Assembly: GCA_031275175.1 (NCBI GenBank)
Contig: JAISPD010000002.1
Location: forward strand, 1-39,325
From: Mycoplasmataceae bacterium
Lineage (GTDB): Bacteria > Bacillota_I > Bacilli_A > Mycoplasmatales > Mycoplasmoidaceae
DNA length: 39,325 nt
Reading direction: 5' to 3'
The notes below the pieces were generated by a model that had not been told where the DNA came from, searched no databases, and worked only from the letters and a program-made list of their open reading frames with translations. Shown here in pieces: positions 1-39,325 of the stretch (position 1 is its first letter; each line of letters begins with the position of its first letter). Made by a program: the position numbers and the translations under genes.

Positions 1-2
1 AG

Positions 3-95
3 GCTGTAGATTGAGTTAACAATATTTATCGTGGCTCATTAAACTATTTATCGGCCAACGAAGTGTATAATAAGTGGGTTCAAGTTAATTGCTAA
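3..95 (+). CDS. C-terminal tail of a gene cut by the window edge, possibly a transposase
   Basis: An open frame enters from the left edge and ends in TAA at 93-95. It encodes about 30 residues including a W-V-N-N-I-Y-R stretch and NYLSANEVYNKW. The N-Y-L-S-x-N-E-V-Y pattern resembles the end of the integrase core in IS3- or IS30-like transposases, where L-N-Y-L-[ST]-P-N-E-x-Y is common. Only the tail is visible, so the family is a guess. A TATAAT at 66-71 lies inside this frame and is therefore a poor promoter candidate for adhE. Confidence 0.35.
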
Positions 96-132
96 CTTTA
101 GAGTTAACTTCGGGAACTACATCTATAAATAG

Positions 133-201
133 TTGCGATAGTAGGTACAACTTTTAATTTACTAATTAATAAAATAAACTAAAATAAGTTGAGGAACAAT
201 T
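133..201 (+). promoter_or_regulatory. Weak candidate adhE promoter and ribosome-binding site
   Basis: TTGCGA at 133-138 and TAATTT at 155-160 are 16 bases apart and could be -35 and -10 boxes. GAGGA at 191-195 is a clear Shine-Dalgarno six bases before the ATG at 202. No Rex-type operator (TTGTTAA-N4-TTAACAA), common before adhE in Firmicutes, is visible. Confidence 0.3.
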
Positions 202-2817
202 ATGCCAGATAAAAATATTGTAAATAATAGTAAAACTTTACAACAAAAATTAAAAGATATTCGTGACGCTCAAAAAGTTTTTTCAACTTATACACAAGAA
301 CAAGTAGATAAAATATTTTTAGCAGTCGCTGTCGCAGCCGACAAAGCCCGTATCCCTTTAGCAAAAATGGCAGTAAGAGATACTGGTATGGGGGTTGTTG
401 AAGATAAAGTTATTAAAAATCACTATGCCGCTGAGTATATTTATAATGCTTATAAAAATAGAAAAACTTGTGGCATTATTGAAAGAGACCCTACTTTTGG
501 TTGGACAAAAATTGCTGAACCAGTTGGTTTAATAGCTGCAATCATTCCTACAACAAACCCAACTTCAACTACTATATTTAAAATATTAATAGCGCTCAAA
601 ACACGGAATGGTTTGATTATTAGTCCGCATCCAAGAGCAAAAAAATGTACCATATCTGCTGCAAAAATTATGTATGATGCAGCACTTAGAGCTGGTGCAC
701 CTAAAAACATTATTGGTTGAATTGATGAACCATCAGTTGAATTATCAAATCAAGTAATGAAAGAAGCTGATTTGATATTAGCTACTGGTGGTCCAGGAAT
801 GGTTCGCGCTGCTTATAGTTCTGGTAAACCAGCGATTGGTGTAGGACCAGGAAATGTTCCCGTAATTATTGCAAGTAGTGCCAATATTCGCATGGCCGTT
901 AGTAGTATTTTGATGTCCAAAACTTTTGATAATGGGATGATTTGTGCCAGTGAACAATCTGTCATTGTTTTACATGATGTTTATGATAAGTTTAAAAAAG
1001 AAATGATTTATCAAGGTGCTTATGTTTTAACGGAGAACGAAGCAAAAAAAGTAGGGGAAATCATCATTATCAATGGTGCATTGAATCCCAAAATTGTTGG
1101 TCAATCTGCATTTACCATTGCAAAAATGGCAGGAGTAAAAGTACCTGAAACAGCTAAAATTCTAATTGCTGAAGTAATATCAACAGATTTCTTACGAGAA
1201 CCATTTGCTCATGAAAAATTAAGTCCTTGTTTAGCGATGTATCGTGCGAAAACATTTGAAAACGCGATGGAAAAAGCTGATCATTTAATTGCCCAAGGTG
1301 GATTAGGTCATACCGCTTCATTATTTATCAATCACGAAACCGATTATGAAAAAATTCAAGTTTGACAAGCACGTATGCTTACTTGTAGGTGTTTAGTTAA
1401 TTCACCATCGTCTCAAGGAGGGATAGGAGATTTATTTAATTTTAAATTGCCACCTTCATTGACTTTGGGCTGTGGTTCATGGGGAGGAAATTCTGTAAGT
1501 GAAAATGTCGGCATTGATCATTTATTGAATGTAAAAATAGTTGCATGTAGGAGAGAAAATATGTTGTGATATCGTGTTCCAGAAAAAATTTATTTTAAAC
1601 GAGGTTCATTAGCGATTGCTTGTCGTGAATTTAAGGAAGTTTATAAGAAAAAACGTGCATTTATTGTTACTGATAAATTTTTATATTACTCTGGTTTCAC
1701 TAAAGAAGTGACTAAATATTTGGATGAAATGGGAATGCAACATGCTACTTTTTTTGATGTTGAACCTGATCCAAGTATTGAAACAGCTCAAGCAGGAGCT
1801 GAGGCAATGAAAACTTTTCAGCCAGATTTAATTATTGCGATTGGTGGAGGTTCACCAATTGATGCCGCTAAGATTATGTGGGTATTATATGAACACCCTG
1901 AAGTAGTTTTTCAAGATTTAGCAATGCGTTTTATGGACATTCGTAAACGAATTACTAAATTTCCTCACATGGGTGAAAAGGCTTATTTTTGTGCCATTCC
2001 TACCACAAGTGGTACAGGTAGTGAAGTTACTCCGTTTGCTGTCATAACTGATAGCCGTAATCACCTCAAATATCCTTTAGCTGATTATGAATTACTACCA
2101 AAAATGGCAATCATTGATCCTGATCTTACAATGAATGTGCCACCAGGTTTAACAGCAGCTAGCGGAATTGATGCACTCACTCATGCACTGGAAGCATTGG
2201 TATCAGTTATGGCTTCTGATTACACAAACGGAACAGCACGTGAAGCCGTTAGACTTATTTTAAAATATTTACCGAGTGCTTATACCAACGGTGCTAAGGA
2301 TGTAAAAGCTCGTGAAGAAATGGCCAACGCTTCATGTATGGCAGGAATTGCTTTTGCTAATGCATTCTTAGGGGTTTGTCACTCTATGGCACATAAATTA
2401 GGATCTTACCATCATCTACCACATGGTATTGCTAACGCTCTATTAATTAATGAAGTGATTAAATATAACTGTAGCGAAGCTCCAGTGAAGATGGGAATTT
2501 TTAGTCAATATAAATATCCACAAGGATTAAAACGCTATTCAGAACTTGCTGAATACATAGGTATTGGTGGTAAAACCCCAACGGATAAAGTCATGAATTT
2601 AATTAAGGAAATTGACAAATTAAAAGTGCACTTACATATTCCTTTAACCATTAAAGAAGCTGGTGTCAAAGAAGCTGATTTTTTAAAAACAATTGATAAA
2701 ATGGCCGAAGATGCTTTTGATGATCAATGTACAGGGGCTAACCCAAGGTATCCTTTAATTAATGAAATTAAAGCAATGTTTTTGAATGCTTATTACGGTA
2801 AAAAAACGGTAGTATAA
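202..2817 (+). CDS. adhE: Bifunctional acetaldehyde-CoA/alcohol dehydrogenase
   Basis: An 871-residue fused AdhE that reduces acetyl-CoA to acetaldehyde and then ethanol, re-oxidising two NADH in fermentation. It is one open frame only if TGA at 718-720, 1363-1365 and 1567-1569 encodes Trp. The N-terminal aldehyde dehydrogenase half carries the catalytic Cys248 in MICASEQ. The C-terminal half is an iron-dependent alcohol dehydrogenase with GGGSPIDAAK and TTSGTGSEVTPF. The iron ligands are Asp657, His661, His727 and His741, all offset by +4 from E. coli AdhE. GAGGA precedes the ATG. The length equals the family norm, so the enzyme should be functional. It stands alone, without operon partners. 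Confidence 0.97.
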
Positions 2818-2847
2818 ACTACGATCCGATAATTTTTAGCAAAATTT

Positions 2848-3032
2848 TGTTAAAATATACACTATGCAAACAAATAATAACACCGCAAGAGAGAGAGAGA
2901 GAGAGACGAACGCCTACGGCGTAACTTTATTTTTTTCTTTTAATCTAAAAAACAAGATTACTATTTTAGAAGGCTTGTTTTTCTTGTTTTGTTATCTAAA
3001 TGCAACAAGTAACAATAAGGAAGTATGAAAGT
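2848..3032 (+). promoter_or_regulatory. Extended -10 promoter, (GA)n leader and attenuator-like hairpin
   Basis: TGtTAAAAT at 2848-2856 is an extended -10 box. The leader then holds TATGCAAACAA, a (AG)9A dinucleotide run at 2888-2906 and CCTACGG at 2913-2919. A hairpin with arms AAAAACAAG (2948-2956) and CTTGTTTTT (2974-2982) follows, with a T-rich tail. AAGGAAG lies before the ATG at 3033. The same order of elements precedes the minus-strand gene at 35082-35726, so this is probably a conserved regulatory leader. The hairpin could end transcription early. Confidence 0.6.
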
Positions 3033-4175
3033 ATGACAAATAATAAAATTAAATTGCAATCAAAGAAAAATATTAAAGGAATTTTGGTGAGTATGGCTTG
3101 TGCAATAATTGGTATAGGTGTAGGTATTAGTGTTGGTTTTGCAATTTGAAACAATGAGAATAAAACCTCTAATAATTCAGATTTGAGCAAATGAATAACT
3201 TTTACTGATTTCATGAAACTTAAATTAGACTTAGTAGATTTACCAAAAGATGAACGAGATTACAGTGAAAAACTGGGAAACGATTCAGAAGTTACTAAAG
3301 AGGTTATGACACTTTTTAATGATACATCTCTTTACAATGCCTTGTTAGATCAAGGACGTAAATACATGTTAGTGGAAATAGGAAATATAGCATATGAAAA
3401 TTCAAATTTAAAAATTGATTGGATGTTTGATCATTCGTACTTTAAATTGGACGATTTTTCTTTCGAAGAAGCTCATACCAAAATCCAAAGTCAATATGAA
3501 TTTAAAATGGATTATGATTTTGTGTGACAACATCAAAATTATTTCCACCCAATTATTACTCGCTCCACGAGAGACATAAATGGAAAATACGCACCAGTTG
3601 AATTAGAAAGTATTTATAACAGATACAATGATGGCGAAATTACGGAAGTTGAGATGTTGACTGGTCATAATTCAATATGAACGTCAATTCAGAATAATGG
3701 GCAACCACTTCAAGAAATTAGTAAAGATGATGATTTTTTTGTAGAGAATGCATTTCTGCTATTGCCAAATGTAAAATTTCCAAATTACTATTTGTGCAAT
3801 AATACTATAGCCTATCAATCACCATCTATTAATGATCCTGACTACACGGTATTGCACAGCACAATCAAAGTAAATTCTAGTATGATAATGCCTGAAGGTG
3901 ATCCATTGAGTTATTGGCATAATAACCAAGATGATTGAGAAATCACTAATATTCTCTATTGTTCTCCATTTGATGATAGCGTTCTTCCGATATATTATGA
4001 TCTCGATGAATATACTGCTACTTTTTCATTTCATGAGCCTGACTTAAATATTCCTTCCGATCTTGCATACATGGATGTTACAATTACGGCTAAATTAGGA
4101 ATAACTTTTGTAAACGGCTATAGTTATTGATTAACATTTAGTAACGGTGAACAAATTTTCAATGTTGGTTATTAA
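3033..4175 (+). CDS. Membrane-anchored extracellular protein, (GA)n-leader family
   Basis: A 380-residue protein with no recognised domain. A Lys-rich N-terminus is followed by one hydrophobic segment of about 20 residues (MACAIIGIGVGISVGFAIW), which should act as an uncleaved signal anchor. The rest is a polar, Asp- and Tyr-rich domain outside the cell. Several TGA codons are read as Trp (3147, 3525, 3678), so the frame is intact. The ATG at 3033 was chosen because it keeps the Lys-rich signal and follows AAGGAAG. It is distantly similar to the protein at 35082-35726 in the anchor (GxxxGxxIW) and just after it, and both genes share the same leader. Surface exposure is inferred; function is unknown. 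Confidence 0.75.
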
Positions 4176-4225
4176 ATTATTAGCTTTTCCTATTGGCGTA
4201 AATTAGGTTTTAAGGTCACTTTTTA

Positions 4226-4260
4226 GAAAAAAACCACCCATATAACATGCGTGGTTTTTA
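4226..4260. terminator. Bidirectional rho-independent terminator
   Basis: Arms AAAAACCAC (4229-4237) and GTGGTTTTT (4251-4259) give A and T runs on both sides. It lies between the plus-strand gene ending at 4175 and the minus-strand RNase P RNA, so it can serve both. Confidence 0.75.
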
Positions 4261-4269
4261 TCTGTTTTT

Positions 4270-4648
4270 AACTATTGCGAGCATAAGCCATGTTCTGTGT
4301 TGAAATCTTTCGAAATCAATATTGACCATTTGTCTATTAATAAATCTTACTTTATTAATCAAGCAATTAATTCGTTTAATAATTGCCCGTTCCCTTACCG
4401 AAATTTAGGTTTCTTGCTTCTGGGGTTTACCGCGTTTCACTTAATGGTTTCCCATTAATTCGTCACTGTGGCACTTTATGACTATTTACCGTATTATTTG
4501 ACTAACCTTAGGTATTTAGATCGCCGTCACCAAGTTAACAGGTGCTAGATTCTATTTATTTGATCTACAGAAACATTACAGACATCACAGTCTGTGCAAG
4601 CATGGACTTTCCTCTATAGTTTGAAACCATAGCGGTCAATTACTCGCT
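4270..4648 (-). ncRNA. rnpB: RNase P RNA
   Basis: The catalytic RNA that cleaves the 5' leaders of pre-tRNAs. On the minus strand the sequence carries the 5' P4 signature GAGGAAAGTCC near 4610-4620, the CACAGAC core region, and the 3' P4 partner ACACAGAACATGGCTTATGC near 4280-4300. GCGAG near the 5' end can pair with CTCGC near the 3' end as part of P1. A TATAAT on the minus strand at 4659-4654 places the start near 4648. The hairpin at 4229-4259 ends it. The exact ends are estimated to within about 10 bases. Confidence 0.9.
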
Positions 4649-4729
4649 TGCGTATTATATATTATGGGATTAAAAATATTAACACTATCTATACTAAGAC
4701 TATGCAATGGAGGATTTAGGATTTATTTT

Positions 4730-5188
4730 TTATTTAAAATTATGTTTTATTTTTTTTAATTGATGACGATAATCTAACGTTAATTGATTTCTTTCCATAA
4801 TGTATTTTGCGCGAATCGGATCAATCGTTTTTAAATAATAACTAAAACGTAAGGTTTGTTTATCTTTCTTATATTGTTTTTTAATAGTTTTTAATTTAAC
4901 TTTTTCAATGAAATTAGCTTTTCGGTTTTGAGACTTTGTTGTAAATGTATTAATTAGTTTCTTCTTATCTTTATTGTATTGTTTTTCTAAATTACTTAAT
5001 TGTTTTGTAAAAGCTATACGATTTTGTTTATTTTTAGTTTTACGTTCATTTTTTGATGGAGCTGTAGTTACTTGTTTTTCATATTCAGCCAACAATACAT
5101 CATATTTTTTTTGTAATTTAGACAAAACATTAAAATAGCATTTCTTTAGTTCGTGCTTATTTTTTATGGGTATAAATTCATTAACCAT
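4730..5188 (-). CDS. Lys-rich coiled-coil protein of unknown function
   Basis: A 152-residue, strongly basic protein made almost entirely of Lys, Gln, Asn and Leu-containing helices, with several predicted coiled-coil stretches (for example LSKLQKKYDVLLAEYEKQV). It starts inside the stop codon of rplA (TAATG overlap), so it is translationally coupled to the ribosomal protein operon. The composition suggests an RNA- or ribosome-associated role, but this is inference and no family is recognised. Confidence 0.75.
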   Translation of the reverse strand: MVNEFIPIKNKHELKKCYFNVLSKLQKKYDVLLAEYEKQVTTAPSKNERKTKNKQNRIAFTKQLSNLEKQYNKDKKKLINTFTTKSQNRKANFIEKVKLKTIKKQYKKDKQTLRFSYYLKTIDPIRAKYIMERNQLTLDYRHQLKKIKHNFK

Positions 5189-5874
5189 TAATTTTTATTG
5201 ATATCTATTTTAATAGCAGGTCCCATTGTTGAAGATAGATATATTTTTTGAACATAGTCACCTTTAACTGTTGAGGGACGTTTGGCAATAATAAATTCTA
5301 GAAGTGTGCGAATGTTATCAATTATTTTTTCAGCAGCAGCCGATACTTTACCAACTGTCATATGAATGTTACCATATGTATCTGTTCGATAGTTCATTTT
5401 ACCTTTTTTAAATTCTTTAATTGTTTTTAGCACATCTGGTGTAACAGTTCCTAATTTAGGATTAGGCATTAAACCTTTTGGCCCTAAAACTTTACCTAAT
5501 TTAGAAAGCTCAGGCATGAATTTAGGTGTAGTTATCATGACATCAAAATCTAATCAACCATTTTTGATTTCATCAATTTTATCTTTACCACCAAAATAAT
5601 CAGCACCAGCCTCTTTAGCTTGCGCTGCTGTAGCTGCCTCACTAAGAGCTAGTATTTTAATTTGTTTACCAAAATAATAAGGTAAAGCAATTGTACCTCT
5701 TAGCTGTTGTTCGGCTTTGGTTGTGTCTAGATTTAATTTAATGGCAATGTCAATTGATGCATCAAATTTAGTCGTAGATGTTTTTTTTGCTAATGCAACT
5801 GCTTCTTCAATTGAGTAAAGTTTCTTAGAATCAATTGCTGCTTTGGCTGAAATGTATTTTTTATTCTTTGCCAT
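5188..5874 (-). CDS. rplA: Large ribosomal subunit protein L1
   Basis: A 228-residue L1 (uL1), which binds 23S rRNA at the L1 stalk and in many bacteria represses its own operon. The frame includes a TGA-encoded Trp at 5548-5550. Family landmarks are MAKNKKYISAKAAI at the N-terminus, LGPKGLMPNPKLGTVT in the middle and the FIIAKRPSTVKGDYV / STMGPAIKID ending. It lies two bases after rplK and overlaps the next gene by one base, so the three form one operon. Confidence 0.96.
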
Positions 5875-5876
5875 AA

Positions 5877-6335
5877 CTACTTACTCTCCTTAGCAGTTTT
5901 CTTTGGCGTTAAATCTACATTATCAATTTTAATGCCCATTTGTTTTGCTGTACCAGCTATCATTCTTAGTGCCGCATCTTCATCATAAGCATTTAAGTCT
6001 GGTAGTTTATATTTAGCAATTTCTAAAGCTTGCTCTTTAGAAATAGTAGCAACATTATCAGTCAACTGATTTTTTCCTGCTGTTTCTAATTTAGCTGCTT
6101 TTTTTAGCATTACACTAGTAGGTGATGTTTTAGTGATAAAAGTAAATGATTTATCGTTAAAAGCAGTGATGATACAAGGTACTACCTCACCATTACGATT
6201 TTTTGTTTTATCGTTGAATTGTTTGGTAAATTCCCCCATATTAATTCCAATTGATGCTAACGCAGGGCCTGGTTTAGCTTGTCCACCAATTAAATGAATT
6301 TTGGCAATTCGGACAACTTCTTTTTTTGCAGCCAC
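5877..6335 (-). CDS. rplK: Large ribosomal subunit protein L11
   Basis: A 152-residue L11 (uL11), part of the GTPase-associated centre with 23S rRNA helices 43-44. Motifs include [24 protein letters not shown] near the N-terminus and [12 protein letters not shown] near the C-terminus. The start is a GTG at 6335-6333, seven bases after a perfect AGGAGG. An upstream in-frame ATG would add about 20 residues that L11 proteins lack and would place the Shine-Dalgarno inside the gene. The C-terminal Lys/Thr-rich extension makes it slightly longer than usual. Confidence 0.96.
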
Positions 6336-6474
6336 AAGTATACCTCCTAAGTTTTGTATCTCTACGTGGTTTAACGAACGAATTTGTTCTTCCACATGCT
6401 GTACTTAATTCGCTATTTTTAATATTAATTAAAAATAGGTTAATAGATTATATCAACAATGAGATTTTTGTCAA
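6336..6474 (-). promoter_or_regulatory. rplK-rplA operon promoter and leader
   Basis: On the minus strand TTGACA (6474-6469) and TATAAT (6452-6447) are 16 bases apart, a near-consensus promoter. Just downstream, CTATTTTTAAT and ATTAAAAATAG form a perfect hairpin at about 6413-6438. The leader is about 105 bases and could carry an L1-binding site, as in other bacteria, but no clear mimic of the 23S site was identified. Confidence 0.75.
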
Positions 6475-6511
6475 TTTTATTAAAATGTCGCAAAGATGTT
6501 TAATGAAAAAT

Positions 6512-6549
6512 AAAAATACTCATAGATTTTTCAAACCATGAGTATTTTT
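6512..6549 (-). terminator. tuf terminator
   Basis: Arms AAAAATACTCAT (6512-6523) and ATGAGTATTTTT (6538-6549) form a stem ending in a T run, about 30 bases after the tuf stop codon on the minus strand. Confidence 0.8.
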
Positions 6550-6580
6550 ATCTAAATCGTTAAAACTAAGATAATTGCAA

Positions 6581-7765
6581 TTAAGCGAGAATTTCAATTA
6601 CGTTACCAGCACCAACTGTTCGGCCACCTTCACGTACTGAGAATTTAGAACCCTTTTCAATTGCTACTGGAGCAATTAGTTCCACTGTTAATTCGGCATT
6701 ATCACCAGGCATTACCATTTCTACACCTTCTTTTAAAGTGATTGAACCAGTAACATCGGTAGTTCTGAAATAGAATTGAGGACGGTATCCATTAATAAAT
6801 GGAGTGTGTCGACCACCTTCTTCTTTCTTTAATGCATAAATTTGACATTTGAATTTTTTAAAAGGTTTAATTGAACCAGGTTTAGCTAACACTTGACCAC
6901 GTTGCACGTCAGTCTTTTCAATTCCTCTTAGTAAAACACCGGCATTATCACCAGCGATAGCTTCATCTAATTGTTTACGGAACATTTCAATTCCAGTAAT
7001 GACTGATTTCTTAGTCGGTGTAATTCCGACAATTTCTACTTCTTCATTTAATACTGCTCGACCACGTTCTACTCTCCCAGTTACTACTGTACCACGACCA
7101 GTAATGGTAAAAATATCTTCAATTGGTAACAAGAATGGTTTATCAACTTCACGAGTTGGTGTAGGAATGTAATCATCTACTGCATCCATTAATTCTTGTA
7201 GTTTTGCTTCTCAATCTGGTTTTCCTTGTAATCCTAATAATGCTGATCCACGAATCACTGGAGTATTATTACCATCAAATTGATATGAAGTTAATAAATC
7301 ACGAATTTCCATTTCAACTAATTCTTGAATTTCTGGATCATTAACTACATCACACTTGTTGATAAAAACAACAATTCTTGGTACACCAACTTGACGTGCT
7401 AACAAAATATGTTCACGTGTTTGGGGCATCGCACCATCTCCTGCAGCTACAACTAAAATTGCTCCATCCATCTGTGCAGCACCTGTAATCATGTTTTTGA
7501 CATAATCTGCATGTCCTGGGCAATCAACGTGCGCATAGTGTCGCTTACTTGTTTCATACTCAACATGAGCTGTATTAATTGTAATACCTCTAGCTTTTTC
7601 TTCTGGTGCACTGTCAATTGATGCATAGTCTCTTGCTTGCGCTAACCCCTTCTTTGCTAGATAAGTACAAATAGCCGCGGTTAATGTAGTTTTACCGTGG
7701 TCGATATGACCAATTGTACCAATGTTAACATGTGGTTTGCTACGGTCAAATTTTGCTTTTGCCAT
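6581..7765 (-). CDS. tuf: Elongation factor Tu
   Basis: A 394-residue EF-Tu, the GTPase that delivers aminoacyl-tRNA to the ribosome. G1 is GHIDHGKT (the usual Val is Ile), the switch I region contains [16 protein letters not shown]3 is DCPGHADYV and G4 is NKCD. Domains 2 and 3 follow, ending VIEILA. TGA at about 7199-7201 encodes Trp in [15 protein letters not shown], so the frame is intact. AGGAAGGA is a strong Shine-Dalgarno about nine bases upstream of the ATG. Monocistronic, with its own promoter and terminator. Confidence 0.98.
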
Positions 7766-7801
7766 AATTTATTTTCCTTCCTATATGTAAAAAGTTCATA
7801 C

Positions 7802-7807
7802 ATTATA
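7802..7807 (-). promoter_or_regulatory. tuf -10 box
   Basis: TATAAT on the minus strand at 7807-7802, about 37 bases upstream of the tuf ATG. A convincing -35 box was not found. Confidence 0.55.
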
Positions 7808-7886
7808 TAGGATTTTTCTTCGTTAGATATTAATATGCTATAGAAATTAATAAGATTTTCATAAATGAAATACTTTTATTCTTTTG

Positions 7887-7899
7887 TATAATCCTAAAC
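7887..7899 (+). promoter_or_regulatory. TATAAT directly before the ABC operon: apparent leaderless start
   Basis: TATAAT at 7887-7892 ends seven bases before the ATG at 7900, and no Shine-Dalgarno fits between them. Transcription starting the usual six to seven bases downstream of the -10 box would begin at the start codon itself. Confidence 0.5.
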
Positions 7900-9156
7900 A
7901 TGCTTAATACATTTTCTTTTATTAATAAGTTCTTTTGAAAAAATCCTCTAAATATTTTTTTTGCTTTGATTTTACCCTTCATTTTAGTTCTATTGGCTAA
8001 CATTACTTTTACATGCAGTGTTAACATAAATGATATTAGCGGGGGCGGAGGCATAGATGAGACGGCAACCTTTTTATCGCCAGTTTATGTAGTTCCTGGA
8101 ATTGCGACGCTTTCTTTAATCTGTTTGACTTGTCTTTCATTACCATTAGTTATCTATTCATTTAAACGTGCTGATGTTTTAAAAAGAATTACTATGAAAA
8201 TCAACAATAACTGGATGTTTTATTCAGTTATTGGGTTTTATTACATTATTTTGTGTATTTTTTCTTATGCGTTTGCTTATTTCTTAGGTAGTTTATTGAT
8301 ATGATTGATTGATCACCAGAACGGTATTTACATTGAATACATGCTAAACAATATTGGTTATGGGCAACTATTCTTTTCATTACTTGCATTTTCGTTGCTA
8401 GGAATTGCTATTGGTATTTTGATGGCAACTTTATTAAATTCCATTGTCTCAATTCAAATCTTGGGAGCAATCTTGGTATTGTTTTCCATCTTTTTGGGTG
8501 GGGGGGGAATTCCGTTGCAATACTTAGCGATGTATTCGCAAGATTCGGTTACGCATCAATTTAAAAACATATCAATTTGAACAGCCACTTATTTATCACC
8601 ATTTCGTTACCCTACTTGTTTATTATTAGAATCAGTAACACAAGGGCCCGCTTTCAATGCTGGTAAGTTATCAACATCAGATTGAAATGAAGTTGTTGTA
8701 CATGCAATTACGGGTGGCCCTGGATATGAAAATTTGGATGAATATTCAAGGTTACATTTAGGGTACTCATCAATCTTTGATGTACACCATGCATTTACCA
8801 CTAACATTATTCCCATACCATACTTTAACATTGATTTTGGTGGCGGTTATGTGTTAGACACTTGATATCCAAGAGATTGTCAAGGCTATATTCACTTAAT
8901 TATTGGATTAGATTTATTCGATATGTGAGAAGTAGATCCGATACTTTATGGACTTTATTGATCTGGCGATGTTAACGCAATCTTTTCATCAGGTATTGTA
9001 CCTTCGTGATTGCCAATAAATAATATACCAACATTTACTTTCGCCCAACCGATTGATAAACTTTTAGATTTAATTATTCCGTTTGCTTTATCTTCGATTT
9101 TATTATCCATATCTGTAAGTATGTATAAAAGCAAAGTTGTAAATTTGAAATGGTAA
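7900..9156 (+). CDS. ABC transporter permease (ABC-2-like), first of two
   Basis: A 418-residue membrane protein. Its opening (FFWKNPLNIFFALILPFILVLL) contains an amphipathic start and a first membrane span. A large extracellular Gly-rich loop, four to five further spans and a final span near the C-terminus follow. It probably pairs with the protein at 10032-10907, whose start is similar (SFWKSPLNIIFTFVVP), to form a heterodimeric exporter with the ATPase between them. TGA is read as Trp at many sites. A run of eight G at 8500-8507 encodes Gly-Gly-Gly and is unusual in such AT-rich DNA; see findings. The substrate is unknown. Confidence 0.8.
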
Positions 9157-9162
9157 TACAAT

Positions 9163-10032
9163 ATGAAATTTAAATTAGAACAAAAACCACAATATCAACG
9201 TCTATCAAAACGAAAATTTTTTGAGAAATTTAAACTTTCGTTATCAGATAAGAATTTTTTTGAAAATCACGTAAATTCTTTTTTTGATCGTTTAAAAACT
9301 AATGTTTTTCCACAAAATCATAAAGTATTGATTGATTTAAAAGTTATTTCTAAACAATTTTCTGATCAAAATGGTCAGTCGAAAGTTTTATTTAGCAATG
9401 TCAACTTAAAAATAAAACGTGGTGATGTAATTGCTTTAATAGGAGCAAATGGTGTTGGTAAATCCACTCTACTAGACATTCTGATTAGTTATCTTAAACC
9501 AAATTCTGGTGAGGTAGTTTACAATCTATCCTATAAATGATCACCGACTGAAAAATTTGGGATAGCTTACCAAAAAAATATCTTATTATCATCATTAACT
9601 GTTTGAGATTACATTGTTTTTACCCACCGTTTATATAAATCGTTTACCACCATTGATGATTTGATTATTTTTTGCTATGCCTTTGGTATTGAACAAATCT
9701 TAAAGATGCGTGTTCATAAGCTATCTGGTGGTCAACAACAAAGATTAAATGCCATGCTGTCGTTATTTCATGATCCAGAAATTGTTTTGTTTGATGAGTT
9801 ATGCAATAATTTAGATTTAGTGATAAAGAAAAAAATTATTACTTTTATTAAAAGATATTTTCAAATCAAAAATATCACTGCAATTATTATTTCACACGAT
9901 GTTTATGAAATTAAAGAAGTGGCTAACCGTATCGTAGCAATTCAAAATCAAAAAATTGCTAATGATTTCACATTAGTACAACTTAAACGACGTGCTGGTG
10001 GGGTAGATCGCTTGATCGCTGAGAGTATTTAA
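9163..10032 (+). CDS. ABC transporter ATP-binding protein
   Basis: A 289-residue nucleotide-binding subunit. Walker A is GANGVGKST at about residues 103-111. The Q-loop is in AYQKN, the signature is LSGGQQQR, Walker B is IVLFDE and the switch His is in IISHD. A basic N-terminal extension of about 75 residues precedes the ABC domain, which is longer than usual. It lies between two permease genes, six bases after the first and overlapping the second by one base (TAATG). The one odd feature is DELCNNLD where most family members have DEPTNHLD or similar; the catalytic Glu is kept. Confidence 0.92.
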
Positions 10033-10907
10033 TGAGAGCTAGCATTTTATTATTAAATAAATCATTTTGAAAATCACCACTAAATATCATATTTACTTTT
10101 GTGGTTCCGTCTTTTTTTATTTGTGCAGCCTGTTTATCGTGAAATTTATTTGGGGGGACAATTTCACCTGTATTAATGTTTCCGACAGTATCTTACATCT
10201 CAATTGTTTTTATTGGTTTGATTATTATTCCTACCGTTATTTTTGAATATCGGAAAGCTAATATTTTACGTAGAATAGAGGATTCTGGTAATAAAAAAAT
10301 AGCTTTCATTTGGGCTATGAGTATTTTTTTCACAATCTTATTTTTTATGACTTATTTTTTTAATTGTTTGATTGGTACACTCAGTATGTTTAACAATGAA
10401 CAAATTCAAATTATGTGACAGACCGCCAATTATGGCACATTAATTTATTCTTTAGTGGTTACCATCTTATTATGTAGTGTGATTGGTATTACTGTTGGTT
10501 TGCATGCTAAATCATTAGTTTTTATCCAAGTTTTTGGGATCTCTTTTATTTTAATTAGTGCTTTTTTAGGATTTTGAATTATCCCTCCCACATTGATTTC
10601 AGCTGAGCCTAGTTACAATAAAGTATTATTCATTAGTTATGTTTGACCGTTAAGATACATTTCACATTTGTTCATGCAATCATGGTTACAGACATATTCA
10701 TTTAACTCTTGACATGCATCGATTTTTGATTTTACTCACCCTTATTCATCAGCACTATGAGTTCAGTATCCAGGGTTTACCACAGGATTTTGAAACATTG
10801 TTTCAGTTTCTAACAAAATTGCAGATATTTTTTGTCCAATCGCTTTTGTATTTTTGTTGGGTGGGGTTAATGTACTTATGAATTGAAGACAAAAGAATAA
10901 GGAGTAG
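10032..10907 (+). CDS. ABC transporter permease (ABC-2-like), second of two
   Basis: A 291-residue membrane protein with about six hydrophobic spans and a large aromatic loop between the fifth and sixth. It starts within the stop codon of the ATPase gene, so translation is coupled. The N-terminus resembles that of the permease at 7900-9156. A run of six G lies at 10152-10157. Together the three genes should form an exporter. The neighbouring lipoproteins may be its partners or cargo, as is common in ABC-lipoprotein operons. Confidence 0.8.
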
Positions 10908-10909
10908 TT

Positions 10910-11758
10910 GTGAAGATTAAATGAGTTAAATTATCGTTGTTTTTAAGTCTGCCGTGTTTTTCATTAATTACTGCTTGTGGAACCCATAGCGAAGTAGTGG
11001 GCGATAGTCAAATTACAGCTATCGATGTTACTGCCACTACCGATACAAAATCCATGATTAAAGTGGAACAAGAAACAACATGAAATATTTTAAATGACAC
11101 ATATACTGATGTACGTTTTGTGACCAAGGGTGAGAGTGAGAGCGTAGCAACCTACGATGCTTGAAGTGCATTGTTATTGAAATTTTCCGTGACCATTCAA
11201 TTTCAAAAAACAAATTTTAGTAATGATATTTGACAATGGTTAAATCAGCCTGGTGAATATAGTTTAAATAACGACGGCAAACCTCTCAATCAAATATTTG
11301 ATCCAAGACAAGCAGCTCGTTTGCAAATTTACTTTGATTGTTATGATGAGGTTTCTGCAACGACACCATTAGATCCTTATTCTTTCAGAACTAAACAAGT
11401 TCCATTTATTTTAAGCAGTGTTGCTAATGTCACCCAACCAGCATCATCAAGTGATGTTAATGATCCTCATACATCGTCATTAAATCAATACCTAACATTG
11501 AAGATTCTTCCTGGAAACGATGAGAATGTATTGTGAAACCTTACATGGGATGCACCGTTTGTTAATTTTATCAATAATCACTATGATGCTAGTACTGCTA
11601 ATGCTCCCGCATATGCAGATTTCAATAATTTACAATTTAAATTAATGTCAGATATTAGTGATACTGCCATTGTTACCCCTAATGGAGATGTAATTAAATT
11701 AGAAGTTCCTAAAGATAGTAATATTTATTTTGCGTTGCAAAGTAAGAAATGGACATAG
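10910..11758 (+). CDS. Lipoprotein of the ABC operon
   Basis: A 282-residue protein with a signal peptide (positively charged start, hydrophobic stretch, lipobox LITAC), so it should be lipidated at Cys and exposed outside the membrane. It uses a GTG start at 10910 preceded by AAGGAG, three bases after the upstream gene. The mature part is Asn-, Thr- and Ser-rich with no recognised domain. A role as substrate-binding or accessory protein of the exporter is inferred from position. Confidence 0.8.
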
Positions 11759-11760
11759 TT

Positions 11761-12414
11761 ATGAGATATAAATCTAAACATCGACTTTATATTTGAGGTA
11801 GCATTGGAGTTGCTGGAGCTTTTATATTGGCAACTGTTATCCCTATTACACTAAATTCCATTAGTAAAAATCATTTATCATTTACTTTTGATTATCGTAC
11901 TTCTTTTAGTGGAGATTCAAAGTATGCTAAGTATTATGGCAAGGCTCCTAGTGAATTAGGCGCAACTGATATAACAGCAGACCAATTTAATCAATTTTTA
12001 GTTAATAACAATAATGATCTTGATATGCAATTCGCGGAGATTGCTTATGGTGTACGCACTTATTTGTATTCTTTTTTTGATACTACTACTTTTGATTGGA
12101 GCGCCAAACTTTATAATTACCATCACCGAATCAATGATGGAGAATTTCAATGTCGTTATTGATTAGAAATTAATTTTAATTATTACAATCGACATCCTTG
12201 ACACAGTTATGCTTCGAAATATCGAATTCTAATTAATGAATATCGACCGTTAACTCCAGTAATTGGTGGAGATGCTTACAACGTTCACTTTGATTTGTTT
12301 TACCATTTTACACCACTCTTTAATAACTGAGGAATTATCCAATTAAATGAAAATATGTTATTTCATAGTTTAGTTTTTGCTAATGCAAAATTTGTGGAGA
12401 GTGCTAATGAATAA
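11761..12414 (+). CDS. Membrane-anchored extracellular protein of the ABC operon
   Basis: A 217-residue protein with a single N-terminal hydrophobic segment (IWGSIGVAGAFILATVIPI) and no lipobox Cys, so it is probably a signal-anchored surface protein. The remainder is rich in Tyr, Phe, Asn and His. TGA is read as Trp at several sites. It lies two bases after the lipoprotein gene and overlaps the next gene. No family is recognised. Confidence 0.7.
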
Positions 12415-12835
12415 AATAATAAAAACAGGTTTTGTATTTTCTTCAATGATGATTACATTAGGCACCGTCGCAATTAATTTAACTGCCTGTCAATCAGTTT
12501 TTGTTGTGATGCGTACTGAGTTATATGACGGTAGATATCCAGACCCAAGCACACAAATACCAGTCAATTCATTAATGGTAGAAGCAACGAATACCAAATT
12601 TATTTTGACTAATTATAAATTTGAATGAAGTGCAGTACCATCATCTGTTACGCCAATATCATATCCTTACGAAGGTTTAGAATGAAGGTACATTTTTCCA
12701 ACTTGTGAGCAAGCCTATTCAGTTAAAGTAACGGCTTCTTTTGTTTATGAACATAAAGAAATTAAAAACTCAATCAATGTACATGTTCCTATACATTATG
12801 ACGGGTGTCGAGTTAATAGCTCATACGCCGTCTAA
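12407..12835 (+). CDS. Small lipoprotein, last gene of the ABC operon
   Basis: A 142-residue protein with a lipoprotein signal peptide and lipobox NLTAC. It overlaps the preceding gene by eight bases and has GGAGAG upstream. Two later Cys residues (in FPTCEQ and DGCRV) could form a disulphide. No domain is recognised. It ends the co-directional group that starts at 7900. Confidence 0.75.
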
Positions 12836-12912
12836 GAACAGTTTTGAGGTTATCTGGGAAAACCAAACATAGAGTAATTATATAACAAACTACATTGGAG
12901 AGAACATAAAAT

Positions 12913-13533
12913 ATGTGAATTGTAATTTTAGTAATCGTAATCGTCACTATTATTGTTATTTCATCCGTTATATTTGGTGTTAAAAAATATAAACGGCACG
13001 AAAAATTACTTCATAGCAATAAAACACTAGAGGAAAAATATCAAAACTTGAGATTAAAAATCCAAATCATTCCTGAAAAAAACCACGAAGTTAATTTACA
13101 TGAGATAGTAAAGTTTAAAGAAGATTGAGAATACATTCAAAAATGCGTCAAAAACTATTCTAGACATCTAGCTAACCAAAACGGAATGGGCAAGTGTTGT
13201 TATTGTAATAAAGTTTATAGAATCGGTTTAATCGAATGTCATGAAGAATGAGATTGAGATGTCGATACTCATAAACAATTATTAAAAAGGGTTGTACCTG
13301 TTTGTCCTTTTTGTCACAATGTTGTTCATTTTGGCCAAGGTGATGAGGGGTTTAGACGATTAGCTTATTCATGATTGAAGTATATTGATAAATTCAATGA
13401 TGAACAAAGCGAGGCATATCGAAATTACATTTATAACATTCAACGAACATTATACGATCCAATCAAGTTCGAATTTGACGAAACATCAATAAATCGAATT
13501 AAAGCATGAGCTAGTAAATATGAAAGAATCTAA
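12913..13533 (+). CDS. Membrane-anchored zinc-binding HNH-like protein
   Basis: A 206-residue protein. Residues 2-21 are a hydrophobic anchor (WIVILVIVIVTIIVI). A coiled-coil region follows, then a compact Cys/His domain: CCYC, then ECHEEWDWD, then CPFCHNVVHFG. Paired CxxC motifs, the conserved E-C-H-E-x-W and a C-P-x-C-H-x-x-x-H ending match the layout of zinc-stabilised HNH endonuclease folds. Whether it cuts DNA is inference. GGAGAG precedes the ATG. It overlaps the next gene and lies at the left edge of the transfer region, so it may be the element's first gene. Confidence 0.6.
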
Positions 13534-13804
13534 CCAATTAAAAAATAATCGTATCACTAAAACTAATCCAAAGGGTGCAGGACGCAAATTCGGAACTGGT
13601 GTTAATTATGTAGGACAAAAGTTTGCGGGATGAACAGTGATTAGAGAAGTTGAGCGGTTAGGGATAAAACGAAAAACTTATTGAGAATTACAATCGCCAG
13701 ATGATCCAAATTTAAAAATAATTTTAAGAGTGGATACAATGAAAAAATTTGCAAACAAAAAAATTTGAAGTGTTAAAAGGCATTCTAAACCATTAACTTG
13801 ATAA
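13520..13804 (+). CDS. Small basic protein, possible DNA-binding partner of the HNH-like gene
   Basis: A 94-residue Lys/Arg-rich protein starting inside the HNH-like gene. The segment VGQKFAGWTVIREVERLG resembles the G-x-x-F-G-x-W-T-V-I opening of small DNA-binding domains found beside HNH homing endonucleases in phages, but the expected Cys residues are absent. The frame needs TGA as Trp. The link to nucleic acid binding is tentative. Confidence 0.5.
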
Positions 13805-13822
13805 TTTAAAAAATATCTTTTT

Positions 13823-13875
13823 TTGTATAAAACATATTTTTTTTGTATACTTATACCTACGGCTCAAATTAAAAT
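13823..13875 (+). promoter_or_regulatory. Transfer-operon promoter P1 with CCTACGG leader
   Basis: TTGTAT (13823-13828), a 17-base spacer and TATACT (13846-13851) form a clear promoter. CCTACGGCTCAAATTAAAA follows at 13856-13874, directly before the ATG at 13876. The same 19-base leader follows the promoter of the coupling-protein gene at 26114-26132. No Shine-Dalgarno is present. Confidence 0.7.
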
Positions 13876-14190
13876 ATGAAGTTATTTGATATACCCGATA
13901 TAAAAACCGAAGCGCAACAAAAGCGACTAAAACAAAGATGTTTTTGATTAAAAATGGGTTGATTATTATTTTTAGTTTTTGGTATTGCATTATCGCTATC
14001 TGGTATTTTTATCTTTATTAGTAAGTTAAATGATAAATTTCATACTGATGCAGTGGTTATGTTAATCTTTGGATTAATCGCATTGGCATTATTTGCAGTT
14101 ACATATGTCATTTTTTATCGCAAGCGATTAGGAATTAAAAACTATGGTTCAAATTACACGAATGCGATTAAACGTGAAGGAGATGAATAA
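13876..14190 (+). CDS. Small two-span membrane protein of the transfer operon
   Basis: A 104-residue protein with a basic, Gln-rich cytoplasmic start, a hydrophobic segment (MGWLLFLVFGIALSLSGIFI), a short loop and a second segment (AVVMLIFGLIALALFAVTYV), ending in a basic tail. It is the first gene after promoter P1 and overlaps the next by one base. Position and topology suggest a part of the conjugation channel, but no family is recognised. Confidence 0.65.
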
Positions 14191-14504
14191 TGCCACTACC
14201 CCCGCTTTGGCAAGAATTAGTACAAGTAGTTTTAGGTGGTAACCAAAAACTTGGTAATGCGATTTATTGATATGTTGAATGGAGTCAAATTGCTTTACTC
14301 ATTGGATTTGCCATTGGCACGGCCGCATTTTTGGGAATTATGTCTTTACGAATTTTAGTTTCAGGCGATCCAGAAAAGAAGAAGAAATTAAAACTTGATA
14401 TGTATCGACCATTGCATAGCTTCATTTTTGTGTTTTTGTGTCTGGTGGGGGCACAACTAATATGGAATGTTTTTGTACCAACAATTTGAGCATTAAAAGG
14501 GTAA
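14190..14504 (+). CDS. Two-span membrane protein, possible VirB2/TrbC-like subunit
   Basis: A 104-residue protein with two hydrophobic segments (IALLIGFAIGTAAFLGIMSL and SFIFVFLCLVGAQLIWNVFV) separated by a short Lys-rich loop (GDPEKKKKLKL). Two spans joined by a small basic cytoplasmic loop is the layout of VirB2/TrbC pilin-like proteins. Similarity at sequence level is not evident, so this is topological inference. It is coupled to the upstream gene by a TAATG overlap. Confidence 0.55.
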
Positions 14505-14551
14505 ATATGTTAGTAAAAGTGTTGGATACAAAGAAAAATTAAGGAGTAAAT

Positions 14552-14716
14552 ATGAACAAAGAAAGTAAGGCAGTGAATCTGTTTATTCAAAAAGTTATGG
14601 AAAATGTAAAAAACTATAGCCCAGATTTTAAGTCTCAAATAGCAGGTGTGTTACTAGAAACAGCGATACAACTGAGTGATGAACCTATCACATTAGGGAA
14701 ATTAAAGGAGGAATAA
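14552..14716 (+). CDS. Small cytoplasmic protein
   Basis: A 54-residue, probably helical protein with AAGGAG before its ATG at 14552. Its own 3' end contains the Shine-Dalgarno (AAAGGAGG) of the next gene, so the two are translated in tandem. No family is recognised. Confidence 0.55.
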   Translation: MNKESKAVNLFIQKVMENVKNYSPDFKSQIAGVLLETAIQLSDEPITLGKLKEE

Positions 14717-14718
14717 AA

Positions 14719-14895
14719 ATGAAAAAAGAAAATAAGTATTGTGGTTTCAATAACATGAACGAATTAGCTGCAGCTGTTAAACAAGCTGTTGACAAAGCCT
14801 CAAAAAAAGACAAAGGAAAAAATAAATCTAACAAACAAATCTCTGGGTTTTCAAATAAAGACGAAAATGAAAAAGAACACGAGATGGAGATGTAG
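14719..14895 (+). CDS. Small charged protein with Glu/Met-rich end
   Basis: A 58-residue protein with an Ala/Lys-rich helix (NELAAAVKQAVDKASKKDKG) and a charged tail ending EHEMEM. Similar short acidic endings occur in other proteins of this element (KHEMEN, KEMEKK, ERELEI); see findings. Function is unknown. Confidence 0.55.
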   Translation: MKKENKYCGFNNMNELAAAVKQAVDKASKKDKGKNKSNKQISGFSNKDENEKEHEMEM

Positions 14896-14901
14896 GACGA
14901 T

Positions 14902-17900
14902 ATGAAACATATAAAATCTTGAATATCAATTTTAGCAATCGGCACTTGTGTTACATCAATTGGAGTATGAACTGGAATTAATAAACATACTAATTACACC
15001 AAACAATCTTTTGATCACAACAAAAGCACTACAGCAGAAATAGAAAATAATTTAAAAGTTGTCAAAAATACTAATGGTTCTGCACATATTAGTGGACAAT
15101 GAACTCCACAATATGATAGTAATTTTGAATTTGATATTGGAAGCGGTAAACGTGTATGCGTTGGTAACAATGGGAAGCTTCAATTAGATTTTGATATGAA
15201 CTTGGATTTGTTGCAGCAAAAATATCCGTTATATCAAACACTTCAAACCATGCCTTTCAAGGTTTTAGCAGATCAAGGTATTATCACCAATCAAAATGTA
15301 TCAATGCAAAATTTTGATAAAAGTGGCGGATCAGGTGGTGCCACAGCTAAAGGTTGAGCATTAAGGACAAAAGGAGATTTTGAATGGGGCAATCATACGT
15401 TTAATTCTACTGCTCATTACCCGTCAGGAAACAATTCAACATCAATGCCTGTTTCAATAGAATGAAGCGACTATTCTAGCGATCCAAGTTTTTATGTTAA
15501 TTATAGTTATTCTGAATTTTCCATCAAATGAACTGATGTGGCTATGGGGTTTAGATTAAATGATTTTTGGAGTAACATGACGATTACAATTGATAATAAC
15601 AATACATTTACTATTAACGACAATTTTTCAGAGATCGGAATATGAGGTAATAGTCATAGTGATACTTCAGTCGATAATTGACATACTGATGGTCAAGGTA
15701 CTACCCAAACCATGCAATTAACTAATCAAGGTAGTATTTCACCAACAATGTTGAATTCAGATTCATTTGATAAACGATATTTAACAATTGTTGATCCAAT
15801 TAAAACTGGTGAATGGATTGATAGTCAAACAGAACCACATCCTGGTGAAATGCGTGGCCATTTTGGATTACAACTAAATAAACCGTATATTGGCGCGACA
15901 TTAATGGCTTGAGATACTTGGGATAATGAATTAGCTAACTATCACCAAGATCCAAACACAGGTACTTGGACCAGCAATTGACAAAATGATCAAACTCATA
16001 TCATGTTGAATTGATACAACAAAATGATTACTACATATGGTGACGGTACAGAAGAAACAGTGAATCGATTTAATGCGATTGATCAAGCAATAAAAGAAGG
16101 GAAAATAATTAATCAAACGATGTCTGATGTAATAGATTGACAGATACCAAACAATCCCGATGGCGAAACAGTTAATAACTATGATGACGATCAAGCCCAA
16201 TATTCATTGGATAATTTTTTAAGATTACATTTTAGCGAATCGAACTTTAATCAATTTCAGTCCGAATTAGAATCATTACCTGTAATAGACTGAAAAACTA
16301 ATGCAGATAAATTTGGATTAGCAACTGATGGTACACAAAGTTCATTAGGTTGAGAAAATTATTCCGATACAATTGAATCGTTGTTGTCACAAAACATCAC
16401 TTATAACTGAACTTACCAAGCAACTAATGATGTTCATCCAACTTATAATTTAAATGGGACACTCACATTTTCATTGCCAGAATTGTGCGGTTATAGAACA
16501 TCTCAAGCGGTTGATCCACTCTCGTGTGATGAAATTCAAGCCGACAATGACGGGCAAGATTCAATTGAATATGCAATTTCAGAATGTGATGCGACTGACC
16601 AAACATCATTCGGTGGTTGAGATTGACCTACTGGTGGTAAAGATCATTTAGGTTTGTATGGGAAAGGTATTTCAGATTCATCGGCCCAAATTTATAATTT
16701 GAACGGAGACAAAATTTTCACATACAAAATTCAACCGTTTGCTGATGTTGATGCAATTCAATTTGCAAATTTAGATCAAATTAGCCAAACTAATACTGTT
16801 GAACCAAGTTATTTAATTAACCCTGCTACACCTGGTAATTGTAAATACAATGGTGGAACTGGTGATTGGGACGAAACAACGTGAACAACATTTTTAAATT
16901 ACCTATACTCACTACCCGCTGATCAAATTGCAGCTGCACTAACTGCAAGACAAATTACCCCACCAACTGCTTTAGGATTAGGGACAGTAGTAAATTTTGA
17001 TTACCATGTCTTCATGTGAGTAAAACCCGATTACCAATCTGAAATTACTTCTGTTGATAATTTAATTGATACAACTCAGCCAATTACATATAGTGGGTCA
17101 GCCACCAATGGGACATTAACAATTAATTTTACAACTATGGATGGTGTTGCCCAAACTATGAATGATATGACTTTTGCTAAGCAGTTCCAAATTTGAAACA
17201 CTAACTTATGAGATAAACCAAATAACGATCCGAGTTATTATGCAGATCCCAATAATGTTAATGACTTTTGATCACAACTCATAAACTACAACCAAACCGT
17301 ACCAACTCCTGGTGGTCATGGACAAAGTTATTTGTGAGAAACTAATATATCTCAACAAGCATTCCAATCCGCTTTTAGTGGTTCGCCAGATTTTAGTGGA
17401 ACTAGTGATGATAGTGACACATTACAAGTTACGTTTGGTAATATGTGAAAATATATTCCTTCGTTTTTATGAAGACAAATCACGCCCGATGATGCTGATC
17501 GAGCAAATGTAACGATTACTTCAACTAATTTTGCACCAACTGAAAGTATTCATGAAAGTTTCCAAAATGACAAACAATCGTATATTCAAAACAATGTTGC
17601 ATACATTGTTAAGGATAAATATCATGCAATTGTTATAGCTGGCGTTAAAAACGACGCAGGTGATACAGCACAATGATTTTATAGCTACAATGGCGTTGAA
17701 AACAATACCACTCCACCAGATGGTGTAACAGTTAGTGCTGGTAATCCATACACTCAAGATGATGTAACATACTATCCAATGACTTACACGTTAACGAATG
17801 ATATTCAATCAGACTTTAGTTTTGTCGTATGATCCAAAGCTGGAACTCATGGTTCATTAGCTGATGGTTTGCAAATTACAGCAACTACCACTCCGCCTAC

Positions 17901-18081
17901 ACCTGCGCACAATAGTTCAAGTCAAGTTGGGATTATTGTTGGTTCAATTTTAGGTGGTAGTCTAGTTATTGCTGGTGGAACTGTGGGCACAATATACATT
18001 AAGCGTCGTCGTGGTAGTAGTGGAACTAAGAGTGAGTCGCGTAAAACAAAACGACAACGTGCCACAGACTTTAACGAATAA
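14902..18081 (+). CDS. Large surface protein of the transfer operon, candidate mating adhesin
   Basis: A 1,059-residue protein and the largest gene here. An N-terminal signal or anchor segment (WISILAIGTCVTSIGVWTGI) is followed by about 950 residues rich in Asn, Thr, Asp, Ser and Trp, typical of an extracellular beta-rich domain. A single membrane span (VGIIVGSILGGSLVIAGGTV) lies near the C-terminus, then IKRRR and a basic cytoplasmic tail. About 40 TGA codons are used as Trp and the frame never breaks. Spiroplasma plasmids are known to carry adhesin-like proteins with this topology next to tra genes, so a role in donor-recipient contact is plausible. No domain was recognised. Confidence 0.75.
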
Positions 18082-18083
18082 TC

Positions 18084-19916
18084 ATGCCTGCAATCATTAT
18101 TGCCGTTATTGGTGCTTTACTTAGTGTTGTTTTAATGCCAATCGCATTTGCGATGTCAGTTTGAGCACCAATGATTATGGGTAATGCTTTTTATACCATC
18201 TATACATATTTAGGCGGGGCACAATTATCAAGAATGTTTTTTGGAACCACCGCAGATGCTGGCCATTTTAATTTTGCGATTGATTGACAAAATCCATATG
18301 TGCAATTTTTGTTAGCAATGTTAATTATTGGGGTGATTGGTTTTGGGATTTTTTGTGGTTTAAAAGCTTTGACAATTTTTACTAGTAGTGGTAAGAGATA
18401 TTCAATCGGGATTGGTCGTTTGGCTTATGGAATAGTCGGGGTGATTGGGATACCAGTTATTTTTACAATTGTGTTAACTGTCGCAAACATGTTGTTTACG
18501 GTTTTTAGCCCAGATTTGGCCAAAGCGTTTATTACGACACAACAAATTGCTGTCATTAAAACTTATATCGATCAACAATTAAGTAGCATTAGTAGTATTG
18601 TGGGGCAACCCGTTGATTGACAAGGTTCAACCACTTTAGCAGATAGTTTAGATAAATTAATCACACAATTAAATACAATTTACACTAATGCATCACAAGA
18701 AGGAAATAGTGATTTAGCAGCAAGTTGTAGTAATTTAATCAGCGAATTAAACACATTACGACCAATGTGTGAACAAGGCTGATGAACTACTTTATCAGAT
18801 AGTTTTGATTCATCATTTACTAATATTTCATGAGCATCTGGAGGTAATGCACGAGCACCTGATGACTGGTGGAATAGTTTTTCTACCAATTACAACAAGA
18901 TTTTTTCTTTTCAATCTGCATGAGTGAATTTTAATAATGATTTGCAAAGCTTGGTTGATAAATATAGTAGTAGACAAGATGTCGCACCATTAAATCAGTG
19001 GCTATCAGATATTAAAGGAGGTGGCACTATTACTGCTAATTGTGTGTGATATTACTTCAGTGATTGAACTCCAACCGGTAGTTTTTTGCATTTAAGTGTT
19101 ATCAACCAATTAATGCAAGGTTTGCAAGATTCGGCTGGAAAAATTAACGATCCGCAAAAATCACTAAACTATTTGTTTGATTGTGCTAATCCAACGGCTG
19201 AATTTACTTTATTTGTACAAATTTTTCACTATACAACTGGTTCAAGTTCTAACAACTGAAAGGACTTTGCAATTTATTATGGAGCGGGTTTTGAATTATG
19301 AAGAATGCCACAAATGATTATGGGGGCGGCTAGTGCAGTAATTATTGCTGGGGCAATGTACAACTACGGGTGGTATATGTGTAAGCGAGTAATTGATTTA
19401 GCAATATTATGGGCCACTTCAATTTGGTTTGGTTTTACAGATTTAGGTGAAGGAATTCAATTTCGTGCTACCCAGCGTTTGATATGATCAAAGATTTTTT
19501 CAATTGTCATCATTCAGGCTGTGTTTATGCTAGTCACAATTGTTATGAATATGAATTTTTTTAGCGACTTAATGGGTGGTAATGCCTATGCATCAGGTGC
19601 ATTATTAATCGGTACTAGTTTAATGTTTGGTGCTGGTTATTATGGAGCAGATGCAGTAATTGGTTTGGCATTTAATGAACCAGGGACATTAGCAAGCATT
19701 AGTTCGCAAATGCAAACGATTCGTAGTAGTGGCCAAGGCGTTGCGGCCAATGCTCAAAAAGGAACGCAAAACGTTACTGGTAGCACAGAAAGTATTGTTG
19801 GCGGCGGCGGTAAAATTACTGGTTCAATGCATGATCGCTTCGGTGTGGTGGGTCGTAATCGTTTAGCTGAAGCAAAGCAAACACGACTATCGGCTAAAGC
19901 CGCGAAAGGAGGATAA
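18084..19916 (+). CDS. Polytopic VirB6/TrbL-like channel protein
   Basis: A 610-residue membrane protein. The first 170 residues hold about three hydrophobic spans, followed by a polar extracellular domain of about 220 residues with several Cys. At least four more spans then precede a Gly/Ala/Ser-rich, basic cytoplasmic tail (SIVGGGGKITGSMHDRF). An N-terminal large loop plus a C-terminal cluster of spans and a flexible tail is the layout of VirB6/TrbL-type inner-membrane channel subunits of type IV secretion systems. It sits two bases after the surface-protein gene and upstream of a VirB3-like and the VirB4 gene, the expected neighbours. Confidence 0.65.
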
Positions 19917-19917
19917 A

Positions 19918-20367
19918 ATGATCGGACCAAATGATGTAGGGATGTTTGTGCCATCGGTACCAAATCCAAGAAAACAGCGACTGGTATGAAAAGGTCGATT
20001 GAGTTTATTAGATTTAGTGGTGGCAATACCGTTACTAATAGTTTGACTGGTGTTGTTGTTATTGGCCAACATGCCATGATGGATGTGCTTATTAACACTT
20101 GTTGCTGATGTTTTATTAATTCTAATTTTAATTTGACCGCTTTCGGCACTGGGCAAAGAAAAACTCTATATTTATTTTTGTCGCTACTTTGCCTATTTAA
20201 TTGGGGTTAATTTTTATCGCAGCGAAAATTGAAACCCAACAGATAACACTTTAAAAGCACAAGAAGGGCTATTAGAGGCTGATAAACCAAAAACAAGTAA
20301 TTTGACTAGTGAACCACCGCAAACACGTAAAAACGAACTTAAAACTAAAAGAAAGGTAAAAAGCTAA
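19918..20367 (+). CDS. VirB3/PrgI-like membrane protein
   Basis: A 149-residue protein with a short basic N-terminus, two closely spaced hydrophobic segments (LLDLVVAIPLLIVWLVLLLL and LLTLVADVLLILILIWPLSA), then YIYFCRYFAYLIGVNFY and a basic tail. Two adjacent spans with a Tyr/Phe-rich segment just before a VirB4 gene is the pattern of PrgI/VirB3 proteins. GGAGG lies directly upstream. Its last four codons overlap the end of the opposing gene at 20364-20684. Confidence 0.55.
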
Positions 20368-20684
20368 TATATGTGTGCGTCTCTACGTTCTTTATCAGCA
20401 TCTTCTTTTTCAAATTTTATTCGTTGTTCTTCTCTATATCGAGCAATATCATTTTTTGCTTGTCTGTGGACTCAATACCAAAATAAATATGGACCTAGAA
20501 AAATCAATACTACACCCAAAAGAATTCCAATGATCATAAATGTTGTCAGAAATAATGTTGAATGTGGAAATCAAACACAACTAATTATTATGAGTAATAT
20601 TCCAGCCGGTGAAAAAAGTAAAAATCTTCACCTTTCTCTTTTAGCATCGTCCATTATTTTTTCTGGTTTTACCCTATCACCCAT
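20364..20684 (-). CDS. Two-span membrane protein encoded against the transfer operon
   Basis: A 106-residue protein on the minus strand inside an otherwise plus-strand operon. A basic start (MGDRVKPEKIMDDAKRERW) leads into two hydrophobic segments and a long charged helical tail (RQAKNDIARYREEQRIKFEK). Three TGA codons read as Trp support this frame over the opposing plus-strand open frame at 20371-20715, which looks like its shadow. A minus-strand TATAAT (20700-20695) ends ten bases before the ATG and there is no Shine-Dalgarno. It could be an entry-exclusion or regulatory membrane protein; this is speculation. Confidence 0.6.
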
Positions 20685-20718
20685 TACAAAAAGTATTATA
20701 AAGTTATCTATTTAAACC

Positions 20719-20991
20719 ATGAAATTTATTTTTTTACAGTACATCAAAGATTCAGCAGAACATAGCAGGGTTAAAGTGTCAATTCCACTATTACCTAGAC
20801 ATCCGATGATTGAATTTTTTGATGAAAATATGAACGAAATGTATATCACTCCAAAAGAATTGATTAAAGGATTAAAAGAAGGCAAAATTATTAAAATGAC
20901 AATTGAATATGATGAAAAATCATCAAAAGAGTGGGAAGAGAAATCAACAGATGAGGCATTAGAGAAGAAGTGAAAGGAACTAATGAAATAA
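20719..20991 (+). CDS. Small acidic protein before virB4
   Basis: A 90-residue protein starting KFIFLQYIKDSAEHSRV and ending in a charged helix containing KSSKEWEEKSTDEALEKK. The KEWEEK core also occurs in the shared tail of the two toxins, though in Glu/Lys-rich sequence this may be chance. The frame needs TGA as Trp at 20971. It is divergent from the minus-strand gene at 20364-20684 and lies seven bases before virB4. No family is recognised. Confidence 0.6.
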
Positions 20992-20997
20992 ATAACC

Positions 20998-23505
20998 ATG
21001 GCACACTTACATCAAAGATTAAATAAAGACTTAAATTTGTGATTAAACATTGATCAAAATTTTGTTGAGTATGAAAACAAATGTATTACGGCTTTTTATA
21101 TTATTAAACCGCACGAATTGGCTAGTGATGCACCATTAATTCAAATTGCACGTTTGAATGGGTTTGCAAAGCTTGCGCAGAAATTTGACGATGAACATTC
21201 GGTAACGTTTTATGTATTAAGTGAAAATTTTGATTTGAATTATCAAATTAATAAAGTGCAAGAAGCAACCAAGAATTTTGATTTAAATACCTACTGGCAC
21301 AAACTAAGTAGTCTTTATGCTGGTAAATTTGAGTATTTGTCATCATATAAATCTGAAATTCGTAATAAAAAGTACATTATGTGTGTTCACGGCCATGCAA
21401 AGCCACGAATCAATTCTTTCGTATCAAAAATCGTTCGTGAGCTTAGTCAGGCTGGTTTTGAATTTTTGAAAGCAGATAAAAATGATATTTTTCAACTATT
21501 TAATACTTTCTTTCAATTGCCAGAAACAAACCGCAAATTTACACTTGATAATTCTGAAGTCGGTTTTAAGATCAATACTTTTCAAATTAATCACTTTAAT
21601 GCAACCAATAAAATGTTGTATAAAAAATATTGTCGAATTGTATCGCTGTTGCAAATGCCAAAAGGACCAATTTATGATTTATGATTGGCTCAATTATTTG
21701 ATGTTAATGATGTGATTGTTAGCTACAACATGGAATCGTTAGATGAACGTAAACGCAATCTTTTTATTGAACGGTTACAAGCTGATTTTAAATATGCACG
21801 CAAAACTCGCAGCGAAATCAAAACATTAGAAAATGAAAATAATCGTGCTGCAGTTAATGCAATCATTAATGATTTATCACGTAATATACAAGATGTTAAA
21901 TTTGTGAAATTAATGGTCATGATTTACGCTGATAACAAAAAAGAATTAGGAATTAAATATGAAGAAGTACGAAAAGCATTCAATTCCTTTGGTGCGTATA
22001 GCTACGATGTTAATTTTAGACAGAAAGAAGCTTTTTTGGCGATGCAGCCATTCCGATGAGGCGGTTACAACCAAAATAGTGATAGTTTCAATAAAGAAGT
22101 CGAAGTAGTATTGCCAACAGATGCGATTGGTTTTTCTTATCCAATGACCCAAACTAGCTTTATTGATCAAAATGGTGTTTATTTAGGTTTAAATACAAAT
22201 AGCACGCCAATGTTTTTAGATGTTTGTGATCGAAATAAACGTGCTAGTGGTAATATGTGCATTTTGGGAACAACTGGTTCGCGTAAATCGACATTAATTA
22301 AAATCATGATTTTACAATGACTGCTGCAACCTAAAGTTGAAAGAATTATGTTGATTGATTGAGAAGGTGAGTATGGACAGCTGACAAAAAATTTTAACCA
22401 ATGCGAGTTAGTCTTTGATGGCTCAAATGATGAAAACTCACCAGCAATTAATATGTTTGTGATTCCACAATCATCAAGTGTTGAAGGAGAAGAAAGTTAT
22501 TCATCAAAAAAGCGTTACCAAAAGCACGTGCAACTTTTAAAAAAGATAATTAGCACAATCATCTTGGAACAAGATGATCGATTGACGAGTGATGAAGCAA
22601 ACATTCTAATGCAACTAATAAATTTAACCTATGCGGCTTGTAAAATATTTCCTGAATCAAATTACGATAATTTAAAAATTAAATCGTGGCCAACATTGGA
22701 CACATTGTTAGAAGTTACTGAAAAAGAAATTAAAAAAATGAATAAATCACAACAACTGAATACAGGGATTTTACCGATTTATCAAAAATTGTATCGATTG
22801 GTGTTGATATATACAACTGGTGGAACATTAGATGGACTATTTAATAAACACACCAATATTGTGATTGATGATTCATTCAAATTAATTAGTTTTAATCTGT
22901 ATGGTTTGCTTGACAGTACTAGCGAAAATATACAACAAGCGATGATGTTAATTGTGACAAATTTTTTTACACGCGAAATGATCAATCATCGTCGTAAATT
23001 TCCACGTGAGAATGATCCAAACGCCACTTTTATTAATTTTGTAGTCGACGAATTTCACAAAGTTGTTGACGATCATAATACATTTATGCTTGAAGATATT
23101 GCGCACAAATATCAACAAGTCCGAAAGTATTATTGTAATTACATCATTGCCACACCATCAATCGTAACTTTTACTAAAAGTAATAATCCAACAGTTTTGA
23201 AAAATATGCAAACAATTTTAGATAACAGCATGTTTAAATTTATTCTAAGTATGACTGTTGACGCACTAGAAAAAGAAGTGAATGCAAAATTATTTGGTGA
23301 GAACACTAAACTAACGGCCAATGAAATTCAATATTTGGCTGATTCCAATGAAAACGATGCGGGTAAGTTTATCTTTATTAGTAATGCTCAAGATCGAATT
23401 ATGGGACACATTGATTCGGGCAATAAAATACCTAGAGATAAATTTAACACATCGTTAGCTAATATTAGTGAAATTGCACAGTTATGAGGTAAAGGAAATG
23501 AGTAA
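20998..23505 (+). CDS. virB4: VirB4/TraE-family conjugation ATPase
   Basis: An 835-residue cytoplasmic ATPase that should power the type IV secretion channel. The N-terminal half is the VirB4-type assembly domain. The C-terminal half is an AAA/RecA-like ATPase with Walker A-like ILGTTGSRKSTL at about residues 422-433 and Walker B FVVDEFHK, followed by motifs around RKYYCNYIIATPSIV. The glycine that normally precedes the P-loop Lys (GxxxxGK[ST]) is Arg429 here; Lys430 and Ser431 are kept. The frame is intact with many TGA-Trp codons. Its position after VirB6- and VirB3-like genes fits. It overlaps the next gene by eight bases. Confidence 0.88.
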
Positions 23506-23866
23506 AAAACAAATTAGGCATCCGATTTTTTGCAATCAAAAATTATGAGATAAAATAACAGAATTAGCACATTTTTATGGCACGCATACTAATACAAAAT
23601 TAATAACTTTATTAATATTATCTGCTTATGAATTAATGCAAAAGAATAATCGAACTGTCATGAGTCTTAATAGTTCAGAATTAAATCTAATTAAGCCAAT
23701 TGAAAACCTCAATAATTTAACTGAATCATTATTTATTAATGTATCTTTGTTAACAACTTGATTGACAAAAACAAATAAATCATTTAAGAATTTAACATTA
23801 GATGATATTAAAAAATATAAACATGATGTGCTTAAAATCATTAAAGAAAATGATGATAAAAAATAA
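23498..23866 (+). CDS. Small helical protein following virB4
   Basis: A 122-residue protein, basic and helical, starting inside the end of virB4 (ATG eight bases before the virB4 stop) with GGTAAAGGAAATG providing the Shine-Dalgarno. The segment KLWDKITELAHFYGTHTNTKLITLLILSAY has the length and hydrophobic spacing of a ribbon-helix-helix domain, which would fit a relaxosome accessory, but the match is weak. Confidence 0.5.
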
Positions 23867-23955
23867 GTCTGGAATATGAAAGTTAAATTAATAAAACATT
23901 ATATATGCAGGTAATTTTTGATTAGACTTTGTTAATTTAATTTTGGGAGCTAAAG

Positions 23956-24564
23956 ATTTTCGCTGAAAATTTGCCTTTTGTTCAAAAATGACTTGATAAA
24001 GTTCCAATGCAAATGAAAAAAACATTAGAAAAACTAATTAATGATACGGAAATAGATCATCTTGAAGAAGGAGTATTTAACAAAATTATTCAAAATATAA
24101 AAATCCTAGTTCCTGAATACACTTTACTTCATTATAGATATTTGCAATCAGATATTAAGACTGCTGCCGAGGAATATTATAAAAAGGGAGATTATTTTGC
24201 CGCAGTTCAAGAGGCATTCAAAAAATATAAAGATAAAGTAATAGAAAAAACTAATTTGGATGATCTGAGTGATAAAAGCATTATGGATAAAGCATTCGGC
24301 ATTAATAAATTATTATCAGTTTCTAAAAAATACAAAAATAAAGGATTTAAATTTACAAAGCATACTCTTGAAAATATTGAAAGCGGACAAGCATCATTAT
24401 CCGTTGGGATGGTTCAGTGTTGTAGAAATGTCATTAACCATGAACAAATTGTGAAATTAAAAGAATCGGGGTTGTTCGTTGAAAAAGATTGTTTAGATTT
24501 TTTGAGTTTATTATCATATCTATTTAATAAATTAAATCAGTCAACAAAAAATAAATTCAGGTAA
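23956..24564 (+). CDS. HEPN-like protein of the Ymh (TIGR02391-like) type
   Basis: A helical protein of 202 residues if it starts at the ATT at 23956, or 185 if at the first ATG (24007). The segment AEEYYKKGDYFAAVQEAFKKYKDKV, an internal DKSIMDKAFG and the ending RNVINHE...LDFLSLLSYLFNKL match the Ymh pattern of Y-x-x-G-x-Y-x-x-A-V, aF, RNPxaH and LsxxSxL. R-N-V-I-N-H fits the R-x4-H motif of HEPN ribonucleases, and such proteins are common in abortive-infection and toxin systems. GGGAG lies six bases before the ATT, while the ATG has no Shine-Dalgarno and in-frame coding continues upstream of it. It adjoins toxin-antitoxin locus 1. Confidence 0.55.
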
Positions 24565-24593
24565 TTAACACAGTAACTATTCACCGAGAATAA

Positions 24594-24614
24594 TTTAGAA
24601 AAATATGGTATTAT
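24594..24614 (+). promoter_or_regulatory. Promoter of antitoxin RNA 1
   Basis: TTTAGAAAAAT at 24594-24604 is followed by an extended -10 box TGGTATTAT at 24606-24614. The 21-base block matches the promoter of RNA 2 (31937-31957) at all but three positions, which argues that both are real and related. Confidence 0.65.
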
Positions 24615-24620
24615 ATAAAT

Positions 24621-24712
24621 GACCAATGAGCAATCATGGTAGAAAGGGTTTCTTAGCACCAAGTCTCAGGCGAAAGTCTAAGTAAAACGGTTCTAAACAA
24701 GGACCGTTTTTT
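24621..24712 (+). ncRNA. Putative type III antitoxin RNA 1, with terminator
   Basis: A predicted transcript of about 90 bases from the extended -10 promoter to a rho-independent terminator with arms AAAACGGT (24684-24691) and ACCGTTTT (24703-24710). Internally, AGAAA/TTTCT and CTTAG/CTAAG can pair and overlap in a way that permits a pseudoknot. A short structured RNA with a terminator just before a toxin gene is the hallmark of type III toxin-antitoxin systems. No long tandem repeat is visible, so this would be a single-unit antitoxin. Confidence 0.5.
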
Positions 24713-24728
24713 CTTTATAATCTAACGG

Positions 24729-25424
24729 ATGCAATTTTTGTATTACAAAATTAATCGTAAATATTTAGAGCGATTCATGAATAAATCATCATTAAATGCG
24801 ATGAAGATCGATTCTCGACCTTTTTTAGGCATAGCTTTCGATAAAAAAAATATTCCATGAGTCATAAAGGAGCAAACCCTTCATACAGATCCTAAAGATC
24901 CATACTACAATCCAAAACATTTGAAACTAAATAATTCAAAAGTATACGTTTATAAATTTTTGTGCGATCCAGATCACTATTTGAATCTATCAAATGTTTT
25001 TGCTATACCAAAAGAATTTTTAATTCCTATGACCAAAATGAATTCAAGTTCTTATGCTAAAAGAAAATTGAAAGAGGCAAATGATTTTTACGAAAAAAAT
25101 GCATACGACGGAACCGCTAGCATAAAAGCGAAAATGAATTTATGTGTTAAGCTTTATAAACGCGATGTTAATTTTCGGAAAAATTCAACAAATTTTTTCC
25201 AGCAAGTTAATGAATATATTAAATATAAAAAAGAACAAGAATTATTGACGGTCAAATCTAAACAAAATGAACCTGGTAGTGGCTCTTCGGGTGTTCCTAA
25301 TGATGAGAATAAGACTAGTGCACAAGTCTATAAAGAATGAGAAGAAAAACAAAAGAAAGCGTTACATTCATCTAGTGCTACTCCGGTGATTGATTTTGGT
25401 TTAAAACACGAAATGGAAAATTAA
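24729..25424 (+). CDS. Divergent type III toxin-like protein 1 with appended tail
   Basis: A 231-residue protein. The N-terminal part has the ToxN/AbiQ-like spacing: YYKINRKYLERF (residues 5-16), RPFLGIAF (30-37), TDPK (53-56) where ToxN has TSPK, and a later NLSNVFAIPKEF. Similarity is weak and the active site may be altered. After residue about 178 comes a Gly/Ser-rich linker, GVPNDE and a helix with KTSAQVYKEWEEKQK, ending KHEMEN. This tail is nearly identical to that of the toxin at 32048-32875. TATAAT (24716-24721) ends seven bases before the ATG and there is no ribosome-binding site. It converges on the lipoprotein at 25421. Confidence 0.6.
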
Positions 25425-25867
25425 CTAACGATTACATTAAATGTAACTGGTTCAAATTCAGAATAAACACCTTCGGCTGTTTCTAACCTGCCAGTCATGT
25501 AAACTTGACCAGTGATGGTTTGATTTACTTCCTTTGTTGCTCCCAATCTCATAAAAGTTTCATCACTAAAAACTGAGAAACTAACGATGGTATTCAGATC
25601 ATCGGTGTATTGAAAATTCACTTCAATGAAATTTGGAAACACTGGAGGCATCATTGGATGACCATTACAATTAATATTACTAGTCACCATGCCAACAGCT
25701 CCTGGTAGGTTTATACTCACTTGATTATTTGGAAACTGATCAAAACTTAAAACATAACTTGTTTGATTGCTGTTACTACAACTAGTTAATGCAATTGTTG
25801 ATACTCCTAAACAACCAAAAATGGCTAGTGCGGCACTTAGCATTAATGTCTTCTTTTTTAATTTCAT
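25421..25867 (-). CDS. Lipoprotein inside the conjugative element
   Basis: A 148-residue protein with a classic lipoprotein signal peptide (MKLKKKTLMLSAALAIFG, then lipobox ALTSC). The mature part is a compact beta-rich domain without a known family. The ATG at 25867 is preferred over upstream options because it starts the Lys-rich signal and lies nine bases after a minus-strand TATAAT (25882-25877). It runs opposite to its neighbours, its stop overlaps the end of toxin 1, and it diverges from the coupling-protein operon. It may be an entry-exclusion lipoprotein, as many conjugative elements carry; this is inference. Confidence 0.7.
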   Translation of the reverse strand: MKLKKKTLMLSAALAIFGCLGVSTIALTSCSNSNQTSYVLSFDQFPNNQVSINLPGAVGMVTSNINCNGHPMMPPVFPNFIEVNFQYTDDLNTIVSFSVFSDETFMRLGATKEVNQTITGQVYMTGRLETAEGVYSEFEPVTFNVIVS

Positions 25868-25904
25868 AACAAAAATATTATACAACAATTGGCTTTAGAC
25901 TGTT

Positions 25905-26012
25905 AGGTGCGCGGCAGTGCACCTTGTTATATCGTTGGCAAAACGATATATTTTTTTAGCGACGACATATCTTTTTTATTCATATATATTACATAGTAAT
26001 ATATATGAATAA
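25905..26012. repeat. Cluster of three inverted repeats: candidate oriT, origin or operator region
   Basis: Three stem-loops lie in a row between divergent genes: AGGTGC/GCACCT (25905-25924), ATATCGTT/AACGATAT (25929-25949), and a 17-base perfect inverted repeat, TTATTCATATATATTAC with its complement, split by ATA (25976-26012). The last is long enough to extrude a cruciform. None is followed by a T run suited to ending the flanking genes. Confidence 0.65.
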
Positions 26013-26079
26013 GCATTTTCAATAATGTCAAAAAGATATGTTTTCGCTTTATCTTGTTCCATATTATTAATAATTTTAA

Positions 26080-26132
26080 TTTGTAATATGGGAGCAAAAC
26101 TGTATAATCATTACCTACGGCTCAAATTAAAA
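26080..26132 (+). promoter_or_regulatory. Coupling-protein promoter P2 with CCTACGG leader
   Basis: TTTGTA (26080-26085), a 17-base spacer and TATAAT (26103-26108) are followed after five bases by CCTACGGCTCAAATTAAAA (26114-26132), the same leader as at P1 (13856-13874). The gene's ATG is at 26143 with no Shine-Dalgarno. Confidence 0.7.
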
Positions 26133-26142
26133 AGATATATTT

Positions 26143-28569
26143 ATGTACCGATTAAAGTGATGACAAAAATTATTAATAATGACGTTAATTTGCGTTTTGC
26201 TAGGTATTTCAGCGTGATTAATGTTGGTTGGGGTGTATTGTGGATTTGCTGCGTTAGGCGGTCAAAAAATAGGATTTGGGACAACATTAATTAGCTCCTA
26301 TGGTTTATTGGTCTTGAGTTTAGCAATCATCGGGTTCAGTATTGCTGGAACCATATTTTTTAATAAGGGTAGGAAAGAATATAAAAATAGTGTGGTTAAG
26401 AATGCACCACAGTTTTTAAAACAACAAGATTTTAGAAAAAAGGTATTGTTAAGTTTTAACAAGTTATCAATCCCAATCCCTAGTTTTACATTTGGGTTCG
26501 AAAGCGAACCAATTGGGTTGTTCAAGGGCACACGTGAAACTTATACGCATATTTTGGCGATTAATAAAAAATTAGTTAATTCAACCATGTCAACAGAAAT
26601 TGTTGAAAAAGATAATAACACTTTTGTTGGCACTAAACCATTAGATGCGTTGACTGGTGGATCAGTTGTGGTCATTGGTTCTCCGGGGTCAGGTAAATCA
26701 ATCAATATCATGCTGCCGTCCATTTTGGGATTTTTGCAAAATCCGGCGAAACCGTCTTTGGTTATTACTGATCCAAAGAACGAACTTTACAGTTCGTCGG
26801 CCGCAGTGGCGGTTAAAAATGGGTACAAGGTGGTAAAGTTCGATTTAGGCAAGCCCGAGTCGTCAGGTCACTGAAATTTCTTAAGTGAAATTTACAACCT
26901 TTACCACCAAGAGTATTTGGCGGGGTGGTACCAGTTATACCGAATGGAAAAAATAACTGGCAGCAAGGCAGCAAATGCTGAATATCGCGATATTCTTGCT
27001 GCCACCCAGACTAAAATAGCTAAAGCTAAAGCTAAAATTGAACATTTGATTGAAAGATATAGCGCTTTCACTTCAACCGTCACGGGTGGACATAACATCG
27101 AATTTCAAAAGAAGGGTCGCAGCTTAGCGGGGATGTTTATGTTATTACCATTGGATTTAGGGATTAGTAAGAAAGACTATACGCCATACACCTGCGCTTT
27201 TAATGCTGACATTCTAAATTTTGAATTACCTTTGATTATCGAGCAATTACCACCTTGGGCACTATGTAAAACTAAGATGGGGGATTTAAAACCTGTATCA
27301 ATTGCTACAACTGCGTCGCAGAATTTTCTACAAACTGCAAGAGGAAATTTATCAGTATTTTTAGATCAAGATATACGTGATTTAACGCAGGATTCGACAT
27401 TTGGATTGGATGATGTTGTTAAACAACCAACTGTAATTTACATAGCTTTACCAGCTGAAGAAATTAATACTGAAAGTGAAACAAAAGAATCTGCATCTAA
27501 AATCGCACGATTAGGTTCATTACTTTGTTCATCGCTTTATAGTGCTGTGAACAATTTTCTTGCTGCCTCAGCAAAAGAATATTTGGAACGGCCATTAATC
27601 TTTATGTTAGATGAGTTACCAGCACTCGGTCGATTGGACTTTTTAGAACAATTATTTTCGCTTGGTAGAGGTAAAAATATCTTTGCCGCACCTGCAATTC
27701 AATCAATTAATCAAATCAATCGGATTTATGGCGAATCCCTACGTAAATCAATATTTGCATCAGCAGCTGCGTTGATTGTCACACAAATTGGTAATGATGT
27801 CGATACGGCTCGTTATTTATCAGAATTGTCAGGGTTTGTAAGTATTACTAAAAAAAATTATTCATATGGCGAAGCTGGGGATATTAAAGGTCATTCTACC
27901 CATGAACAGAAAGAGAAGGCAGTGGAAGCAGCAGAATTTACTAGTAATCAAAAATTTGGTGATTTTTTTGTAATTTTACAATCTTTAAAACCGTATAAAA
28001 TGCACACACAAAACTTTATTAAGTCTAATGTATGGAAAAATTTTGAAAAAGAAATTAATGACTTTAAAGAGCCATTTAAAGTTTATCAGGCAGCAATTGA
28101 TTCAGTAAATTTATACACAGACGTGCTTCCAACAATTAGTAAACGTTTATGAATGTATAGAGTTAAAGATCGCTTAGAAGAATCCAAGAATTATCAAATT
28201 CAATTTAACGATTTAATTCAAGCAGGAATAAAACCATTGAATTCAATCGAGCTAAAAATAATTAATGAATTTATTGCTGAGCATGGTTGACTACCGGGAT
28301 TTGGGTTAGAAGAATACATACCATTAAAAATCATGAATGAATTTATTGCTAAATTTGACGCAGTGAAAAACATACCACCAGAACCATTACCTAAGCCTGT
28401 GCCAGTAGTAAAAAAACAACCATTGAAAAAAGTCAAGTCTAAGAAAATTAAAACTGAGGGTAATCATTTTGTTAAGAGCAAAGATCCAGTTAAAGCACAA
28501 CGTCAACTTGCGGCAATTCGACGTAAGCAAGTTGAAAAAAGAAAACAAATTTTAAAGGAGATTATGTAA
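26143..28569 (+). CDS. virD4: VirD4/TraG-type coupling protein
   Basis: An 808-residue type IV coupling protein, which recruits the relaxosome and other substrates to the secretion channel. Two N-terminal membrane spans are visible within the first 75 residues. Walker A is GSPGSGKS at residues 179-186, followed by the family motif ITDPKNELYSSSA. A long internal region leads to Walker B (FMLDELPALGRLD) and the ARNQ-like segment LGRGKNIFAAPAIQSINQI. A Lys/Pro-rich tail ends the protein. Two membrane spans plus the TraG core distinguish it from VirB4. The ATG at 26143 extends the frame upstream into the first membrane span. Confidence 0.93.
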
Positions 28570-28570
28570 T

Positions 28571-28984
28571 ATGGATAAAAACTATAAAGAAAAAATATTG
28601 AAAATGAATGAAAGTGAATGAAAACAATTTCGCGATCAAAAATGATTATCGTTTAAAAAAACAATTGCTGAACAATCGCTACCACCACCAGCATGATTTT
28701 TAGCAACTCGTGAAAAATACATTAAATTTTGTGAAGCTAAAACGGCTGAAGGTAAATTAAATGCAACCATTACGATCCAAACATCAGAACAGAAAAAAAT
28801 ATTATTAAATCTTTTTGATAGATGAGAAAAGAACGATGAAATATCAATGAATGAAGAATTATGGGTGGAATGTTCGCCAAAAGATCAGTGAGAGTTGTAT
28901 AGAATCCATAAATGAAACACACTAAATGGTGATAAAACATTTTCGTTAGCACCACCAAAAGATTTCATGTCTAATCAACAATAA
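28571..28984 (+). CDS. Uncharacterised protein after the coupling-protein gene
   Basis: A 137-residue soluble protein rich in Trp, Lys and Glu; most of its Trp codons are TGA. It starts one base after the stop of the coupling-protein gene, so it is in the same operon. It contains NLFDRWEKNDEISMNEELW and ends LAPPKDFMSNQQ. No domain is recognised. A cytoplasmic partner of the coupling protein or relaxase is possible. Confidence 0.6.
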
Positions 28985-28987
28985 TAT

Positions 28988-29281
28988 GTGAAAGTGTATG
29001 AAATGTTGGACGAAAATACAAGTAAAAAAGGAGAACTTGTATTACCACTTTTACTTGCTGAATCTAAAGCTGAAAGATTAAAGCGTGAAAATGCAAATGT
29101 TTTAGAACAAAGAAAAATGTTAATGGAAATTAGAAACGGAGCACACAGTTGGAAAGATTATGAACAATTATTAAAACAGCAACAAGCAAATAATCAAAAA
29201 TGAATGTTTGGAGATACCACTGATCCTAGTTTACTTAGTAAACAAGGAAATGAAGAAGATAAAGAGATGGAAAAGAAATAA
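28988..29281 (+). CDS. Small helical protein with SLLSK and Glu-rich end
   Basis: A 97-residue protein that can start at GTG 28988 or ATG 29003; neither has a clear Shine-Dalgarno. It is a long amphipathic helix (ESKAERLKRENANVLEQRKM) followed by SWKDYEQLLKQQQ, then DPSLLSKQ and a tail ending EEDKEMEKK. The DNA encoding SLLSK is one of three copies of a 15-base palindrome (29229-29243), which may matter more than the peptide. Confidence 0.55.
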
Positions 29282-29611
29282 TTATGAGTGTTAACATTAC
29301 AAAATATATCGGTCAAATTAAAGAATTGGAGAGATTGACTGGTGCTAAATTTACTGGGACTGAACCTAATCCAAATTCTAAAGCTAATTCAGAGCAGTAT
29401 GCTGTATTTACACATCAAGAATTAAAACAACCAAAAAAGGTTGGACTACATTATCTTAATGACCGAATTCGTGCGGTGAAGAATGGATACAATATTTTTA
29501 CAGCAAATTCAAAATCAAACCAACAATTAAACAATGTGCATTCTAGTTTACTTAGTAAACAAGAACTAATAAGCACACAAAATCCAAGTAAAAAATGTTT
29601 ACTTAGTAAAC
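29229..29611. repeat. Three copies of the palindrome GTTTACTTAGTAAAC
   Basis: Identical 15-base palindromes (arms GTTTACT/AGTAAAC) lie at 29229-29243, 29546-29560 and 29597-29611, within two coding regions just upstream of the relaxase gene. The first two are also identical in three bases on each side. They are candidate binding sites for the ribbon-helix-helix protein encoded here, or part of oriT. Confidence 0.7.
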
Positions 29612-29793
29612 TTATTTTTAAGGCTAGTGCAATCACTAAAACTGATACGCATTGAAAAACAATTGGTACAAAATTAAAAACAGCTGATGCAATCAAATTA
29701 GAGCAGTTAGCGTTAGATTTAAATACTACGCCTAGTGCATTATTACGCGGTTATGTTGAAGCTTTACTTAAGTTAACTAAGTTAACACAGTAA
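29284..29793 (+). CDS. Ribbon-helix-helix relaxosome accessory protein (MobC-like role)
   Basis: A 169-residue protein. The C-terminal 45 residues, KTIGTKLKTADAIKLEQLAL and on through TTPSALLRGYVEALLKL, fit the ribbon-helix-helix fold: a short strand, then helix E-x-x-x-L-x-x-L-A, a turn at T-T-P-S-A and a final helix L-L-R-x-x-V. Plasmid relaxosome accessories of this type bind near oriT and often repress their own operon. The middle is low complexity and contains two SLLSK-type sites encoded by the palindromic repeats. It lies four bases before the relaxase gene. Confidence 0.6.
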
Positions 29794-29797
29794 TCAT

Positions 29798-31522
29798 ATG
29801 AAGAACCAAGCAATAATACCAATTGAACCTAGTAAACATAGTTCTAAACTACCGCTGATCATTCGCATCCACTACTATACTCCTACTTCACCAAAAAGAA
29901 CCACTGCTAACGGTAAAGTAATAGATCCGTATGAATTTTATTCAAACGGCACTGATTGGGAAGAATATGTGACTAACAAGAGCAAACATCCATCTGATTC
30001 CAAAGAATTACAATTCAATTACGAAGATTATCAAAAAGGCGTAACAAAAAATGTTGAATATCAAAAAGATTGTAAGCAATTTAATCAATTTGGAGAGATT
30101 AATAAATTTAATCCAAGCAACACTAAAGCCAAACGTGGAACGATTGTTTGAGATGCACTAATTTCATTAGCACCAGCAACTAGTGCCAAAAATGATTTAT
30201 CAGCATTAGCAGTTGAAGCTGCGACAATAACATATCGTAATTTGCTGATTGCTAACGCGAAACGCGGGTGAACTGATCACAATACTGATTGGGTAGCGTC
30301 AGTCCATAAAGATAAAGCACATCATCATATTCATCTCAAAATTTTTCAACCCGAAAAAATAAATAATGATGAAATAATTTCCAAACCCATGGTAAGTATG
30401 CGTTTTAAAGGACCAGCAATTGTGCAGATTTCAAAAAGTCTATTTGGATTAAAACAAGATGCAACTGCAATTAGTAAAGCAAGAGATATCTTGCGAAAAG
30501 AATTTGAAAATTATATTTTAAGTGTAATGAACGACAACTATGGGGATGAATTGCGTGAAGCCGCTTTAGATGCGACCAGATTAAATGCAATTAGTAAGCA
30601 AATCGAAGAAGTACGCAAAGATTTTAAAAAATTTGGTTTAGCAATTAATTATGGAAATTTAGTTAAACCAGTGGATGAGCGAATTTTTTATTATCAAAAG
30701 CTGAAACCTGAAAATTATGATAATAACTTATCTAATTATTCAAAAGCCAATGTGAAGCTACTAAAACATATGTTGCCTAATGTAACGCACATCAAAACTG
30801 AGTATGAATGATCACTTTTGCATTGTAAACCCGACAAAGACACTAAGCCGTTGATAGTTTATGTCCCAGTTTATGTAGACCAGTCGGGTCTATCACCAAA
30901 ACAAAGAATTGATGCTGAGCAAAAATTTATTAAGTTGCAAGGTATTTATGAATTTGAGCGATTTAAAGAACATCGCAAAGTTGATCACTATGAAAGAACT
31001 AAAGTTTATGATGTAACACAAGTAGTTAAATTAAGTTCTAAATCTAAGGAGAATCCAACCGTGTTGAAGAGTCAATTCGAATTAAAATGTTTAGTTGATG
31101 ATTTTATTGAAAACACGATTAAAAATAATCCGAAATTAAACAAATTTAATCAAACATTTTTCAATGAAGTTGAAAAACACTTTAAGCAAATTCAAGGCGC
31201 ACTTGATCCAGATGTTAAAACTAAATATATTCCCGAAACAATTAATAAGCAAAAAGAATTTCGTTTAAACGAAATGCATACAGCATTGGCCAATAAAGTA
31301 TTAAAGCTTGCTGATGCAACGAACAAAATTAAAAAAACTTATGGTAATAGTCATTCAATTGGTCAAGCATGTAAAAATTTAACTGCAGAGCTGAAAACTT
31401 TCATGTCCAAAACATTTAAAAATCATTTTGAAAATGAATTCCATTACGTCTATGCTGCGCTTGACAATGATGTAAAAGCAGCGTTGAAAAATGATCAACA
31501 ACATGATCTGGGGTGAGAATAA
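29798..31522 (+). CDS. MobP-like conjugative relaxase
   Basis: A 574-residue protein expected to nick oriT and pilot the transferred strand. The N-terminal part contains IRIHYYTPTSPKR with candidate catalytic Tyr residues and, at residues 174-179, AHHHIH within HKDKAHHHIHLKIF. This is the three-His metal-binding motif of HUH relaxases, preceded by ASVH as in Firmicute MobP families. The C-terminal 350 residues are helical and Lys-rich without known motifs. The frame needs TGA-Trp at several sites. The ribbon-helix-helix gene directly before it supports the assignment. Confidence 0.8.
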
Positions 31523-31525
31523 AGT

Positions 31526-31924
31526 ATGAAAAAAAACAGAAGTGGATTTTGAAAAAATATCAATAAATACTCATACACTGAACTAGTAAGCAATTGATGT
31601 ATTAGTGTTTGGCCAATTGTTTTTTTAGGATTTTATACACCTGTTTTATCTATTTATGGCAGCAAGATTTATGCTTGGGTGCAACATGAAACGGTGATAT
31701 GGCCATTGGCAGATTGAATTATGTACATGTTAGCAATACTGCTTTTATTATGAATCGTGATTTGAGTTACCAAATGGCAACAAATGATTAAACGTAAGTC
31801 ATGAAGGCGTAACTATAAAACGGTTGAGATGAAACGGGCAGAGAAATTAAGAAAAATTATGACTGGCACTAGTGATGGAACTTTTTCGGGGATAAAGTCA
31901 AAAGCACCAAAAGGTTTTAATTAA
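31526..31924 (+). CDS. Two-span membrane protein after the relaxase
   Basis: A 132-residue protein with two hydrophobic segments (CISVWPIVFLGFYTPVLSIY and LADWIMYMLAILLLLWIVIW) and a strongly basic cytoplasmic tail (KRKSWRRNYKTVEMKRAEKL). Ten Trp residues, mostly TGA-encoded, confirm the code. It follows the relaxase gene by three bases and precedes toxin-antitoxin locus 2. It may be a membrane component of the transfer machinery; no family is recognised. Confidence 0.6.
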
Positions 31925-31936
31925 AAATATTTGAAA

Positions 31937-31957
31937 TTTAGAAAAATGTGATATCAT
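31937..31957 (+). promoter_or_regulatory. Promoter of antitoxin RNA 2
   Basis: TTTAGAAAAAT at 31937-31947 is followed by an extended -10 box TGATATCAT at 31949-31957. The block matches the promoter of RNA 1 in sequence and spacing. Confidence 0.65.
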
Positions 31958-31963
31958 TGTTTG

Positions 31964-32032
31964 TGTAGTTAGGGGTAATTCCTTTAAACCCTGCAATAAA
32001 AAAACGGAATGTAGAAATGCATTTCGTTTTTT
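31964..32032 (+). ncRNA. Putative type III antitoxin RNA 2, with terminator
   Basis: A predicted transcript of about 70 bases. A core of about 33 bases (31966-31997) contains AGGG and CCCT that can pair around an AATTCC-containing loop. A rho-independent terminator follows, with arms AAAACGGAATG (32001-32011) and CATTTCGTTTT (32020-32030). It lies directly before the ToxN/AbiQ-like toxin gene, the position of ToxI in ToxIN systems. The RNA is short and has one repeat unit at most. Confidence 0.6.
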
Positions 32033-32047
32033 GTTTATAATGGTATC

Positions 32048-32875
32048 GTGAATGATTTAAATATTCATAAACGTTTGCGGGTTTATGAATTTAACGACAA
32101 ATATATCAAATTTCTTCATTCTTTTGATTCGAAGGTTCATTTCCCTACGGGAATATCTTATACTACGTCTGTTAAATATATTGGAATCATTGCTTCTAAT
32201 TCAATGGTAATATATTTTGCACCAATGTCTTCAGACAAAAATCAATTTTATAAACATAAAATTCAAGCTAATACATTTGAAAAACTGATGACGCCCGGTA
32301 CTATAGCTTATCCATCAATTTACGTTGGTGTTTTATTACTAAATAATCAAATTCCAGTAAATATCACAAAAAGAGAAAAAATCTTATTATCAGTTGACCC
32401 ATATTCTCAAAAAAATAAACAATACGGAAATTTGCTTGCATTAGAATTACAATGACTAAATAAATATAGACAAGACATATACAATAAGTCTAACAATTGT
32501 CTATCAAATACAATTACTTATGAAGAAAAACGACATTGCTGTAATTTTAAATTGTTAGAACGTGCTGCAAATGTTTATGATGAAAATAACGAATTGGTAA
32601 AAGAACGTATTTTGGCATATCCTAAGGTATTCTCTGATAAAGAGAATGAAAATTTTTTTAATAAAGTTTTACAGATTTCTAAATCAAAGCAAAATGATTC
32701 TGGTGGCGGTTCTTCTGGTGTTCCTAATGACGAAATTAAAACTAGTGCACAAGTTTATAAAGAATGAGAAGAAAAACAAAAGGCTGCACTTGAAAATTCT
32801 AAAATTGAATTTGCTAGAAATTTTGATCAAAATCACACTAAAAAATCCAAAAAAGAACGCGAATTAGAAATATAA
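32048..32875 (+). CDS. ToxN/AbiQ-like type III toxin 2 with appended tail
   Basis: A 275-residue protein. Residues 1-185 match the ToxN/AbiQ endoribonuclease pattern: NDKYIKFLHSFDSKV (Tyr19 like ToxN Tyr10), SVKYIGII (Lys43 like Lys33), YFAPMSSDK (Ser61, Ser62 and Lys64 like Thr52, Ser53 and Lys55), GVLLLNNQIPVNI, LQWLNKYRQDIYNKSN and CCNFKLLERA. ToxN proteins are usually about 170 residues; the extra 90 comprise a linker, GVPNDE, the KTSAQVYKEWEEKQK helix and an ending ERELEI. The start is GTG at 32048, six bases after TATAAT (32036-32041), with no Shine-Dalgarno. In known systems the cognate RNA both inhibits the toxin and is its substrate. Confidence 0.82.
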
Positions 32876-32933
32876 AAACTTGAGTTACATAGTAAAAATA
32901 TGGGTTTAAATTTTTTTGATTTTTTATGATAAA

Positions 32934-32960
32934 TTTTATGTGATAACTTATCACATAAAA
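32934..32960. repeat. 27-base perfect palindrome before the integrase gene
   Basis: TTTTATGTGATAA and its complement flank a single C, ending two bases before the integrase ATG. It covers the region where a promoter or ribosome-binding site would lie, so it is a candidate operator. It could also be a recombinase-binding site. Confidence 0.65.
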
Positions 32961-32962
32961 AA

Positions 32963-33907
32963 ATGAATTTAATTAAACCATTAATAAATATAGATGAATT
33001 AATTTTAATTGCTAAACAACATCACAATAAAACTCGTTACTATAATATTAAACATTATAGACATTGTTTTACTGGAAACTATGAAAACGATATTAAAAAT
33101 GCCAATGAAGTCATTGATAAAACTTTAAACCATAACACCGCAAATAATAGAGAGCACTCATTTAAGTGGGGATTTGATCAGTTGTATGAAAATGAATTTA
33201 ATCATAAACATATTCATCATCGGCCAAACTTCCCCAGTCATTTCACAACGAGATTAGATAAAAATGAAATTAATTTTATTAAAGCTAAATTTGAAGAATA
33301 CATAAAATATGATCACCTTAGTGTTTTAGTAAATAAGTGGAACGCTTTAAAATATTCCCATTTAAGAATTTATCATTGTTTTCTGACACTTATTCAGAGC
33401 GGAATGCGGGTTGGTGAATTAGTTAGTATTGATTTTAGAGCTGATCCAGGACGCCGTCAAATGCACTCTATCTTACATAAAGACACAATGGTAGAAATTG
33501 TTATCAATACACTAAAAACTAAAAAGAAACGTGAGATTTATGTACCATTAGCTTCATATAATTTTTTTAAAAATGACAAACGAAAGTTAAGTAGAGATTT
33601 AGTTATTGATGGGTTCACTACCTTTGCACGATGAGCGAAGTTACCCATGCGGTTAACAGCTCATGTTTGTCGTAGAACACTGGCATCATTAATGCATGAG
33701 GCAGGTGTTGATGTTTATACGATTGCCATGACTTTAGGAAATACACCAGGCGTAGTGATGAACCATTACATTTTATCTAGTGGTAGAAATTTTGATGCTG
33801 TGGAAATAGCAATAGCAAGAATGAATGGAAGTTTAGTCAAAAAGAACAATATGTATGTCAATAGTGAATGGATGGACATCAAAGCTAGTGATAAACATAC
33901 AAGTTAA
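32963..33907 (+). CDS. Tyrosine recombinase/integrase
   Basis: A 314-residue site-specific recombinase. Catalytic positions are Arg149 in SGMRVGEL, a Lys in LKTKKKR, His234 and Arg237 in HVCRR, and the nucleophile Tyr269 in NHY. The usual second His (LGH) is Asn in LGNTP, a known variation in phage-type integrases. The N-terminal 110 residues would be the arm- and core-binding region. The frame needs TGA-Trp at 33632. It probably integrates and excises this element; no att site could be identified. Confidence 0.92.
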
Positions 33908-33973
33908 AGATTATTTACTTATTTAATAGACATTTATTTATTTTTAACTTATTTATATAGTAAAGGTATTAAT

Positions 33974-34048
33974 ACCCATACCGCTAGTGTTTTAATAACC
34001 ATAATATTAAAGATATTAACCCATACCATTAGATTTTTTACCCATACC
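33974..34048 (+). repeat. Iteron-like repeats ACCCATACC
   Basis: Three direct copies of ACCCATACC lie at 33974-33982, 34019-34027 and 34040-34048 (spacings 45 and 21), with a partial copy ATAACCATA near 33995. The 34067-34160 stretch has further AT-rich repeats (AAAATTAGT, and ACTAATC/GATTAGT inverted). The 285-base gap between the integrase gene and the Rep-like gene holds no other gene that I can see. Confidence 0.55.
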
Positions 34049-34192
34049 AATAATAGACAATTCGGCAAAATTAGTTAAAAAATTGATGAAAAATTAGTCA
34101 ATGTTACTAATTATTGACATCAAAAGAACTAATCGGTGATTAGTTTTAGAATCGTCATTTATTGGACATTTTAGACAGTGCCGCTGTTTATG

Positions 34193-34735
34193 TTATCCAG
34201 TATCGTCTAAATTTCAACGTATTTCACGAAATTCGACAGGTTTAGCTGGCGCTACGAAATTTGTTCTGAATCCTGAAGTTTTTAAAACTTGGCGATTGAT
34301 TGCTTTAAGAATAATAAAGATAAATTTAAACGGATTACACTTAACTGAGTTTCTAAATTTTTTAGTTAAGTGCTTACATTGACTATTAATTTCATGTTTA
34401 ATAATTTTATGTTTTTTAAGTTTTTTGACAACTTTTTCAATTAATGGGTATGAGCAATTAAACATGTAAGCTAATTGTTCAAATGTGTAGTTAGTAGTGT
34501 TGCTATGTTTTGTGTTTAAGCTTGAATAATAAAGAAACAACGAAATTTGGCAACTCTTAGTAGATTTATCAAGAAATTGTCGCTGGATATCCACCACATC
34601 TCTACCATGCAGATTGTGAATTTGCGTTGTGATGAAGTTATGATAAATTTTATCTAGAGTAAGCCCGTTGAATTTAGCGTCTTGATACTTTTGTTTGATT
34701 TTAATTAGTTTTAACATTTGTAAATATTTGAGCAA
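34193..34735 (-). CDS. Winged-helix protein, possible replication initiator
   Basis: A 180-residue basic protein. The central segment TFEQLAYMFNCSYPLIEKVVKKLKKHKII is a typical winged helix-turn-helix. Flanking Lys/Phe-rich helices resemble small plasmid initiators or regulators. The frame continues through TGA-Trp at 34216 to TAA at 34193. Iteron-like repeats lie just beyond its 3' end and palindromes with a candidate counter-transcript lie upstream, a setting that favours replication or copy-number control. It could instead be a transcriptional regulator. Confidence 0.55.
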
Positions 34736-35081
34736 TATTTCTATTTTTATGGTATAAACTAACTTGCGAGCGACTAGAATAACGGCAGCAATGCCGTTTT
34801 TTTAATTGTCCGAACAATTAAATTTATACAAAAAAACAGAACACTAATTAATTAGTCGTGCGAGCGACTAGTATCTTAGTTCATTTAGTTTTCCAAAACC
34901 CTTTAGAAGCACCAATCTACTTAGATTCAATTTAAATATGCAGTCTAATTCAAAATAAATGAATTAGAAATTAGTGTGAATCAAAAATGCTAAAAAAATT
35001 AGTTAAAACCTGGCCAAACAATTTCTTTATTTTTTCAATCTGTATTTGCGATTGAAAACTGAATTGATTGATTAGAAGTAG
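34736..35081. promoter_or_regulatory. Palindrome-rich upstream region with candidate small counter-transcript
   Basis: On the plus strand TGGTATAAA (34750-34758) could start a short RNA ending at a terminator with arms ACGGCA (34782-34787) and TGCCGT (34792-34797) plus a T run. This RNA would be antisense to the leader of the minus-strand Rep-like gene. Further right are a TTTAATTGT/ACAATTAAA inverted repeat (about 34801-34822) and two direct copies of GCGAGCGACTAG (34766-34777 and 34860-34871). From 34886 to 35081 I see no gene or clear signal. Confidence 0.45.
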
Positions 35082-35726
35082 CTAAGTTATAGCATAAAAT
35101 TTCCCGCAGTCCTGTTGCATCTTGAAGATCTCGCAAAGATAATGATTGCTTGCATCTTCTTTATCATTAGGATCGTAGTGAAAATCGTCATTAAAATCAT
35201 AAATTTCATCACTAACATCTTCATCATAAAAAGTCGATGATTCATAGAAACCATTTGTATAAGAAATAATATAGCTAATACTATTGTTTATCCAATCAGC
35301 AGAGATTTTCATATCTATATAACATCTATTAAAATTAAACTTTGATTGGTAAATATTAACATTAATAGAATCTGTATCAATATGATAATACGAAGATTCA
35401 ATCATTCATAAGAACTGTGCAAGTACACCATTGATAAGCAATTGTAAATTAATATTTGACTTGATAAATTCATAATCTGATTGTAATAAATCTTTATCAT
35501 ATGCTCCAGTCGGAAGTTTTACGGCAAAAGTATGATCTTCTTTAACTGTTTGAACATGATCATTCAAATATTTTTCAAGACCATCTGCAGTATTAATGTT
35601 AACAACATCTGTTGTCGGCTTGCTATTATGTCATATACCATAGCCAATCACAACTCCAGTACCAGTGCCAACTAAAGCTAAACTAATTGATAATCCAATG
35701 ATTTTTATTTTTTTATTTCTTCCCAT
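35082..35726 (-). CDS. Membrane-anchored extracellular protein, second (GA)n-leader gene
   Basis: A 214-residue protein with a basic start, one hydrophobic segment (IGLSISLALVGTGTGVVIGY) and a polar, Asp/Tyr-rich domain ending in a Cys-containing tail. The anchor motif GxxxGxxIWHN and the region just after it resemble the protein at 3033-4175, and the two share a leader. The ATG at 35726 is preceded by AAGGAA. TGA at 35406-35408 is read as Trp, so the shorter frame starting at 35405 is not the true start. Function is unknown. Confidence 0.65.
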
Positions 35727-35890
35727 GTTTGTTATTCCTTAATTTGTGAAATTTGTTGGCAACAAAATAAAAAAGACCCATAGGAATATCCTTTGAGTCT
35801 TTTAGTGAACGAAAAAGTGACTATAACCCGTAGGTGTTACTCTCTCTCAATGAGCTAGTTGTTGCATAAAATGATTGTATCATAATTTCA
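35727..35890 (-). promoter_or_regulatory. Second (GA)n leader with attenuator-like hairpin
   Basis: Reading the minus strand: an extended -10 TGaTACAAT ends at 35874, then TATGCAACAA, GAGAGAGA (35848-35841), CCTACGG (35834-35828), and a hairpin between AAAAGACTC and GGGTCTTTT (35803-35771) followed by T-rich sequence. The order and spacing match the leader at 2848-3032. Confidence 0.6.
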
Positions 35891-35960
35891 AACATTATCT
35901 TTTCACATTTGCTAATATCAATATTTCCTAAATTCCAATTGCAAGTGCAACACTAAATAA

Positions 35961-35980
35961 AAAGGTCCATAAGGACCTTA
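35961..35980. terminator. Hairpin resembling a terminator
   Basis: AAGGTCC (35962-35968) and GGACCTT (35973-35979) enclose ATAA in AT-rich flanks. It could end a transcript of the small gene at 36138-36371. The remaining sequence from 35891 to 36137 holds nothing else that I recognise. Confidence 0.45.
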
Positions 35981-36137
35981 AAATATAATTATGTTTGATA
36001 AAAAACAATTATGAAATGTTCCTATGAACAATAAAATTATAGTCATATATCTCATGATGATATGGTGTTAATAGTAGACGACTTTAATATCAAATTGTAT
36101 GTGACCAAACGCTAGTAAGCATTTAATTAATTTATGT

Positions 36138-36371
36138 TTACGATATGCTTTTCGGTTTAGGAATTTGTTTATAGTAATCGTTAATAATTGTTTTTAAAGT
36201 AGGGAATGATAATTTGGCTTGCATATTTGATGTTAGGGTTTTAAATTTAATTTCGCACATACGTACTTTATGTAGATAATCAGACAAGTTAAATATTTTC
36301 AACCGATCCCGTTGATCTCATTTCAATGCTATCTCGTTTCGTTGAACACATGTGTAAATATTTAATGTCAT
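36138..36371 (-). CDS. Short hypothetical gene or gene remnant beside the 16S fragment
   Basis: A 77-residue open frame with protein-like composition (DYLHKVRMCEIKFKTLTSNM and PTLKTIINDYYKQIPKPKS) and one TGA-Trp. The start ATG lies seven bases from the 16S rRNA fragment, so the gene may have been truncated when the rRNA piece arrived. No Shine-Dalgarno is evident and no family is recognised. Confidence 0.4.
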
Positions 36372-36377
36372 CTATCA

Positions 36378-36536
36378 TTGTACACATCGCCCGTCAAACT
36401 ATGAGAGCCGCTAATACCTAAAACCATTTTTCTAACTCGCAAGAGAAGTAAATGTCTAGGGTAGGAGTGGTGATTGGAGTTAAGTCGTAACAAGGTACCC
36501 CCCTACGAGAACGTGGGGGTGGATAACCTCCTTTCT
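36378..36536 (+). rRNA. 3'-terminal fragment of 16S rRNA (pseudogene)
   Basis: About 160 bases match the end of bacterial 16S rRNA: TTGTACACATCGCCCGTC, later GTAACAAGGTA, an intact helix 45 region and the anti-Shine-Dalgarno CCTCC at 36527-36531 in GGATAACCTCCTTTCT. Everything upstream of the decoding region is missing. Two near-universal positions differ (ACACAT for ACACAC, GGATAA for GGATCA), which points to a decayed copy. It cannot form a functional small subunit RNA. Confidence 0.85.
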
Positions 36537-36768
36537 ATGGAGTTAAATTCATTTAACTACACAAGAATTTTGTGTACACAATTAAATCCAGATGGTTAAC
36601 ATTACCCAATGTGATAACGTTAACATTTGGTCGGACTCTATTTAGTTTTGAGCGGACTTTAAAAGGAAAGTGAAAAATCAGCCTGAAAGTGCTGACTTAA
36701 TTTAGTTTGCTTGGTCGATTACTCAGCTTTTAAACTGTACCCATTAAAGTGGATCACTAATAAGATAG
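36537..36768 (+). other. Remnant of 16S-23S spacer, no 23S gene
   Basis: The sequence continues past the 16S end as spacer-like DNA, including CTATTTAGTTTTGAG (about 36639-36653), a motif common in mollicute rRNA spacers. No tRNA, and no 23S start, follows. Direct repeats of GTTAACATT lie near 36595 and 36622. No gene is visible. Confidence 0.5.
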
Positions 36769-37017
36769 TTAATAATCCTAAATATTCTTTTTAGCGTTAC
36801 TAATTTAATCTTAACTTTTTCTAGATTTGATCCAAATTCTACTGGAACTTTTAATAAAGTTAAAACTCCTGGCATTTGCAAAGTTTTAGTTCTTAAACAT
36901 TTTATGTATATTCAATTATTAAGAGAAGAAAAATTTGATTCAAAGTTAAACAAACTGATAGCTGAAAAATATCAAAAAATGATAATTAATCGTTTTATTC
37001 AAGCAATCAATCAATAA
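36769..37017 (+). pseudogene. C-terminal gene fragment of unknown family
   Basis: An open frame without a start codon of its own ends at TAA 37015-37017. It encodes RFDPNSTGTFNKVKTPG, then a helical basic part (LKHFMYIQLLREEKFDSKL) ending FIQAINQ. The protein-like part begins near 36820, so the 5' part of the gene has been lost. Its last 23 bases overlap the end of the opposing ATPase gene. Confidence 0.4.
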
Positions 37018-38197
37018 TATTTTTAAGAATTATCCCCTCTTTTGTTTTACCAGTTGGTAAATCCAATGAAAGAATCATTTTATCATGATTGTCATTAATA
37101 CTTAATAGATTATTTATTTCATGTTTGCGATTGGATTCTATAAGATGCTGAGTCACTTGAATATATAGTACATAATCATTTTTAGTAGCTATAAAATCTA
37201 CTTCTTTTTTATGTATATCATGACCAACCACAACATTATAATCACGACGTAATAATTCTAAATAAACAATATTTTCTAGTGTATTGCCAATATCAGAAAT
37301 AACATAATCATCAATCAAAGCATTTCTTAAACCTACATCTGGAACGTAATATTTAGATAAATTTGATAACAATTGTTTACCTTTAATTTTTGCAAAATTA
37401 ACTTTATAAAGCAAAAGGGCTTCAGTCAATCATGCAACATAGTTGCTAGCTGTAGGTTCAGAAATTCGTGATAAATTATTTGATTTAAGGTAATTAACAA
37501 TATTACGGATTGATATAATGTTCCCAATGGTGTTATATAAATACTTAGCAATATTAACAAATTCATTTGTACCATCAATTGTGTGCCTATTTAATATATC
37601 TTTTACTAAGATGTCATTAAATATCATTTTTAAATATTGCTTAATTGATGAATAGTTTTCTTTAAACATTAAAAGTCCAGGCATTCCTCCGTATATTAAA
37701 TATTGATTAAATCGCTTATTTACATCAACATTGTTATATAAAACTGAATATTCTTTAAAAGAAAAAGGTAAAACATGAATTTCAATTATTTTACCTGTTA
37801 ATAAAGTTGATATTTTACTTGAAAACATATAAGCATTGGAACCAGTAATATAGATATCTACATTATTAAGTTTTTGTAATGCAGTAATTGTTTTTTGAAA
37901 ATTATTTACCATTTGTATTTCATCAAGAAAAATATAGTATTTTTGTTGGTCAGTTATTTTAGATTTAATTAATTCAGTTAATTGAATTGATTCATTTGGT
38001 AATTTTTGTGATTCATCATCAAATTCAAAATAAATCAAATATTTATCTTTTATATTTAGATCATTGTGTAAATATTGTTTAAATTGTTTTAATAATGTAG
38101 ATTTACCACACTTACGAATACCCGTAATAACTTTTACAAGTGGTATATCTATGTATTTTTTTAATCGTTCTAAGTAATTAGTTCTTTTTATTTCCAT
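36995..38197 (-). CDS. AAA ATPase with C-terminal DUF4143 domain
   Basis: A 400-residue protein of the AAA_14/DUF4143 group, widespread in bacteria and archaea with no firmly known role. Walker A is GIRKCGKST near residue 26 and Walker B is YIFLDEIQ. A sensor region TGSNAYMFSS follows. The DUF4143 part contains VGLRNALI, the D-I-G-N-T-L-E-N-I-V-Y-L-E-L motif and a nuclease-like EVDFIATKNDYVLYIQV. It is intact because TGA at 37427-37429 and 37004-37006 is read as Trp. Such genes often sit in mobile or defence-rich regions, as here. Confidence 0.88.
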
Positions 38198-38247
38198 GGA
38201 GTGGATTATAGCAAAAATATAAAATATATCTAATATTTATGTATATT

Positions 38248-38769
38248 TTACAGTAAATATAAAATCAAATTGATAACTAAAATATTTAGAATTTGACCCA
38301 ACGTTGGTAATAGTTTATCAGTAATCCTACTAACCATTGTTGGATCAGCATTTATGCCATATATTTCATGCATTGTTTCGTTGATCTCTCTAGTAGATAT
38401 TCCCCTAGCATACATAGAAATGATCTTTTGTTCAATGTCAGAAATATCTTTAGCGCCTCTTGGTACAATTATGGGAATGTGTTCACCATTACGATCTCGT
38501 GGGATTTGTAATTCTATTTCGCCTTGTGATGATTTTACTGTTTTGGGTTGATATCCATTGCGATAATTATCCGAAATTTCACGAGAGTTTTGATTATTAC
38601 GTTCATACCCTAATGTTTCGTCTAATTCTGAATTCAAAGCTGATTGTAAAATGTTTGCTGTTAATTCTTTAACAACTTGCTGCACATCTACAGCTGACCT
38701 AATATCATAATCTTTAATTAATTGTTTTATTTGTTCTTCTTTAAAGAACTTGCTTATTCTTGGTTTCAT
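38248..38769 (-). pseudogene. Truncated IS256-family (mutator-type) transposase
   Basis: A 173-residue frame matching the N-terminal part of IS256-type transposases: LTANILQSALNSELDETLGY, NYRNGYQPKTVKSSQGEIEL, IPRDRNGEH and SMYARGISTREINETM. Full-length relatives have about 400 residues with a DDE catalytic core; here the match stops after MVSRITDKLLP and runs into a hydrophobic unrelated end, so no catalytic residues are left. AGGAG precedes the ATG. TGTTTACACA near 38799-38808 may be part of the terminal inverted repeat. Confidence 0.8.
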
Positions 38770-38880
38770 GTGTTAACTCCTAATATTATTTAAATCTTTT
38801 TATTAGATGTTTACACAGTTTATTCTATAGTGCCGTTTTACGTTCTTTTCTTAATTGAAATGCTAATTGGGAAATATTTA

Positions 38881-39018
38881 CTAGCATTTGTATTTAATAT
38901 TATCCAATCCGTATGGAGTAGAACCATAGATCGGTATACAGGTAGGTTGTTCGCCTAATATTCGTTCTAATTTATTTTTCTCTCAATCTTGGAAGTGTTT
39001 ATAATATTTTTTGCTCAT
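38881..39018 (-). CDS. Short open frame or gene remnant
   Basis: A 45-residue frame starting MSKKYYKHFQDWEKNK and ending at TAG 38881. Coding-like sequence continues upstream of the ATG for about 11 codons to an in-frame stop, so it may be the tail of a larger decayed gene. No Shine-Dalgarno is seen and the family is unknown. Confidence 0.35.
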
Positions 39019-39195
39019 TTTAAGTTCTTGAATTAGTGTTTCAAATCAATTCTAAGCTCTTAAATGGGCTTTTTATATCCCATCCATAGGGGTGGGAACT
39101 TCGGGGTTTACTTGACCAAATTATTAAACTTTATGGATTAAAAATTAATTAAGTGACAAAACATAATTTTTAGATATAGTGTCTTTTGTATGAAA

Positions 39196-39220
39196 AATAG
39201 TCCTCTTAACGAGGACTATT
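39196..39220. terminator. Strong hairpin before the last gene
   Basis: Arms AATAGTCCTC (39196-39205) and GAGGACTATT (39211-39220) enclose TTAAC. It could be a bidirectional terminator or a leader hairpin for the gene at 39246. Between 39019 and 39195 the only structure is an imperfect TCCCATCC/GGGTGGGA hairpin near 39076-39095; no gene is visible. Confidence 0.55.
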
Positions 39221-39245
39221 AGTACACCTTTCAGGCAGGTGCAAA

Positions 39246-39325
39246 ATGAATTATAAAGATGCAAAGAGGGCCATTGAATGATTTAAGAGTAGAGAGTTAT
39301 TTAAGTTTATTAAAACTAAAAAACA
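39246..39325 (+). CDS. 5' end of a gene cut by the window edge
   Basis: An open frame begins at ATG 39246 with the peptide MNYKDAKRAIEWFKSREL and runs off the window. One TGA-Trp supports coding. AGGTG lies seven bases upstream as a weak Shine-Dalgarno. Too short to classify. Confidence 0.4.

Follow-up and report, generated by a model that had tools for sequence, protein, structure and literature searches.

Leaders with a frame-setting GA or poly-G tract before surface-protein genes in mycoplasma relatives: probable phase-variable attenuators under ribosome control

Two repeat-bearing leaders and their genes

The stretch of DNA analysed here (the window, 39,325 nucleotides) is contig C30 of an 833 kb assembly in 33 contigs, 86% complete, from a Mycoplasmataceae bacterium in which TGA is read as Trp. 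The genus of this organism was represented by 36 genomes in the comparison set, its own genome being labelled G000. Two genes for surface-anchored proteins, one on each strand, lie behind leaders of the same build. Their elements are listed below as read from the sequence, unless they come from folding or translation.

Leader 1
2848-2856 (+), extended -10 TGTTAAAAT; its TAAAAT lies 7 nt before the ATG of the leader ORF (uORF)
2863 (+), TATGCAAACAA motif
2864-3043 (+), leader uORF MQTNNNTARERERETNAYGV...KEVWKYDK* in the assembled frame; it passes the terminator and stops 11 nt inside the surface gene
2888-2906 (+), alternating GA tract, 19 nt or 9.5 units long, reading as (Arg-Glu)n whatever the frame
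2910-2922 (+), hairpin 1 (HP1), ACGCCTACGGCGT, ACGCC-UAC-GGCGU, pause-like; its pairing is kept through compensatory changes in the genus
2923-2947 (+), pyrimidine-rich spacer from HP1 to the terminator
2948-2982 (+), premature intrinsic-terminator-like hairpin with U-tract, predicted at -7.1 kcal/mol
3017-3023 (+), Shine-Dalgarno-like AAGGAAG of the surface gene
3033-4175 (+), gene for a surface-anchored protein with an N-terminal membrane anchor and no Pfam family

Leader 2
35882-35874 (-), extended -10 TGATACAAT, with the TACAAT -10 at 35879-35874
35867-35802 (-), leader uORF MQQLAHWERVTPTGYSHFFVH*, beginning with ATGCAACAA at 35867 and stopping at the terminator foot
35848-35840 (-), GA tract of 9 nt (4.5 units)
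35840-35823 (-), HP1 of this leader, GUAACACC-UAC-GGGUUAU, bulged (folding)
35803-35771 (-), terminator-like hairpin, predicted at -15.1 kcal/mol
35726-35082 (-), second gene for a surface-anchored protein, its N-terminal anchor similar to that of the gene behind leader 1 (translation)

The original prediction, which rested on these two leaders, had described a shared order of extended -10, TATGCAA[A]CAA, (GA)n, CCTACGG, terminator-like hairpin and ATG, and both leaders show it. Its count of about 9.5 units for leader 1 was right, and the 4 units that it gave for leader 2 become 4.5 on inspection. The CCTACGG motif is part of the separate small hairpin HP1, not of the terminator. The working part of the leader, an ORF whose frame is set by the repeat, had been missed: the block described as -10, TATGCAA[A]CAA and (GA)n is in both leaders a promoter followed 6-7 nt on by an ATG (7 nt in leader 1, 6 nt 3' of the extended -10 in leader 2). 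Since GA has a period of two, the tract reads as (Arg-Glu)n in all frames and never yields a stop.

At its assembled length of 19 nt, the tract of leader 1 puts the uORF in a read-through frame that overlaps the surface-gene start at 3033. One unit more or less moves the stop to the 3' arm of HP1 or to a position a few nt 5' of the terminator. No terminator in the genome's set is weaker than this one (-7.1 kcal/mol, compared with about -15 to -17), and the surface gene has an alternative in-frame ATG at 3000. The uORF of leader 2 ends on the first base of its terminator, a stop position that matches the high-expression position in pil1 of S. gallolyticus (PMC3894217). Because it has only 4.5 units, the tract of leader 2 is probably locked, being too short for frequent slippage.

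Elsewhere in the window, from about 14.9 to 34 kb, a block resembling a conjugative element was recognised from translations only. Besides large secreted and membrane proteins, it holds a VirB4-like ATPase (20998-23505), a TraG/VirD4-like coupling protein (26143-28569), a relaxase-like protein (29798-31522) and a tyrosine recombinase-like protein (32963-33907). The genome has a single full 16S rRNA gene, on contig C28. Isolated 16S fragments, mostly of the 3' end, lie in the window at 36385-36521 (+) and at G000:C29:6621-6911 and C7:6723-7086, and represent degenerate copies.

A family of leaders in the genome and genus

The shared build of the two window leaders goes beyond chance: all loci with at least seven full GA units in the 833-kb genome, found on contigs C2, C6, C14, C28 and C30, are leaders of this kind. 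A DNA search with the window leader retrieved those on C6 (E 8.5e-24), C2 (8.9e-14) and C28 (6.4e-6), and the genome has seven GA leaders altogether (two on C30, two on C2 and one each on C6, C28 and C14). The further copies that the original prediction had proposed to look for are numerous: by pattern searches and reading of loci, 12 genomes of the genus were seen to contain 59 terminator-bearing GA leaders between them (G000 7, G001 1, G018 5, G020 14, G023 5, G024 14, G025 1, G026 1, G027 2, G032 1, G033 4 and G035 4). In addition, 44 distinct leaders were read in which a poly-G tract takes the place of GA within the same order of elements; by pattern search these are numerous in G024, G027 and G023. 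In one locus of G027 (L383, C16:14400-14450), a long poly-C-rich stretch lies directly 5' of the -10 of a poly-G leader and is possibly a second variable promoter element.

Covariance model R1, based on 17 GA leaders, was searched against 248 genomes of the order; poly-G leaders gave a second model, R2. Members of R1 occur in at least six genomes of the genus, counts from both models being lower bounds because 16-18 candidates per genome were scored. Since R1 also retrieves poly-G leaders and R2 recognises the GA leaders of G000, G020 and G033, the two classes are, by these model matches, homologous and their tracts interchangeable. Outside the genus, the candidates scored by R1 in the 248 genomes included just one weak match (G074, E 0.004), rejected as a leader since it has neither tract nor terminator.

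Most genes that follow the leaders code for lipoproteins or for proteins whose N-terminus carries a membrane anchor. A few are R-M genes (DNA methylase PF01555, E 1.7e-12), and one codes for an alcohol dehydrogenase-like protein (PF08240). Both surface proteins and R-M systems are typical phase-variable classes. Variation of tract length, also predicted originally, is seen in near-identical leader copies that differ in unit number: leaders of G020 that are 93-99% identical over the first 75 nt past the tract carry anything from 8 to 18 units, the maximum in that genome being 21. These are differences between paralogous copies within assemblies, which are fragmented and in some cases named as MAGs, and assembled tract lengths may be wrong.

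Some matches of the searches were set apart from this family. In G007, (TC)n tracts lie within the signal-peptide coding region of lipoprotein genes (C11:50128 and C39:18377; L042 and L044), a different case rejected as leaders; many further GA/TC tracts are present in that genome. A wide scan of the genome collection for (GA)nTAA gave, among the matches listed, mostly unrelated tracts, some apparently of the coding type in Patescibacteria. One locus of a Bacteroidetes MAG (L250, CAIQBY010000325.1) has (GA)20-TAA, next a strong terminator hairpin and then an ATG, a possible analogue outside mycoplasmas.

The leader ORF and its reading frames

An ATG that is open to the tract was found in 26 of the 27 GA leaders with a clear -10, the remaining one having GTG, compared with 7.9 +/- 2.3 (maximum 16) in shuffles. 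The start codon follows the -10 by 6-24 nt in GA leaders. Among poly-G leaders, for which the search pattern included the ATG and left its distance free between 3 and 30 nt, the gap is 5-9 nt in 43 of 44. With this spacing the leader ORF appears mostly leaderless or nearly so, with little or no 5' UTR.

The position of the stops depends on the frame. In 23 of 24 GA clusters the frames are split: one reaches its stop 15 nt or more 5' of the terminator, and another goes 9 nt or more into the terminator or passes it. The clusters are less than 80% identical and may still share ancestry, which makes their independence approximate. Dinucleotide shuffles, which disrupt the hairpin, gave 13.6 +/- 2.5 such clusters (0/2000 runs reaching the observed number), and shuffles of the spacer alone, which preserve the hairpin, gave 10.5 +/- 2.3 (0/3000). 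The poly-G set served as a separate replicate, and the same criterion held in 44/44 leaders (26.2 +/- 3.2 in shuffles) and in 15/15 clusters (8.8 +/- 1.9). In many GA leaders two frames get to the terminator foot, so that OFF would be one frame in three in those leaders. When the assembled frame is used as a predictor, 22 of 54 GA leaders and 12 of 44 poly-G leaders are of the ON type (stop no more than 6 nt from the terminator foot, inside the terminator or beyond) and the remainder of the OFF type.

The leader ORF ends before the surface gene or out of frame with it. On this ground a fusion between leader frame and surface protein was rejected, and so was phase variation in the coding frame, as the tract is not within the reading frame of the controlled gene.

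Terminator, spacer and hairpin 1

Hairpins of the GA-leader terminators are mostly predicted at -13 to -23 kcal/mol. A hairpin with a U-tract is present in all of the 59 GA and 44 poly-G leaders kept, its presence being a selection criterion; its near-constant spacing was a criterion only loosely. In GA leaders the terminator starts 33.6 +/- 3.4 nt past the tract, most often at 34, 31 or 37 nt. Steps of three are expected if frame matters, and paralogy contributes to them.

The spacer 5' of the terminator is 74-80% pyrimidine. Within the HP1 stem, 143 of 161 pairs are kept in fixed alignment columns, compared with 113.7 +/- 3.5 in shuffles, and the RNAalifold consensus has compensatory changes in four of five pairs; some leaders have no clear HP1. 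The sequence of HP1 differs between species while its pairing is retained, which led us to reject the CGCC-NNN-GGCG dyad as a DNA operator. A trp-like antiterminator between the 3' arm of HP1 and the 5' arm of the terminator was also set aside, inspection giving only matches of 4-5 bp that are not conserved. In a trp-type attenuator, stalling at regulatory codons decides whether an antiterminator or the terminator forms. Here the terminator stem has no apparent partner whose pairing is conserved; an (Arg-Glu)n stretch could make ribosomes stall, but poly-G leaders encode Gly.

Five leaders of R-M genes (G035:C1, C4, C7 and C16 and G026:C5; L214, L215, L217, L218 and L220) have an SD-like GGAGG 5' of the hairpin and an ATG a few nt 3' of it. 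Owing to this arrangement, the hairpin could act in translation instead. It may bring SD and ATG together, and these leaders may act partly at translation initiation.

A proposed mechanism and its alternatives

The ORF, its frame pattern, the hairpins, the homology with exchange of tracts and the length differences between copies are features of the DNA itself. We consider it very likely that they make up phase-variable leaders in which translation controls antitermination by the ribosome; what we infer is that the tract slips in vivo, that the ORF is translated, that termination and antitermination take place and that a pause is involved. Transcription would begin at or just 5' of the ATG of the short leader ORF, which would be read across the (GA)n or poly-G tract, stop-free in every frame. 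DNA slippage would alter n, and hence the frame 3' of the tract. In OFF frames the ribosome would meet a stop right past the tract or within HP1, usually some 17-33 nt short of the terminator, which would then fold and leave the surface gene untranscribed. In the ON frame the ribosome would reach the terminator foot, enter the terminator or cross it, the hairpin would be blocked from folding and RNA polymerase would enter the gene, which has its own ribosome-binding site. HP1 and the pyrimidine-rich spacer probably pause RNA polymerase, which would let the ribosome keep up.

The distances involved can be compared with those measured elsewhere. In the pil1 locus of S. gallolyticus, GCAGA repeats in a leader ORF exert control via ribosome-mediated antitermination, as demonstrated by mutation and RT-PCR (Danne et al. 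2014, PMC3894217). A leader stop 4 nt before the stem-loop or within it gives the ON state there, and a stop at least 28 nt before it gives mostly low expression (PMC3894217). In E. coli, a stop codon that lies a few nt from terminator tR2 suppresses it, and the terminator works at full activity once the distance exceeds about 27-30 nt (PMC4824070). In the present leaders, stops directly past the GA tract lie about 28-34 nt before the terminator and fit both thresholds; stops within HP1, at about 17-26 nt, may allow partial suppression. The leaders are therefore classed as pil1-like, with the steps of translation and termination presumed.

The alternatives have to account for the same features. 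Coupling at the level of translation, with the frame of the leader ORF setting re-initiation at the gene start and the hairpin being incidental or structuring the initiation region, is unlikely. It would suit the several read-through frames that stop near the gene start (at +11, +20, -6, -12 and -19, for example) and the placement of SD-like site and ATG on the two sides of the hairpin in the G035/G026 leaders. However, most leaders have an SD of their own between terminator and ATG, many ON-type frames stop within the hairpin, far from the gene start, and a hairpin followed by a U-tract is typical of a terminator. We regard as quite unlikely the switch envisaged by the original prediction, in which repeat length changes RNA folding and a purine-tract antiterminator competes with the terminator. 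Pairing between tract and spacer is possible given the pyrimidine content of the spacer, and in the R2 consensus structure the G tract does pair with the spacer around HP1, but such pairing does not involve the terminator stem, and sliding pairing would tolerate a change of one unit. When leaders were folded at six successive values of n, the predicted terminator probability changed by only about 0.02 on average, in GA and poly-G leaders alike; since terminator folding is nearly constant with n, a switch by RNA folding alone is unsupported and was rejected. Moreover, no alternative pairing with the terminator stem is evident, poly-G replaces GA in homologous leaders, and the start codons and the frame pattern would be left unexplained. 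From the idea of a phase-variable RNA attenuator, the transcribed, slippage-prone repeat and the attenuator were thus retained, and the n-dependent refolding was abandoned.

Two further explanations are both very improbable. An action of the tract at the DNA level, by protein binding or promoter spacing as for the (GAA)n of vlhA, would be in keeping with a repeat 5' of variable surface genes in a mycoplasma relative, but the present tract lies 3' of the -10, within the transcript, and GA and G are exchangeable. Neutral microsatellites near ordinary terminators could be invoked because G or GA tracts can arise via slippage and some GA tracts of the genus lie elsewhere; against this stand over 100 leaders that share order and spacing, their concentration before surface and R-M genes, the constrained frames and the covarying hairpin.

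Relation to known systems

The closest counterpart is the pair of pilus loci pil1 and pil3 of S. gallolyticus, where a simple repeat likewise sits within the ORF of a leader peptide, an intrinsic terminator precedes the gene, surface structures are controlled and slippage changes the frame; expression is low when the leader stop lies far upstream and high, by translation-mediated antitermination, when it lies near or inside the stem-loop (PMC3894217). In the present leaders the split of the frames is read from the sequence, and slippage and the effect on expression are predicted. The streptococcal system uses a GCAGA unit at two loci, and its leader ORF has a ribosome-binding site (PMC3894217), a detail on which the mechanism does not depend. 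Unlike it, the leaders described here have a GA or G unit, an ORF at or near the 5' end and a separate covarying hairpin before the terminator, and they number dozens in some genomes, some of them before R-M genes. They also resemble attenuation of the E. coli pyrBI type, in which the leader ribosome enters the terminator during a pause of RNA polymerase. By following the polymerase closely, such a ribosome suppresses the intrinsic terminator (PMC4824070), and for the present leaders, too, we propose a pausing element 5' of the terminator. pyrBI responds to nucleotide supply, whereas the input proposed here is an inherited repeat number.

In M. gallisepticum, the number of (GAA)n repeats is also thought to control members of a surface lipoprotein family, vlhA, in a mycoplasma (PMC6258824). 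That trinucleotide repeat lies about 40 nt 5' of the transcription start, and 12 repeats are believed to be required for activity (PMC6258824). The analogy drawn originally with vlhA fails because of that position: the dinucleotide or poly-G tract described here is 3' of the -10, transcribed and probably translated, and is proposed to act by frame. The (AG)n tract in M.MmyCI of Mycoplasma mycoides (PMC3498834) is of the same repeat type and lies within a reading frame. Unlike that case, the tract-bearing ORF is here separate from the controlled gene, with a terminator between them.

In the same genus, (GA)n tracts also occur directly past the start codon in coding sequences, mostly DNA-methyltransferase-like (G024:C18, G013:C14, G022:C1, G028:C5, G033:C6 and G035:C7; loci L085, L098, L095, L100, L205 and L216, the methyltransferase-like ones including L085, L098, L100 and L205). 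Judging by the placement of their tracts, these are cases of classical coding-frame phase variation. Their presence suggests that the leader cassette and coding-frame phase variation share a logic and possibly an origin.

Implications for surface variation in the genus

The kind of mechanism proposed is already published for pil1 and pil3 (PMC3894217), and the descriptions of attenuation-type phase variation found in the open-access literature concern these two pilus loci of a single streptococcus; searches of that literature for mycoplasma leaders of this sort found none. The novelty lies in the host group and the scale, in the repeat types and the way they replace each other, and in the near-leaderless ORF and the covarying HP1. 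We think it rather probable that the leaders represent a modular "frame-switch attenuator" cassette, composed of a near-leaderless ORF, an interchangeable slippery tract, a pause hairpin and a terminator, which has spread before dozens of surface genes and some R-M genes. It would provide many independent transcriptional switches per genome (about 45 in G024) and a combinatorial surface, with HP1 synchronising ribosome and RNA polymerase.

If this is true, annotation may well miss such switches, because the leader ORFs are short and overlooked, and the ON or OFF state of each gene would be predictable from sequence alone. The leaders would likewise offer dozens of natural replicates on how the distance of a stop codon controls terminator read-through. 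The logic known from pil1 would then appear in mycoplasma relatives as a genome-wide device, with two repeat types exchanged at one position.
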